Of a DNA stretch of 64,000 bases, positions 1 through 64,000 are shown piece after piece; the stretch's first letter is position 1; every line of letters begins with the position of its first letter. The position numbers were made by a program, and so were the translations under genes. The notes below the pieces were generated by a model. That model saw only the letters and a list, made by a program, of their open reading frames with translations. It searched no databases and was not told the DNA's origin. The DNA comes from Rouxiella sp. WC2420 (GTDB lineage Bacteria; Pseudomonadota; Gammaproteobacteria; Enterobacterales; Enterobacteriaceae): NCBI RefSeq assembly GCF_041200025.1, contig NZ_CP165628.1, positions 248,001 through 312,000 of the forward strand. Reading direction: 5' to 3'.

Positions 1-2
1 GC

Positions 3-551
3 AAAGTGTTGCCCTACGGACTGGTGCTCGGGCTGGCCTCAACCGGCTTTGGCGTTATCGCCACCTTTATTACCCTGTTCTATGACGCGAAAGGTTGGAG
101 CGGCGGCGCATTTGCCTTGACTCTTTTCAGTACGGCGTTTGTCGGCATGCGGTTACTTTTTCCTAACAGCATCAACCGTTTTGGCGGGCAGAGAGTTGCT
201 CTGACCTGCTTTTGTTTTGAGACGCTTGGCCTGCTGCTGGTGTGGGGGGCTCACGCACCTCTGATGGCACTTTTGGGCGCAATGCTTACCGGTGCCGGAT
301 TCTCGCTGGTTTTCCCTGCACTGGGGGTGGTGGCAGTTAAAAGGCTGCCGCAGCAGAATCAGGGCAGTGCGTTGGCGACCTACACGGCATTTATGGATTT
401 GTCGCTTGGCATCACCGGGCCTTTGGCGGGTGTGTTGATGACTCATGCTGGCGTGTCGTCAATCTATCTGGCTTCGGCGTTGGCGGTTTGTCTGAGCGGC
501 GGATTGGTCTTGCGGTTAATGCAGAAAGAGAAAACGCTGGCGATAGAATAG
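3..551 (+). CDS. MFS transporter, YhhS/YfcJ-like, C-terminal part
   Basis: The gene starts before the window, so only its last 183 codons or so are seen, and the apparent GTG start at position 6 is internal. The visible part is very hydrophobic, with about five or six membrane segments, and carries the motif GAGFSLVFPALGVVAVKR typical of the YhhS/YfcJ branch of the major facilitator superfamily. By family these are inner-membrane proton-driven exporters of small molecules; the substrate here cannot be told. It ends at a TAG 64 bases before an IS3-family element. In E. coli this kind of gene is not next to yhhY, so its position probably results from rearrangement at the IS. I am sure of the superfamily and less sure of the subfamily. 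Confidence 0.8.
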   Translation, partial: KVLPYGLVLGLASTGFGVIATFITLFYDAKGWSGGAFALTLFSTAFVGMRLLFPNSINRFGGQRVALTCFCFETLGLLLVWGAHAPLMALLGAMLTGAGFSLVFPALGVVAVKRLPQQNQGSALATYTAFMDLSLGITGPLAGVLMTHAGVSSIYLASALAVCLSGGLVLRLMQKEKTLAIE

Positions 552-615
552 ATTAATTACCTTCCCGCCGATGTGTGAACTGAACCCCGAATGTTGAACT
601 CCTAACCATCATTCG

Positions 616-640
616 TGGAATGCCCCCGCGCCCATAGACA
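616..640 (+). repeat. Left terminal inverted repeat of the IS3 element
   Basis: Begins TGGAATGCCC and ends TAGACA. Its partner at 1821-1845, read on the minus strand, begins TGGAGTGCCC and ends TAGACA. Twenty of 25 positions agree. It lies just upstream of orfA. Confidence 0.82.
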
Positions 641-674
641 AATCTGGCCTATATTTTGAGCATAGGAGGAGTTT

Positions 675-959
675 ATGGGCACACCACGATTTACCCCGGA
701 ATTTAAGGAAGAAGCTGTTCGTCAGGTCACCGAGCGCGGCTATTCTGTTACCGACGTTTCAGAACGCCTCGGCGTCTCGGCGCACAGCCTTTATAAATGG
801 GTTCGGGCGATAAAACCTGACAAGAGCGAGCACCAGACGCAGGATTTACTGGATGCCAGAACGGAAATTCTCAAACTTAAAGCTCAGCTGAAACGCACTG
901 AGGAAGAGCGAGATATCTTGAAAAAGGCAGCGCGGTACTTTGCAAGGGAGCCCGACTGA
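675..959 (+). CDS. IS3-family transposase OrfA
   Basis: A 94-residue protein with an N-terminal helix-turn-helix of the transposase-8/IS3 OrfA type (FTPEFKEEAVRQVTERGYSV, residues 7-26), followed by a leucine-rich coiled coil (about 55-85). It recognises the terminal repeats and multimerises with the OrfAB fusion. ATG 675 is preceded by a strong aggagg site (665-670). Near its end lies a run of five A then G (921-926) in the frame ttg-aaa-aag. A -1 slip there would enter the orfB frame, the usual way this family makes the OrfAB transposase. It is full length and looks intact. Confidence 0.9.
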   Translation: MGTPRFTPEFKEEAVRQVTERGYSVTDVSERLGVSAHSLYKWVRAIKPDKSEHQTQDLLDARTEILKLKAQLKRTEEERDILKKAARYFAREPD

Positions 960-1006
960 AGTACCGCTTTATCAACGATCACCGTGAAATCTGGTCGATC
1001 GTAGTT

Positions 1007-1810
1007 ATGTGTCGGGTTCTGAAGGTTGCCCGAGCAGGATTTTACGTCTGGCTTCATTGTCCTGTGTCTGCAGGACAAAAAGACAACCAGAGGTTGCTGA
1101 GCTTAATCCGCGATTCCTATGCACTGAGTGGCGGCGTGTACGGCTATCGCAGGGTTCATGGCGATCTGCGTGAAATCGGTGAAGTATGCAGTAGAAACCG
1201 CGTTGCCAAAATTATGAAGCAAAACAAGATCCAAGCGATACACGGTTATAAAATCCCTCGAGGAGCCCGAGGACGACCGTCACTGATAGCGCCCAACCGC
1301 GTGCAGCGGGAGTTTACGGTTATGAAGCCCAATCAGGTCTGGGTAACAGACATCACCTATATCCGCACCTGGCAGGGCTGGCTCTATCTGGCTGTAGTCA
1401 TTGACCTCTTTGCCCGTAACGTAGTGGGTTGGTCAATGAAGTCGACTCTATCGCGTGAACTCGCGCTGGACGCGCTACTGATGGCAGTCTGGCGGCGTAA
1501 ACCGATGGCAAGCGTGATCGTGCATAGTGATCAAGGTAGTCAATATGGCAGCAATGACTGGCAGCGGTTCTGCCGCGCCAACAATCTGTCGCCAAGCATG
1601 AGTCGCCGTGGTAACTGCTGGGATAATGCGGTGGCCGAATCGTTCTTTGGTTCATTGAAAAAAGAACGTATCAGGAAGCGGATATATAAAACCCGTGATC
1701 TGGCCCGGGCTGATATCTTCGATTACATTGAAGTGTTCTACAACCGTAGTCGCCGTCATAGTCACCTCGGCGGCATCAGTCCTGAGGCCTTCGAAAAGGC
1801 ATCGTCGTGA
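1007..1810 (+). CDS. IS3-family transposase OrfB (DDE catalytic subunit)
   Basis: The frame is open from well upstream of ATG 1007 and overlaps the end of orfA in the -1 phase, so the active enzyme is probably an OrfAB fusion covering 675-1810 by ribosomal frameshift at 921-926. The protein carries an HTH_21 segment (YGYRRVHGDL) and an rve integrase core. The three catalytic acidic residues are visible in TDITYI, HSDQGSQY and DNAVAESFF, followed by the usual LKKERI and YIEVFYNRSRRHSHLG motifs. No stop or frameshift breaks it, so the copy may still be active. Family assignment is certain; the exact IS name is not. Confidence 0.92.
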   Translation: MCRVLKVARAGFYVWLHCPVSAGQKDNQRLLSLIRDSYALSGGVYGYRRVHGDLREIGEVCSRNRVAKIMKQNKIQAIHGYKIPRGARGRPSLIAPNRVQREFTVMKPNQVWVTDITYIRTWQGWLYLAVVIDLFARNVVGWSMKSTLSRELALDALLMAVWRRKPMASVIVHSDQGSQYGSNDWQRFCRANNLSPSMSRRGNCWDNAVAESFFGSLKKERIRKRIYKTRDLARADIFDYIEVFYNRSRRHSHLGGISPEAFEKASS

Positions 1811-1820
1811 GGACAGAAAC

Positions 1821-1845
1821 TGTCTAAGGGATCGTGGGCACTCCA
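1821..1845 (-). repeat. Right terminal inverted repeat of the IS3 element
   Basis: Reverse-complement partner of the repeat at 616-640. Its outer edge coincides with the point where yhhY homology stops. It supplies the TAG (1824-1826, minus strand) that now ends the truncated yhhY frame. Confidence 0.82.
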
Positions 1846-2228
1846 GCTGCCGGATTATCGACGTACACGGTAAGCTCGACGCGGCTGATGCCCAGCCAGT
1901 TATCGGCCAAGTCCAGCGCGGCGGCCAACAGCTGGCTGCCAATGCCTTGCCCGTGAAAATCCGGATGCACTGCCATGCCAAAGCTTGCCACATGGCGGCG
2001 GCGCATATTTTGTTCGAGGTGCAAGCCAATCATTCCGACCACGCGTTCGCCAAAACAGGCCACGAGTCGGTATGCGCCAGCTTCTTGAGCTCCACTACGT
2101 TTTTGCCATTGCGCCGTGGCAGGATGCGGTAGCTGTAGCGTATCGCTGTAAACCTGTTCCTGGCTATATAGCTGGTGAATCTGCGCGTAGTCCTCAGGTT
2201 CAACGTGGCGGATCTCAATCTGACTCAT
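1846..2228 (-). pseudogene. yhhY: yhhY (GNAT N-acetyltransferase), 3'-truncated by the IS
   Basis: The first 127 codons match the amino-acid acetyltransferase YhhY: start MSQIEIRH, GNAT beta strand and acetyl-CoA loop at HPDFHGQGIGSQLL, then RVELTVYVDNPAA. The family runs to about 162 residues with a final YKKYGFE-type motif. Here that part is replaced by bases of the IS right end and a stop at 1824-1826. ATG 2228 is chosen because it matches the family start and has GGAG seven bases upstream. Loss of the C-terminal strands should destroy the fold. The missing 3' part is not found on the left side of the IS. The gene sits next to ryhB as in E. coli, where yhhX would also be expected but is absent. 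Confidence 0.88.
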
Positions 2229-2317
2229 AGTAGGCTCCATGCGGCTGTTGGTGAATAACCTCTTAATTTATCGGTCTATTTTTTTTAGTCAATTTAATAA
2301 TTGATGAAAAAAAGTGC

Positions 2318-2349
2318 TTTACAAGTGCGAATGATAATGATTATTATTG
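2318..2349 (+). promoter_or_regulatory. ryhB promoter with Fur box
   Basis: A -35 TTTACA (2318-2323) and a -10 TATTAT (2342-2347), 18 bases apart, place the start near 2354. The stretch aatgataatgattattatt (2330-2348) closely matches the Fur consensus of alternating GATAAT/ATTATC hexamers and covers the -10 element. Iron-loaded Fur should therefore repress this promoter. This is the arrangement known for ryhB in enterobacteria. Confidence 0.85.
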
Positions 2350-2353
2350 CCAT

Positions 2354-2463
2354 GCGTTCCGGGGATGGCTACTCACCCTAGCCAAACGGGTCCCTGGGAG
2401 GCACGACATTGCTCACATTGCTTCCAGTCTTTCTTAGCCAGCCGGGTGCTGGCTTTTTTTTTT
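2354..2463 (+). ncRNA. ryhB: RyhB iron-responsive small RNA
   Basis: The core GCACGACATTGCTCACATTG (2401-2420), followed by CTTCCAGT, is the conserved pairing region of RyhB. It leads into the Rho-independent hairpin AGCCAGCCGGGTGCTGGCT with a run of Ts to 2463, nearly the same as the E. coli terminator. The 5' part (about 2354-2400) differs from E. coli. RyhB acts with Hfq when iron is scarce and down-regulates mRNAs for iron-using proteins such as SodB and TCA-cycle enzymes. Its position between yhhY and yhhW is the canonical one. The 5' end is inferred from the promoter; the 3' end is set by the terminator. Confidence 0.93.
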
Positions 2464-2617
2464 GCCTGCTATTTTGATTCTCTCCTTTCAAGCCACAAAT
2501 CCTTTGGATTCAGAGCGCAAACCTCATTCAAATTTTCTGATTAGAGGGGTTAAGTTTTTACGCTTTCTTATTGTCAGCCGTTGGCTAGACTAGAGAAAAC
2601 ATTGAGGAGAGTTGAAT

Positions 2618-3313
2618 ATGATCTACTTACGCAAAGCACAAGATCGCGGCCATGCCAATCACGGTTGGCTCGACAGCTGGCATACATTCTCTTTTGCCGA
2701 TTATTACGATCCGAACTTTATGGGTTTCTCCGCGTTGCGGGTAATTAATGAAGATGTGATCGACGGCGGGCAGGGCTTCGGCACGCATCCGCATAAAGAC
2801 ATGGAAATTCTGACTTACGTGCTGTCCGGTACTGTTGAGCATAAAGACAGCATGGGCAACAAAGAGCAGATTCAGGCGGGCGAGTTTCAGATTATGAGCG
2901 CCGGTACCGGTGTGAAGCACTCTGAATACAACGGCAACCGCGATCGTGCGCTGCATCTTTATCAGATATGGATTATCCCGGAAACCAAAGGGCTGGAGCC
3001 GCGCTACGATCAGCGCATGTTTGACGCGCCTCAGGGCCGCCAACTCGTGCTGTCGCCGGATGCACGCGACGGTTCGCTGAAAGTGTTTCAGGACATGGAG
3101 CTTTCCCGCTGGGCCTTCAAAGCAGGTGAAGACGGTGAATATGCCATCGCCGAGAATCGTCAGGTATGGATTCAGGTGGTTAAAGGCAGTCTGACTGTCA
3201 ATGGTCAGGCGATGACGACCAGCGACGCGGTGGCTGTGTGGGAAGAATCCGCGCTGGCGCTGCATGCCGACGAAGACAGCGAAATTCTGCTGTTTGATCT
3301 GCCGCCGGTTTAA
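2618..3313 (+). CDS. yhhW: Quercetin 2,3-dioxygenase, pirin family
   Basis: A 231-residue bicupin protein, the same length as E. coli YhhW. The N-terminal pirin cupin holds the metal ligands in the expected places: His57 and His59 in GTHPHKDMEIL, and His101 and Glu103 in GVKHSEYN. The E. coli enzyme has quercetinase activity in vitro, but the physiological substrate is unknown. ATG 2618 is preferred over the upstream TTG at 2612 because it matches the family start MIYLRKA and has aggaga seven bases ahead. It is transcribed towards gntR with 222 bases between, as in E. coli, and is probably its own unit. Confidence 0.93.
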   Translation: MIYLRKAQDRGHANHGWLDSWHTFSFADYYDPNFMGFSALRVINEDVIDGGQGFGTHPHKDMEILTYVLSGTVEHKDSMGNKEQIQAGEFQIMSAGTGVKHSEYNGNRDRALHLYQIWIIPETKGLEPRYDQRMFDAPQGRQLVLSPDARDGSLKVFQDMELSRWAFKAGEDGEYAIAENRQVWIQVVKGSLTVNGQAMTTSDAVAVWEESALALHADEDSEILLFDLPPV

Positions 3314-3535
3314 AAGGCAGGCAACTTTCAATACAGTCTCGTTCAAGCTCACCTTGGGAGGGTTTTGCGGCCCCGTCCGCTATCATCCCAACGGTGCGCT
3401 TTAATAAAATAGTCTTTCAAGCTAATTCATCGTTTTACTTCGCCTTTTGATACCTGACGCACGCTGTTTTTGTGCCAAATGGTGCTATTTTTTGCTAAAA
3501 TCCATGCTTGTTCCTCTTATCCCAGTTCATTGAAA

Positions 3536-4531
3536 ATGAAGAAAAAAAGGCCAGTGCTTCAGGACGTCGCCGACCGCGTTGGTGTGACCAAAATGACGGT
3601 TAGCCGTTATTTGCGTAATCCCGAACAGGTTTCTCTGCTGTTGCAAGAGAAAATCGCCGCTGCGCTGGATGAATTGGGCTATATCCCGAACCGCGCCCCC
3701 GACATTCTTTCCAATGCAAAAAGCCGCGCCATTGGCGTGCTGCTGCCATCGTTGACCAACCAGGTTTTTGCAGAAGTACTCCGTGGTATTGAAAGTGTGA
3801 CGGATATTCACGGCTATCAAACCATGCTGGCGCACTACGGCTACAGCGCCGAGCGTGAAGAACAGCGTTTGACGTCGCTGCTTTCTTACAATATCGACGG
3901 CTTAATCTTGTCGGAACGTAATCACTCGGCCAGAACGTTGAAGATGATTGAAGTCGCTGGCATTCCGGTGGTTGAGATGATGGACTGCGTGTCGCCGTGT
4001 GTAGATTTAGCCGTAGGGTTTAACAACTTTGAAGCTGCACGGCAGATGACCCAGCAAATTATTGCTCACGGACACCGCCACGTAGTGTATTTCGGCGCCC
4101 GCCAGGATGAACGTACCCTGATCAAACAGCAGGGCTATGAGCAGGCGATGCATGAGTCGGGGCTACAGTCTTATAGCGTAATGACCAGCCGCTCTTCCAG
4201 CTATACCGCCGGGGCGGAGCTGCTCAAGCAGGCGCAAAAAGATTATCCGCAAATCGACAGCATTTTCTGTACCAATGATGACCTGGCGGCGGGGGCGTTC
4301 TTTGAATGTCTGCGTCAGGGGCTGCATATTCCGTCACAGATGGCGATCGCCGGTTTTCACGGACATAACATGGGGCAGGCGATGGAGCCAAGACTCGCCA
4401 GCGTATTAACGCCGCGCGAGCGAATGGGGCAAATCACCGCCGAGCGTTTGCTGGCTCGGCTTCGCGGTGAAGAAGTGGTGCCGAAAATGGTCGATGTCGG
4501 CTTTACTATTTCGGCGGGCGGCAGTATTTAA
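3536..4531 (+). CDS. gntR: Gluconate-responsive LacI-family repressor GntR
   Basis: A 331-residue protein, equal to E. coli GntR and colinear throughout. The N-terminal LacI helix-turn-helix reads LQDVADRVGVTKMTVSRYLR, followed by the hinge helix and a periplasmic-binding-like effector domain starting near residue 60. ATG 3536 gives the conserved start MKKKRPVLQDV; the in-frame upstream extension to 3470 has no family support. GntR represses gluconate uptake and phosphorylation genes until gluconate binds. A matching operator lies between gntK and gntT (5167-5194). Here gntR and gntK converge (41-bp gap) instead of forming a gntRK operon. Confidence 0.95.
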   Translation: MKKKRPVLQDVADRVGVTKMTVSRYLRNPEQVSLLLQEKIAAALDELGYIPNRAPDILSNAKSRAIGVLLPSLTNQVFAEVLRGIESVTDIHGYQTMLAHYGYSAEREEQRLTSLLSYNIDGLILSERNHSARTLKMIEVAGIPVVEMMDCVSPCVDLAVGFNNFEAARQMTQQIIAHGHRHVVYFGARQDERTLIKQQGYEQAMHESGLQSYSVMTSRSSSYTAGAELLKQAQKDYPQIDSIFCTNDDLAAGAFFECLRQGLHIPSQMAIAGFHGHNMGQAMEPRLASVLTPRERMGQITAERLLARLRGEEVVPKMVDVGFTISAGGSI

Positions 4532-4572
4532 CCGTCGCCCTGAGGCAAGCGAGCTGAGGCAAACGAATAAAA

Positions 4573-5106
4573 TCAGGCCTCAGCTTTAATCTTTGCCTTG
4601 GCATTTTCCAGCGCAGTCACGCAACGCTTTACCACGCCTTCCACCTGATGGTCGATATTCACACGCACTACGTCCGGCTCATCTTCACCCGGCTCTTCCA
4701 ATGCGGCAAACTGGCTCTTCAGCATATCAGGGGAGAAAAAATGTCCGACACGGGCCTTCAGGCGCTGCAAAATAACCTCTTCGCTGCCCTTCAAATACAG
4801 GAAAATCATCCCATCGTTGCCCTTGCGCAGAGCATCACGATAGCTGCGTTTTAACGCAGAGCAAACAATGATGCCGGTCTCGTTTTTGTGCTGGAGACTA
4901 TAGGCGGCATCACTTAAACGCTCGAGCCAAGGGGCGCGGTCGTCATCGTTAAGCGGATGCCCGCTCGCCATTTTCTGGATATTGGCGCGAGGATGAAGAT
5001 CGTCACCGTCAATAAATTTCGCGTTGATTGCTCGAGCTACGGCTGCGCCCACGGTAGATTTACCGCTGCCCGATACACCCATCAAAATGATGCTTTGACC
5101 TGCCAT
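4573..5106 (-). CDS. gntK: Gluconokinase (thermoresistant type)
   Basis: A 177-residue kinase that phosphorylates D-gluconate to 6-phosphogluconate with ATP, feeding the Entner-Doudoroff and pentose phosphate routes. The Walker A loop GVSGSGKS spans residues 10-17, followed by FIDGDDLHP and KMASGHPLNDDDRAPWL, signatures of the GntK family. Length agrees with E. coli GntK (175). It is on the minus strand, convergent with gntR and divergent from gntT, whereas E. coli has gntRKU in one direction. Its start lies about 60 bases from the double GntR operator, so it is probably repressed by GntR and induced by gluconate. Confidence 0.95.
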   Translation of the reverse strand: MAGQSIILMGVSGSGKSTVGAAVARAINAKFIDGDDLHPRANIQKMASGHPLNDDDRAPWLERLSDAAYSLQHKNETGIIVCSALKRSYRDALRKGNDGMIFLYLKGSEEVILQRLKARVGHFFSPDMLKSQFAALEEPGEDEPDVVRVNIDHQVEGVVKRCVTALENAKAKIKAEA

Positions 5107-5166
5107 AAGTTTGATCTCCGTCCCATATTTCGAATTTACCCAAGCGGGTGATTCCTTATATTAGCA

Positions 5167-5194
5167 TGTTACCGGTATCATGATACCGGTAACA
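5167..5194. promoter_or_regulatory. Double GntR operator (28-bp perfect palindrome)
   Basis: TGTTACCGGTATCA is followed directly by its exact reverse complement TGATACCGGTAACA. Each half, with its flanking bases, resembles the known GntR operator ATGTTACC-N-NTAACAT (5166-5181 and 5180-5195). Two operators therefore overlap back to back. The site lies between the divergent gntK and gntT genes and could control both. Confidence 0.85.
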
Positions 5195-5202
5195 AATGGA
5201 GG

Positions 5203-5218
5203 TGTGACTAATATCACA
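5203..5218. promoter_or_regulatory. CRP (cAMP receptor protein) site upstream of gntT
   Basis: TGTGACTAATATCACA matches the CRP core TGTGA-N6-TCACA at every defined position. It lies eight bases downstream of the GntR palindrome and about 165 bases before the gntT start, which suggests catabolite control of gntT, gntK or both. A TATAAA at 5229-5234 could be a -10, but its spacing from the CRP site is not a standard one, so the promoter itself is not fixed. Confidence 0.82.
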
Positions 5219-5384
5219 AAGGAACCTGTATAAATTTTAGCGCTGTCTGACGATCTGGCTCGCGCTGAATTCGCAAACTTACAAAAAAATATCACTGCGC
5301 ACTATGTTCTTACCTAAAACTGTCGGGCTGTCACAAACAGGCTATACGTTAAGGGAAAGGAAATGGGCGGAAGGGGAAAAAGTT

Positions 5385-6701
5385 ATGCCATTAGTCATCG
5401 TTGCAGTAGGCGTCGCTCTGCTGTTGTTGCTTATGATCCGATTCAAATTAAACGGTTTTATCGCGTTAATTCTTATCGCGCTGGCAGTTGGCGTGATGCA
5501 GGGGATGCCGGTAGATAAAGTTATCACCTCAATCAAAAATGGCGTAGGCGGTACGCTCGGCAGTCTGGCTCTGATTATGGGCTTTGGCGCGATGCTGGGT
5601 AAATTGCTGGCCGACTGCGGCGGTGCCCAGCGCATTGCCACCACTCTAATCGACAAGTTTGGCGTTAAATATATCCAATGGGCGCTGGTGATTACCGGCT
5701 TTATCGTTGGTTTCGCCTTGTTCTATGAAGTCGGCTTTGTGCTGATGCTGCCGTTGGTGTTCTCAGTTGCCGCCTCTGCGCGCTTACCTCTGCTATACGT
5801 TGGAGTTCCAATGGCGGCGGCGTTGTCAGTAACGCACGGCTTCCTGCCTCCGCACCCAGGCCCAACGGCGATTGCGACCATTTTCCATGCGGATATGGGC
5901 AAAACTCTGCTGTACGGCGCAATTTTGGGTATTCCGACGGTGATTCTGGCCGGTCCGGTATATGCGCGCTTCCTTAAAGGCATTGATAAGCCGGTTCCAC
6001 AGGGCCTGTTCAACCCGAAAACTTTTACCGAAGAAGAGATGCCGGGTTTTGGCGTGAGTGTATTGACTTCGCTGGTTCCGGTTATTCTGATGGCCTTCCG
6101 CGCGATCACCGAGATGATCGTCCCTAAAGGGCATCCGATTCTGCATTACGCCGAGTTCTTTGGTGATCCAGTGATGGCAACGCTAATCGCCGTGCTGATC
6201 GCTATCTTCACTTTTGGTCTTAATCGCGGTCGCAAGATGGATGAAGTAATGTCAACCGTCAGCGATTCAATCAAAATTATTGCCATGATGTTGCTGATTA
6301 TCGGCGGTGGCGGAGCCTTCAAACAGGTGCTGGTTGATAGCGGCGTCGATAAATACATTGCTAGCCTGATGCAGGGCAGCACGTTGTCGCCAATCCTGCT
6401 GGCCTGGACCATCGCTGCGGCTTTGCGTCTGGCTCTGGGTTCTGCAACAGTTGCGGCAATTACTGCGGGCGGTATCGCAGCGCCACTGATTGCTACAACC
6501 GGTGCCAGTCCTGAGCTGATGGTTATCGCTGTTGGTTCCGGTAGCGTGATTTTCTCTCACGTTAATGACCCGGGCTTCTGGCTGTTCAAAGAGTATTTCA
6601 ACCTGACTATCGGTGAAACTATCCGTTCCTGGTCAGTGCTGGAAACCATCATCTCTGTTTGTGGTCTGGTGGGTTGTCTGCTGCTTTCAAACGTGGTGTA
6701 A
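5385..6701 (+). CDS. gntT: High-affinity gluconate permease GntT
   Basis: A 438-residue inner-membrane transporter of the GntP family, the same length as E. coli GntT and nearly colinear with it (MPLVIVAVGVALLLLLMIRF at the start). It has about 12-14 membrane segments, with family motifs ALFYEVGFVLMLPLVF, HGFLPPHPGPTAIA and the C-terminal SVIFSHVNDPGFWLFKEYF. ATG 5385 is chosen over the upstream frame because it matches GntT and follows ggaagggg. It imports gluconate by proton symport. In E. coli the permease beside gntRK is the low-affinity GntU; here GntT occupies that place, divergent from gntK and behind GntR and CRP sites. Confidence 0.94.
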   Translation: MPLVIVAVGVALLLLLMIRFKLNGFIALILIALAVGVMQGMPVDKVITSIKNGVGGTLGSLALIMGFGAMLGKLLADCGGAQRIATTLIDKFGVKYIQWALVITGFIVGFALFYEVGFVLMLPLVFSVAASARLPLLYVGVPMAAALSVTHGFLPPHPGPTAIATIFHADMGKTLLYGAILGIPTVILAGPVYARFLKGIDKPVPQGLFNPKTFTEEEMPGFGVSVLTSLVPVILMAFRAITEMIVPKGHPILHYAEFFGDPVMATLIAVLIAIFTFGLNRGRKMDEVMSTVSDSIKIIAMMLLIIGGGGAFKQVLVDSGVDKYIASLMQGSTLSPILLAWTIAAALRLALGSATVAAITAGGIAAPLIATTGASPELMVIAVGSGSVIFSHVNDPGFWLFKEYFNLTIGETIRSWSVLETIISVCGLVGCLLLSNVV

Positions 6702-6728
6702 CTTTTTAGATCATTGTCAGGTTTTACG

Positions 6729-6758
6729 GGCCCCTGTTTTTACTCTAGGACAGGGGCC
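6729..6758 (+). terminator. Hairpin downstream of gntT
   Basis: GGCCCCTGT (6729-6737) pairs perfectly with ACAGGGGCC (6750-6758) across a 12-base loop, 27 bases after the gntT stop. There is no clear T run after it on the plus strand, so termination is plausible but not certain. Confidence 0.5.
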
Positions 6759-6885
6759 TGCCTTGCCCCTCAAGAACTCATCCCGACTATCATTCCAGCG
6801 TAAATAAATCATCAGGAAAGGTGAAAGCGGCTCAAAATTATGGCTCAATACCGGCAAATAATTTTGGATGCTGGACAACCCCCCT

Positions 6886-8070
6886 ATGCCAACCGTTTTT
6901 CACTTTATACTGGCTCTCGTAGTCATCTTCTTTCTGGCCTTCATTTTCAGTAACGATCGCAAAAAAATCCGCCCACGCGTTATTCTTCAATTAGTCATTA
7001 TCGAAGGGCTACTGGCCTGGTTTTTTCTGCATGCCAGCAGCGGCCTGGCCGTGGTTACTGCGATATCCGCTTTCTTTGAAAACCTGCTAACCTATGCGGC
7101 ACAGGGTTCGGATTTTGTTTTTGGCGGTATGAGCAAGGCGGGGCTGGCGTTTATCTTCCTTGGCGTGCTGTGCCCGATTATCTTTATTTCAGCGTTAATC
7201 GGCATTATGCAGCACCTGCGTATTTTGCCGCTGCTAATCCGTATTGTTGGCACTTTACTGTCGAAAGTTAATGGCATGGGCAAGCTGGAATCCTTCAATG
7301 CGGTCAGTACGCTGATCCTTGGTCAATCGGAAAACTTTATCGCCTACAAAGGTGTGCTGGCGGAAATCTCTCCGCGTCGCCTTTATTCAATGGCTGCTGC
7401 GGCGATGTCTACCGTGTCGCTGTCCATCGTCGGCGCTTATATGACCATGCTAGAGCCGAAATACGTGGTTGCCGCGCTAATCCTTAACATGTTCAGCACT
7501 TTTATCATTCTTTCGATTATCAATCCGACACCTGCAGGTGATGAGCCAGAAATCAAACTCGACAAGCTGCACGAAGATCAGAGTTTCTTCGAAATGCTGG
7601 GAGAATACATTCTCGCAGGTTTCAAAGTAGCGGTGATTATCATGGCGATGCTAATTGGTTTTATCGCCATTATTGCCGCAGTGAATGCGTTGTTTACCGC
7701 GATTTTCGGCATCAGTTTTCAGCAGATTTTGGGTTACGTTTTCTATCCGCTGGCCTGGCTTATTGGCATCCCCGGCCCTGATATTTTGCAATCGGCCAGT
7801 ATCATGGCGACCAAACTTGTGACGAACGAATTTGTGGCGATGATTGATTTGAAGAAAATTGCGACCGAGCTGTCACCGCGCGGATTGGGCATTCTGTCGG
7901 TGTTCTTGGTGTCATTCGCCAACTTCGCGTCTATCGGTATTGTCGCGGGGGCAATTAAAGGCCTGAACGAAAATCAGGGCAACGTGGTGTCGCGCTACGC
8001 GCTGAAACTAATCTACGGTTCAACCTTGGTCAGCCTGCTTTCTGCGGCTTTCGCGGGGCTGGTGCTGTAA
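6886..8070 (+). CDS. nupC: NupC-family nucleoside:proton symporter
   Basis: A 394-residue membrane protein of the concentrative nucleoside transporter family, closely colinear with E. coli NupC (400). Shared blocks include [44 protein letters not shown] and [19 protein letters not shown]. It should import nucleosides other than guanosine using the proton gradient. ATG 6886 is chosen because the next residues match the NupC start; ATG 6868 would add six residues with no better ribosome site. E. coli nupC lies elsewhere on the chromosome, so either the gene has moved or this is a second paralogue, and the symbol is given with some reserve. A clear terminator follows. Confidence 0.85.
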
Positions 8071-8095
8071 GATTTTTTATTGCGTTTTAATGATC

Positions 8096-8120
8096 AACCC
8101 GGCTGCTGGCCGGGTTTTTT
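8096..8120 (+). terminator. Rho-independent terminator after the NupC-type gene
   Basis: AACCCGGC pairs with GCCGGGTT around a five-base loop and is followed by a T run to 8120. It lies 25 bases after the stop. The downstream gene converges on it, and the stem could serve that gene as well. Confidence 0.85.
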
Positions 8121-8122
8121 AC

Positions 8123-8590
8123 TTAGAAATCTACACACGCCGGACTATCGACCTGCATGACTGAATCTTGCTGGAAGCGTTTTTTGTAGAGATCGCGGAT
8201 CTCGGCAATTTTTGTCTGCTCTTGGGGACTGGTGCCGTGGATGAGCATTAGCGCTTTGCTGTTTTCTTTAATCACCACTCCCTCGCTTCTCAGCCATTGC
8301 CCTTTGGCATCAAACACGCTCAAACCGTCTTTGAAGCGCGGCGTCACGTCTTTATCGACAAAAGACTGCCACTGTTTAGCATTTACTGGCGCGGCGTTAT
8401 GACGGCTCAGGCCAAAATAAAGCGTGGTTTGAGTCATCAGGTTGCCCGTTTTACACATTAATGCCGGCGCGGCTGGTGGAGCAACTTCGGCAGCTTTGGG
8501 CGGAAAAGGGGCTTGAGGCGCAGGGTGCGTGGCGGCACAGCCCGTCAGGGTTAGGGCCACTATGGCGGCAAGCAGGGCGGGGGTTTTCAT
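8123..8590 (-). CDS. DUF3574 outer-membrane or periplasmic lipoprotein
   Basis: A 155-residue protein with a lipoprotein signal (LLAAIVALTLTGC, lipidated Cys18), then a proline/alanine-rich linker (residues 19-43). A DUF3574 domain follows (about 45-155), with the typical TQTTLYFGLSR and VDKDVTPRFKDGLSVFDAKG blocks. Position +2 after the Cys is Ala, not Asp, so outer-membrane sorting is expected. No biochemical role is known for the family and I do not assign one. It converges on the nucleoside transporter gene and appears to be a single-gene unit. Two cysteines in the mature domain (MCKTG near 46 and PACVDF at the end) could form a disulfide. Confidence 0.82.
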   Translation of the reverse strand: MKTPALLAAIVALTLTGCAATHPAPQAPFPPKAAEVAPPAAPALMCKTGNLMTQTTLYFGLSRHNAAPVNAKQWQSFVDKDVTPRFKDGLSVFDAKGQWLRSEGVVIKENSKALMLIHGTSPQEQTKIAEIRDLYKKRFQQDSVMQVDSPACVDF

Positions 8591-8853
8591 GGCTATTCCT
8601 TGTGAATTGCTATCAACAGCAGCGCCAGATTATGCGCTGTCGGCACGGTAAAATTTCCGTTACTGACATCATAGGGCCGGATATCACTGCTGCGCAATCA
8701 CTCAACACACTGAAAATTCATGCTATTTATAGAACAGCGATCCCCTTTGATTGGGAATCGGCGGGATCACGGTGGCAAAAATCGCTACCGTGACCGCGCA
8801 AAAAAACCTTGTTAATCAATACTGCCTAAAAAAGCAGATTGACTGATAAGCCC

Positions 8854-10293
8854 CTATTGGTACTGCAAATACGCTACGTGAGTTTGCAGATATTCCTCAA
8901 GGCCGTGACGCCCGTCCGCACCGCCAATCCCCGATTTGCGCCATCCAGCGTGGAAGCCCTGCATCGCCTCAAAGTTTTCACGATTCACATAAGTTTCGCC
9001 AAACTTCAGTTTCTTTAGGGCGGTCATCGCGGTATTGATGTTTTGCGTATAAATAGCCGACGTCAGGCCGTATTCGCTGTCGTTGGCCAGCGCGATGACT
9101 TCATCCAGCGTTTTAAAGGTGGTGACTGGCAGAACCGGGCCGAAAATCTCATGCTGCATGATGTCCATGTTTTGGCGAACATTGGTCAAAATAGTCGGCT
9201 GGAAGAAGAAGCCTTTATCGCCGGCCCGTTTGCCGCCAAGCAGCACTTTGGCGCCCTGTTGCACCGCAGCCGCCACCTTGTCCTCAACGCGTTTCAACGC
9301 CTCGGCACTGATCAGCGGGCCCATATCGAGGTCGCTATTTTGTGCCGTATCGCCAAATTTTACCTGCTCGAACGCCTTGCTCAGGCGAGTCATAAACTCG
9401 TCGTAAACGCCTTCCTGCACATACAAACGTTCGGCACAGTTACACACTTGCCCGGTGTTGATCACCCGAGAACTGACAATCGCTTTCACTGCTAAATCCA
9501 GATCTGCATCATTCATCACGATGGCCGGAGCCTTGCCGCCCAGCTCCAGCGACACTTTAGTGACGTTTTGCGCAGCGGCAATCATGGTCTGAACTCCGGC
9601 GTTGACGCTGCCGGTCAGGCTAACCATGCCGACTTTAGGATTGGCCGCCAGCTCGTGGCCAACGACCGGACCATACCCGGTCACCAGGTTAAACACACCT
9701 TTCGGCAGGCCAATCTCATCGACAATCTGTGCAAAGATAATCGCGTTGTTCGGCGTCAGTTCGCTGGGTTTAATCACGATGGTGTTGCCGGTGAGCAGAG
9801 CGGGCGCGGCTTTACGGGCAATCAGGAAGAACGGGAAGTTCCACGGCAAAATCCCGGTCGTCACACCGATTGCTTTCTTGAACACCAGAATATTTTCATT
9901 TGGACGATCGCTTTGCACAATTTCGCCCTCGTAGCGGCGCGCCCATTCCGCGACATAATCGAGATAGTCGGCAGTGAACAACACCTCAGTCTGCGCCAGC
10001 CCGCGCGTCTTGCCACCTTCAGCAATAATCGTGTTGGTCAGTTCAGCCTCGCGCTGGCGAATGCCGTGGGCAATTTTATGCAACCACGCGCCGCGCTCAA
10101 CCGCAGGCAGCGCCTCCCAGTCGTCTTGTGCCGCATGGGCCGCGTCGATAGCGCGCCTGGCATCTTCCGCACTGCCCTCTGGCACCTGCGAAATTACGGC
10201 CTCGGTCGCGGGATTGATCACCTCAATCCATTTATCACTCTGGTTTTCAACAAACTGGCCGTCGATATACATGCGTTGTTGAATAATGGTCAT
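8854..10293 (-). CDS. aldA: Lactaldehyde dehydrogenase AldA
   Basis: A 479-residue NAD-dependent aldehyde dehydrogenase, identical in length to E. coli AldA and colinear with it. Visible motifs are GILPWNFPFFLIARK (cofactor binding), LELGGKAPAIV (general-base Glu), NTGQVCNCAERLYV (catalytic Cys) and the C-terminal NRENFEAMQGFHAGWRKSGIGG. It oxidises L-lactaldehyde from rhamnose or fucose breakdown to L-lactate. The start at 10293 has ggagaa upstream and matches the family; the longer frame to 10335 does not. In E. coli aldA is distant from rha, so its place next to rhaT points to recruitment into the rhamnose block. Confidence 0.93.
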   Translation of the reverse strand: MTIIQQRMYIDGQFVENQSDKWIEVINPATEAVISQVPEGSAEDARRAIDAAHAAQDDWEALPAVERGAWLHKIAHGIRQREAELTNTIIAEGGKTRGLAQTEVLFTADYLDYVAEWARRYEGEIVQSDRPNENILVFKKAIGVTTGILPWNFPFFLIARKAAPALLTGNTIVIKPSELTPNNAIIFAQIVDEIGLPKGVFNLVTGYGPVVGHELAANPKVGMVSLTGSVNAGVQTMIAAAQNVTKVSLELGGKAPAIVMNDADLDLAVKAIVSSRVINTGQVCNCAERLYVQEGVYDEFMTRLSKAFEQVKFGDTAQNSDLDMGPLISAEALKRVEDKVAAAVQQGAKVLLGGKRAGDKGFFFQPTILTNVRQNMDIMQHEIFGPVLPVTTFKTLDEVIALANDSEYGLTSAIYTQNINTAMTALKKLKFGETYVNRENFEAMQGFHAGWRKSGIGGADGRHGLEEYLQTHVAYLQYQ

Positions 10294-10335
10294 GTGCAGA
10301 TTCTCCGTTATCGCGTGGATCGAGTTATGGGTCAC

Positions 10336-10728
10336 AGAAGCGGGTTAATGAAAGCAGTCTGTTAATTAATTGAGGTAAAATTGTTTCATTCTTCAAACAT
10401 GACGCAGATTGCGACGTAGAACCTTTCCGCCATTGCCACATAAACGGGCAGGATGGCAAAAATCAGTGTGTCGGCAGAATCTAGCTGGCACATTTGTGAT
10501 TTCGCCAGTAACGACGGGGATGGCGAGCAAAATGGATAAATTGGGCCGATTAGGGTCAGAAAAGAAATTTGTGATCGCGGTCGGTGAAATCTCGCTAATT
10601 TCGCCAGAATTAACTTTGGGTGGGCAACCATACAGAGGCTCTGCGCGGTAACAACTCCTTAGACTCCTTCGTATGCAGGAAGCCGCTTATTTCCTGTTCG
10701 CCTCAACTCTACGAAGGAATAAATAAAA
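10336..10728. promoter_or_regulatory. Divergent aldA/rhaT control region
   Basis: This 393-bp gap separates the divergent aldA and rhaT genes and should hold both promoters. Two copies of ATTTGTGAT, each close to a TTCGCCAG, occur at 10492-10508 and 10567-10609. GCCAGTAACGACGGGGA (10504-10520) resembles one E. coli RhaS half-site in its CAGTAACGA core. The TGTGA cores could be weak CRP half-sites. I see no open frame worth calling and no clear -35/-10 pair. Control by RhaS and CRP is inferred from the E. coli rhaT system. Confidence 0.4.
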
Positions 10729-11763
10729 ATGAATAACGCAATCCTGTTAGGCATCATGTGGCACTTTATCGGTGCCACCAGTGCGGCCTGTTTTTACGCC
10801 CCGTTTAAAAAAGTTCGCAACTGGTCATGGGAAACCATGTGGTCCGTTGGCGGTGTGATGTCGTGGCTGATCCTGCCGTGGGTGGTCAGCGCCATCCTGT
10901 TGCCGCATTTCTGGAGTTACTACAGTTCTTTTAGCCTCTCGACTCTTGCGCCGGTATTTTTGTTTGGCGCGATGTGGGGTATCGGCAATATCAATTACGG
11001 CTTAACCATGCGTTATCTCGGCATGTCGATGGGGATTGGTATCGCCATCGGGGTGACACTGGTGGTAGGCACCTTGATGACCCCGCTGTTGCAGGGCCGC
11101 TTTGTCGAACTTTTCAGCTCCGAGGGTGGGCGTTTAACACTGCTTGGCGTCTTCGTTGCGGTGATTGGCGTGGCGATTGTCTCGCGCGCCGGTTTGCTGA
11201 AAGAGCGTGCGATGGGCGTGACGGCTCAAGAGTTCAATCTTAAGAAAGGCCTGCTGCTGGCGGTGCTGTGCGGTATTTTCTCCGCCGGAATGTCGTTTGC
11301 GATGGACGCCGCCAAGCCGATGCATGAAGCCGCCGCCGCGTTGGGGATTAACCCGCTTTACGTCGCGCTGCCAAGCTATGTGGTGATCATGGGCGGTGGG
11401 GCGATTGTCAATCTGGCCTACTGTTTTATCCGTCTGGCGACCAAAAAAGAGCTGTCGGTAAAAGCTGATTTCTCGGTAGCAAAACCGCTGCTGGTGGCTA
11501 ATATCTTGTTTGCACTACTTGGCGGAACCATGTGGTATCTGCAATTCTTCTTCTACGCCTGGGGTCACGCGCAAATTCCTGCGCAGTATGACTTTATCAG
11601 CTGGATGCTGCATATGAGCTTCTACGTGCTCTGTGGCGGGCTGGTCGGGCTGATTATGAAAGAGTGGAAGAATGTCGGGCAGCGTCCGGTGGGCGTGCTG
11701 AGCCTGGGTTGTCTGGTGATCGTGATGGCGGCGAACATCGTGGGTCTGGGAATGGCATCTTAA
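10729..11763 (+). CDS. rhaT: L-rhamnose:proton symporter RhaT
   Basis: A 344-residue inner-membrane protein with about ten membrane segments, equal in length to E. coli RhaT. It begins [20 protein letters not shown] and keeps the family blocks [37 protein letters not shown] and [11 protein letters not shown]. It brings L-rhamnose into the cell with a proton. ATG 10729 has gaaggaa upstream. It points towards rhaR, so rhaT and rhaSR converge, as in E. coli. Expression probably depends on RhaS and rhamnose, but the operator is not clear. Confidence 0.95.
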
Positions 11764-11805
11764 GTTATTGTATCAATCCTGACGGTCTTTTCAGACGTCA
11801 GGATT

Positions 11806-12657
11806 TTAAATCGCAACCTTTGTCGTGCGTTCAAACCGCTGACGCCAGGCGCTGGGTGTCATGCCGGTTTCACGGGTAAATACCACGGAAAAATAGTTAC
11901 TGTCATCAAAACCGCAGCGGGCAGCCACTTCGGTAATTAACCGATCGCTGCTGCGCAATAAGTGTTTAGCCTGACAAAGCTGCAGCTGACGCAAATAATG
12001 CCCGATGCTCATTCCGGTCTGCAGACGAAAAAGCTGTTTCAGGCTCCTTTCTGAAAGCTGGTGTTGCTCGCAAAAGGTCGCCAGACACAAGTTTTTTCCC
12101 ACGTCGACCTGAATCGCCGACATCAACAAATCCAGCTGTTCACCCTCCGGTAGCGCGTAAGCTTTATCAGCAGCATAACGATGACGACGCAGGATCAGCG
12201 CCAGTTGTAAAAATAGCGCCTCGGTAAGCTGCAAAGACAGCACGTCGCTTTTTCGACTCTCCTGCACCAGCTGTAAAATCACCCCTCGCGCCAGCGCCAT
12301 TCCGCGCGTCGTCAATCGCCAGTGCGCCGGGCCGTCGCCTTCGTCGCGAGGCAGCATTTCTGACCAGTCCAGCCCAAGTTTGAATCTTTCCGGGCAGTAA
12401 ATAATATTATCCAGCACCAGATCATTGACCGAATCATAGCTGTGGCAATCGCTCTCTTTAATATAAAAAATATCGCCACAGGTCACTAGCCAAGGCCGAT
12501 CGTTGAGGACGTGCAGGCCGTTGCCGCGCCAGACAATCACGATTTCGCAAAACTCGTGAGTGTGCGCGGGGAATGACGGCTGGGGCGCGCGATCGGCAAC
12601 CGCCACCGGCATCAGCTCCGAGGGTAAATAGTCGGCTTTCGGCAAACGTAGTGTCAT
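11806..12657 (-). CDS. rhaR: AraC-family activator RhaR
   Basis: A 283-residue regulator with an N-terminal cupin-like effector domain ([20 protein letters not shown], residues 32-51). Two C-terminal helix-turn-helix motifs follow (about 180-280), ending in the AraC signature [22 protein letters not shown]. RhaR binds L-rhamnose and activates rhaSR. Length agrees with E. coli RhaR (282). It follows rhaS by 12 bases on the same strand, so the two form the rhaSR operon. It shares architecture with the adjacent rhaS, but the order and the match to E. coli make the assignment firm. Confidence 0.93.
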
Positions 12658-12669
12658 AGATCCCCTGAA

Positions 12670-13494
12670 TTAGTTCATATGCTGGCTTACATTACGCGGC
12701 GCGTAGCCAAACTCGCGTTTAAACAGTGTCGAAAAATGATTGCTGTCCCCAAAGCCGCATTGGAAAGCAATATCGGTGACGCGCAGATCACTGTGTCGCA
12801 GCAAATGGCGCGATTGCAGCAGGCGCAGGCGATTGAGATAGCGCTGCGGCGTGCTGCCGGTTTGCTGTTTCAACTGACGGTGGAGGGTACGCAGCGAAAG
12901 AGAAAAATGGCTCGCCAGCTCGTCCCAGTCAATTTCTTCACTGTAGTGTTCATTCAGCCAATCGAGCAGGTGGCGCAGGCGACTTTCCTGATTATTTTCA
13001 TCCTGTGCGCTGCGGCCCTGACGCAACAACACCAACAGTTGCATAAAATGCAGTTCCTGCTCGGCCTGTTGCTCTAAAGAAAATTGCTCGCTACCGCGCG
13101 GCAATTGGTCTATCAGCGTCTTGGCCCGGGCCATGACTTTATTATTGATGCGCCACAGCGAGGGATAATTACCGTCACTTTCCTGCGGCAATAAATCGCG
13201 CAAACCGGAAAGGAAACGGAAAGCATCAGGACCTCGATACAGCACGTTGGTAAGGTGCAGGTTATCGGTTTGTTCATAAAGATGGCGATCGTGATCGCGC
13301 ACAAAACACACGCAGCCGCCGCACAGAGTTTGCGGTTGGCCGTTGAATACGTGAATGCCGCTACCCTGTTCGACCAGCACAATCTCATGAAAATCATGAT
13401 GATGCTCCGGGAAAGCGCCCTGCGGAGCACGAGGCTCTACTGCTATGGAAAATCCACCGGCCGGGAAAAAATCAACGCTGTGCAAGATGGTCAT
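12670..13494 (-). CDS. rhaS: AraC-family activator RhaS
   Basis: A 274-residue protein (E. coli RhaS 278). The N-terminal rhamnose-binding domain holds [20 protein letters not shown]. The C-terminal DNA-binding domain ends with [20 protein letters not shown] and FGYAPRN. RhaS activates rhaBAD and rhaT when rhamnose is present. It is the first gene of rhaSR, divergent from rhaB, with a shared control region (13495-13796) that contains its own predicted binding half-sites. Confidence 0.94.
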
Positions 13495-13670
13495 TTTTTA
13501 ACACCTCATTAATAAATTCGTAACCGATGGTAATGAGGGTTGCGCCACTTTACCTTGAATTTTTGACCACGAAATCGCCTTGAAGGCGGTAATTTTCAAG
13601 AATGAACCACAAAAGATTCAGAAATGCGGCAGGGGTCACAGCTTGAGCCACCAGAGCCAAACGAAAAAAG

Positions 13671-13740
13671 TGTGAGCTGGTTCAAGTCTATCTTTGCGCA
13701 ATTGCCAGCAACGCTTTTGCGCTGGCAGTTAGCAAAAGGC
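13671..13740 (+). promoter_or_regulatory. rhaBAD control region: CRP site and RhaS half-sites
   Basis: The 302-bp rhaS-rhaB gap carries TGTGA-GCTGGT-TCAAG (13671-13686, an imperfect CRP site). Three bases later comes ATCTTTGCGCAATTGCC (13690-13706), then a 17-base spacer, then GGCAGTTAGCAAAAGGC (13724-13740). The last, inverted, reads GCCTTTTGCTAACTGCC. This mirrors the E. coli rhaBAD layout as I recall it: CRP site, three bases, then inverted 17-bp RhaS half-sites. The segment tttttagactgg that follows at 13755-13766 also matches the E. coli -10 region. RhaR sites for rhaSR were not located in 13495-13670. Confidence 0.75.
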
Positions 13741-13796
13741 AGCAGATTGCAGGGGTTTTAGACTGGTGGCATTGAATTAGCAGGGACTGAAATCCA

Positions 13797-15269
13797 ATGA
13801 CCATTCGCCATATCGTTGCTATCGACCTCGGCGCTTCCAGCGGCCGTATCATGCTGGCCCGTTCCGATCTTGCCCAGGGTTCGCTGACTCTGCGCGAGGT
13901 CAGCCGTTTTGCTAATCAGCTGGTACAAATCGATGAACATGAATGCTGGGATGTTGATGCGTTGGAGCAGGCCATTCTCGCCGGTTTACGGCAGCTGGAC
14001 GACGAAGGTATTGCGCTGGACAGTCTCGGCATCGATACCTGGGGCGTCGATTTTGTGTTACTGGATGCCGACGGCCAGCGTCTGGCACCCGCTGTCTCTT
14101 ATCGCGACCGGCGCACTCACGGTGTCATGAGCAAGGCGCAGCGCGAGCTGAGTGGTGAGGCGATCTACAAACAGACCGGCATTCAGTTTCTGCCTTTTAA
14201 TACTCTCTATCAGATGCGCGCGCTAACGCAGGCGCAGCCCGAGCTGGTAGAAAAAATCGCTCACGTTGTTCAAATTCCTGACTATTTGCACTATCGCCTG
14301 ACCGGCAAGCTGTGCTGGGAATACACCAACGCCACCACCACGCAGATGCTGAATATTGAGAGCGGCGAATGGGACAGCAAACTGCTGCATTGGGCGGGAG
14401 CCAAGGCGTCATGGTTTGGGCCTACTTCTCAGCCCGGCCAGGCGGTGGGTGAATGGCATAACGCCAAAGGTAAAGGCGTGCCGGTGATTGCGGTTGCAAC
14501 CCACGATACTGCCAGCGCGGTGTTGGGCACGCCACTGGCCGACATTGATGCGGCTTATCTCAGCTCTGGCACTTGGTCATTGATGGGTTTTGAAAGTCGG
14601 AGGCCATTCAACAACCGCGCTGCTCTGGCCGCCAATATCACCAATGAGGGCGGGGCAGAAGGGCGCTATCGGGTGCTAAAAAATATTATGGGCCTGTGGC
14701 TGCTGCAACGAGTCTGCGAAGAGCTGCACATCGATGACCTGTGTCAGCTGATCGAAGATGCCCGGCAGCAAACCGCCTGTCGCTGGCTTATCAATCCCAA
14801 TGACGATCGCTTTATCAATCCGGGCAGCATGGTGCGTGAAATTCAGGATGCCTGCGTTGAAAACGCCATGCCTCAGCCGCAAACCGCTGCCGAACTGGCG
14901 CGCTGCATCTTTGACAGCCTGGCGCTACTTTATCGTCAGGTGCTTGAAGAATTGACGCTGGTGCGCGGCAAATCTTTCAGCCAGCTGCATATTGTCGGCG
15001 GCGGTTGCCAGAATCATTTCCTTAACCAGCTGTGCGCCAATGCCTGCAATTTGCCGGTGGTCGCCGGGCCTGTTGAAGCCTCGACGCTGGGCAATATTGG
15101 CTGCCAGCTGATTGCGCTCGGCGATATTCAAGACGTCACTGCTTTCCGCCAGCACGTTGCCAATCATTTTCCGTTACACCGAATTGAACCTCATTCTGAT
15201 AGCGCTTTCGCAGCCCACTGGCCGCGTTTTCAGGCGCTGAGCCAATCCAATAAGGAATTTTGCTTATGA
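13797..15269 (+). CDS. rhaB: Rhamnulokinase RhaB
   Basis: A 490-residue sugar kinase of the FGGY family (E. coli RhaB 489). It phosphorylates L-rhamnulose to L-rhamnulose-1-phosphate. The N-terminal phosphate loop [14 protein letters not shown] (residues 7-20) and the catalytic Asp in ATHDTASAV are present, as is the C-terminal [14 protein letters not shown] adenosine motif. It is the first gene of rhaBADM, and its last codon overlaps the rhaA start (ATGA at 15266), indicating translational coupling. CRP and RhaS sites lie directly upstream. Confidence 0.95.
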
Positions 15270-16522
15270 CCAAGCTTATCGAGCAGGCATTTGATCTCGC
15301 CAAACAGCGCTTTGCCGCCGTGGGTGTAGATGTCGAAGCCGCGTTATCACGACTGGACACGCTGCCGATTTCCATGCACTGCTGGCAGGGCGACGACGTG
15401 CGCGGGTTTGAGAATCCACAGGGCGCATTGACCGGCGGCATTCAGGCGACCGGTAATTATCCGGGCAGAGCGACGACGGCAGTGGAGCTACGCGCCGATC
15501 TCGACAAGGCGATGTCTTTGATTCCTGGTCCAAAGCGTTTGAATCTGCACGCGATTTATCTGGAGAGTGATCGGCCGGTCGAGCGCACCGACATCAAACC
15601 GCAGCATTTCAGCAACTGGGTCGAGTGGGCCAAAAAAAATCGTATCGGGCTGGATTTTAATCCGACCTGCTTCTCGCACGAACACAGCGCAGACGGTTTC
15701 ACGCTGTCCAGTGCCAACGCGGAAATTCGTCAGTTCTGGATTGAGCACTGCAAGGCCAGCCGCAAGGTGTCTGCCTCGTTCGGCGAGCAGCTCGGCACGC
15801 CGTCGGTGATGAATATCTGGGTGCCGGATGGCATGAAAGATCTCACCGTTGACCGCCTCGGGCCGCGCCGGCGGCTGATGAGTTCACTCGATGAGATTAT
15901 CAAAGAGAAGCTCAATCCGGCGCACCACATTGACGCGGTTGAAAGCAAACTGTTTGGCATTGGCGCGGAAAGTTATACCGTCGGCTCCAACGAATTCTGC
16001 CTCGGTTACGCCGCCAGCCGCCAGACTGCGCTGACGCTGGATGCTGGGCATTTCCATCCGACCGAGGTCATTTCCGACAAGATCTCAACCGCCATGCTGT
16101 ATGTGCCGCGGCTGCTGTTGCACGTCAGTCGCCCGGTACGTTGGGACAGCGATCACGTGGTGATCCTCGACGACGAAACGCAGGCCATCGCCAGCGAGAT
16201 TGTGCGCAACAACCTGCTAGATAAGGTGCACATTGGCCTCGACTTCTTCGATGCCTCGATCAATCGCATCGCCGCCTGGGTGATTGGCACGCGCAATGCC
16301 AAAAAAGCCCTGTTGCGCGCGCTGCTCGAGCCTGTTGAACAGCTGCGCAAGGCCGAAAATGAGGGTGATTACACTCTGCGTCTGGCGCTGCTCGAAGAAC
16401 AAAAATCACTGCCGTGGCAGGCAGTGTGGGAAACCTATTGCCTGCGTAACGACGTGCCCGCCGATGCAGGTTGGGTCACAGACGTGCGCCGCTATGAACA
16501 ACAAATTCTCAGTCAACGTTAA
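15266..16522 (+). CDS. rhaA: L-rhamnose isomerase RhaA
   Basis: A 418-residue isomerase converting L-rhamnose to L-rhamnulose with manganese or zinc (E. coli RhaA 419). Metal- and substrate-binding blocks are present: [50 protein letters not shown] and [16 protein letters not shown] 15266 is chosen because it overlaps the rhaB stop, has aagga upstream and gives the family start MTKLIEQAF; the TTG at 15260 is inside rhaB. Second gene of rhaBADM. No anomalies seen. Confidence 0.95.
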
Positions 16523-16531
16523 GGATTTATC

Positions 16532-17374
16532 ATGCAAAGCATTCTTTCTTCGTGGTTTGTGCAAGGAATGGTCAAGGCGACCAGCGACATGTGGCTGAAG
16601 GGCTGGGATGAGCGCAATGGTGGCAATATCAGCCTGAGATTACTGGAAGAGGAAGTCAGCCCTTTTACTGCTGATTTCGTCGCCGAGCCGCGTCATATCG
16701 AGCTGACTCAGCCAGCGCCGCTGCTGGCAAACTGCTGGTTTTTGGTCACGGGTTCTGGCAAGTTTTTCCGCAACGTGCAGCTTGACCCTGCCGATAGCCT
16801 GGTGCTGTTACAGGTCAGCGAAGATGGCGCGTCTTATAAAATTCACTGGGGGCTGGTGAACGGTGGCGTGCCGACCTCCGAGCTGGCGTCGCATTTTCAG
16901 TCGCACAGCGTGCGCAAGCAGCTAACCCACGGTTCCGACCGGGTGATCATGCACTGTCATGCGACTAACTTTATGGCGCTAAGTTATGTGTTGGAGCTCG
17001 ATGCGGCGAGCTTTACCCGTCAACTTTGGGAAGGCAGTACCGAGTGTCTGGTGGTGTTCCCGGACGGCGTTGGTATCGTGCCGTGGATGGTGCCTGGCAC
17101 CGACGGCATCGGCGAAAAAACCGCTGAACAGATGAAGTCGCACAGCATCGTGCTGTGGCCTTTCCACGGTATTTTTGGCGCCGGGCCGACGCTGGATGAG
17201 ACATTTGGACTGATCGACACCGCTGAAAAATCCTCGGAAGTCCTGGTGAAAGTGATCTCTATGGGCGGCATGAAGCAGACTATCAGCACTCAGGAGCTTA
17301 TCGCCCTCGGCAAACGCTTTGGTGTTAATCCGTGGCAGGAGGCGCTGCACCTGGACAAACGCAATGTTGCGTAA
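16532..17374 (+). CDS. rhaD: Rhamnulose-1-phosphate aldolase RhaD
   Basis: A 280-residue class II aldolase splitting L-rhamnulose-1-phosphate into dihydroxyacetone phosphate and L-lactaldehyde. The zinc ligands His141, His143 (MHCHATN) and His212 (PFHGIFG) and the catalytic Glu117 ([11 protein letters not shown]) fall at the E. coli numbers. It is a few residues longer than E. coli RhaD (274) at the C-terminus. It starts nine bases after rhaA and its 3' end overlaps rhaM by 11 bases. The lactaldehyde product is the substrate of the nearby aldA. Confidence 0.95.
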
Positions 17375-17678
17375 AGCGTTTGTGATGCAGGTGCATCCGC
17401 ACGCCCATGAGGAATATCAGCGGCGACACTCACCTGTCTGGCCTGAGCTGGAGCAGACGCTTAAGGCTCACGGCGCTCACCACTACAGTATCTTTCTGGA
17501 TCAGCAGAGAAATCTGCTGTTCGCCGTGGTGGAGATTGAATCGCAGGAGCGCTGGGACGCAGTGGCAAAAACCGCGGTTTGCCAGCGCTGGTGGCAGTCA
17601 ATGTCGGCGCTGATGCCATCCAATGCGGACAACAGCCCGGTGAGCCAAGAACTGAAAAGCGTGTTCTATCTGCAATAG
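17364..17678 (+). CDS. rhaM: L-rhamnose mutarotase RhaM
   Basis: A 104-residue protein of the RhaM family, the same length as in E. coli. It interconverts alpha and beta anomers of L-rhamnose so that the isomerase gets its preferred form. Tyr18 and His22, the catalytic pair, are in [21 protein letters not shown] and [13 protein letters not shown] are conserved at the end. ATG 17364 is chosen because it gives the family start [10 protein letters not shown], and it overlaps rhaD by 11 bases in another frame. Last gene of rhaBADM. A duplicated piece of yhgN begins 25 bases after its stop. Confidence 0.93.
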
Positions 17679-17703
17679 GATGGCGAAGCAGCAAGCTCAA
17701 ACT

Positions 17704-17798
17704 CTAAATCTTCAAATATGCTCGCACGCCATCAAGGAACATCTGGGTTGAGAGCATCACCAGCACTAATCCCATCAAACGCTCCAGCGCATCGACGC
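17704..17798 (-). repeat. 95-bp direct repeat, copy 1 (orphan 3' end of yhgN)
   Basis: This stretch reads the same, base for base, as 18665-18759, which is the last 31 codons of yhgN including its stop. In this copy there is no yhgN upstream of it on the minus strand: beyond 17798 the sequence changes to the toxin-antitoxin promoter. The two copies bracket the toxin-antitoxin cassette in the same orientation, 961 bases apart. Confidence 0.93.
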
Positions 17799-17826
17799 TT
17801 TGAAATTAATGTTGTACAAAATTTGA

Positions 17827-17867
17827 CTGACATTATATTGACTACGCTCTATAATATAGACTGTAGT
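17827..17867 (+). promoter_or_regulatory. Toxin-antitoxin promoter with overlapping operator
   Basis: A -35 CTGACA (17827-17832) and a perfect -10 TATAAT (17850-17855) are separated by 17 bases. Centred on the -10 is an imperfect 27-bp palindrome (17841-17867): outer arms ACTAC and GTAGT, inner arms TCTATA and TATAGA. That is where the antitoxin or the complex would bind to repress its own operon. Confidence 0.72.
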
Positions 17868-17913
17868 TAATAAGTGAGGCGACGGACGTTTCTCTCTTAA
17901 AGGACTAACACGG

Positions 17914-18269
17914 ATGTGGGAAGTTGAAACGACAGAGCTATTTGATACCTGGTTTGTTGAACAAGAAGATGAGCTACAAGTGAGGCTCCTTGCTGGTTTT
18001 AACCTGATTGAACAAGTTGGGCCTACGCTCGCCAGACCCTATGCTGACATCCTAAAAGGCTCCAGGCATGCCAATATGAAAGAGCTTCGCGTGCAATATG
18101 ATGGGCACCCGATACGTGCTTTTTTTGCCTTTGATCCGATACGTAATGCGGTTGTTTTTTGTGCTGGGGATAAAAAAGGTGCAAACGAGCAAAATTTTAT
18201 ACAGAGCTGATTCGAACTGCAGATGCTGAATTTGATCGTCATCTGAAAAAATTGAATTTGGAGAAGTAA
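17914..18269 (+). pseudogene. RelE/HigB-type toxin, frameshifted near its C-terminus
   Basis: The open frame from ATG 17914 (aaagga nine bases upstream) gives 98 residues matching the phage-derived Gp49/HigB-like RelE toxins: MWEVETTELFDTWF, GPTLARPYADILKGSRHANMKELRV with QYDGHPIRAFFAFDP, then FCAGDKKGANEQ. After that it ends with NFIQS and a stop at 18208-18210. The family continues with a KRFY-type motif and a helical tail. That tail (FYTELIRTADAEFDRHLKKL...) is present in the next frame, ending at 18269, three bases before the antitoxin. One missing A in the caaaatttt stretch (18190-18198) explains the break. The protein may have lost its last helix and its activity, or the base may be a sequencing or assembly error. 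An intact gene would give about 118 residues. Confidence 0.8.
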
Positions 18270-18271
18270 CT

Positions 18272-18571
18272 ATGGCGACATTAAAAGAACTTATGGCCCA
18301 GCGTACACCTGAAAGTCAGGAACGTATCAAAGCTATGGCGAATGAAATGCGTCTTGAAACTCGGCTCTATGAACTGCGTGAACAGCTGAATTTGTCTCAG
18401 AAAGAAGTCGCTGAGGCAATGGGCATCAAGCAGCCCTCTGTGGTGGCTATTGAACAGCGCGGAAGTGAGATGAAAATTGACACTTTGAGGCGTTATGTCG
18501 AGGCATTGGGCGGAAAACTTAGCATTGACGTTGAGCTGCCGGGTGGAAAACATTTTGGTTTTACGGTTTAA
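18272..18571 (+). CDS. XRE-family antitoxin (HigA-like)
   Basis: A 99-residue DNA-binding protein with a Cro/C1 helix-turn-helix at about residues 37-70 (LNLSQKEVAEAMGIKQPSVV). The N-terminal acidic/basic helix has ERIKAMANEM and the C-terminus has LSIDVELPGG. This is the usual partner of HigB/Gp49-type toxins: it blocks the toxin and represses the operon. It starts two bases after the restored toxin frame, with ggagaag upstream. It is open and apparently complete, so the cassette keeps an intact antitoxin beside a damaged toxin. Confidence 0.9.
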   Translation: MATLKELMAQRTPESQERIKAMANEMRLETRLYELREQLNLSQKEVAEAMGIKQPSVVAIEQRGSEMKIDTLRRYVEALGGKLSIDVELPGGKHFGFTV

Positions 18572-18631
18572 ATCACCGATAACTTTTTAAATCCTCGTTT
18601 TAATAAATTTTCATTCTGCAGGTTTAAAAAC

Positions 18632-18665
18632 GGGTTGCTCCCCATATCTGCGGGGAGCAAAACCC
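18632..18665 (-). terminator. Hairpin between the antitoxin and yhgN
   Basis: TTGCTCCCC (18635-18643) pairs with GGGGAGCAA (18652-18660), and GGG/CCC extends the base. On the minus strand it is followed by a short T run (GTTTTT), so it terminates yhgN. It may also stop plus-strand transcripts from the antitoxin. The orphan yhgN end at 17704 lacks this hairpin. Confidence 0.72.
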
Positions 18666-18759
18666 TAAATCTTCAAATATGCTCGCACGCCATCAAGGAA
18701 CATCTGGGTTGAGAGCATCACCAGCACTAATCCCATCAAACGCTCCAGCGCATCGACGC
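18665..18759 (-). repeat. 95-bp direct repeat, copy 2 (3' end of the intact yhgN)
   Basis: Identical to 17704-17798. This copy is continuous with the rest of yhgN. The repeat starts exactly at the yhgN stop codon (18665-18667 reading tag on the minus strand) and ends within the gene. Confidence 0.93.
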
Positions 18760-19258
18760 CGCGATCGCCCAACAGCCGCAGAAACACGTTCGACAGCAGT
18801 AAAATACACATCGACAGACCCCAGGCAATTAACAGCGCCAGCGTCAGGTGGCCGATTTGATTTGGATACTGATGCGACAGCAGCATCAACGAAGCCAGTA
18901 TCGATGGGCCAGCGACCAGCGGGATAGCCAGCGGTACTAAAAACGGCTCTTCACCCGCCGGTAAGCCGCTGCTGTTATTGTCATGCGAAGGAAAAATCAT
19001 CTTGATGGCAATCAGAAACAGGATGATCCCGCCGGAAATTGACACCGTTTCAGTCCGCAAATTCAGGAATGACAAGATCTTCTCACCGGCAAACAGAAAG
19101 ATCAGCATCAGCAGCAGGGCGATCAGCATCTCGCGGATCAACACTACGCGACGGCGTTTAGGATCCAGATGCTTTAGCACTGACATAAAGATCGGCAGGT
19201 TGCCCAGCGGATCCATAATCAAAAATAATAAAACTGTTGCCGAGATCATTTCAGTCAT
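18665..19258 (-). CDS. yhgN: MarC-family inner-membrane protein YhgN
   Basis: A 197-residue membrane protein with six predicted helices, the same length as E. coli YhgN. Conserved MarC blocks are LIMDPLGNLPIFMSVLKHLD, VSISGGIILFLIAIKMIFP and EEPFLVPLAIPLVAGPSILA. The family was once linked to multiple antibiotic resistance but its function is unknown. The start at 19258 follows AAGGAACG and gives the family start; a longer frame to 19324 lacks support. It is the usual neighbour of asd. Its last 31 codons are duplicated at 17704-17798. Confidence 0.92.
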   Translation of the reverse strand: MTEMISATVLLFLIMDPLGNLPIFMSVLKHLDPKRRRVVLIREMLIALLLMLIFLFAGEKILSFLNLRTETVSISGGIILFLIAIKMIFPSHDNNSSGLPAGEEPFLVPLAIPLVAGPSILASLMLLSHQYPNQIGHLTLALLIAWGLSMCILLLSNVFLRLLGDRGVDALERLMGLVLVMLSTQMFLDGVRAYLKI

Positions 19259-19618
19259 TTCAACGCGTTCCTTAGCCTGCATCTTTGAAGTTATAGCGGT
19301 GTTAGCTGCAATTGCCCACAGCAATCACCGGCTTGTTGTTATGAAATATAAAAAATCCCCTCTCAATCGACTCGCCATCTGCCTGGCTCAAACCCTGATG
19401 ACTTTGGCTATAATTTAGAGAATATAAGCAATGCTGCTAACAAAGCGTCTGGTATCGATTAAATTCACTTGCCACTTACTGTACATTTTGTAAGGTATAC
19501 ACTCGCGCGCTAACAGGGCAACAAGCCGCACTGTCACCCGTTTCAAGGGGTGATTTGTGCCAAAACGGTGCAAACGCGCAATCAATGCAGTTATCACCCT
19601 CAGGGCAGGACAGTTATT

Positions 19619-20722
19619 ATGAAAAATGTAGGTTTCGTCGGCTGGCGCGGTATGGTCGGTTCTGTGCTCATGCAACGCATGACAGAAGAGCGCGATTTTG
19701 ACGCCATTCGTCCGGTATTCTTCTCCACTTCGCAGCACGGCCAGGCTTCGCCAGTATTTGGCGGCCATCAGGGCACGCTGCAAGACGCCTTTGATATCGA
19801 CGCGCTGAGTGCGCTGGATATTATCATTACCTGTCAGGGCGGGGATTATACCAATGAAATCTATCCAAAGCTGCGTGAAAGCGGCTGGCAGGGTTATTGG
19901 ATCGACGCCGCTTCTTCTTTAAGAATGAAAGACGACGCGATCATTATTCTGGATCCGGTTAATAGCTCAGTGATCCATGAAGGTATTGATAAAGGCATCA
20001 AAACTTTTGTTGGCGGTAACTGTACCGTCAGTCTGATGCTGATGTCGCTGGGTGGCCTGTTTGCCAACGACCTGGTTGAGTGGGCATCGGTTGCTACCTA
20101 TCAGGCGGCGTCCGGTGGCGGTGCGCGTCACATGCGCGAGCTGCTGACCCAAATGGGCATGCTGCATAACTCTGTCGCTCACGAGCTGCAAAATCCTGCT
20201 TCCGCTATTCTTGATATCGAGCGCAAGGTTACCGAACTGACTCGCAGCGGCACTCTGCCGACTGACAACTTCGGCGTGCCTTTGGCCGGTGGTCTTATCC
20301 CGTGGATCGATAAACAGCTGGAAAATGGCCAAACCAAAGAAGAGTGGAAAGGTCAGGCCGAGACCAATAAAATCCTGCGAACTTCCAGCGTGATCCCGGT
20401 TGACGGCCTGTGCGTGCGCATCGGCGCGCTGCGCTGCCACAGCCAGGCGTTTACTCTGAAACTGAAAAAAGACGTGTCTATCCCTGAAATCGAACAGATT
20501 TTGGCGACGCACAACGACTGGGTCCGCGTTATTCCTAACGATCGTGAACTGTCGATGCGTGAGCTGACCCCGGCTGCCGTCACCGGTACGTTGAACACCC
20601 CGGTTGGCCGTCTGCGTAAGCTGAACATGGGTCCTGAATATCTGTCCGCTTTCACCGTGGGCGATCAGCTGTTGTGGGGCGCTGCAGAACCACTGCGCCG
20701 CATGCTGCGTATTCTGCTGTAA
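19619..20722 (+). CDS. asd: Aspartate-semialdehyde dehydrogenase
   Basis: A 367-residue enzyme, identical in length to E. coli Asd. It reduces aspartyl phosphate with NADPH to aspartate semialdehyde, the branch point to diaminopimelate, lysine, methionine and threonine. The nucleotide loop [10 protein letters not shown] (8-17), the active-site Cys135 in [11 protein letters not shown] and the RCHSQAF His motif are present. ATG 19619 matches the family start MKNVGF and follows cagga; the frame extends upstream to 19550 without homology. A hairpin terminator follows. Confidence 0.96.
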
Positions 20723-20743
20723 TCCATCTTTGCACGTCATCTC

Positions 20744-20770
20744 AGGGATACCATTTGGTATCCCTTTTTT
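20744..20770 (+). terminator. Rho-independent terminator of asd
   Basis: AGGGATACC pairs with GGTATCCCT across a four-base loop and is followed by a run of Ts to 20770, 22 bases after the asd stop. Confidence 0.9.
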
Positions 20771-21122
20771 ATTTTCTTTTTGCTGTGAAATTGGCTGTTT
20801 TATCACCGTTTTGTAGCGTGTTATCTTTTCTAAAAATTTCTTTTAATTCAGACCTTGCTCCTTGAAAGCTTTGGCTATGCTTAGTAAAGGCAGAATAAGA
20901 TTTTGAGTATGGCATTTGTCTGTATTTTCAAAATTTGTGAATACAGACGGATATTGTTGGCTGACTCTGCGCATAGTGAGGAGATGGGTATTCTTGAAGG
21001 ATTAAATCTGGCAAATAGGCCATTTTCAGGATGAAAGCACGACGCTAAAGGAAAAAATGCTCGGGCCGAGACAATGTTGTTTATTGGAGTTTGTTGATTA
21101 ATTGATCACAGGATGAAACACC
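20771..21122 (+). other. Intergenic region upstream of glgB
   Basis: About 350 bases between the asd terminator and glgB, rather AT-rich at first. It should contain the promoter of the glycogen operon, but I see no convincing -35/-10 pair, CRP site or open frame. The glgB start is preceded by cacagga (21107-21113), a usable ribosome site. Confidence 0.5.
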
Positions 21123-23309
21123 ATGCCAGTACTTCCCGATCAGCACGTCGTTAACCAAATTTTTTCCGGCCGCTATGCCGATCCCTTTTCACTGCTGGGG
21201 ATGCACGAAGTGGCCGCAGGTTTGGAAGTGCGTGCTCTTTTACCGGATGCCGACCAGGTTTGGGTCATCGACCCGCAGAAACAGAGTCGGGTTGCGGAGC
21301 TGCGACGCTATGACGAACGCGGCTTTTTTGTCGGCCTGATGCCGCGCCGCAAAAAATTTTTCCGCTACCAGCTTGAGGTCCGCTGGGGCGATGACACCTA
21401 TATCATTGATGATGCCTACCGCTTTGGCACGCTATTGCAGGATATGGATATCTGGCTGTTGGCGGAAGGCACGCACATGCGTCCCTATGAAAAGCTGGGC
21501 GCGCACCCTATGACGCTGGATGGTGTCGAGGGCGTGAGTTTTGCCGTCTGGGCACCCAACGCCACGCGTATCTCCGTGGTTGGCGAGTTTAACTTCTGGG
21601 ATGGTCGCCGTCATCCTATGCGTTTGCGCCGCGAAAATGGTATTTGGGAACTGTTTATCCCCGCCGCGCGCGAAGGCCAGCTCTACAAGTTTGAAATTAT
21701 CGACTGCTACGGGCACATGAGTCTGCGGGCTGACCCTTACGCCTTTGAGGCGCAGATGCGTCCGGAAACCGCCTCGCTGATACGAAAAATCCCCGACGTG
21801 GTCGAGTTCTCCCCACAGCGTAAAAAAGCCAACGCCTTTGACCAGCCGGTCTCGGTTTATGAGGTTCATCTCGGGTCCTGGCGTCGCCATACCGACGATA
21901 ATTTCTGGCTAAGCTACGGCGAACTGGCCGAGCAGCTGGTGCAGTATGTTAAATGGATGGGCTTCACGCACATCGAGCTGATGCCGATCAACGAGCATCC
22001 TTTTGATGGCAGCTGGGGCTACCAACCGCTGGGCATGTATGCCCCAACGCGGCGCTATGGTTCTCCCGTCGAGTTCAAGGCGTTTGTCGATGCGGCTCAC
22101 GCGGCCGGGCTAAACGTGATCCTCGACTGGGTGCCGGGTCACTTTCCGAGTGATGCCTACGGGCTGGCGAAGTTTGACGGTACCGCGCTGTATGAATACG
22201 CCGATCCCCGCGAAGGATATCACCAGGACTGGAACACGCTAATTTACAACTATGGCCGTCATGAGGTTCGCAACTATCTGGCGGGTAATGGTTTTTACTG
22301 GATTGAGCGCTATGGTATCGATGGCCTGCGGGTGGATGCAGTGGCGTCGATGATTTATCGCGATTACAGCCGCAAAGCCGGGGAATGGATCCCCAATTAC
22401 TTTGGCGGTCGCGAAAACCTCGAGGCGATCTCCTTCCTGCGCTATACCAATCAGACCATTGGCCGTGAGTTGGGCGGCGCGGTTACGCTGGCCGAAGAAT
22501 CTACCGATTATCCTGGCGTCACCATGCCGCCGGACGCCAACGGTCTTGGCTTCCATTACAAGTGGAACATGGGGTGGATGAACGACACGCTGCGCTATAT
22601 GCAGCTCGATCCGGTTCACCGCAAATATCACCATAATCTCCTCACCTTCGGCGTACTTTATGCTTACAGCGAGAACTTTATGCTGCCGCTGTCTCACGAT
22701 GAGGTGGTGCATGGCAAAGGTTCGCTGATCGATAAAATGCCCGGCGACGCCTGGCAGAAATTTGCCAACCTGCGCGCATATTACGGTTTTATGTGGGCGC
22801 ATCCGGGTAAGAAACTTTTATTTATGGGCTGTGAATTCGCACAGGGCCGAGAATGGAACTTTAACCAAAGTCTCGACTGGCATCTGCTCGATGACCAAAA
22901 CGGCTGGCACGCCGGTGTGCAACATCTGGTGCGCGATCTCAACCACACCTATCGCGAGCAGTCTGCGCTGTATGAGCTGGACTTCAACCCGCGCGGCTTT
23001 GAATGGCTGGTGGTCGATGACCATGAAAATTCGATATTTGCCTTTGCCCGCCGCGATGATCAGGGCAACGAGATCATTGTTATCAGCAACTTCACGCCGG
23101 TTCCGCGCTATAACTATCGGATTGGCGTCGGCCGCCCGGGGCGTTATCGCGAAGTGCTGAACACCGATGCCCATTACTATCACGGCAGCAACGTCGGTAA
23201 CGTCGGCGAGGTCTACACTGATCCTTATCCGAGCCATCAGCGCGATCACTCTGTTTCGCTGGTTATCCCTCCTCTGGCAACCATTTATCTGCGTCGGGAG
23301 GATTGCTGA
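21123..23309 (+). CDS. glgB: 1,4-alpha-glucan branching enzyme GlgB
   Basis: A 728-residue GH13 enzyme, exactly the length of E. coli GlgB. It cuts alpha-1,4 chains and re-attaches them as alpha-1,6 branches in glycogen. Domain order: N-terminal beta domain and CBM48 (about 20-220, with [21 protein letters not shown]), the catalytic barrel, and the C-terminal beta domain. Catalytic motifs are [10 protein letters not shown] (nucleophile Asp), [12 protein letters not shown] (acid Glu) and [12 protein letters not shown]. First gene of glgBXCAP; its TGA overlaps the glgX start. Confidence 0.97.
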
Positions 23310-25297
23310 TGAACTCTCTTCAGCCCGGCAAGCCCGCACCGTTTGGAGCGAGTTACGACGGAAATGGCATTAATTTTTGCCTGTTTTCTGCCGAGGCTGA
23401 AAAGATTGAGCTTTGCCTGTTTGACGAACAGGGCAACGAAAAACGCCTGCCGCTGCATGCCAGAAGTGGCAACCGCTGGCACGGCTATTTGCCGGGTGGA
23501 AAAGTAGGCCAGCGCTACGGCTATCGCGTTCACGGGCCGTTTAATCCCGCCACCGGCCATCGTTTTAATGCACACAAGCTGCTGATAGACCCCAGCGCGC
23601 ACGCGTTGGAAGGCTCGCTGGTAGACGATCCTCGTCTCAATGGCGGCATTGATATCCTCGACACGCGCGACAGTGCCGATCTGGTGCCGAAATCGGTGGT
23701 TACCGCCGATAAATTTGACTGGCATCGTGATGTCTCTCCGGCTGTTCCCTGGGGCAGAACCGTGATTTATGAGGCCCACGTGCGCGGTTTGACGCAGCTT
23801 CATCCCGAGATCCCCGAGGCGCTGCGTGGAACCTATGCCGCGCTGGGTCATCCGGTAATGCTGGCCTATTTTAAAAAGCTCGGCATAACTGCACTGGAAC
23901 TTTTACCGGTACAGCATCACGCCGATGAGCCAAGGCTACAGCGGTTAGGTTTGAGTAATTACTGGGGTTACAACGTGTTAGGCCCCTGTGCTTTGGAGCC
24001 GGATTACGCCAGCGGCCAAAACGGCGTCAGCGCGATAGATGAATTTAAAACCGCCATTATGGCGCTGCATCAGGCGGGCATTGAAGTGATTCTCGACGTG
24101 GTGTTTAACCACAGCGCCGAGCTGGACGTGGGCGGGCCGACGGTTTCGTTACGCGGTCTCGACAATCGCGCCTGGTACTGGCTCAACGAAGACGGCAGCG
24201 ACAACAATCTTACCGGCTGTGGTAACGCGATGCGTTTGATTGACGAGGATATTATTGCCTGGACACTCGACAGCCTGCGTTACTGGGTCAAAAGCTTCCA
24301 CATCGACGGTTTTCGTTTTGATCTCGGAACGTTACTGGGCCGCACGCCGGAATATTTGGTGGATTCACCGCTGTTCAGGGCGATCAAGGCCGATCCGCTG
24401 CTGAGCAACTGCAAGCTGATTGCCGAGCCGTGGGACATTGGTGCGGGCGGTTATCAGGTGGGTAATTTTCCCTATCCTTTCGCCGAGTGGAGCGATCGCT
24501 GGCGTGACGATATCCGCAAATTCTGGCTGCACGGCACGCTGCCGCTGGGGCAGTTCGCGACTCGTTTTTCGGCCTCTGACGATCTGTTTGAACATGAGGG
24601 CCGTTTGCCTTACTCAGCCATTAATATGCTGACCGCGCACGACGGATTTACGCTGCGTGATTTAGTAAGTTTTAACGAGAAGCACAATGAGAGCAACGGC
24701 GAGAACAACCGCGACGGCCACGATAACAACTACAGCCAGAACCACGGTGAAGAGGGCCTGAACGCCTCCGCAGCCGTTAGCCAGCAGCGGCGTTTGAGCC
24801 AAAAAGCACTGCTGGCAACGCTGCTGTTATCGCAGGGCACGCCGATGCTGCTGGCGGGTGACGAATTCGGTAATTCACAGCAAGGCAATAACAATGCCTA
24901 TTGCCAGAATAACGAAATCAGCTGGCTGGACTGGCAGAACGGCGACAGCGAGATGACTGATTATGTGGCGGCACTGATCGCGTTACGCAAAAAAATTCCG
25001 GCATTGATGCGAGACAAATGGTGGCAGGGAACTTCTGAAGATGTGCATTGGCTAGACCGCTGGGGGCAGCCGATGACCACACCCGGCTGGGAACAAGGCG
25101 GGCAGCAATGTTTGCAAATTTTATTGTCCGACCGCTGGTTACTGGTGGTTAATTCATCACTGAATGACGTCGAAATGGCATTACCCGAAGGCCGCTGGCA
25201 GTGTGTTGCGCCCTTTGGCAATGAACAGCAAAACGTCAGGGAAGGCTCGTCTTGGCGGGCAACGGCAAAAACACTCTGCGTATTGATCCAAGGTTAG
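23309..25297 (+). CDS. glgX: Glycogen debranching enzyme GlgX
   Basis: A 662-residue GH13 isoamylase-type enzyme (E. coli GlgX 657) that removes short alpha-1,6 side chains left by phosphorylase. A CBM48 domain is at the N-terminus ([20 protein letters not shown]). The barrel has [24 protein letters not shown] (nucleophile), LIAEPWDIG (acid) and [18 protein letters not shown] 23309 overlaps the glgB stop as TGATGA with gggagga upstream, so the TTG at 23303 is not needed. Second gene of the operon. Confidence 0.95.
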
Positions 25298-25321
25298 CAG
25301 GGCATCAGAAAGGGTTCAGCT

Positions 25322-26599
25322 ATGGCTACATTAGAATTTAATGACCGCATGATGTTGGCGAGACAACTGCCTCTCAAATCGGTAGCGCTGATCCTGGCCG
25401 GTGGAAGGGGATCGCGTCTAAAAGATCTCACGAACACCCGAGCCAAACCCGCAGTTCATTTTGGTGGCAAGTTTCGGATTATTGATTTTGCCCTGTCGAA
25501 CTGCCTCAACTCGGGGATCCGCCGGATCGGCGTGATCACGCAGTATCAATCGCACACGCTGGTGCAGCATATTCAGCGCGGCTGGTCATTCCTGAACGAA
25601 GAAATGAATGAGTTTGTCGACCTGCTTCCGGCACAGCAACGTCAGATGACCGAGAATTGGTACAAAGGTACCGCTGATGCGGTTTATCAGAATCTGGATA
25701 TTATTCGCCGCTATAACGCCGAGTACGTGGTTATCCTCGCGGGGGACCATATTTACAAGATGGATTACTCGCGCATGTTGATCGATCACGTCGAAAAAGG
25801 CGGCGAATGTACCGTAGCCTGTCTCGAAGTTCCGCTGGAAGAGGCGAGCGAATTCGGCGTCATGGACGTGGCTGAAAATTACCAGATTAAGTCATTTCTC
25901 GAGAAACCAAAGAATCCGCCGTCGATTCCCGGCCAACCTGACAAGGCAATGGCCAGCATGGGGGTCTATATTTTTAATGCGGACTATTTATTCAGTTTAC
26001 TGGAAGAGGATATGGCCAGTGAAGAATCGAGCCATGATTTTGGTAAGGATCTGATCCCTAAAATTACTCGTCAGGGCGTTGCCTGGGCGCATCCTTTCCA
26101 GCTGTCCTGCGTGACCTCGAACAATGAATTACCGCCATATTGGCGCGACGTGGGCACGATAGACGCCTACTGGCGCGCCAATCTGGACCTGGCTTCGGTG
26201 ACGCCGGAGCTGGACATGTACGACACCAATTGGCCAATTCGCACACATATGGAACCGCTGCCGCCAGCCAAATTTGTGCAAGACCGTTCGGGAAGTCATG
26301 GCATGACCATGAACTCGCTGGTCTCGGGAGGCTGTATTGTTTCTGGATCGGTAGTTGTACATTCAGTGCTTTTTCCGCGCGTGCGCATTAATTCATTTTG
26401 CAATATCGACTCAAGCATCCTATTACCTGATGTTAACGTCGGCCGCTCCTGCCGTCTGCGTCGGTGTGTGATAGACAGAGCTTGCCATATCCCGGAAGGC
26501 ATGGTGATTGGAGAGAATGCAGAGGAAGACAGCAAGCGTTTTTATCGGTCGGAAAGCGGGATCGTTCTAGTGACCCGCAGCATGCTGGCGAAATTATAG
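25322..26599 (+). CDS. glgC: Glucose-1-phosphate adenylyltransferase GlgC
   Basis: A 425-residue ADP-glucose pyrophosphorylase (E. coli 431). It makes ADP-glucose from ATP and glucose-1-phosphate, the committed and allosterically controlled step of glycogen synthesis. The N-terminal [15 protein letters not shown] is the nucleotide loop. [13 protein letters not shown], the [14 protein letters not shown] catalytic Asp and [10 protein letters not shown] line the active site. The C-terminal left-handed helix domain (from about 300) carries [17 protein letters not shown]. It starts 24 bases after glgX, with gggttcag weakly placed. Confidence 0.96.
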
Positions 26600-26682
26600 C
26601 GCTGGCGACAAGATCGAATTATTCACTTATTTCAGTTCGCGCCAATCAACGAAGGTAGCGCGATGAAAATTCAGGAGCGAGA

Positions 26683-28113
26683 ATGCAGGTTTTACATGTT
26701 TGTTCCGAGCTGTTTCCTCTGTTGAAAACTGGCGGTCTTGCTGACGTTGCCGGCGCTTTGCCCGCCGCGCAAATTGCCGAGGGGGATGACGTTCGAGTGC
26801 TGATTCCTGCTTTTCCCGATGTCAAAAAAGGCATGGGTGAAACGCAGTTAGTCGCCTCCATAGACACCTTCGCCGGCCACGTAGACCTGCGTTTTGCTCT
26901 CTACAATGGGGTCGGGATCTATCTGATCGATACTCCTTATCTCTACAACCGGCCCGGCAGCCCGTATCACGATCAGTCCTCCAACGCCTATGTAGACAAC
27001 CATTTGCGGTTTGGCCTGTTGAGCTGGATCGCCTGCGAGCTGGCGTGTGGGCTTGACCCTAACTGGAAGCCGGAAGTGGTTCATTCCCACGACTGGCACG
27101 CCGGGTTAACTTCGGCCTACATTGTTGCTCGCGGGCGTCCGGCAAAAACAGTATTTACTGTACACAACCTGGCGTTTCAGGGGCTGTTTTTTGCTCAGCA
27201 TCTGGCCGAATTACAGCTGCCAGCCGAGTTTTTCCAGATGCGCGGCCTCGAATTTTACGGGCAGATTTCCTTCCTCAAGGCCGGGCTGTTCTATTCTGAT
27301 CACGTCACTACGGTCAGCCCGACCTATGCCAAAGAGATCACTCAACCGGCATTTGGTTACGGCATGGAATCGCTGCTGCTTGAGCGGCTTAGCGAAGGCA
27401 AGCTGACCGGGATCCTTAACGGGGTTGACGAGGCCATTTGGGAACCTAAAACCGACGTGTTGTTGTCCGCGCGTTACAGCGCCGATGACTTGCGCGCCAA
27501 GGCAATCAACAAAGCTTATTTACAACGCGCCATGGGGCTTGACGTGGACGACTCGCGGCTGGTTTTTGCCGTGGTGAGCCGTCTGACCAGCCAGAAAGGG
27601 CTGGATTTGGTGCTCGAAGGATTACCCGAGCTGCTCGAGCAAGGCGGGCAACTGGCGGTGCTGGGCGCGGGTGATGCTGTGCTGCAACAGGCGTTCTTGG
27701 CCGCGGCGGCAGACCATCCCGGACAAGTCGGCGTTCAGCTGGGTTATCACGAAGCTTTTTCACACCGCATTATCGCCGGTGCCGACGTCATCATGGTGCC
27801 AAGCCGGTTTGAGCCGTGCGGATTAACGCAGCTTTATGGTTTGAAATACGGCACGCTGCCGCTGGTGCGCCGCACCGGTGGACTGGCCGATACCGTGGTG
27901 GATTGTGCACTGGAAAATCTGGCCGATGGCACGGCGAGCGGGTTTGTGTTTGAAGAAAGCACCGGAAAGTCGCTAAGCAATGCTATTCGCCGTGCATTCG
28001 TGCTGTGGAGTCGCCCGAAACATTGGCGGCACGTGCAGCATCATGCAATGGGAATTGATTTTGGTTGGAAAGTAGCTGCGCAGGCTTATAAGAGCCTTTA
28101 TCAACGGCTTTGA
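26683..28113 (+). CDS. glgA: Glycogen synthase GlgA
   Basis: A 476-residue GT5 glycosyltransferase (E. coli 477). It adds glucose from ADP-glucose to the growing alpha-1,4 chain. The ADP-glucose Lys motif [14 protein letters not shown] is at residues 14-27; [22 protein letters not shown] and the C-terminal [18 protein letters not shown] are conserved. It follows glgC by 83 bases, with caggagcgag upstream. Fourth gene of the operon; it ends 29 bases before the true glgP start. Confidence 0.96.
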
Positions 28114-28142
28114 ACCACAAACATAATTGGGAACGTAACGCT

Positions 28143-30590
28143 ATGACTTCACCGATTAACTATACTTCGCCGACCGTCAGCGTCGATGCACTTAAGCATT
28201 CCATCGCTTATAAGCTGATGTTTATTCTTGGGAAGGACCCTTCTGTTGCCAACCAGCATGACTGGCTGAACGCCACGCTATTCGCCGTTCGCGACCGCAT
28301 GGTCGAGCGCTGGCTGCGTTCGAATCGGCATCAGCTTTCCCAGGATGTACGTCAGGTTTACTATCTTTCCATGGAGTTTCTAATTGGCCGTACCTTGTCT
28401 AATGCGCTGCTGTCGATGGGAATTTACGATGATATCAAACAGGCACTCGACGAGATGGGCCTGGATCTGGAAGAGTTGATTGGCGAGGAAAATGACCCTG
28501 GCCTCGGCAACGGGGGTTTAGGGCGTCTGGCAGCCTGTTTCCTGGATTCCCTGGCTACGCTGGCGCTACCTGGGCGCGGTTACGGCATCCGTTATGAATA
28601 CGGTATGTTCGCGCAAAATATTGTTAACGGTGAGCAGCGCGAGTCGCCGGACTACTGGCTGGAATACGGTAACCCGTGGGAGTTCCAGCGCTACAACACC
28701 CGCTATAAAGTCCGTTTTGGTGGCCGCTTGCAGCATGAGGGTTCCAAGACGCGCTGGCTGGAAACTGAAGAGGTCGTGGCGGTCGCCTACGATCAGGTCA
28801 TTCCCGGTTTCGATACCGATGCCACCAATACATTAAGGCTGTGGGGCGCGCAGGCGAGTAATGAAATTAATCTTGGTAAGTTTAATCAGGGCGATTACTT
28901 TGCTGCGGTAGAAGATAAAAACCATTCAGAAAACGTGTCGCGAGTGCTCTATCCCGATGACTCGACCTATTCTGGCCGCGAGCTGCGTTTGCGTCAGGAG
29001 TATTTCCTGGTCTCCGCCACGGTGCAGGACATTCTGGTCCGCCATTACAATACCCACAAAACCTTCGACAATCTGGCGGATAAAATCTCTATCCACCTGA
29101 ATGACACCCACCCGGTGCTGTCGATCCCCGAGTTGATGCGCCTGCTGATTGACGATCACAAGGTCAGCTGGCTGTCGGCGTGGGACACGGTAAGTCGCGT
29201 GTTTTCTTACACTAACCACACGCTGATGACCGAGGCGCTGGAAACCTGGCCGGTAGACATGCTCGGCAAGATCCTGCCGCGTCATTTGCAGATCATTTTT
29301 GAAATCAATGAACACTTCCTCAATCATGTTGAAGAGGTGCTGCCAGGGGACAACGCAATGAAATCGCGCGTGTCGATCATTGATGAAAACAACGGTCGCA
29401 AGGTGCGTATGGCGTGGTTGGCGGTTATTGCCAGCCATAAAGTCAACGGTGTCTCGGCGCTGCATTCGGATTTGATGGTCAAATCGCTGTTTGCCGATTT
29501 CGCCAGGATCTATCCTGATCGCTTCTGCAATATGACCAACGGCGTGACGCCGCGTCGCTGGCTTGGGCTGGCTAACAAACCACTATCTGCGCTGCTCGAT
29601 GACGCGATTGGCCACACTTGGCGCACCGATCTCAGCCAGCTGGCGGAGCTGAAGCAGGACATTGACTATCCGAGTTTCCTGAAAGCATTGCAGAAAGCCA
29701 AGTACGAAAATAAAAAACGTCTGGCCGCTTATGTTGGCGAGAAACTTGAGGTGGTCATCGATCCTCACAGCCTGTTCGACGTGCAGATCAAGCGTATTCA
29801 CGAGTACAAACGCCAATTGCTGAACGTGCTGCACGTGATTACCCGCTATAACCGGATTATTGACGATCCCGAGGCTAATTTTGTGCCGCGCACGGTGATC
29901 TTCGCCGGTAAAGCCGCCTCTGCATATTATGCCGCCAAGCAGATCATTCATTTGATCAACGACGTGGCGACGGTGATCAACAACGATCCGCGCACCCAGC
30001 ATAAGCTGAAAGTGGTGTTTATTCCGAACTACAGCGTCAGTCTGGCTCAGCTGATTATTCCGGCGGCCGATCTTTCCGAGCAAATTTCACTGGCGGGCAC
30101 TGAGGCGTCGGGCACCAGTAACATGAAGTTTGCCCTCAACGGGGCGCTGACCATTGGTACGCTTGACGGTGCCAACGTCGAGATGCTGGAGCACGTCGGC
30201 GAGGAGAATATCTTTATCTTTGGCAACACCACGCCGGAGGTTGAAGCGCTGCGGCAAAATGGCTACAACCCGCATGATTATTACGATAATGACCCAGAGC
30301 TGCACAAAGTCCTGACGCAGATTGCCACCGGAGTTTTCAGTCCGACCGATCCGCGCCGTTATCACAACCTGTTCGATAGCCTGGTTAACCTTGGCGATCA
30401 CTATCAGCTGCTGGCGGATTATCGCAGCTATGTCGATACGCAAGATAAGGTCGACGAGCTTTATCAACAGCAGGACGAATGGTCACGCCGGGCGCTGCTA
30501 AATATTGCCAACATGGGATATTTCTCGTCAGACCGAACGATCAGTGAATATGCGGAGAAAATTTGGAATATTAAGCCGGTGAAGCTTTGA
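28143..30590 (+). CDS. glgP: Glycogen phosphorylase GlgP
   Basis: An 815-residue PLP enzyme, equal to E. coli GlgP. It releases glucose-1-phosphate from the non-reducing ends of glycogen. Conserved blocks are [56 protein letters not shown] and the PLP-lysine segment [18 protein letters not shown] 28143 gives [20 protein letters not shown], matching the family; the frame open to 28110 overlaps glgA without support. Last gene of glgBXCAP, with a strong terminator. malP, a paralogue, lies 5.7 kb downstream. Confidence 0.96.
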
Positions 30591-30599
30591 TGAAGGGAT

Positions 30600-30626
30600 A
30601 GGGGCTTTTTAGAAGCCCCTTTTTTC
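30600..30626 (+). terminator. Terminator of the glgBXCAP operon
   Basis: AGGGGCTT pairs with AAGCCCCT around a short loop and runs into six or more Ts. It sits 10 bases after glgP and just before the convergent glpD stop at 30640. It may work in both directions, since the loop side also carries A/T runs. Confidence 0.9.
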
Positions 30627-30639
30627 CAGAAATCGAATC

Positions 30640-32151
30640 TTATGACGCCAGTGACAGGCCTTTACGCTGCTGCGCGTTATTTTTCAGCCATTCGGCCACA
30701 CGCGCCTGCTCAGGCTTGGTGAGCCACATCCCCAACTTGGTACGACGCCAAATTGCATCATCCAGCTCGACAACCCACTCTTTCTCAACCAGATAGCGTA
30801 GCTCGGCCTCATACAGTTCATGACCGAAATTTTCACCCAGCGACGCAATTCCGGTCGATCCTTCAAGGATCAGATCGGTCTGGCTGCCGTAGGTGCGAGC
30901 ATAACGAAGCGCCAGAGACTCTGAGAGCCAGCTGTAACGACGGCTCAGTTCAATGGCGTAGCCGTCGCGATCACCGTTGATGTTACCGCCCGGCAGCACG
31001 CCATTTTTGGTCCAGGCAGGACCGGCGTTAGGGTAATATTTCGACAGTTTCTCCATCGCGTGTTCGGCCAGCTTACGATAGGTGGTCAACTTGCCGCCGA
31101 AAATAGACAGCAGCGGAGCCTTACCCTGTTCGTCATGCACGTCCAGCGTGTAGTCGCGAGTGATCTTCTGGGCAGAGTCCGATTCGTCATCACACAGCGG
31201 ACGCACGCCAGAATAGGTCCAGACAATATCTTCTTTGGTCAGCTGCTTTTTAAAGTAGCTGTTGTAAATTTTCAGCAAATAGTCGACTTCTTCGTCGTCG
31301 ATTTTGACGCTTTTCGGGTCGCCGTGATATTCCACGTCAGTGGTACCGATAATCGAGAATTCATCCATCCACGGAATCACGAAGGCAATTCGGTTGTCTT
31401 CGTTTTGCAGGATATAAGACTGCTGTTCGGTATGCACGCGTGGCACCACGATATGGCTGCCTTTAATCAGGCGAATACCATAAGGCGATTTCAGCTTCAG
31501 GCCGTCATCAAACAGCTGTTTGACCCACGGACCCGCGGCGTTGACCAAACCTTTGGCCCGGAAGGTAAAGGTCTTGCCGGTATCAATTTCCTGCGCTTCA
31601 ACCATCCACAGACCGTTTTCGCGCCATGCACGATTAACACGGGTGCGAGTACGAATTTCACCGCCGCGCTCTTCGACTTCCTGAGCATTCAGTACCACCA
31701 GACGAGCATCATCGACCCAGCAGTCAGAATATTCAAAACCGCGAGTAATCTCAGGCTTCAGCACGGAGTTTTCGCCAAATTTCAGGCTGTTACTGCCTTG
31801 CAGACTGGTGCGTTTACCCAAATGGTCGTACATAAACAAACCGATGCGGATCATCCACGCCGGGCGCAGATGTGGCTGATGCGGCAGGCGGAAACGCATA
31901 GGGAAGGCGATGTGCGGCGCTAATTTCAGCAGAACTTCGCGTTCAGCCAGCGCTTCGCTGACCAGACGGAATTCGTAATGCTCAAGATAGCGCAGACCGC
32001 CATGAATGAGTTTAGTACTGGCCGAAGAGGTCGCGCAGGCCAAGTCTTGCGCTTCAAGCAGCAAGACAGACAGCCCACGGCCAGCCGCATCTGCTGCGAT
32101 ACCGGCGCCGTTGATGCCGCCACCGATTACGATCAAGTCTTTGGTTTCCAC
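30640..32151 (-). CDS. glpD: Aerobic glycerol-3-phosphate dehydrogenase GlpD
   Basis: A 503-residue FAD flavoenzyme of the inner membrane (E. coli GlpD 501). It oxidises sn-glycerol-3-phosphate to dihydroxyacetone phosphate and passes electrons to ubiquinone. The N-terminal FAD fold is DLIVIGGGINGAGIAADAAG; SSASTKLIHGGLRYLE, DEFSIIGTTDVEYHG and SGVRPLCDDESD are conserved. The start is taken as GTG 32151: it yields METKDL-like VETKDLIV, and GGAGG lies eight bases upstream. The ATG at 32235 would add 28 unmatched residues and would run through the operator. A GlpR-type operator lies just upstream. Confidence 0.95.
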   Translation of the reverse strand: METKDLIVIGGGINGAGIAADAAGRGLSVLLLEAQDLACATSSASTKLIHGGLRYLEHYEFRLVSEALAEREVLLKLAPHIAFPMRFRLPHQPHLRPAWMIRIGLFMYDHLGKRTSLQGSNSLKFGENSVLKPEITRGFEYSDCWVDDARLVVLNAQEVEERGGEIRTRTRVNRAWRENGLWMVEAQEIDTGKTFTFRAKGLVNAAGPWVKQLFDDGLKLKSPYGIRLIKGSHIVVPRVHTEQQSYILQNEDNRIAFVIPWMDEFSIIGTTDVEYHGDPKSVKIDDEEVDYLLKIYNSYFKKQLTKEDIVWTYSGVRPLCDDESDSAQKITRDYTLDVHDEQGKAPLLSIFGGKLTTYRKLAEHAMEKLSKYYPNAGPAWTKNGVLPGGNINGDRDGYAIELSRRYSWLSESLALRYARTYGSQTDLILEGSTGIASLGENFGHELYEAELRYLVEKEWVVELDDAIWRRTKLGMWLTKPEQARVAEWLKNNAQQRKGLSLAS

Positions 32152-32451
32152 GTCATCTTCCTCCAGATGTTCGCAATAGCTCTTTAATGTTCGTTTTCGC
32201 TCATTAGTGTAATCGATAACCAACAAACAAGCCAAGAGTTAACCAAATAAAAACATTCATGCGTGATGCAGGTAACATTTTTAACCTGAATTAAAGGGGG
32301 ATACAGCAAATCGCGGGTAAAAGCTCATCTGGTTTTTCGTTATTGCGCGTTTAGAGGAGAGGTAAGGAAGGCGGAAAGTGAATATGAACGCAGTTTCAGG
32401 GCTGGGATTGATTATAACGCCGGGAAGCGGAGAAGGTTTCCCGGCAGATTA
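32152..32451 (-). promoter_or_regulatory. glpD control region with GlpR operator
   Basis: This 300-bp gap holds AATGTTCGTTTTCGCTCATT (32186-32205), an imperfect palindrome whose halves AATGTTCG and AATGAGCG match the GlpR half-site TATGTTCG, about 35 bases before glpD. GlpR is encoded just upstream, so repression lifted by glycerol-3-phosphate is expected. cgtgatgcaggtaacat (32262-32278) could be a weak CRP site. No reading frame of note is present in the rest. Confidence 0.65.
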
Positions 32452-33210
32452 TTAGCAGAGTTCTAGCTGAACTTCATACTTGCTGATCAGCGCCATCACG
32501 CTTTCTGGCGGTTTCTGATCGGTAAACATGTAATCGATCAGACTCATATTGCCAAGGTTTACCATGGCGTTACGACCAAATTTGGAATGGTCGGTAACCA
32601 ACATCACATTGCGCGAGTTTTCGATTATTGCACGCTTGATTCGCGCCTCATGATAGTCGAATTCGAGCAACGAACCGTCCATATCAATGCCGCTAATCCC
32701 CAGAATGCCGTAGTCGAGACGAAACTGAGAGATAAAATCTAGCGTCGCTTCGCCCATAATGCCACCGTCACGGCTGCGAACTTCACCGCCAGCCAGCAAA
32801 ATGCGGAAATCTTCTTTTGGGCTCAGCAGCGTTGCGACGTTGAGATTATTGGTAACAATACGCAAGTCTTGATGGTCGAGCAGGGCATGAGCCACCGCTT
32901 CCGGAGTGGTCCCAATATCGATAAAAAGCGTTGAGCCGTCAGGGATTTGCGAGGCAACGCGGGCAGCAATGCGCGCTTTTTGATCTGACCACATGACTTT
33001 TCGGTCGGTGTACGCGGCATTGACTGAGCTGGAAGGCAGAGCAGCACCGCCGTGGTGGCGATGAATTTTATTCTGCTCGGCCAAATCGTTGAGGTCACGA
33101 CGAATCGTTTGCGGGCTGACGGCAAAATGCTCGACCAGCTCTTCCGTGCTGACATAGCTTTGCTGGCGCACCAGTTCGACAATGGCGTTATGTCGTTGTG
33201 TTTGTTTCAC
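32452..33210 (-). CDS. glpR: DeoR-family repressor GlpR
   Basis: A 252-residue regulator, the same length as E. coli GlpR. The N-terminal DeoR helix-turn-helix is VSTEELVEHFAVSPQTIRRD (residues 20-39). The C-terminal effector domain has ARVASQIPDGSTLFIDIGTT, IVTNNLNVA and GISGIDMDGSLLEFDYHEA. It represses the glp regulon and is released by sn-glycerol-3-phosphate. It follows glpG by nine bases on the same strand, so glpG-glpR are one transcript, as in E. coli where glpEGR is the unit. Here glpE has been separated from them. Confidence 0.95.
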   Translation of the reverse strand: MKQTQRHNAIVELVRQQSYVSTEELVEHFAVSPQTIRRDLNDLAEQNKIHRHHGGAALPSSSVNAAYTDRKVMWSDQKARIAARVASQIPDGSTLFIDIGTTPEAVAHALLDHQDLRIVTNNLNVATLLSPKEDFRILLAGGEVRSRDGGIMGEATLDFISQFRLDYGILGISGIDMDGSLLEFDYHEARIKRAIIENSRNVMLVTDHSKFGRNAMVNLGNMSLIDYMFTDQKPPESVMALISKYEVQLELC

Positions 33211-33219
33211 CTAATTCCC

Positions 33220-34056
33220 CTAAGTGCGTTTTTCGCGCGGTGTGCGCGTATCGCAAAAGGCCATGATAAGTCCCACGACCAGACCAAAAACATGAGCGGC
33301 ATTGGCGATTGCGAGGCCCATCACATTAAAGTATCCCAACACCAGCCAGGCAACAGAAAAAATCATTAGCCCACGCGGCAGGGCGAGGCCCTTTTCGGGT
33401 TTTAATTCGCCGGTCAGCCAGACGTAGCCCATTAGTGCGTAGACCACGCCCGAGAGGCCACCAAACAAAATACCGCTGAAAATAGATTGGCCCCAACCGC
33501 TGAGCAAAGCAGAAATCAGCGCGATGGTGAACAGCTTCCCGCTGCCGAGAAGTTTTTCAACCGGACCGCCAAGATACCACCACCACATCAGGTTAAAGAG
33601 AATGTGCAGCAGTGAGAAATGCAGAAATGCCGGAGTAAACCAGCGCCATAGCTCAAAATACTGGCTGCGGTCGGCAGGCCAGGACAGCCAGGCCATTACG
33701 GTTTGGTCACCGTAAATCTGCTGCAGGATAAAGACTGCAATGCAGATAAAAATAACCGCCATAGTCAGCGGACCAGCCTGACTGCGGATCCGCTGCCAGT
33801 AAGAATAGTGTTCGTAGTTGAGTTTGGTTTGAGTACTTCCGGTATGCCAACTTGCGGCCTGATAACGCGGGTTTAAAGGATCCTTGATAAACATTGCCAG
33901 CTCGGCTTCGACAAAGTCGAGTTTAGAATCATCCTCAAGCCAGATTTGGACTTCCTGCCCCTCGTGTTTCACCTGCAAGGGGGTGTCGTGTGTTGCCATG
34001 TAATCGACAAATGCCTGCGCCATGCGGGGGTTAGACAGGCTTAAAACTCTTATCAT
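33220..34056 (-). CDS. glpG: Rhomboid intramembrane serine protease GlpG
   Basis: A 278-residue rhomboid protease (E. coli 276). An N-terminal cytoplasmic domain (1-90) is followed by six membrane helices. The catalytic dyad is Ser202 in [13 protein letters not shown] and His255 in [13 protein letters not shown], one residue off the E. coli numbers. The [19 protein letters not shown] and GG-P loop L1 region are conserved. It cleaves membrane proteins within the bilayer; the natural substrates are not well known. First gene of the glpG-glpR pair here. Its usual upstream partner glpE now lies 1.8 kb away, beyond an inserted gene. Confidence 0.95.
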
Positions 34057-34673
34057 AATGTTCAGCTAGCCCTGTAATCATTTGATTTTATGTGAATATC
34101 ATACCCTAAAGCGCAAATGGATTTTACCCCTTCTGCACTTGGTTGATTATAACGTCAGCTGCCTTCGGTGTATGCCAGATAAGTGACTATAAATGTTCCA
34201 GTGAAGACTTGAAAAATCGGGTAATGGGATAGTTAAAGTCTGAATTTAACTGCTCGGCTTAGCTAAATTTTCAGATAAATAGGATTTTATGCCAATTAAT
34301 TTTAGATCGTTTTATGAGCTCATAAGCTATATTCGTCTTAAATAACGATTTGTAATAGATGAAAATTACGTGATTTATCTAATTAATTAAATTGGTTAAT
34401 GATTGACGGTAATAAAAATTCCTAATGCTCTGATATTGTGTATGTCAATGCTGCTTTGGATAGAATATTCATGTAATTAGTTTAAAGTATCTAATGGATT
34501 TTTTAATTTGTTTATTTGCCTTTAATATCATGCGCTTATTTTTATTTGGTTGTAAATTTTAAGAGTAATCGGAATAAGTTTCAAGAAATCCAGAGGTTTG
34601 ATTAAATTAAATTGCTGCGATATGTTTTTAATTCGAAAATTTAACGCATCTATTTAATTAAAGAGCACCCATT
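34057..34673. other. AT-rich 617-bp spacer of probable foreign origin
   Basis: This stretch between glpG and the acyltransferase gene is strikingly AT-rich compared with its flanks, with many TTTAAT and AATTA tracts, especially from about 34240. I find no tRNA, terminator, transposase remnant or convincing reading frame; the longest neat small frame is 18 codons from 34290 and has no ribosome site. It should contain the promoters of glpG (minus) and of the acyltransferase gene (plus). Such composition fits H-NS-silenced acquired DNA. Confidence 0.6.
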
Positions 34674-35750
34674 ATGAAACATATTCGTACCCTCGATGGT
34701 GTTCGCGGGTTTGCCGTGATTATCGTTATGCTTTTTCATTTGGAAATTCCCGGGTTCTCTTTGGGTTGGGCTGGCGTGCCGCTTTTCTTTTGTCTGTCAG
34801 GCTTCTTAATTACAGGTATTTTACTTGAACAGAAACAGCAGCCTTTTAAAGAATATCTAGGAGGCTTTTTACTGAATAGACTGTTAAGAATATTTCCACT
34901 TTTCTATGCCTATTTATTAGTAAATTATCTTTTCCTGAAAGCTACTGGCCAATCTGCTGCAGGCTACATCTGGTTTATCCTCTACCTGCAAAATTTATAT
35001 ATTGGCATAACCGGCACCACGCCAGGGTTTGTTATCCAGACATGGTCATTGGCCGCAGAGGAGCAGTTTTATTGGCTGTGGCCATTGGCAATTTTCTTCC
35101 TGAAAGGAAGAGTTATGGTTAAAGTCTTTATTCCACTCATTATATTTTCTTTATTGGCGCGATCTTTTATTTATCATGCATCCGGTAATAATCCTTATAT
35201 GTTCAATGCGACATTATTAAGCTGCACTGACGCTTTAATTCTTGGGGCTCTGTTTGCCAAAATTAAAGACTATAAGTCTGCACCTCGTGTTGCCTTCTGG
35301 ATGTTGCTCGCAGGTCTTGCGTTGTCTGCCTATGCTGTCATAACCACAGGCCTGAGCGCATTCTGGTTACCCTCCGGTTGGGTGGGAAAATGCGGTTATC
35401 TTCCAACCTCGATGGCAATGGTTTTCACCGCTATTATCTTCTATGTTTATCATTGGGATAAACAAGCAATCTCCAATCCATTGGCGAGCGTGTTAGAAAA
35501 CAAATTTCTGGTTTATACGGGTAAAATAAGTTACGGGCTTTATATGTGGCACTTGGCCTGTTTTTTTGCCATCACGGTGATTGGCAGAAAATTCGGTGTA
35601 GATAATCATAGCTTAATATTTTTTATTATTGCCTTGCTATTCGCTTATTTAGTGTCAACATTGTCGTATTATCTGTTTGAAGTCCACTTCCTCAAATTAA
35701 AGAGAAAAGCGCGCAGAACAGTAACGAGTCCCAATGGAATAGTTTTATAA
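34674..35750 (+). CDS. Acyltransferase 3 family membrane protein (OafA/YrhL-like)
   Basis: A 358-residue protein with about ten membrane segments. It opens with the family signature RTLDGVRGFAVIIVMLFHL, whose His is catalytic, followed by VPLFFCLSGFLITGILL, RLLRIFPLFYAYLL and TWSLAAEEQFYWLWPLAIF. Family members move acetyl or other acyl groups onto sugars of O-antigen, exopolysaccharide or peptidoglycan; the target here is unknown. ATG 34674 follows aaagagcaccc. It is AT-rich, lies on the strand opposite to glp, and splits glpG from glpE, which are adjacent in E. coli. Horizontal gain is likely. It seems intact. Confidence 0.88.
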   Translation: MKHIRTLDGVRGFAVIIVMLFHLEIPGFSLGWAGVPLFFCLSGFLITGILLEQKQQPFKEYLGGFLLNRLLRIFPLFYAYLLVNYLFLKATGQSAAGYIWFILYLQNLYIGITGTTPGFVIQTWSLAAEEQFYWLWPLAIFFLKGRVMVKVFIPLIIFSLLARSFIYHASGNNPYMFNATLLSCTDALILGALFAKIKDYKSAPRVAFWMLLAGLALSAYAVITTGLSAFWLPSGWVGKCGYLPTSMAMVFTAIIFYVYHWDKQAISNPLASVLENKFLVYTGKISYGLYMWHLACFFAITVIGRKFGVDNHSLIFFIIALLFAYLVSTLSYYLFEVHFLKLKRKARRTVTSPNGIVL

Positions 35751-35836
35751 TTCGTTATTTATTAACATGGGCTGCTAATGAAAATCGCTGATATTTCAAT
35801 AAAAGCAGCCCGAGTAAAGGAATTCTTAAACGAATA

Positions 35837-36157
35837 TTAGGCCTCTACGTCCTGTGGGAACGCTTTAGACCAGGCATCAAATCCGCCGTCCACGCTATAG
35901 ACCGCATCAAACCCCTGAGTTAATAGATACTGAGCTGCACTGCGGCTGCTGATGCCGTGATAACACATCACCATCACTGGAGTGGTCGATTCGGTCTGCT
36001 GCATGAATGCGCCGATGCTTTCGTTGCTTAAATGGAAAGCTCCCAGAGCATGAGCGTTGTTAAAGCTCTGAATGTCACGGATATCAACCATCACTGCGCC
36101 ACCCTCTTTCAGGCGGTTGTGGGCCTGCTCAACGCTGATTGCTTCAAACTGTTCCAT
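35837..36157 (-). CDS. glpE: Thiosulfate sulfurtransferase GlpE (single-domain rhodanese)
   Basis: A 106-residue rhodanese (E. coli GlpE 108). The active-site Cys65 sits in [16 protein letters not shown], and [12 protein letters not shown] and [15 protein letters not shown] are conserved. It transfers sulfur from thiosulfate to thiol acceptors such as thioredoxin in the cytoplasm. In E. coli it leads the glpEGR operon. Here an AT-rich acyltransferase gene on the other strand lies between it and glpG, so it must be transcribed and terminated separately. It is divergent from malP, 156 bases away. Confidence 0.94.
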
Positions 36158-36313
36158 GCTGCTTCTAGCCTCGTGATGACGGTTACCGTCAGTTAAAAAT
36201 ATTCGCCTCTATTGTAAACAAATTTCCGCTAATGGGTTTATAAATAATAGGTGCTTCCCTACCTGTTTTCGCCATTCGTTTTGAATATGCTCACCAAGGA
36301 TAGAGATTGCCCT

Positions 36314-38722
36314 ATGCCCAAACCGATATTTAAGCAGGACAGTTTTGTGGCGGCTTTAACCCGTCAATGGCAGGCTTTTGGACTGACATCCGCTGGCGAT
36401 ATGACCCGGCATCAATGGTGGCATGCGGTCAGTGCCGCACTGGCTGAACAATTACCTCCTCGCCCAGACAGCGGTAAGGCGAGTAAAAAAGTTAAACGAC
36501 ACGTTAACTATATTTCGATGGAGTTTCTGGTCGGCCGCCTCACGGGCAATAATTTGATTAATCTGGGTTGGTACGATCAGGTTTCCAAAACATTGGAAAG
36601 ATATGACATCAATCTTACGGACCTGCTTGAGGAGGAAATTGACCCGGCGCTAGGCAATGGCGGGCTGGGAAGGCTGGCGGCCTGTTATCTCGATGCGATG
36701 GCCTCCGTGGGGCAACCTGCTATCGGTTACGGCCTAAACTACCAATATGGTCTCTTTCGTCAGAGCTTTGTCGATGGCAGGCAGCATGAAGCCCCTGACG
36801 ACTGGCAGCGCAATGCCTATCCTTGGTTTCGGCATAACAGCGCGCTGGCGGTAGATGTCGGTATTGGCGGCAAAATTATCAAAAATGAAAGCGATAAATC
36901 CTATTGGAAACCCGATTTTATCTTACGCGGCGAAGCCTGGGATCTACCGGTTATCGGCTATCGAAATGGCGTGACTCAGCCGCTGCGACTGTGGGAGGCA
37001 ACTCACCCGCAGCCTTTCGATTTGGAAAAATTTAACGACGGGAAATTTTTGCTCGCCGAACAGCAGGGCATCGATGCAGCCAAGCTGACTAAAGTGCTTT
37101 ATCCCAATGATAACCATGACGAAGGCAAGCGGCTGCGTCTAATGCAGCAATACTTCCAGTGTGCGTGCTCGGTGGCCGACATTTTACGCCGCCATCATTT
37201 TCTTGGACGAAATATCCACGAACTTCCAGACTACGAGGTGGTTCAGCTCAACGACACCCATCCGACCATTGGTATTCCTGAAATGCTGCGCGTACTGATT
37301 GATGAACATCAGCTCAGTTGGGACGATGCGTGGCACATCACCAGCCGCACCTTCGCTTATACCAACCATACCCTGATGCCTGAAGCGTTGGAAACCTGGA
37401 ACGAAAAGCTGGTGCGCAGCCTGTTGCCGCGACATTTCGTCATTATTAAGCAAATTAACGCCAACTTTAAGAAACTTGTCGATCAGCACTGGCCAGGAAA
37501 CGAAGCGGTATGGGCCAAACTGGCCGTACATCACGATAAGCAAGTGCGCATGGCCAACTTATGCGTAGTAGCTGGTTTTGCGGTAAACGGCGTAGCGGCG
37601 CTGCATTCGGATCTGGTAGTAAAAGACCTTTTCCCTGAATATCACCAGCTGTGGCCGGAAAAATTCCATAATGTGACTAACGGTATTACTCCCCGCCGTT
37701 GGCTTAAGCAATGTAATCCCGAGCTTTCAGCTTTAATCGATGAAACGCTGAAAACTGAATGGGTTACCGATTTAGATGCGTTAAAAGGGTTGGAAGCCAG
37801 CCTAAAAGATAAAAAATTCTGTAAACGCTATCGAAAGATCAAGCATGACAACAAGCTGCGGCTGGCTGAATACGTCAAGCTTCATACTGGCATCGTCATT
37901 AATCCCGACGCCATTTTTGATGTGCAAATCAAGCGCCTGCACGAGTACAAGCGGCAACATCTTGCGTTGCTGTACATCATTTACCTTTATCACCAGGTCC
38001 GTAGCAACCCTAAACTTGATATCGTGCCACGCGTGTTCCTGTTTGGTGCAAAAGCGGCACCGGGCTATTATCTGGCAAAAAATATTATCTATGCTATCAA
38101 TCAGGTAGCGAAGAAGATCAACAACGATCCGTTGGTGGCCGATCGTATCAAAGTGGTGTTTATACCCGATTATCGGGTTTCTGTTGCCGAGCTGATGATT
38201 CCGGCGGCGGATGTGTCAGAGCAGATTTCAACCGCCGGTAAAGAAGCCTCCGGCACTGGCAATATGAAGCTGGCGCTTAACGGCGCGCTCACCGTGGGCA
38301 CGCTGGACGGCGCAAACGTCGAAATCGCCGAGCAAGTGGGTGAAGACAATATCTTTATTTTCGGTAATACCGTCGATCAGGTTAAGGCGATATTGAAGAA
38401 GGGATACAAGCCGAAAGCGATAGTTAAAAAAGATAAGCATCTCAAGGCGATACTGGACGAGCTGGCCAGCGGTTTCTATAGCAATGGTGATAAAAAGGCC
38501 TTCGAACCGATGCTGACAAGCCTGCTGGAAGGGGGCGATCCGTATCTGGTTCTGGCTGATTTTGCCGAGTATTGCGAAGCGCAGGCAAAAGTCGACCAGC
38601 TTTATCGCGATCGCGATGAATGGACGCGAAAAACCATCCTCAATACGGCGCGCGTGGGTATGTTCAGCGCTGACCGGTCCATTCGCGATTATCAGCAGCG
38701 TATTTGGCAAGCTAAACGCTAA
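36314..38722 (+). CDS. malP: Maltodextrin phosphorylase MalP
   Basis: An 802-residue PLP enzyme (E. coli MalP 797). It cleaves maltodextrins phosphorolytically to glucose-1-phosphate. It matches MalP more closely than Glg[37 protein letters not shown] and the PLP-lysine region [22 protein letters not shown] 36314 gives the family start MPKPIF; the upstream in-frame region has no homology. It is followed by malQ after nine bases. In E. coli malT is divergent from malP, but here the divergent gene is glpE, and I find no clear MalT box (GGGGATGAGG type) in the 156-bp gap. Confidence 0.95.
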
Positions 38723-38731
38723 GGAGCAGGC

Positions 38732-40810
38732 ATGCGGGGTGATGAACTCGAACTGGCGGCAAAGCGGGCCGGGATTCTTGACAGTTTTATTAATATGGTC
38801 GATGAAGAGCAAACCGTTTCTGACGAGACCAAGCTGGCTTTGCTTGAAGCGATGGGGCGCGACGAACAGGTGCCAGATACCGGTCCGTTGCCGTCGGTAA
38901 AAGTGTTTAAAACCGGTGAGCCGATAAATCTGGAGCCGCGCGGCAAGGGCATTTACCAGTGGCAACTCACGCTGGAAAATGGTGACAGTGAAGCGGGAGA
39001 AGGCACCTTTGGTGAACGGCTCGAGCTGGGTGGCAATCTGGTTTTAGGCTATCACCAGCTGACGCTGAGCTCGAAAAAAGAAATCTGGCACTGCCGGGTG
39101 ATTATTACTCCTGTTCGCTGCTATGAGCCTGAGGCTTTAATTAATGATGAAAAGCTTTGGGGCGCCTGCGTGCAGCTTTACACGCTGCGCTCGGATAATA
39201 ACTGGGGTGTGGGTGATTTTGGCGATTTAAAACAGATGGTTAAACAGTTGGGAGAGCGCGGTGGGGCATTTATCGGCCTTAACCCGATTCACGCGCTTTA
39301 TCCCGCTAATCCTTCCAGTGCTAGTCCGTATAGCCCCTCGTCTCGCCGCTGGCTCAATGTCACCTACATTGACGTCAATGCGATTGAAGAATTTAATCGC
39401 AGTAAAGAAGCACAGCGCTGGTGGATAAGTGCAGCAACCCGGCGGGCGCTGGAAAAAGTGCGCAGCGTCGAAAATGTCGATTACGAAAAAGTCATGGATC
39501 TTAAAATCAAAGGCTTGCAACTGGCGTGGGCAGAATTTGCCAACATTGCCGATGCCAGCCCGCGTAAGCGTGATTTCCACGACTTTGTATTACTTGGCGG
39601 GGAAAGCCTGCGACAACAGGCGGTGTTCGATGCGCTGCATGTGCATCTGCGAAAAATGGATGACAGTCGTTGGGGCTGGCCGGTCTGGCCCAAGGCTTAT
39701 CGCGATCCCCAGTCCTCTCGGGTCAAGGAATTTTGCACGGAATATCATCATCAGGTGGAATTTTACCTGTGGCTGCAATGGCTGGCACATACCCAGTTTG
39801 CCGAGTGTTATCAAGCCAGTCTGGAGCTCAAAATGCCCATCGGGCTGTATCGTGATTTGGCCGTGGGTGTGGCGGAGGGCGGTGCGGAAACCTGGTGTAA
39901 TCGCGCACTTTATTGCCTTGGCGCAACTGTAGGCGCGCCGCCGGATGTGTTAGGGCCCCAGGGGCAGAACTGGGGATTGCCGGCCATGGACCCGAACGTC
40001 ATGCGTAGCCGGGCCTATCAGCCGTTTATTGATTTACTGCGCGCCAATATGAGTGATTGCGGTGCGCTGCGTATCGACCACGTTATGGGGCTATTGCGCC
40101 TGTGGTGGATACCAAAAGATAAAACCGCCGCAGCGGGAGCCTATGTCAGTTACCCCCTGAGTGATCTTTTAGGAGTGTTGGCGCTGGAAAGCCATCGTCA
40201 TCAGTGCATGGTGATAGGCGAAGATCTTGGCACGGTGCCGAAAGAGATTGTTGCCAGCCTGCGGGACAGCGGGGTGTATTCCTACAAGGTGCTGTATTTC
40301 GAACACGATAAACAGCGGGTTTATCTGGCCCCTGAAAAGTATGTCGTGCAGGCGATGGCGACTGTAACGACGCACGACCTCCCAACGCTGCGCGGTTACT
40401 GGCAGGGGGATGATTTGACACTGGGTGAGAAACTGGGGATTTATCCCGATGCCTCAGTGTTGGCCGATTTGCGGCTGGATCGTGCCAAAACTCGGCAATC
40501 GCTGCTGGATGCGCTTCATCTTCATCATTGTGTTCCTAAAAAATTCGGTAAACATGCCGAGAAAATGGAGATGAATGAGACCTTAAATAGAGGGTTACAG
40601 CGTTATCTGGCTATCAGTACCAGTGCGTTGCTCGGCCTGCAGCCCGAAGACTGGCTTGATATGAATACGCCGGTTAACGTGCCGGGAACGAATACAGAAT
40701 ACCCAAACTGGCGGCGTAAGTTGAGCGTATCGCTGGAGGAGATGTTCAGCAATGAGCATATCAATCTGTTGTTGAAAGATTTGGATCGCAGCAGAAAGGG
40801 AGTGAAGTAA
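38732..40810 (+). CDS. malQ: 4-alpha-glucanotransferase (amylomaltase) MalQ
   Basis: A 692-residue GH77 enzyme (E. coli 694) that moves glucosyl chains between maltodextrins and releases glucose, feeding MalP. An N-terminal beta domain (1-140) precedes the catalytic barrel. Conserved blocks are ACVQLYTLRSDNNWGVGDFG, NPIHALYPANPSSASPYSPS, GLYRDLAVGVAEGGAETW, ALRIDHVMGLLRLWWIP (nucleophile) and MVIGEDLGTVP (acid). It starts with aaggag nine bases after malP, so malPQ is an operon. No anomaly seen. Confidence 0.96.
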   Translation: MRGDELELAAKRAGILDSFINMVDEEQTVSDETKLALLEAMGRDEQVPDTGPLPSVKVFKTGEPINLEPRGKGIYQWQLTLENGDSEAGEGTFGERLELGGNLVLGYHQLTLSSKKEIWHCRVIITPVRCYEPEALINDEKLWGACVQLYTLRSDNNWGVGDFGDLKQMVKQLGERGGAFIGLNPIHALYPANPSSASPYSPSSRRWLNVTYIDVNAIEEFNRSKEAQRWWISAATRRALEKVRSVENVDYEKVMDLKIKGLQLAWAEFANIADASPRKRDFHDFVLLGGESLRQQAVFDALHVHLRKMDDSRWGWPVWPKAYRDPQSSRVKEFCTEYHHQVEFYLWLQWLAHTQFAECYQASLELKMPIGLYRDLAVGVAEGGAETWCNRALYCLGATVGAPPDVLGPQGQNWGLPAMDPNVMRSRAYQPFIDLLRANMSDCGALRIDHVMGLLRLWWIPKDKTAAAGAYVSYPLSDLLGVLALESHRHQCMVIGEDLGTVPKEIVASLRDSGVYSYKVLYFEHDKQRVYLAPEKYVVQAMATVTTHDLPTLRGYWQGDDLTLGEKLGIYPDASVLADLRLDRAKTRQSLLDALHLHHCVPKKFGKHAEKMEMNETLNRGLQRYLAISTSALLGLQPEDWLDMNTPVNVPGTNTEYPNWRRKLSVSLEEMFSNEHINLLLKDLDRSRKGVK

Positions 40811-40831
40811 CAAAGGATTTAGAAAAACATC

Positions 40832-40852
40832 CCCCCACTTTTACAGTGGGGG
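40832..40852 (-). terminator. Hairpin between malQ and nfuA
   Basis: CCCCCACT (40832-40839) pairs with AGTGGGGG (40845-40852). On the minus strand it is followed by ATGTTTTT, so it fits a terminator for nfuA transcripts. It also stands 21 bases after malQ and could serve that operon, although no T run follows on that side. Confidence 0.65.
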
Positions 40853-40937
40853 AAGGCCAGATCAGGAGTGCAAGTAACGAAAACTTGCCAGAGTTTATTC
40901 CTGATCTAATCCGCCCCGAAGCAGGGACGGGATCGTA

Positions 40938-41513
40938 TTAGTAGAACGAGTGCTCGCCGCGCTGGTGTTCAGTCAGATCGCGCACGCCCTTGAGTTCAGG
41001 GAAAGACTGCAACAGCTCTTTTTCAATGCCGTCTTTCAAAGTGACATCAATCATGGAACAGCCATTACAGCCGCCGCCAAATTGCAGAACAGCAATGCCG
41101 TCGTCGGTGATTTCCATCAAAGAAACGCGGCCGCCGTGGCTGGCAAGTTGTGGATTAACCTGCGACTGCAACTGATATTCAACGCGTTCCATCAACGGTG
41201 CGTCGTCGGAAACTTTACGCATTTTAGCATTCGGCGCTTTCAGCGTAAGCTGTGAGCCGAGCTGATCGGTTACAAAGTCGATCTCTGCTTCATGCAGATA
41301 AGGTGCGCTCAGTTCATCAACAAAAGCGGAAAGCCTTTCGAATTTCAGCTCTGTATCCGTGGCTTCCACGGCGTCGGGTGGACAGTAAGAAACACCGCAC
41401 TCTGCAGTTGGCGTACCGGGATTAATCACAAATACGCGGATCTGGGTGCCTTCTTCCTGGTTTGCCAAAAGCTTGGCAAAGTGCTCTTGGGCAGCATCGG
41501 TAATAATGATCAT
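40938..41513 (-). CDS. nfuA: Fe-S biogenesis protein NfuA
   Basis: A 191-residue iron-sulfur carrier, the same length as E. coli NfuA and very close to it. An N-terminal degenerate A-type domain (1-95) is followed by a C-terminal Nfu domain with the cluster-binding pair Cys149 and Cys152 in [10 protein letters not shown]. It delivers 4Fe-4S clusters to apo-proteins and supports growth under oxidative stress or iron limitation. It lies next to gntX in the same direction with 59 bases between. The bioH-gntX-nfuA order is the standard one; gntT, next in E. coli, has moved to the gntR-gntK locus in this genome. Confidence 0.96.
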
Positions 41514-41572
41514 AGCATTGGCTCAATAGTTGACTACTCCAGTCGGTTATAATACGCCCTTTAACAGACTGA

Positions 41573-42256
41573 CTACAAGGTGCGGCAAATGCACCAAATC
41601 TGTAACGATGCAATATCCTCTTTATTCAGTATCTTAGCGACTTCGCTAATTGTGCTGCCGGTAGTGATTACGTCATCAATCAAGGCGATATGTTTTCCTG
41701 CCAACCTTTGAGTGCAACAAAATGCCCGCTGTAAATTTCGTTTCCTTTCTCTTTCTGAAAGCTGTTGCTGCGGTGGCGTAGCGCGTTGTCTTTGCAGCGC
41801 GGCGGGAAAATATTCACAGCCCAGCCAGCGCGCAAGAGGGTGGGCGAGCAGGTCCGACTGATTGTAGCCGCGCTGGCGATAACGGCGCAGATGCAACGGG
41901 ATGCTGAGTAAAATCTGCGGCCTGACTACACTTCCTTCGCGCCAGCGTTCCAGCCAGCGCATCAGGAAAAGCCTGGCCAGCGGCACGGCGAGCTCCGGGA
42001 CTGACGAAAACTTGAAGCGCAACAGCAATGTGCTGATAGGCGGCTGGTACAACTGGGCAAAAATCAGCGCTTGCCATCCTGGCGGCTTGAGCTGGCAGCG
42101 GCCACAGGCTTGCCCCGCGTCGCCGCTAGGCAGCCCGCAGCAGGGACAACACACAGGAATAATTGGCAACTGGCGAAGGCACAGGCTACAAATCCCGTGT
42201 TTCGCTAACTGCAAAGGTTGCTGGCAGAGCCAACATCGACTGGCAAGGGTAAACAT
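41573..42256 (-). CDS. gntX: Phosphoribosyltransferase-like protein GntX (ComF family)
   Basis: A 227-residue ComF-family protein. The N-terminus holds zinc-finger-like cysteine pairs (CWLCQQPL, CSLC, CCPCCGLPSG, CGRC). The C-terminal half has the phosphoribosyltransferase signature ALIDDVITTGSTISEVAKIL. In E. coli the gene is needed for use of DNA as a nutrient; in naturally competent bacteria the homologue ComF helps DNA uptake. No catalytic activity is established. It is divergent from bioH, with 51 bases between the starts. Confidence 0.92.
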   Translation of the reverse strand: MFTLASRCWLCQQPLQLAKHGICSLCLRQLPIIPVCCPCCGLPSGDAGQACGRCQLKPPGWQALIFAQLYQPPISTLLLRFKFSSVPELAVPLARLFLMRWLERWREGSVVRPQILLSIPLHLRRYRQRGYNQSDLLAHPLARWLGCEYFPAALQRQRATPPQQQLSERERKRNLQRAFCCTQRLAGKHIALIDDVITTGSTISEVAKILNKEDIASLQIWCICRTL

Positions 42257-42307
42257 TATTGGTAGACTAATCCTTTAGTAAGCATCCACTGACAGGGACA
42301 CTACAGT

Positions 42308-43090
42308 ATGAATCGCCTCTATTGGCAGACTTTAGGTGAAGGTTCGCGCGATATTGTGCTGCTTCACGGATGGGGACTGAACGCGGAAGTATGGCGTTAC
42401 ATTAGCATTCGATGGGCGCCGCATTTTCGCCTGCATCTGGTGGATTTGCCGGGCTATGGCCGCAGCCGCGATTTTGGTGCATTAACTTTGCCAGAGATGA
42501 CCGAGACGGTGCTGGCACAGGCTCCGAAAAAAGCCGTGTGGATCGGCTGGTCGCTGGGAGGGCTGGTCGCCAGTCAGGCCGCTCTTATTGCTCCTCAAAG
42601 GGTTGACGCGCTGATAACCGTGGCCTCTTCACCGTGCTTTGCCGCTCAGGAAGATCATTGGCCCGGTATTCGCCCGGAAGTGTTGCACGGTTTTCAGCAG
42701 CAGTTGAGTGAGGATTTCAAACGCACCGTGGAGCGTTTTTTGGCATTACAAACTTTGGGAAGTGAAAGCGCGCGGCAGGATGCCAAGTTGCTGAAATCAA
42801 TGGTGCTGGATTTACCGTTCCCACCTGTCGAAGTGCTGAACAGCGGTCTGGAAATTCTTAAGCATGAAGATTTACGCACTGAAATGCAGGATCTCACGAT
42901 GCCGTTCCTGCGTATTTATGGTGCGCTTGATGGCCTGGTGCCGCGCAAAATTATTCCATTGTTAGACCAGCTGTGGCCTCATTCGCAGTCGGCCAAAATC
43001 GAGAAAGCCTCACACGCGTCGTTTATTTCGCATCCTGAGGCGTTTTCTTCGGCAGTAATCGATTTCTTGCATGACCATAATTTGATGTAA
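42308..43090 (+). CDS. bioH: Pimeloyl-[ACP] methyl ester carboxylesterase BioH
   Basis: A 260-residue alpha/beta hydrolase (E. coli BioH 256). It removes the methyl ester from pimeloyl-ACP, ending the disguised fatty-acid phase of biotin synthesis. Oxyanion-hole region [12 protein letters not shown], nucleophile Ser82 in GWSLGG, Asp208 in YGALDGLVP and His236 in [12 protein letters not shown] complete the triad. It stands alone and away from bioABFCD, as in other enterobacteria. Downstream the gene order leaves the E. coli pattern at the DUF1471 gene and the mdc cluster. Confidence 0.95.
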
Positions 43091-43202
43091 GTAATTCCCT
43101 GTTTTTCTAAAAAGAATGCGCTGTATCACATAATAAAGGTTAAGTGACAGGCAACGATTTCTTTGATTGATAATTTCTATAAGTGATGAATACTCAATGA
43201 GG

Positions 43203-43316
43203 TAACGCCAGAAATTCGATAAATCTGTTTCAACAGAATCATCAAGAGTCTGTGTCTCTGGGAGAAGCGCGGTATTTGAGCAGGAAGTTCATACCAACAC
43301 GGACTGTCTGGCGTTA
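43203..43316. repeat. Long-range inverted repeat upstream of the DUF1471 gene
   Basis: TAACGCCAGA (43203-43212) and its exact reverse complement TCTGGCGTTA (43307-43316) are 94 bases apart in the 275-bp gap between bioH and the DUF1471 gene. The smaller repeat CTGTTTCAACAG (43226-43237) lies inside. It could form a large leader structure or mark the ends of a small insertion. I cannot decide which. Confidence 0.45.
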
Positions 43317-43365
43317 ACTGCCTTGAACGTTATTAAAAATAAATCACTCATAAAGAGGTAATGTC

Positions 43366-43635
43366 ATGAACTACAAAAAAGTGGTTGTTGCTGCCCTGTT
43401 GTTGGGGACTTTCTCTACTGGCGCGATGGCAGCCAAAGAAATCACCAGAGAGGAAGCGCAGAAAAATAACTACACCAGCATTGGTACAGTGTCCATCGAC
43501 AACGAACAAACAGCCCCAATGGATGCTAAAAGAGCAATTAATAAATTAGCCGATGAAAAAGGCGGTAAATATTACGTTGTTATCGAAGCAAATACTGACA
43601 ATAAAATCAGCGCAACTGCCGAAGTTTTTAAATAA
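43366..43635 (+). CDS. DUF1471 (YdgH/BhsA/McbA-like) periplasmic stress protein
   Basis: An 89-residue secreted protein. A signal peptide spans about residues 1-22 (VVVAALLLGTFSTGAMA, cleavage after AMA). A single DUF1471 domain follows (TSIGTVSIDN, ADEKGGKYYVVIEAN). Proteins of this enterobacterial family are linked to stress resistance, biofilm or colonisation; which one this resembles cannot be told at this length. ATG 43366 has aaagaggtaatgtc ahead. It has its own terminator and a long upstream region with an inverted repeat, so it is probably a single-gene unit. Confidence 0.85.
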   Translation: MNYKKVVVAALLLGTFSTGAMAAKEITREEAQKNNYTSIGTVSIDNEQTAPMDAKRAINKLADEKGGKYYVVIEANTDNKISATAEVFK

Positions 43636-43659
43636 TTACAGCGTCTAATGAACAGAACG

Positions 43660-43686
43660 GGCGAGCAAAGTATTGCTCGCCTTTTT
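43660..43686 (+). terminator. Rho-independent terminator of the DUF1471 gene
   Basis: GGCGAGCAA and TTGCTCGCC form a perfect nine-base-pair stem with a four-base loop, followed by TTTTT. It lies 24 bases after the stop codon. Confidence 0.92.
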
Positions 43687-44063
43687 AATTTGTATCTATA
43701 AATTCAAACATCAATATTTTCTCGTAATTCTCTAATAAGCCTGCGACCCAACTCATTTATTGAATAAATAATATCCTAAGCCTGTTTGTACTCTACTCTC
43801 TAGTTATACACATCATCTGAATACCGTATTTTTTGTGCGGCATTTCTCGTTTTTATATTTATAAATCATTGAAAATGATTAGTTTTATTTAACTGTTACT
43901 CTCAGGCTAACGATAAGCCTGGCTCCTTGATTGATAGGAGCTTGAGGTGTTTCTAGACTAATTACAACCAGTTAGATTTTTATAATTTTTATTTTTAATC
44001 GTCACAACTTTATATTTTCACGCAAATGTAGCTATTAATTGGTTAAACCCAGAGGTTTTAGGC
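43687..44063 (+). promoter_or_regulatory. mdcA upstream region with two tandem hairpins
   Basis: An AT-rich region before the malonate operon, 377 bases long from the terminator. It contains an inverted repeat AAATCATT/AATGATT (about 43863-43880). Two adjacent short stems follow, CAGGCT/AGCCTG (43903-43921) and GCTCCT/AGGAGC (43922-43941). MdcR, a LysR-type activator in this cluster, would be expected to bind here, and the first repeat is a candidate. The two stems may be leader structures. The promoter itself is not clear. Ribosome site: cagagg before ATG 44064. Confidence 0.45.
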
Positions 44064-45725
44064 ATGAAGCAATATTCACAGACGACGAAAGTCTGGGACA
44101 CGCGACGCAGTGATAAAAAACGGCGTATCGATAGTGTTCAGGCTGTGGCTCAAGGCAAGGTGTTACCCACCGATCAAATGACCGCGATTCTGGAAACCCT
44201 TATTGCTCCCGGCGATCGCGTGGTAATGGAAGGGAATAATCAGAAGCAGGCCGATTTTCTTTCCCGCATGCTTGCCAAAGCCAACCCCGAAAAATTACAC
44301 GATCTGCATATGATCATGCCCAGCGTCAGTCGGGCGGAACATCTTGATCTGTTTGAACGTGGGATCGCCCACAAGCTGGATTTTGCTTTTTCTGGCCCGC
44401 AGAGCCTGCGTATCGCGCAGTTGCTGGAAGACGGGTTGATGGAAATCGGTGCTATCCATACTTATATCGAGCTTTACGCCCGTTTGTTTGTCGATCTGGT
44501 GCCGAATATTGCCCTGATCGCTGGATTCAAAGCCGATCGCAAAGGCAATCTTTATACCGGCCCAAGCACTGAAGATACCCCCGCGCTGGTGGAAGCCACG
44601 GCGTTTAAAAACGGTCTGGTTATCGCGCAGGTGAATGAGTTGGTTGACGATGAAAACGATCTGCCGCGCGTTGATATCCCCGGTTCATGGATTGATTTTG
44701 TCGTCGTGGCTGACAAACCGTTCTTTATCGAACCGCTGTTTACCCGCGATCCACGGCTGATTAAGCCGGTCCATGTATTGATGGGGATGATGGCTATCAA
44801 AGGGATTTATGCCAAACATCAGGTGCAATCGCTTAACCATGGGATTGGTTTTAACACTGCAGCCATCGAATTACTGTTGCCGACCTACGGCGAACAGCTG
44901 GGGCTGAAGGGCAAAATCTGCAAGCACTGGGCGCTGAATCCACACCCCACTCTGATCCCGGCAATTGAAAGCGGTTGGGTCGATACCGTGCACTGCTTCG
45001 GCGGTGAGTTAGGGATGGAGGATTATATTGCCGCACGACCAGATGTGTTCTTTACCGGCTCCGATGGCTCGATGCGATCCAACCGCGCTTTTTGCCAACT
45101 TGCCGGACAATATGCCGTTGATATGTTTATCGGCTCGACGCTACAGGTTGACGGACTTGCCAACTCCTCGACGGTGACCAAAGGCCGTTTGGCCGGATTC
45201 GGTGGCGCGCCAAATATGGGCCACGATCCTCACGGTCGTCGTCATGCTACTCCCGCCTGGCTGGACATGATTGAAGAGCCTGATCCAATGACTCCAGGCC
45301 GCAAGCTGGTGGTGCAGATGGTCGAAACATTCCAGTCTGGCGGTAAACCTACTTTTGTCGAGAAACTCGAAGCCGTTGAGGTTGGCAAACAGTCTGGCAT
45401 GCCACTCGCGCCAGTGATGATTTACGGCGATGACGTAACCCACGTACTCACCGAAGAAGGGATTGCACATCTTCATCGCGCTCGTTCGCTGGAAGAGCGC
45501 CGGGCAATGGTTGCCGCTGTTGCCGGAATTACCGACGTTGGCTTAGGGGTTGATGCCAGGCGGGTCACCGAGCTGCGCAAGCAGGAGTTGGTGGTATTCC
45601 CGGAAGATATGGGCATCCGCCGCACCGATGCAACACGCTCGCTGTTGGCCGCTACCAGCGTCAGTGAGCTGGTTGACTGGTCGGGTGGGTTATATCACCC
45701 TCCGGCAAAATTCAGGAGCTGGTAA
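44064..45725 (+). CDS. mdcA: Malonate decarboxylase alpha subunit (acetyl-S-ACP:malonate ACP transferase)
   Basis: A 553-residue protein, the usual size for MdcA. It exchanges acetyl for malonyl on the carrier protein MdcC, forming malonyl-ACP from free malonate. It matches the family from VWDTRRSDKKRRID at the start to LYHPPAKFRSW at the end; ALIAGFKADRKGNLYTGPST, KGRLAGFGGAPNMGHDPHGR and MIYGDDVTHVLTEEGIAHL are typical blocks. It is the first gene of mdcABCDEFGH and is followed by mdcB after two bases. This is the cytoplasmic, biotin-independent form of malonate decarboxylase, as described in Klebsiella. Confidence 0.95.
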   Translation: MKQYSQTTKVWDTRRSDKKRRIDSVQAVAQGKVLPTDQMTAILETLIAPGDRVVMEGNNQKQADFLSRMLAKANPEKLHDLHMIMPSVSRAEHLDLFERGIAHKLDFAFSGPQSLRIAQLLEDGLMEIGAIHTYIELYARLFVDLVPNIALIAGFKADRKGNLYTGPSTEDTPALVEATAFKNGLVIAQVNELVDDENDLPRVDIPGSWIDFVVVADKPFFIEPLFTRDPRLIKPVHVLMGMMAIKGIYAKHQVQSLNHGIGFNTAAIELLLPTYGEQLGLKGKICKHWALNPHPTLIPAIESGWVDTVHCFGGELGMEDYIAARPDVFFTGSDGSMRSNRAFCQLAGQYAVDMFIGSTLQVDGLANSSTVTKGRLAGFGGAPNMGHDPHGRRHATPAWLDMIEEPDPMTPGRKLVVQMVETFQSGGKPTFVEKLEAVEVGKQSGMPLAPVMIYGDDVTHVLTEEGIAHLHRARSLEERRAMVAAVAGITDVGLGVDARRVTELRKQELVVFPEDMGIRRTDATRSLLAATSVSELVDWSGGLYHPPAKFRSW

Positions 45726-45727
45726 TC

Positions 45728-46591
45728 ATGCATTTAACCATAGCTGATAACGGACAGGGCGATATTTTAGCCGCCAGATTGGCAGAAATCGCCACTCAGT
45801 CACTGCTGGATGAGGCGCGTCTAAGCCCAAAGCCAGGTCTGGTCGATAGCCGGGGTTCGGGGGCGCACAGCGATCTGACTCTCTCACTGATGGAACATTC
45901 TGCTCACAGCCTTACGCCCACCTTTCATGCTCTGGCACTGCACTGCTGGCTGCGCTTCCCCGATATTGCGCTGCGGCAAGAAGTGGGGCGGCTGGGGCGT
46001 AAGGGGGAGCAGGCAATGATGGCGGCAACGGGCGGGATCAACACCCATCGTGGCGCGATTTGGTCGCTGGGGCTATTGGTCAGCGCGGTAGCGATGCAAC
46101 CTTCAGCTCTTGGTGCTCGCCAAATTACCCAGCGCGCCGCCCAGCTTGCCGCCATGCCTGATGCTCTAAGCCCAAAAACCTTTAGCAAAGGGGCTTGTGC
46201 GGTGCAGCGTTATCAGCTGCCGGGTGCGAAAGAAGAGGCACAAACTGGATTTCCACACCTGATGCGGCAGGCGCTGCCCGAGCTTTATCGCAGCCGCGAG
46301 GCCGGTGCCGATGAGAATCAGGCCCAGATAAATGCGCTACTGGCGATAATGACTTCATTGTCAGATACCTGCGTACTTTCGCGCGGCGGCTTGCCTGCTC
46401 TGCTTGAGATGCAGCAGGGGGCAACGCGAGTGCTTGAGGCGGGAGGGGTGCAAACGGCCAAAGGTCTCGACCAATTCAAGCGCCTTGAGCAACGGATGCT
46501 GGCAGATAACGTTTCGCCGGGCGGAGCCGCAGACCTGCTGGCCGCTGCCTTGTTCATCGACCGTATCGGCGGGCAGGCTCATTTACTCTGA
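45728..46591 (+). CDS. mdcB: Triphosphoribosyl-dephospho-CoA synthase MdcB
   Basis: A 287-residue enzyme of the CitG/MdcB family. It makes 2'-(5''-triphosphoribosyl)-3'-dephospho-CoA from ATP and dephospho-CoA, the precursor of the MdcC prosthetic group. Family motifs LSPKPGLVDSRGSGAHSDLT (residues 36-55), GINTHRGAIWSLGLLVSA and SDTCVLSRGGLPAL are clear. ATG 45728 comes two bases after mdcA, so the genes are coupled. The product is then attached to MdcC by MdcG, encoded further down the operon. Confidence 0.94.
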   Translation: MHLTIADNGQGDILAARLAEIATQSLLDEARLSPKPGLVDSRGSGAHSDLTLSLMEHSAHSLTPTFHALALHCWLRFPDIALRQEVGRLGRKGEQAMMAATGGINTHRGAIWSLGLLVSAVAMQPSALGARQITQRAAQLAAMPDALSPKTFSKGACAVQRYQLPGAKEEAQTGFPHLMRQALPELYRSREAGADENQAQINALLAIMTSLSDTCVLSRGGLPALLEMQQGATRVLEAGGVQTAKGLDQFKRLEQRMLADNVSPGGAADLLAAALFIDRIGGQAHLL

Positions 46592-46621
46592 GATTTAACA
46601 TCATGATTAACAAGAGGTGTT

Positions 46622-46924
46622 ATGGAACGTTTTGAATTTACTTATCCGGCAAATGCAAGCTTGCCGAGCCATGCCCAGGCTGGCGTGGTGGGCTCCGGCG
46701 ATCTTGAGGCGTTGTATGAGCCAAAAGATGGCGCGGCGTTGACCGTTCATGTGGCGACCTCAGTCGACGGCAGCCAGCCGCTGTGGCAGCGCTTTTTTGA
46801 CCATCTGATCGGCGTGCGTGAATTACCCGCCGGGCAGTTGGAAATCAACGACTTTGGTGCAACTCCCGGCGTTGCCCGGTTGCGCATTGAGCAGGTATTT
46901 GAGGAGGCTTCCAATGTCCGCTGA
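46622..46924 (+). CDS. mdcC: Malonate decarboxylase acyl carrier protein (delta subunit)
   Basis: A 100-residue carrier protein. Ser25 in AGVVGSGDLEALYEP is the expected attachment site of the 2'-(5''-phosphoribosyl)-3'-dephospho-CoA arm, in agreement with Klebsiella MdcC. The acetyl- and malonyl-thioester forms cycle between MdcA and MdcDE. ATG 46622 follows aagaggtgtt. Its last bases overlap the mdcD start by 11 in another frame, so it is tightly coupled to the decarboxylase subunits. Confidence 0.94.
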   Translation: MERFEFTYPANASLPSHAQAGVVGSGDLEALYEPKDGAALTVHVATSVDGSQPLWQRFFDHLIGVRELPAGQLEINDFGATPGVARLRIEQVFEEASNVR

Positions 46925-47762
46925 TCAAAGCTTTATCGAACTAAATGCGCGGCAGCGAGCGCGGGCGCTGCTGGATGACGGCACTTTTCGCGAGCTGCTC
47001 GACCCTTTCCAGCGTATCTCTTCGCCGTGGCTGGAGCGGCAAGGCATAGTGCCGCAGGCCGACGATGGCATGGTAGTCGCTCGCGGCACAATTGAAGGGC
47101 AATCGGCAGTGATTGTTGCTATCGAAGGCGCATTTCAGGGCGGCAGTATGGGCGAAGTTTCAGGGGCGAAAATGGCCTCGGCGCTGGAGCTGGCGGCGCA
47201 GGACAACCGCAGCGGGATACCCACGCAAGCGGTTTTGCTGCTGGAAACTGGCGGCGTGCGCTTGCAGGAGGCCAATCTCGGGCTGGCGGCTATTGCAGAT
47301 ATTCACGCCGCGATTGTCGATTTACGCCGCTACACGCCGGTAATCGGCATCGTTGCCGGGACCGTTGGCTGCTTTGGCGGGATGTCTATCGCCGCAGCGC
47401 TGTGCAGCCGATTGATAGTCACTCGCGAAGCACGGCTTGGCTTGAACGGACCACAGGTTATCGAGCAGGAGGCCGGAATAGCAGAATACGATTCTCGCGA
47501 CCGGCCGTTTATCTGGAGCATGACCGGTGGCGAGGTGCGCTATGCCAGCGGTTTTGTCGACGCGCTGGTTGAGGATTCGCTGGGGGAAGTGAAAGCCAGC
47601 ATGCTCGAATTTATTCATCAAGGTGTTCCGGCGCAGCATCGTTCCGATAACTATGACTATTATCTGCCAAAACTGGCAAGTTTTGATACTTCAGTGCAGG
47701 CCAGCCGTGAAGTGACGACGGCGCTGTTTAAAGATGCCGCTGCAAATCAGGAGAATAAGTAA
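46914..47762 (+). CDS. mdcD: Malonate decarboxylase beta subunit
   Basis: A 282-residue carboxyltransferase-like subunit. With MdcE it decarboxylates malonyl-ACP to acetyl-ACP and CO2. Blocks VAIEGAFQGGSMGEVSGAKM, LLLETGGVRLQEANLGL and GTVGCFGGMSIAAALCSRL form the crotonase-type oxyanion sites. ATG 46914 is chosen because gaggagg lies just upstream and it gives MSADQSFIELNARQRA; the frame runs open to 46818 inside mdcC without homology. Its stop overlaps the mdcE start (TAATG). Confidence 0.94.
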   Translation: MSADQSFIELNARQRARALLDDGTFRELLDPFQRISSPWLERQGIVPQADDGMVVARGTIEGQSAVIVAIEGAFQGGSMGEVSGAKMASALELAAQDNRSGIPTQAVLLLETGGVRLQEANLGLAAIADIHAAIVDLRRYTPVIGIVAGTVGCFGGMSIAAALCSRLIVTREARLGLNGPQVIEQEAGIAEYDSRDRPFIWSMTGGEVRYASGFVDALVEDSLGEVKASMLEFIHQGVPAQHRSDNYDYYLPKLASFDTSVQASREVTTALFKDAAANQENK

Positions 47763-48574
47763 TGAGTACTTCTGAACAGACTTTTAGTCGAGGAAATTAT
47801 TGGTTCAACCAGCTTGCTGTTGATGGCCAGGAAATTAACGGGCTATGTGAATCAGTAAGAGCCGCCGATGGAAAACTTAACCAGCATAACGTCCGCTTTA
47901 TCGCCGTCGTTCCCGATGCAAAAAACCGCTATCCCCGCGCGGCCGAGGGCGAGGTAGGGCTGCTTGAAGGCTGGACTCTGGCCAAGGTAGTCAGTCAAGT
48001 GATTGAAGAGGATGCCGACAAAACGGTGAAACGCGCGATTGTGGCGATTATCGACGTGCCGAGTCAGGCGTATGGCCGACGTGAAGAAGCGTTTGGCATT
48101 CATCAGTCGCTGGCCGGAGCCGCAGGGGCCTACGCCAAGGCACGTCTGGCCGGGCATCCTATTGTTGGATTAATCGTTGGCAAGGCGATGTCCGGGGCAT
48201 TTCTGGCGCACGGTTATCAGGCCAACAAGCTGATTGCCTTTAATAATCCTGGCGTGATGATCCACGCGATGGGGAAAGAGTCTGCTGCGCGTATCACTTT
48301 GCGATCCGTCGAGGCACTGGAAAAGCTGGCCGCCGAAGTGCCACCGATGGCTTACGACATTGAGAATTACGCCACGCTGGGATTGTTATCACAGCTTATG
48401 GATATCAGTGATCCTGAAAATCCCGCAGTTGCCGAGATAGCTAAGGTGAAATCGGTGCTTGATGAGGCGATCAGTGAAATTGCGTTGCAGGGCGTGTCTC
48501 TGGAAAATCGGTTAGGGGCCGATAATCGTGCCAGTTCGCTTAAGGTGCGTGAATTAATGCGACAGCAGTGGTGA
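47762..48574 (+). CDS. mdcE: Malonate decarboxylase gamma subunit
   Basis: A 270-residue carboxyltransferase-like partner of MdcD. FAVVPD-like FIAVVPDAKNRYPRAAEGEV, IVAIIDVPSQAYGRREEAFG and VGKAMSGAFLAHGYQANKLI are family blocks. The ATG overlaps the mdcD stop by one base, so a 1:1 subunit ratio through coupled translation is likely. A 150-bp gap follows before the transporter gene, the widest inside the operon; I see no strong terminator in it. Confidence 0.94.
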   Translation: MSTSEQTFSRGNYWFNQLAVDGQEINGLCESVRAADGKLNQHNVRFIAVVPDAKNRYPRAAEGEVGLLEGWTLAKVVSQVIEEDADKTVKRAIVAIIDVPSQAYGRREEAFGIHQSLAGAAGAYAKARLAGHPIVGLIVGKAMSGAFLAHGYQANKLIAFNNPGVMIHAMGKESAARITLRSVEALEKLAAEVPPMAYDIENYATLGLLSQLMDISDPENPAVAEIAKVKSVLDEAISEIALQGVSLENRLGADNRASSLKVRELMRQQW

Positions 48575-48724
48575 TAAAGACTTTTCCTTTTGTTTGACCG
48601 GTTATGACCTGCAAACAGCATGAAGTCTCAGGCGCTTTAACCCGAGTATGACTGGAAGTATATAAAAACATCGCAGCCGGTGGACCGAGGAATTCACAAT
48701 AATTCTTACCTCAGGTACCCCACT

Positions 48725-49687
48725 ATGACCTACGTAATTTTGTACGCGCTTGCTCCTATTTTCGTCATCATGATCCTCGGCTATTTTGCCGGCAAGTCGA
48801 AAATGGTCGAGAATCAGAATGTCTCGTTATTGAACGTGTTTGTGATGGACTTTGCTTTACCGGCAGCCTTGTTTACCGCCACGGTGCAGACGCCGTGGCG
48901 GGGCATTGTCGGCCAGAGTCCGCTGATTCTGCTACTGGTGCTGACCATGTGGATAACCTATGGCGCATTGTATTTTCTCTGTACCCGCGTATTTAAAAAG
49001 TCACCGCAGGATGCGGCGGTACTGACGCTAACTGTCGCGCTGCCGAACTATGCCGCGCTGGGATTGCCTATTCTCGGCAGTGTATTAGGTGAGGGGGCGG
49101 GAACCTCGCTGTCAGTGGCGGTGTCGATTGCCTGCGGATCGGTATTGATGACGCCTTTTTGTCTGCTGATTTTAGAGCGAGAAAAAGCCCGGGCCAATGG
49201 TGAATCTCACGGTTCGGCACTAACCATGCTGCCGATATTGATGTGGCGTTCGATTAAAAAACCGATCGTCTGGGGACCACTGCTTGGGGTAGTACTGTCG
49301 GCTATTGGCATTAAAATGCCTGATATTGTGCTGGCATCGATCAAACCTTTGGGACTGGCCGCCACCGCCTCGGCGCTGTTTCTGACCGGCGTGATCCTGT
49401 CGGCACGCAAGCTAAAAATCAACGCGGCGGTGCTAATATCCTGTGTGACCAAGAACCTGATCCAGCCGTTTATTGCCTGGGGACTGGTAATGGCCTTTGG
49501 CATCAGCGGTGAGGTGGCAGTGACGGCAATCCTGATGATTGCGCTGTCGGCGGGTTTCTTCGGCATCGTCTTCGGAAATCGTTTTGGCGTGCAGTCACCA
49601 GACGCCGAGGCATCGCTGCTGATTAGCTCGATATTGGCTATTCTGACACTGCCGCTGTTTATCTCACTCACCGCCTCAATGCATTGA
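48725..49687 (+). CDS. mdcF: Probable malonate transporter MdcF (auxin efflux carrier family)
   Basis: A 320-residue membrane protein with about ten helices, of the AEC family. It begins MTYVILYALAPIFVIMILGY and keeps the FVMDFALPAALFTA and LTVALPNYAALGLPILGSVL blocks common to MdcF-type carriers. In the cluster it is the likely malonate uptake system; other bacteria use MadLM or MatC instead. ATG 48725 fits the family; the frame open from 48680 adds 15 unmatched residues. Regulated with the rest of mdc or from its own promoter in the 150-bp gap. Confidence 0.9.
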   Translation: MTYVILYALAPIFVIMILGYFAGKSKMVENQNVSLLNVFVMDFALPAALFTATVQTPWRGIVGQSPLILLLVLTMWITYGALYFLCTRVFKKSPQDAAVLTLTVALPNYAALGLPILGSVLGEGAGTSLSVAVSIACGSVLMTPFCLLILEREKARANGESHGSALTMLPILMWRSIKKPIVWGPLLGVVLSAIGIKMPDIVLASIKPLGLAATASALFLTGVILSARKLKINAAVLISCVTKNLIQPFIAWGLVMAFGISGEVAVTAILMIALSAGFFGIVFGNRFGVQSPDAEASLLISSILAILTLPLFISLTASMH

Positions 49688-49715
49688 TGAATCAATTTTA
49701 ATAAAAGGAAAAATA

Positions 49716-50354
49716 ATGGATTTTCCTCGAGCTCATGATTTGGTGTGGAGCAAGCAGCGGCCGTTTGCCGCAGAGGGGCAAGTGCTGCCCGATTGGGTCG
49801 CCAGCGGCTGGCAAACGCATTTGCCGCTGGTGGTGCGCCGCGATATTCACAACTCCGATTGTCTGCCTGTCGGAGTGCGTGGGATTAGCCGCAGTCAGCG
49901 CGCCGCAGCGTGGATAGACCCGGCGGAGGTGAGCCGAATTGTGACGCCAGAATCACTGGTGGCCGATGCAAACCGTTTGCTGCGATCGACCTTTGTGTCC
50001 CAGCAGCCGGTGCAGGCACTGATTACACTGATTGGCCTGCGCTTGCCTTGGGTTTGGGGGGTGACCGGCAGCTGTGGCTACGCGCTGGCGACGGATATTC
50101 CGGTGATGCACGCTGATAGCGATTTAGACCTGCTGATCCGTTGTGACACAGCGCAGCCGCGCGAGGAGTTTAGCGATTTTTATCGGCAGTTAACGCTTTT
50201 GCCGTGTCGAGCCGATGTGCAGATCAACACACCGCAGGGCGGATTTTCGCTAAGCGAATGGCTACGGGGTGGCAGTGTGCTGTTAAAAACTGCCTGCGGA
50301 CCTCGTCTGGTGGATAACCCGTGGTCGCCGACTGTTGAAGAAGATAAAAACTGA
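49716..50354 (+). CDS. mdcG: Phosphoribosyl-dephospho-CoA transferase MdcG
   Basis: A 212-residue nucleotidyltransferase. It loads the prosthetic group made by MdcB onto Ser25 of MdcC with release of pyrophosphate. The metal-binding acidic residues Asp134 and Asp136 are in VMHADSDLDLLIR, at the positions reported for the Klebsiella enzyme; GVTGSCGYALAT lies just before. ATG 49716 follows aaaaggaaaaata. Its stop overlaps the mdcH start (TGATGA). Confidence 0.93.
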   Translation: MDFPRAHDLVWSKQRPFAAEGQVLPDWVASGWQTHLPLVVRRDIHNSDCLPVGVRGISRSQRAAAWIDPAEVSRIVTPESLVADANRLLRSTFVSQQPVQALITLIGLRLPWVWGVTGSCGYALATDIPVMHADSDLDLLIRCDTAQPREEFSDFYRQLTLLPCRADVQINTPQGGFSLSEWLRGGSVLLKTACGPRLVDNPWSPTVEEDKN

Positions 50355-51283
50355 TGAAAATTCTGTTTACTTTTCCCGGTCAGGGGCCGCAATTCCCCGA
50401 AATGCTCCATCGATTACCTGCTACTGCGCTGAGCCAGAGTTATCTAACACGTGCTAACGCAGCGTTAGGGCAAGACGTTCTGACTCTCGACAGCGCCGTA
50501 GCATTGCGCGCAACCCGTGAGGTGCAGCTTTGCCTGTTGATTAGCGGCGTGGTGTGGGCTGAGCATCTGCGTGCAGCAGGCGTTCAGCCTGATTTTGTCA
50601 GCGGGCTGTCGATTGGCGCGTTTCCTGCTGCGGTTATTTGTGGCGCGTTGGAGTTTGAAACGGCGGTAAAACTGGTCGCGCTGCGTGGCGAGCTGATGCA
50701 GCAAGCGTATCCACAGGGATTTGGCCTGTCAGCGATCGTGGGTTTGCGCCAGTTAGAGCTTGAACTATTGCTGGATCAGGTTAATTCGCCGATGATGCCG
50801 GTTTTTTTGGCCAATATTAATGCAGAAAACCAGCTAGTGATTGCCGGTAGCGATGAGGCTATGCATCAGGTGTGCGTATTGGCTGCAGAGAACGGGGCGC
50901 AAAAGACGCGTAAATTGGCGGTAAGCGTGCCGTCGCACTGCGTTTTGTTGGATAAACCAGCGGCGAAACTGGCCGATGCTTTCAACAGTGTGACTCTTAA
51001 GCGCCCAACGTGTGGTTATCTCAGCGGCAGTAGCGCAAGAGTTTACTGGCAGCCAGAGAAAATTGCCGACGATCTGGCCTTTAATATGGCGCGCAGGGTG
51101 AACTGGTTTGACGCGATGGTTGCGGCTTACCAGCGAGAAGTAAGGCTGGCGGTGGAAATGCCTCCAGGCTCAATTTTGACTGGCTTAACCCAGCGGGTAA
51201 TGACGGAAGGTCTGGCACTGTCGCTCAGCCAGACGGCGATTAGCGAGTTGAGTACGCTGGCACAGAGGCTGGAGCGGCGCTAG
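50354..51283 (+). CDS. mdcH: Malonate decarboxylase epsilon subunit (malonyl-CoA:ACP transacylase)
   Basis: A 309-residue FabD-like transacylase. It charges MdcC with a malonyl group from malonyl-CoA so that the catalytic cycle can begin. The N-terminal FTFPGQGPQFPEMLHRLPAT, nucleophile Ser in VSGLSIGAFPAAVICG and active His in VPSHCVLLDKPA are visible. The start overlaps the mdcG stop. Last structural gene of the operon; mdcR lies on the other strand, convergent, after 102 bases with a weak stem (AAAAGTTG/CAACTTTT). Confidence 0.93.
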   Translation: MKILFTFPGQGPQFPEMLHRLPATALSQSYLTRANAALGQDVLTLDSAVALRATREVQLCLLISGVVWAEHLRAAGVQPDFVSGLSIGAFPAAVICGALEFETAVKLVALRGELMQQAYPQGFGLSAIVGLRQLELELLLDQVNSPMMPVFLANINAENQLVIAGSDEAMHQVCVLAAENGAQKTRKLAVSVPSHCVLLDKPAAKLADAFNSVTLKRPTCGYLSGSSARVYWQPEKIADDLAFNMARRVNWFDAMVAAYQREVRLAVEMPPGSILTGLTQRVMTEGLALSLSQTAISELSTLAQRLERR

Positions 51284-51385
51284 GGAAAGCCAAAAAAGTT
51301 GAAAAAACATTAATTACGGGGAATAGGCCAACTTTTCTGTGATTTGCAGTTATCGTGTTGAAGTTTATGGCGATCGTGAGCTTAT

Positions 51386-52315
51386 CTAATCAACAGTTTT
51401 TATTGAGTGCCCTCGTGCATACATCCGGCTTTCGGCGGCAAGTGCCAGTAGGTTGGGATCGTGTTCGCGACTGCGGGCAAACACTAATGAGATGGTTTGT
51501 CGCATCTGATAGGGTTCGGCCAGCGGCATAAGCCTGACGGTTTCAGCATAAACGCCTTTCATCCTTCCTGGAATCAATGTGTAGCCGATTCCTGCCTGCA
51601 CCAGACTCAACATCGAGAAAATATCATTGACGCGGGTGACGATATCCGGCTCAAAATCTGCCACTTGAAAGGCTTCCTGAAAACCGTGGTAAGTAGCAAA
51701 TCCCTCAGCCAGCGAAATAAATTTCTCTTTGCGAAAATCGCGTAAATCCACCGGCCCTTCGACGACTAGCTTTGAATCGGCAGGAGAGGCCAGATAAATA
51801 TCATCTATAAACAGCGGAAGACTTTCATACAGATGCTCATCGATAACCGAGTCGCTGGTGGAAATTAAAATTGCGTCCAACTGCTGTTCGGCCAGCCGAT
51901 TCAACAGCATTTCATTGGAACCCATCAGCAACTCCAATTCGAGCTCGGGGCGGCGGATTTTTAGGCCCATAATCAGTCGTGGAATAGTTTCCAGCGTCAG
52001 CGAATACAACGTACCGAGGCGAATGCGCTTATCGCCAAAACCGGCTGTGCGCTGTGCCGCCTGAATCCCCAACTCCATTTGTTCAATTACTTGTATGGCA
52101 TGCTGTTGCAGCGTTTCAGCGGCGGGTAAAGGCAGCAGATTTCGCCCGCGGTGAATAAACAGCGGACAGCGCAGTCCCTCTTCGAGTGAATGTAGGGCGC
52201 GATGCACGCTGACACTGCTCAAACCGAGTTGTTCTGCGGTGCGGGCAATATTCAGCTTTTCCATAAATACCAGGAAAACCTCAAGCTTGCGGAAAGTGAT
52301 TTCACTGTCGATCAT
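51386..52315 (-). CDS. mdcR: LysR-family regulator of malonate use MdcR
   Basis: A 309-residue LysR-type protein. The N-terminal winged helix-turn-helix is FMEKLNIARTAEQLGLSSVSVHRALHSLEEG in two blocks (about residues 17-47). The C-terminal LysR substrate domain runs from about 95. In Klebsiella and Acinetobacter the homologue activates the mdc genes with malonate. ATG 52315 is chosen over 52345 because GGAG stands nine bases ahead and the start fits. It is convergent with mdcH rather than next to the mdcA promoter. The link to mdc rests on position and family resemblance. Confidence 0.87.
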   Translation of the reverse strand: MIDSEITFRKLEVFLVFMEKLNIARTAEQLGLSSVSVHRALHSLEEGLRCPLFIHRGRNLLPLPAAETLQQHAIQVIEQMELGIQAAQRTAGFGDKRIRLGTLYSLTLETIPRLIMGLKIRRPELELELLMGSNEMLLNRLAEQQLDAILISTSDSVIDEHLYESLPLFIDDIYLASPADSKLVVEGPVDLRDFRKEKFISLAEGFATYHGFQEAFQVADFEPDIVTRVNDIFSMLSLVQAGIGYTLIPGRMKGVYAETVRLMPLAEPYQMRQTISLVFARSREHDPNLLALAAESRMYARGHSIKTVD

Positions 52316-52388
52316 TGCTGGCTCCAGAGTGTCGATCCCGCTCAATCTTAGCGTTTAAGGGCGGTATACGACAGAGCATCTCAGGCTT

Positions 52389-54740
52389 TTACGGCGTTGT
52401 TCGGCGCGTGCCGCATTTTTTACCTTCGGCACATCCTTTGCAGCCACCGCCTGTGGAGGGGAGCAAAGCGCCAACGGCCAATGTTGTCGGCCCGCGACTG
52501 CGAGAACAGCGAAGACCGGTGAGGATGAGCGCGTTGACCAATAGCACTGCGGCAATAATCGTTGCGCTTTGCAACGGGTGCTGGCTTAGCGTTGCGCTCT
52601 GATAAAACAGTGTTGCCAGTGACCAGGCGACGTTCAGGCCCCAAAGGATAGAGAACATCATCCAACTGCGGTTGGTCTCACGGGCGATAGCCCCCATGAC
52701 TGACACGCAGGGCACGTACAGCAGCACGAAGATCAGATAACTGTAGGCGGAAACGGCGCTGCCGAATTTGGCACTCATCACGCCCATGGCACTGGCCGCC
52801 ATCTCGCCGTTGCCTTTGCTGGCCTCAATAGGATTTGCCAATACGCTAAAGCTAAAGGTGTCTCGCAGACTGCTCCAGGTTTCATCCACGGCACGGCGCA
52901 GCTCGCTCACGGGAGCATATTGGCTGGCGTCAAAGGGGGCGGCTTTCAACTGCTCGGCGGTGTAAAGCGTGTTCAGCGTGCCGACCACTACCTCTTTGGC
53001 CATCGCGCCGGTAATCAGGCCCACAGTCGCCTGCCAATTGTCGGGATGCACACCCATCGGCGTAAGCACTGGCGTCAACACGCGGCTGACGCTGGCCAGC
53101 GCGGAATCATTTATTGAATCTACCGGCTTGCCGTTAAACGAAAAGCTGTTTAGCGCGCCGATAAATATGCAGGCAATGACAATGACTTTACCCGCACGCA
53201 GGACGAAGTTTTGCAAACGTTGCCAGGTTTGCAGCAGCAGCGTTTTAACTTGAGGAATGTGATAGACCGGAAGCTCCATAATAAAGGGCGAAGCCTCTCC
53301 TCGAACCACGGTGTGTTTCATCACCAGACCGGTTAGCACTGCAACCGCAATGCCCAGCAAATACAGCGAGAATACAATCGAAGCTCCGCTCTGCCCGAAG
53401 AATGCTGCCGAGAACACGGCAAAGATCGCCAATCGTGCGCCGCATGACATAAACGGCGCCATCATTACGGTGATCAGCCGTTCACGAGGTGCATCCAGCG
53501 TGCGAGCCCCCAGAATCGACGGCACGTTACAGCCAAAACCGACAATCAGCGGCACAAATGATTTGCCCGGCAGGCCGAGAGACTGCATTAGGCGGTCCAT
53601 CACGAAGGCTGCCCGCGCCATATAGCCGGAGTCTTCAAGAAAAGAAAGAAATAGGTACATCATGCCAATTTGCGGGATCAGCGGCATTACGGTGCTTATC
53701 CCGCCACCTACGCCCTGGGCAAGAAATAGCGTCAGCCAGGTCGGTAATTGCATTCCATGGCCCAGCCACTGAATACCATCGACAAACAGCGTCGCCGAGC
53801 CAATTTCAAACAGCGGCTTTAGCGCGCCGCCGATATTGATGGCCAGCACGAACATCAGGTACATCACCAACAAGAAGATGGGTACGCCAAGAAAACGGTT
53901 TAGTACAAATTTATCAAGCAGTTGAGTCAGACGATGAGGCGTGCTCGAAAGCGTATTGCTGACCTCGCTACCTAGGTTAGTCAGGGTTTTATAGCGCGCT
54001 TCGGCAATCGCTAGCGCTGGATCGGCAATGCCATTGGCTATAAGACGTTTATGGACTTCATCGAGCCGATTTTTTGCCTCCCCTGAATGTGTAGCGCTGT
54101 AGATATCACCTTCGAGCATCTGGATTGCCAGCCATTCGCGCCGCTGTCGGGGAAGATTTTGCGGCATTGCCTCAGCAAGATATTTCATTTCATGCAGCAA
54201 AGCGGCAGGGTAATCAATACGTTGAAGCAGGATGGGTTCTGGATGCTGGTCTATGGCGGACAACAGCGCATCTAAACCATTGGTGCGAGTAGCAATCAGA
54301 GCAACAACCGGACAGCCGAGCCGTGAGGAAAGAGCCTTGATATCTAAGGTAATATTTTGCGCTTCGGCGATATCCAACATGTTCAGCACCACAATGCACG
54401 GGATGCCCAGCTCTAGCAGTTGCAGCGTAAGATAAAGATTTCTTTCAAGATTAGAGGCGTCGATCACGTTGATCAACATTCCGGCTTCGCCGCCGAGAAT
54501 GTAGTGGCAGGCGATTTGTTCGTCGAGAGAAGTCTGGCTTGAAATGGTGGTCAGCGAATAGGTGCCAGGTAAATCGACCAGCTTGACCGCCTGCGCGGCA
54601 GTCGAGAATGAGCCTTCCTTGCGCTCGACGGTGACTCCAGCCCAGTTGCCGACTCTTTGGCGTGATCCCGTTAACTGGTTAAAGAGTGTGGTTTTTCCTG
54701 AGTTCGGGTTGCCTATCAGCCCAATGGTCAGCTGTTTCAT
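52389..54740 (-). CDS. feoB: Ferrous iron transporter FeoB
   Basis: A 783-residue inner-membrane ferrous iron permease (E. coli 773). An N-terminal G domain has the Walker A GNPNSGKT (10-17), DLPGTYSL (G3) and NMLD (G4). A helical GDI-like domain and then the membrane domain with the Gate motifs LIVGFGCNVPSILGARTL and MAPFMSCGARLAIF follow. The start is ATG 54740 with AAAGG upstream. The C-terminal tail holds three cysteines in GGGCKGCAEGKKCGTRR and ends beside mdcR; no feoC follows, unlike E. coli. FeoA precedes it by four bases, so feoAB form an operon. Confidence 0.95.
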   Translation of the reverse strand: MKQLTIGLIGNPNSGKTTLFNQLTGSRQRVGNWAGVTVERKEGSFSTAAQAVKLVDLPGTYSLTTISSQTSLDEQIACHYILGGEAGMLINVIDASNLERNLYLTLQLLELGIPCIVVLNMLDIAEAQNITLDIKALSSRLGCPVVALIATRTNGLDALLSAIDQHPEPILLQRIDYPAALLHEMKYLAEAMPQNLPRQRREWLAIQMLEGDIYSATHSGEAKNRLDEVHKRLIANGIADPALAIAEARYKTLTNLGSEVSNTLSSTPHRLTQLLDKFVLNRFLGVPIFLLVMYLMFVLAINIGGALKPLFEIGSATLFVDGIQWLGHGMQLPTWLTLFLAQGVGGGISTVMPLIPQIGMMYLFLSFLEDSGYMARAAFVMDRLMQSLGLPGKSFVPLIVGFGCNVPSILGARTLDAPRERLITVMMAPFMSCGARLAIFAVFSAAFFGQSGASIVFSLYLLGIAVAVLTGLVMKHTVVRGEASPFIMELPVYHIPQVKTLLLQTWQRLQNFVLRAGKVIVIACIFIGALNSFSFNGKPVDSINDSALASVSRVLTPVLTPMGVHPDNWQATVGLITGAMAKEVVVGTLNTLYTAEQLKAAPFDASQYAPVSELRRAVDETWSSLRDTFSFSVLANPIEASKGNGEMAASAMGVMSAKFGSAVSAYSYLIFVLLYVPCVSVMGAIARETNRSWMMFSILWGLNVAWSLATLFYQSATLSQHPLQSATIIAAVLLVNALILTGLRCSRSRGPTTLAVGALLPSTGGGCKGCAEGKKCGTRRTTP

Positions 54741-54744
54741 CGCG

Positions 54745-55029
54745 TTACCTTTGCAAGACGGGTATAGAGGGCTGGTTTGTCGTACGCCGATGCAGTGAAT
54801 CACTCGGTTCGTGTGGTTCGATCCTGAGCAGCAGTAAATCTTTTTTGCGTAAAGCCAAACTGGTGCGGCGTAATTCAATTTGCAGCGGATCGCCCAGCGG
54901 AGCCACGCGCAGCACGTTGAAACAGGTGCCGGGGAGCATGCCGAGAGACAGCAGTTTCTGGCGATACGCCGGACTGATATCGGCGGCGTAACCGATTATT
55001 TTGTAACTGCGCTGGGGTTTAAGCTGCAT
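54745..55029 (-). CDS. feoA: FeoA, small SH3-like partner of FeoB
   Basis: A 94-residue cytoplasmic protein needed for full FeoB function. The SH3-like FeoA fold is recognised from [28 protein letters not shown] and [12 protein letters not shown]. coli FeoA has 75 residues; this one has an extra tail of about 20 ([20 protein letters not shown]...). The tail could be a real extension or the result of lost stop codons, and its low complexity suggests little structure. It is the first gene of feoAB; a Fur or FNR site would be expected upstream, but none is clear. Confidence 0.93.
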
Positions 55030-55403
55030 GGGATAGACTCTTTAAGGCCGTATCAGAAAGTGGCCTGGTTATAAGTAACTTAATTAACTATCTGAATGTA
55101 AAGACTAATAATTCTTGTTACCGCAATGGCGTTAATCATGAACGGTGTGGCAGCGGATAGTTCCGTTACGTGAGCATCCTAGGCCAACGAGGGGGACGTT
55201 TTATTGATGCAGCGCAGAGTTAGGGCAGGAATAATGGCAAAATAAGGAAATTTAAGGCGGGTGTTCTAGTCAAGAACCCGTGTTCTGGTCCAGTAAAAGT
55301 GGCTTGTTCTGCTATTTTGATCTAATCCTGCTTGCCGAGGAAGCGAGTAACCGAGTAAGCGCCCTAACCCTTTGAGAAAGGATTAGGGCAGGGAGCAGGT
55401 ATT
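55030..55403 (-). promoter_or_regulatory. feoA upstream region
   Basis: A 374-bp gap between feoA and tex, both on the minus strand. It should hold the feoAB promoter. The minus-strand stretch GAATTATTAGTCTTT (about 55100-55114) is AT-rich but matches the Fur consensus poorly, and no TTGAT-N4-ATCAA FNR site is visible. Near tex lies the stem CCCTAATCC.../...GGATTAGGG (about 55363-55387): CTAACCCTTT-GAGA-AAGGATTAG, a possible tex terminator. No gene is seen. Confidence 0.45.
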
Positions 55404-57749
55404 TTAGCGTTTTTTACCCAAGGCGGCGGCAAGGGCATCGGCCATGGCGTTATTGCCCGGATTATTGTTGCCGCGACCAGAAGGCGCAGGGGCGTTGCGT
55501 TTTGGTGCTTCGCGACCTTTATTAGCATTGGTTGCCGGAGCAGACGGCCCTCCGCTGCGACGAGCCGGGCCTTCGCCGGGTTGCTCGTCAAGGCGCATAG
55601 TCAGTGCAATACGCTTACGCTGCAGGTCAACTTCCATTACCTTCACTTTCACGATATCGCCGGTTTTCACCACGGTGTGCGGGTCCTCGACAAACTTGTT
55701 AGCCAATGAAGAGATATGGACCAGACCATCCTGATGCACGCCGATATCGACGAAAGCGCCGAAGTTGGTCACGTTGGTGACTGTGCCTTCCAGCACCATG
55801 CCCGGCGTCAGGTCGTTCATGGTTTCCACTCCCTCTGCAAAGGTCGCGGTTTTGAATTCAGGACGCGGATCGTGACCCGGTTTCTCAAGTTCTTTGAGAA
55901 TGTCGGTCACGGTCGGCACACCAAAACGCTCATCGGTGAACTCGCTGACTTTCAGCCCGCGCAGCACGTTGGAATCGGCCATCAGGTCTTTCAACGCCAG
56001 CTGAGTCGCTGCCAGAATGCGCTGCACCACCGGATAGGTTTCCGGGTGAACGGTCGAAGCATCCAGCGGGTTATCGCCGTGGTTAATACGCAGGAAGCCC
56101 GCACACTGTTCAAAAGCTTTTGGCCCCAGACGGCTGACTTTCAGCAGCTGTTCGCGGTTGCGGAACTGACCATTTTCGTCGCGCCAGTTAACGATGTTCT
56201 GCGCCATCATACGGGTCAAGCCGGCCACGCGCGTCAGCAATGGTACTGAAGCAGTATTGAGGTCAACGCCCACGGCATTTACGCAATCTTCCACCACGGC
56301 ATCGAGTTTTTTGGCTAACAGGCTCTGGCTGACATCGTGCTGATACTGGCCTACGCCGATAGATTTTGGATCAATCTTCACCAGCTCGGCCAGCGGATCT
56401 TGTAAACGGCGAGCAATGGATACCGCGCCACGAATGGAAACGTCGAGATCCGGGAATTCCAGCGCGGCAAGTTCGGAGGCTGAATAAACCGAAGCTCCAG
56501 CTTCGCTGACAATGACTTTTTGCGCTTTCACGTCTGGGAACTGTTTTTGCAGCTCGATAAAGAAACGCTCGGTTTCACGCGAGGCAGTGCCGTTGCCGAT
56601 AGCGACCAGCTCAACGTTGTGTTTAATACACAACGCGGCAACCTGCTGCGCGGCTTTTGCAGCTTGACCGGTGTGCGGATAAACGGTGTCAATACCCACC
56701 AGCTTGCCGGTGTTGTCGACCACGGCAACTTTAACGCCGGTACGCAGACCCGGATCGAGGCCCATAGTGGCGCGCATGCCTGCCGGAGCGGCCATCAGCA
56801 GGTCGTGCATGTTGCGGGCGAAGACGTTGATCGCTTCTTCTTCGGCGCGTTCGCGCACGGTGCTCATCAGCTCGGTTTCGAGATGCATCAGCACTTTTAT
56901 ACGCCAAGTCCAGTTAACCACTGCACGACGCCAGACATCCGCAGGTGCGTTGTCAAGCTTCAGACCCAGATGGTCGATAATGATCTGCTCGGCATAGCTC
57001 TCTCGCGGCGGCTCGTCGGACTGCGGATCGGCATTCAGAGACAGCTGCAGCACGCCCTCGTTGCGCCCGCGGAACATCGCCAGTGCGCGGTGCGAGGGAA
57101 CCTGCGAGAACGGCTCGTGATGATCGAAATAGTCACGGAATTTAGCGCCGTCCTGCTCTTTGCCCTCGACCATGCGAGAGGTCAGATGAGCATTTTTCCA
57201 CAGGTAATCACGGACTTTGGCCAAGAGCGCTGCGTCTTCGGCAAAACGCTCCATTAGAATATATCGCGCACCATCAAGGGCGGCTTTGGTATCGGCAACG
57301 CCCTTGTCGGCATCAACATAGGCAGCGGCCGCCTGTTCAGGTTCGTGTGATGGGTCTTGCCAAAGCAAGTCGGCCAGCGGTTCCAGACCGGCTTCGACGG
57401 CAATTTGCCCACGGGTGCGGCGCTTGGGTTTGAACGGCAGATATAAATCTTCCAGTTCAGTTTTGCTCAGCGTGCCGTTAATGGCTTTAGACAGCTCACC
57501 GCTCAGCTTGCCTTGGTCATCAATGGATTTGAGGATGGTCTGGCGACGCTCTTCCAGCTCACGCAGATAGCCGAGACGGCTGTCCAACTGACGCAGTTGG
57601 GTATCATCCAACCCGCCGGTGACTTCCTTACGATACCGTGCAATAAACGGCACAGTATTACCTTCATCCAGTAAGCGGACGACCGAGGCAACCTGCTCCG
57701 GGCGTACCTGCAATTCTGTCGCGATAATGCGGCTCAGTTGATCATTCAT
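55404..57749 (-). CDS. tex: Tex-family transcription accessory protein (YhgF)
   Basis: A 781-residue RNA/DNA-binding protein (E. coli YhgF 773). Domains in order: Tex N-terminal helical part, a YqgF/RNase H-like domain (from about 325, [20 protein letters not shown]), helix-hairpin-helix repeats (about 500-560, [15 protein letters not shown]) and a C-terminal S1 domain (about 650-720, [18 protein letters not shown]). A basic, Asn/Gly/Pro-rich tail follows. It affects transcription and stress tolerance in several bacteria; the mechanism is not settled. Upstream of it stands greB, 104 bases away on the same strand. Confidence 0.95.
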
Positions 57750-57853
57750 AGTTGCGTATCAGTTCTATTGAGGAGGGGACAGTTATACGGTTTGAACACG
57801 TAAAATGCCAGTCATCCAGCCTTGCAGACTGGCGTTTTGAGACTGTTGGAAGA

Positions 57854-58333
57854 TCATTCGGCCTGAGGATAGGCTATCTGGTTGACATACCAGACCGCAT
57901 CGCCAATCGGGGTATTGACCACCGCGCTGTCGCCCACTTCTTTTTTCAGCAGCGCGCGGGCCATTGGTGAATCAATCGAGATGTAATCTTTACGACCAAA
58001 AATTTCATCGTAGCCGACGATGCGAAAATTCAGTATCTCGCCGTCATCATTTTCTATCTCGACGCTGGCACCGAAAAATACCTTTCCTTCCTGCTGCGGC
58101 GAATAGTCGACGATACGCAGCTCTTGCATGCATTTGGTGAGATAACGTATTCGCCGGTCGATCTCGCGCAGGCGTTTTTTGTTGTATTGATAATCGGCAT
58201 TTTCACTTCTGTCGCCGAGGCTGGCGGCCCAGGTTACCTTTTTTGTGACATCTGGACGATCCTCGCGCCATAGAAAGTCGAGTTCGCCCTTTAATTTCTG
58301 GTAGCCTTCACGCGTTATCAGCTTGGTTTTCAT
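57854..58333 (-). CDS. greB: Transcript cleavage factor GreB
   Basis: A 159-residue protein (E. coli GreB 158). The N-terminal coiled coil has the acidic tip LGDRSENADYQYNKKRLREI, whose Asp and Glu hold the magnesium ion for RNA cleavage in backtracked RNA polymerase. The C-terminal FKBP-like domain has VGYDEIFGRKDYISIDSPMARALL. It rescues stalled complexes by cutting longer 3' RNA fragments than GreA does. It is divergent from ompR with 329 bases between, the standard arrangement. Confidence 0.96.
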   Translation of the reverse strand: MKTKLITREGYQKLKGELDFLWREDRPDVTKKVTWAASLGDRSENADYQYNKKRLREIDRRIRYLTKCMQELRIVDYSPQQEGKVFFGASVEIENDDGEILNFRIVGYDEIFGRKDYISIDSPMARALLKKEVGDSAVVNTPIGDAVWYVNQIAYPQAE

Positions 58334-58662
58334 CGGCTTCTTTGTTTAATCCGTTAAGTTGCTGCATAGAGCCAGAATAACCTAGTGGGGAAGCTCAGGG
58401 AAACCCCCGATTTACTCGATTTTTTACTCTGTCGAGAACGCTCGCAGAAAAGTGTAAAAAGCATAAAGATATGAACAGGCCCCAAACGGGCGCACGTTTT
58501 GCTGTTAGATGGCGTGAAATAGTTAAAAATTATTGATAAATTGGGTAAAGCATAAGCATTGTTACAATTTCGACTAGAATATATACCATTAAAAGCTGTC
58601 GGTTAGTCGCGGCTTTTTTAACAATACCTGCTTCGGGTATTAGCGCCTTTGGGAGTAAGAAA
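58334..58662. promoter_or_regulatory. greB/ompR divergent control region
   Basis: A 329-bp gap. A possible ompR promoter is TTGTTA (58559-58564), 17 bases, TATACC (58582-58587). Between it and ompR lies AAAAGC...GGCTTTTTT (58590-58619), a stem with a T run that may act as a leader attenuator or terminator, and ATACCTGCTTCGGGTAT (58624-58640), a short perfect hairpin. The ompR ribosome site is gggagta. No CRP or Fur site is obvious. Confidence 0.5.
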
Positions 58663-60734
<2,072 letters not shown>

Positions 60735-60817
60735 GACTCTGCTCCAGCATTTAATGTGGAGCAAAGCTCTTATAATGGGTCTTGATGACCTATTACCCGA
60801 CACCAAACTTTTACTCG

Positions 60818-61297
60818 TTAAGACTTTCTACTCATTACAAAATATTCCGCCGAGTCTTCGCGCCAGCGAGGGCTGCCTTGATTTTCCCACGGATTCAGCA
60901 GCGGAATACCGCTGTTGGCAAAGCGGTGCGCATCTAAAGTCGCAAGACGCGCCTGATGCTGCTGGCAAATGGCGACCTTCTGCAATTCCGCATAGCTTAA
61001 AGAAATCTCGATATTTTGATTCCCTGCCAACAGCGGGGCAAAGATAATCGCGCTTTGTGCATCGAACGGCAGCAATCTTCCGGAAAAATCCTGGTTTAGC
61101 ATTTCTAGCATCAGCGTTGAGACCTGCGCTTTCTGTTTGCTGTCAGCCAGATTTTCAAGGCTGGCAAACAGTTCGGCAACGGTGATAGCGGTCAGGAAAA
61201 GCTGTTGCGCATCCTGTGCATCCAGCCATTCCAGCACAGACTTATGCGGTTTTGGCCGCAAAATTTCCATTATCACCGGCGTATCGAGCACGATCAT
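60818..61297 (-). CDS. PIN-domain toxin, FitB/VapC-like
   Basis: A 159-residue PIN protein aligning best with FitB/VapC toxins, which cut RNA with a metal-bound acidic cluster. Asp5 (MIVLDTPVI), Glu42 (ITVAELFASL) and Asp122 (LATLDAHRF) fall at the FitB positions. The third catalytic Asp, expected near 104, is Glu (SYAELQKVAI), and the usual DTN is DTP. About 20 extra residues follow the conserved LLNPW end. The start ATG overlaps the antitoxin stop as ATGA. The toxin may be altered or inactive. It is placed between envZ and pckA on the pckA strand. Confidence 0.87.
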   Translation of the reverse strand: MIVLDTPVIMEILRPKPHKSVLEWLDAQDAQQLFLTAITVAELFASLENLADSKQKAQVSTLMLEMLNQDFSGRLLPFDAQSAIIFAPLLAGNQNIEISLSYAELQKVAICQQHQARLATLDAHRFANSGIPLLNPWENQGSPRWREDSAEYFVMSRKS

Positions 61298-61539
61298 GGC
61301 TGCTTTTCTCCGTCGAGAGAAGCGTTGCCGTGCTGAGGTAGAGCTAGCTCAACGCCGCCGCCAGACGAGAATCGCTGTTGCAATCGACTGCCTAGACCAT
61401 AGCTCGGCTGGCTGCCTTGCAGCGCCTGCCGAAGAATGATCCGGGCCTCCTCTTCCATGGAGTGCCCGTTTCTGGCCGCCGCGAGTCGCAGCAAATCTTT
61501 AACTTCGTCATCGAGGTTGCGAATCGTCAGCGTTGCCAT
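61294..61539 (-). CDS. Ribbon-helix-helix antitoxin, FitA/VapB-like
   Basis: An 81-residue protein. The N-terminal ribbon-helix-helix has TLTIRNLDDEVKDLLRLAA and NGHSMEEEARIILRQAL (residues 3-40). The C-terminal part that would wrap the toxin is Gly/Ser-rich. It should neutralise the adjoining PIN toxin and repress the operon. Its start codon shares the last base of the pckA stop (TAATG), so translation of pckA may feed it. I see no room for a promoter of its own between pckA and this gene, so it is probably read from pckA transcripts. Confidence 0.9.
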   Translation of the reverse strand: MATLTIRNLDDEVKDLLRLAAARNGHSMEEEARIILRQALQGSQPSYGLGSRLQQRFSSGGGVELALPQHGNASLDGEKQP

Positions 61540-63158
61540 TAAAGCTTAGGTCCTGCACTCACCAGCGCGGCGCCTGCAGCGGTATCGGTATATTTGCTGA
61601 AGTTGTCGACAAACAGCTTGGCCAGATCTTCGGCTTTTCCTTGCCACTGCTCGGCGCTTGAGTAGCTGTCGCGCGGATCGAGGATCTGCGTGTCAACGCC
61701 CGGCAGAGACTGCGGCACCGCAAGGTCGAAAATCGGCAGTTTGGTTGTTGGCTGGTTGTCGATCTCGCCGCTGAGGATAGAGTCGATGATTGCGCGAGTG
61801 TTTTTCAGGGAAATACGCTTACCGGTGCCGTTCCAGCCGGTATTAACCAGATAGGCTTTCGCACCTGAGGCTTTCATACGCTTTTCCAGCACTTCAGCAT
61901 ACTGCGTTGGGTGCAACGTCAGGAACGCAGCGCCAAAGCAGGCAGAGAAGGTTGGCGTAGGTTCAGTCACGCCGCGCTCGGTGCCGGCCAGCTTGGCGGT
62001 GAAGCCAGACAGGAAATAGTACTCGGTTTGCTTGTCAGTCAGGCAGGAAACCGGTGGCAGTACGCCGTACGCATCGGCAGTCAGGAAGATAACCTTGGTG
62101 GCATGACCCGCTTTCGACACCGGCTTGACGATATTGTCGATATGTTGGATCGGATAAGTCACGCGGGTATTTTCGGTTTTAGAGCCGTCGCTGAAGTCGA
62201 TCACCCCCTGCTCGTTGACTGCCACGTTTTCCAGCAAGGCATCACGGCGGATCGCACCAAAAATATCAGGCTCGGCTTCTTTGCTCAGATTGATGGTTTT
62301 AGCGTAGCAGCCGCCTTCGAAATTGAATACACCTTCATCATCCCAGCCGTGTTCGTCATCACCAATCAGCTTACGTTTTGGATCGGTGGACAGGGTGGTT
62401 TTACCGGTGCCTGACAGGCCGAAGAACACGGCCACATCGCCTTTCTCGCCCACGTTGGCGGAGCAGTGCATCGAGGCAATATTATTTAACGGCAGCAGGT
62501 AGTTCATTACGGCGAACATGCCTTTTTTCATCTCGCCGCCGTACCAGGTGCCGCCAATCAGCTGCACGCCTTCGCTCAGGTTGAACGCGATGAAGTTTTC
62601 GGAATTGAGACCCTGCTCTTTCCAGTCTGGATTTGTGCATTTCGCGCCGTTCAGCACCACGAAATCTGGTTTAAAACCAATCAGCTCTTCGTCGGTAGGG
62701 CGAATGAACATATTTTTAACGAAATGTGCCTGCCAGGCAACTTCAGTGACGAAGCGAACCTTGAGGCGTGAGTTTTCATTGGTGCCGCAAAAAGCATCAA
62801 CTACGAACAGGCGTTTGCCAGAAAGCTGACGCCCAACCAGCTGCTTCAGCACCTGCCAGGTTTCTTGACTCAGCGGCTTGTTATCGTTTTTGCCTTTGCC
62901 CTGATCTGACCACCAAACAGTGTCGCGAGTCGTCTCGTCACGGACAATATATTTGTCTTTTGGCGAGCGGCCGGTGAAGATGCCGGTATCTACATTGATA
63001 GCGCCAAGCTCGGTCAATTGACCGCGTTCAAAGCCTTCCAAACCAGGAGCTTGTTCTTCCTGATACAGCACGTCATAACTCGGATTGTAAATGATTTCAG
63101 TGGCTTGAGTGATCCCGTATTGGGTCAGCTCGTCAGCCGAAAAAGGTGTGTTTGACAT
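61539..63158 (-). CDS. pckA: Phosphoenolpyruvate carboxykinase (ATP)
   Basis: A 539-residue enzyme (E. coli 540). It converts oxaloacetate and ATP to phosphoenolpyruvate, CO2 and ADP, the first step of gluconeogenesis. The P-loop is [13 protein letters not shown], with [35 protein letters not shown] and [14 protein letters not shown] also conserved. ATG 63158 follows aaggag. The end GPKL is normal and complete, so the toxin-antitoxin pair that begins on its stop codon has not shortened it. yhgE, found next to pckA in E. coli, is absent. Confidence 0.97.
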
Positions 63159-63349
63159 ATCCCTGCTCCTTTATATACATCGTCTGTCTGCGCGATATTG
63201 TAGGGAGAACAATAGTCGTTTTACACGGGACACTCCAAATAATTGAAGCTATTGGGACATTTTTGGTAGATTTGCGAGGTAGAGCACGGCTTCATGTAAC
63301 AGGAGCAGCTATTAAACTGCCCCTTTGCTGGAGATTTGTACGGTATTAG

Positions 63350-64000
63350 TTAGTGAATGCTGTCATTACTGCTGTTGGCACCTGCGCGGATAGCCACCAT
63401 ATCCATGGCATCGAAGACATAATGACTGCCGCAATAATCGCAATGCATGTCGATTTTTTCATCTTCTTCAAGCATTTCCAGAACTTCTTCATCCGGCAGC
63501 GTCAGCAACGCGTCAGCACAACGCTGGCGAGAGCAGGTACATTTGAAGCAAACGTCTTGCGGTTCATACAGGGTGACTTCTTCCTGATGATACAGACGAT
63601 ACAGCACTTCGTTGGCTGGCAGGGTGAACAGCTCTTCGGCCTTGATGGTGGTCGTCAGCTGTGCCAGATGGCTGAACTCTTCAGCATCAGTTTCCTGCGC
63701 AGGCAGAACCTGCAGCAGCATCCCGCCCGCCGCGGCTTTACCTTCAGACTCGCCGGTGCGGATAAAGATGCGCGTTGGCAACTGCTCAGAGCGCATGAAG
63801 TAATCTTCCAGACACTCGGCCAGTGTTTCGCCTTCCAGGCCCACGACGCCCTGATAACGCTCGCCTTCGCTCGGAGAAATGGTAATTACCATGTAACCGT
63901 TGCCCAGCATCTGCTTCAGCGTGCTCTCAGGGGCAATTTCGCCCTGTAAACGAGCTACGCCGCGCATTTCTTGCAGGTTGTTGCCGTTAATCACTGCCAG
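63350..64000 (-). CDS. hslO: Redox-regulated chaperone Hsp33, C-terminal part
   Basis: The gene begins beyond the right edge; the visible 216 codons correspond to about residues 78-292 of E. coli HslO. The apparent ATG at 63994 is internal (LAVINGNN). The substrate-binding domain ([34 protein letters not shown]) is followed by the zinc/redox switch cysteines in [11 protein letters not shown] and HCDYCGSHY, the CXC and CXXC motifs that form disulfides on oxidation and switch the holdase on. Its 3' end lies 191 bases from the pckA start on the same strand. Confidence 0.96.

Follow-up and report, generated by a model that had tools for sequence, protein, structure and literature searches.

By what route did a toxin-antitoxin cassette enter the interval between the convergent genes rhaM and yhgN, and why does the 3′ end of yhgN stand on both of its sides? 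The locus was analyzed within a 64,000-nucleotide stretch of Rouxiella sp. WC2420 DNA (the window). A first-pass annotation had read 95-bp perfect repeats here, one the natural end of yhgN and the other an orphan beside rhaM, and these readings were confirmed. The core (17704-17798 and 18665-18759) was identical at 95/95 positions, and extension 5 bases leftward added one mismatch, giving a direct repeat with 99/100 identities, a start-to-start spacing of 961 and 866 bp (17799-18664) separating the copies. Compared flank against flank using blastn, the copies matched at E 2e-37, which together with the repeat length excludes a chance origin. Copy 2 consists of the last 95 bp of yhgN and 5 bp past its stop codon, on the minus strand, while copy 1 lies 21 bp past the rhaM stop codon. 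Coordinates and profile matches are collected in Table 1.

Table 1. Features of the rhaM-yhgN interval in the window, and the terminators that bracket HicAB elsewhere in the same genome.
Feature	Position	Strand	Evidence
rhaM, left neighbour, convergent with yhgN	17364..17678	+	Pfam rhaM E 5.1e-30
Repeat copy 1, orphan yhgN 3′ end, no adjoining hairpin	17699..17798	.	99/100 to copy 2
Cassette left end, promoter-like site 17827-17855 inside	17799..17913	+	11/12 promoter matches
Toxin gene, Gp49 family, frame broken near 3′ end	17914..18210	+	PF05973 E 1.3e-16
Toxin C-terminal coding piece, detached, other frame	18195..18269	+	translation of piece alone
Antitoxin gene, HTH_3/HTH_37, intact, conserved	18272..18571	+	PF01381 E 2.9e-11; PF13744 E 1.4e-10
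Hairpin, intrinsic-terminator-like site of yhgN	18635..18660	-	terminator scan and fold
Repeat copy 2, native yhgN 3′ end and 5 bases past stop codon	18660..18759	.	sequence comparison
yhgN, MarC family	18665..19258	-	MarC PF01914 E 1.9e-60
HicAB-bracketing terminators	L343 (G000:C1:908900-914100), 2309-2344 and 3097-3132		

The hairpin that had been counted as part of the cassette is present, but reads as a terminator-like site of yhgN, on the minus strand beside copy 2. The minus-strand fold of 18620-18668 had a free energy of -22.4 kcal/mol (z -4.28), and no stable fold was found in the copy 1 flank (17676-17706); in the window the hairpin adjoins copy 2 only. By eye, the hairpin did not look like the attC site of an integron gene cassette. 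A promoter belonging to the cassette had also been proposed, and a sigma-70-like site with 11/12 matches is indeed there, but the scan counted 1 such site against a shuffle mean of 1.8, so by this count the promoter does not exceed chance.

Perfect 95-bp repeats can arise in assembly, and an assembly or annotation artefact would undo the view of a mobile cassette. The same structure, with both copies and both junctions, was found in Serratia sp. M24T3 (G004 = L011), which belongs to the same species, and the two assemblies carry strain-specific differences inside it. Because two different assemblies have these junctions in common, an artefact is extremely improbable. Within each strain the copies were identical (95/95); between strains 2 sites differed, both differences being common to the two copies and both, from the reading frame, appearing synonymous in yhgN. 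The copies evolve in concert, whether through gene conversion or through loss followed by regain, so their identity tells nothing of their age. A single differing base beside the core (17703 / 18664) is swapped between the strains, T/C in the window and C/T in M24T3.

The genes between the repeats were assigned using Pfam to a Gp49-family toxin (PF05973) followed by an HTH antitoxin (PF01381 and PF13744); with NCBIfam profiles the toxin had no match and the antitoxin had weak matches only, below cut-offs. Judged by sequence, the two would form a Gp49/HigB-like type II pair in which the toxin is not intact. The break in the toxin frame had been missed in the first-pass annotation. The toxin ORF is 98 aa long, where 164 relatives have a median of 116 aa; its frame is broken, and its C-terminal part is encoded in a different frame. 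The toxin gene of M24T3 lacks about 0.2 kb, which indicates that the two strains lost the toxin by different routes. Between the window and M24T3 the antitoxin gene differed at 1/300 bases and the remaining cassette at 14/349 (p 0.0013), with a difference of 0.5-1.0% in the flanking genes; the antitoxin therefore evolves as a kept gene and the toxin as a pseudogene.

Empty sites with a single copy of the repeat, which the annotation had advised looking for in close relatives, were found. Four other genomes of the genus (G001, G002, G003, G005) have one yhgN end and no cassette, and since rhaM is the neighbour of yhgN in G002 and G005, the empty site is direct in these two. A hairpin or other spacer adjoins yhgN in each of the four; by eye, the 21 bp beside copy 1 partly resemble the G003/G005 spacer, and the hairpin beside copy 2 partly resembles that of G002. 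A duplicated end with a single-copy empty site is a mark of an integrative element at a gene 3′ end. A mobile toxin-antitoxin unit attaching at a coding-gene 3′ end had been thought new; attachment sites of this type are already known, SGI1 integrating at the trmE 3′ end (PMC8409611). The mobile-cassette view holds as far as a discrete insertion with an empty site is concerned, but the data do not support an intact or currently mobile cassette, with the toxin broken in both strains.

A second mark of an integrative element is a recombinase, its own or that of a helper. As had been noted, no integrase accompanies the cassette: the window's genome has nine PF00589 matches, none within about 200 kb of the cassette, the nearest about 213 kb off, and a helper might act in trans. 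Recombination by a helper enzyme was one of two routes originally proposed, the other being homologous recombination with a strain carrying the cassette downstream of yhgN; the helper would be a tyrosine recombinase or XerCD moving an active cassette in trans. Such movement would be in keeping with direct repeats that have single-copy empty sites and with the nine PF00589 matches elsewhere in the genome, and the dif modules of Acinetobacter plasmids are a known integrase-less format (PMC6449649). However, no dif-like site was found at the cassette, the best having 12 mismatches to E. coli dif, equal to the shuffle mean of 12; the repeats vary from locus to locus in both sequence and length, which a fixed recombination core would not; and, apart from M24T3, the cassette was not found in the genomes and plasmid records searched. 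We regard movement by a helper as very unlikely. A XerCD/dif module as such was rejected, as 28-bp XerC/XerD border sites gave no match above shuffles. Variable repeat length, together with the lack of a PF00589 match within about 200 kb, argues against one fixed att core.

For the cassette search, 295 family genomes were used, G004 lying outside that draw. Some DNA match to the cassette was obtained in 61/295, the best place beyond the window's own genome having 67% identity over 517/866 bases, and none of 328 plasmid records covered 80% of the cassette; M24T3 is its one further known occurrence. Nor was yhgN supported as a common integrase attachment site. When 392 genomes were searched at the protein level with the 34-aa yhgN end, a query that misses short ends such as that of G197, 276 matched and four of these had two matches; the second match is known as an orphan only in the window's genome (G000), the other three being G106, G112 and G287.

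A module was scored as bracketed when a direct repeat (E≤1e-4) had a copy ≤300 bp away on either side. Bracketing repeats were found at 11/164 related modules and at 1/395 ORFs taken from those loci and from the window (p 9.7e-6), and at E≤0.01 the counts were 16/164 and 6/395; a locus's own upstream and downstream flanks matched in 11/164 pairs, against 99/26732 cross pairs of different loci. The 164 loci are distinct, with L015, L022 and L023 (no toxin match) and duplicates left out, and the module end was estimated at L218, L219 and L230, which had no antitoxin match. The M24T3 repeat was missed by the 14-mer scan, the bracketing scans and the 164-locus count because its assigned toxin start lies inside copy 1. 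HicAB, an unrelated module type, was bracketed in 3/70 loci (p 0.012 vs ORFs), in a set with 4/70 loci for which no partner ORF was found. Acetyltransferase genes gave 0/48 (2/50 skipped), and as the difference from the 14/234 of the modules is not significant (p 0.14), module specificity is not established. None of seven K-12 toxin-antitoxin pairs (0/7) had a repeat at E≤0.01.

Four of the 11 matches had prompted the test; minus these, 7/160 remained (p 0.0009), and minus those four and the three loci that lie in repeat arrays of one genus (L082, L083, L085), 4/157 (p 0.025). Also among the 11, the repeat at L097 involves the end of an apparent transposase gene, L228 is ambiguous, and L181 and L208 have a common terminator type (13 and 12 cross-pair matches). 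L170, with a 74-bp, 80% repeat whose copies lie 908 bp before and 180 bp after the module, falls outside the 300-bp rule and was not counted. Larger repeats sought as exact 14-mers within 6 kb at 24 loci gave short chance matches only, and when E. coli was taken as a within-species test, queries from two other genomes had no usable chromosomal match. Most modules are without such a repeat (153/164 related, 67/70 HicAB); bracketing is a minority pattern, enriched compared with ordinary genes. A module with a repeat copy ≤300 bp away on either side, and with a single copy in relatives that lack the cassette, was found at the window and at four further loci, and where single-copy relatives are available the bracketing repeat is 25-100 bp long.

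The fullest comparison of filled and empty sites was obtained in the genus of G278, where a module lies between an efflux gene and another gene in 8/20 genomes. Sixteen loci were compared. Among the eight with the module, six have two copies of the terminator repeat (78 bp in G278), one has one and one has none; all eight without it (8/8) have one copy, and in five genomes lacking the module the two flanks of the filled site coincide over 43-53 bp, equal to one copy. On a tree of the neighbouring gene, module presence needs four changes, at least two of them forced, and is not clearly clustered (58/500 shuffles as low). G341, which is module-free, is nested among module-bearing genomes, a position consistent with exact loss of the module or with its replacement by an empty allele. 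The hairpin in this genus behaves as if it were a recombination border. Across L255-L270, one and the same terminator is followed by at least four different sequences, whether or not the module is present.

Within the genus of the window, the LysR-uvrA interval of G001 has a hairpin on both sides of its module, and again beyond a 130-bp repeated element, where one hairpin was seen by eye in G002, G003 and G005. The ~130-bp element (L160 2972-3105; G001:C23) has about 40 copies in G001 and lies at the uvrA end with a hairpin copy on either side. In the window's genome the same interval (L278 809-2380; G000:C1 near 4878600-4880200) holds a 523-aa ORF without flanking repeats, which by eye looks like a phage-tail-type protein. 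Near 911432 of G000:C1, HicAB has a 36-bp terminator on either side, the two being identical; G004, the sister strain, is without HicAB and has one such terminator, and one terminator place was seen in each of four other genomes of the genus. In the gene preceding this HicAB, the final codons are not those of the sister strain.

In G240, the module is bracketed by 57 bp of a terminator and tRNA-Asn end, of which G394 and G366 have one copy, and G307 has a related module in an island, with an integrase gene (PF00589 E 2e-16) about 1.8 kb away beside tRNA-Asn. An integrase-island remnant is thus a real alternative at the tRNA-Asn site and a strong rival to the reading preferred below. Applied to the window, it would mean that a larger integrative element once occupied the yhgN 3′ end and that its integrase and other genes were deleted, leaving the toxin-antitoxin pair between attL and attR. 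The topology is right for this, with the intact gene on one side and the orphan end on the far side, and the G307 integrase lies at the very gene whose end is included in the G240 repeat. On the other hand, the G240 repeat runs about 45 bp past the tRNA end into the terminator, several of the other repeats consist of a terminator and include no gene or tRNA end, and deletion would have to leave only the pair and its edges, which are tight in several loci. An orphan yhgN end, moreover, is known from the window's genome alone among the 276 that matched, the three further two-match genomes included in that number. For the window, we judge a remnant unlikely.

Other modules were found at yhgN as well. 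In G197, which belongs to a different genus, a two-gene module in the yhgN-gntU interval has a duplicated yhgN end around it (52 bp, 94%); the module has a weak Fic/Doc match (E 1.8e-4, just under the Pfam cut-off), and next to it HicAB is bracketed by a 42-bp, 81% hairpin repeat. The order (L322, G197:C41:94000-99200) runs yhgN end, Fic-like module, hairpin, yhgN end, HicAB, hairpin, gntU, which looks like a pair of interval alleles placed end to end. It is the best case for a two-step origin in which the module entered without duplication and a donor allele carrying it was later joined in tandem to the resident allele through two crossovers, one homologous and the other illegitimate; the altered last codons before HicAB in the window's genome would also suit such joining. 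Loci with a single module and a clean single-copy empty site need one event only, however, and we consider two-step joining rather improbable as the general origin of the repeats.

In E. coli, a single place covers ≥80% of the yhgN-gntU query in 3745/5374 matching genomes; four of the other 1629/5374 were examined, and in all four a DprA-like gene and a RecQ-like gene lie at yhgN-gntU. The pair is PsyrTA-like (L364, 3696-6994; E. coli matches H52, H54, H55, H63), and in one E. coli strain, DETEC-P881, it is named PsyrA and PsyrT by PADLOC. In an O157:H7 strain the helicase gene of the pair is annotated as broken. No flanking repeat was found around the insertion in DETEC-P881, the one strain tested.

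The preferred explanation, to which we give roughly even credence, is that the cassette entered between convergent rhaM and yhgN through an event in which the terminal ~100 bp of yhgN were duplicated, and that this mode of entry is recurrent. Insertion would have duplicated the yhgN end, one copy still ending yhgN with its terminator and the other left as an orphan beside rhaM; elsewhere in enterobacterial chromosomes, minimal modules of ~0.8-1.2 kb are likewise found bracketed by a duplicated gene end or terminator of variable length. After insertion the copies would be plain homology, so that recombination would keep them identical and could delete the cassette precisely. Addiction would probably select against such deletion until the toxin decays, as it did in the window. 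The chemistry of insertion might be template switching during repair or replication, at a break or a stalled hairpin, or else a single crossover of a circle carrying the gene end. Repeats that differ in sequence and length, the lack of a dif-like site and the ~213 kb to the nearest PF00589 match do not suggest a fixed-core recombinase. Against the preferred explanation are the insertions without flanking repeat at yhgN-gntU in DETEC-P881 and at uvrA-LysR in the window's genome, the many modules that lack a repeat, the hairpin next to a single copy in the window, the integrase island of G307 and the two module-bearing loci in the genus of G278 that do not have two copies. The original proposal of a mobile cassette is partly supported: the locus holds a discrete insertion with a single-copy empty site and a dead toxin, with no sign of a dedicated attachment system.

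More broadly, and more tentatively, toxin-antitoxin modules of different families may be minimal recombinase-less units that enter at terminators and gene 3′ ends by host-driven insertion, duplicating 25-100 bp; addiction would retain them, gene conversion would homogenise the copies, and the yhgN 3′ end would be used by different modules in several genera. The window shows a late stage, with the toxin lost twice over in two strains, the antitoxin retained and the repeats still identical. A review (PMC7167474) states that toxin-antitoxin insertion sites are not random and calls the way of integration unelucidated, a matter on which gene-end and terminator duplications around modules of different families bear; in the excerpts of the literature searched, no description of terminator duplication around toxin-antitoxin modules was found. 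Long duplications with single-copy empty sites are a concrete signature, countable across genomes and rebuildable in a laboratory strain. Recurrence around modules of different families lifts this cassette above the ordinary and offers a clue to how such cassettes enter chromosomes.

Among known systems, chromosomal type II modules such as mazEF in relA-mazG and ccd in folA-apaH are likewise small, placed between conserved genes and absent in some relatives, but the window site is bracketed by a long gene-end duplication and the seven K-12 pairs are not (E≤0.01). SGI1-type elements also leave the target gene intact, duplicate its end and place the orphan on the far side; the cassette differs from them in lacking a recombinase, in its size of <1 kb and in a repeat length that varies between loci. 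Coding-gene 3′ ends are attachment sites for further integrative elements besides SGI1. Cis-mobilizable elements are deletion products of ICEs, att-flanked and without an integrase. The cassette resembles these in its att-type flanking repeats and lack of an integrase, but no integrase-bearing relative at yhgN was found in the 392-genome yhgN-end search, which misses short ends. The dif (pdif) modules of Acinetobacter plasmids are small and integrase-less, some with toxin-antitoxin genes, as here, but are bounded by 28-bp Xer sites, none of which was seen at the cassette. The PsyrTA pair of E. coli, although without a flanking repeat in the DETEC-P881 strain, is likewise a toxin-antitoxin-type system and has the same landing place downstream of yhgN.
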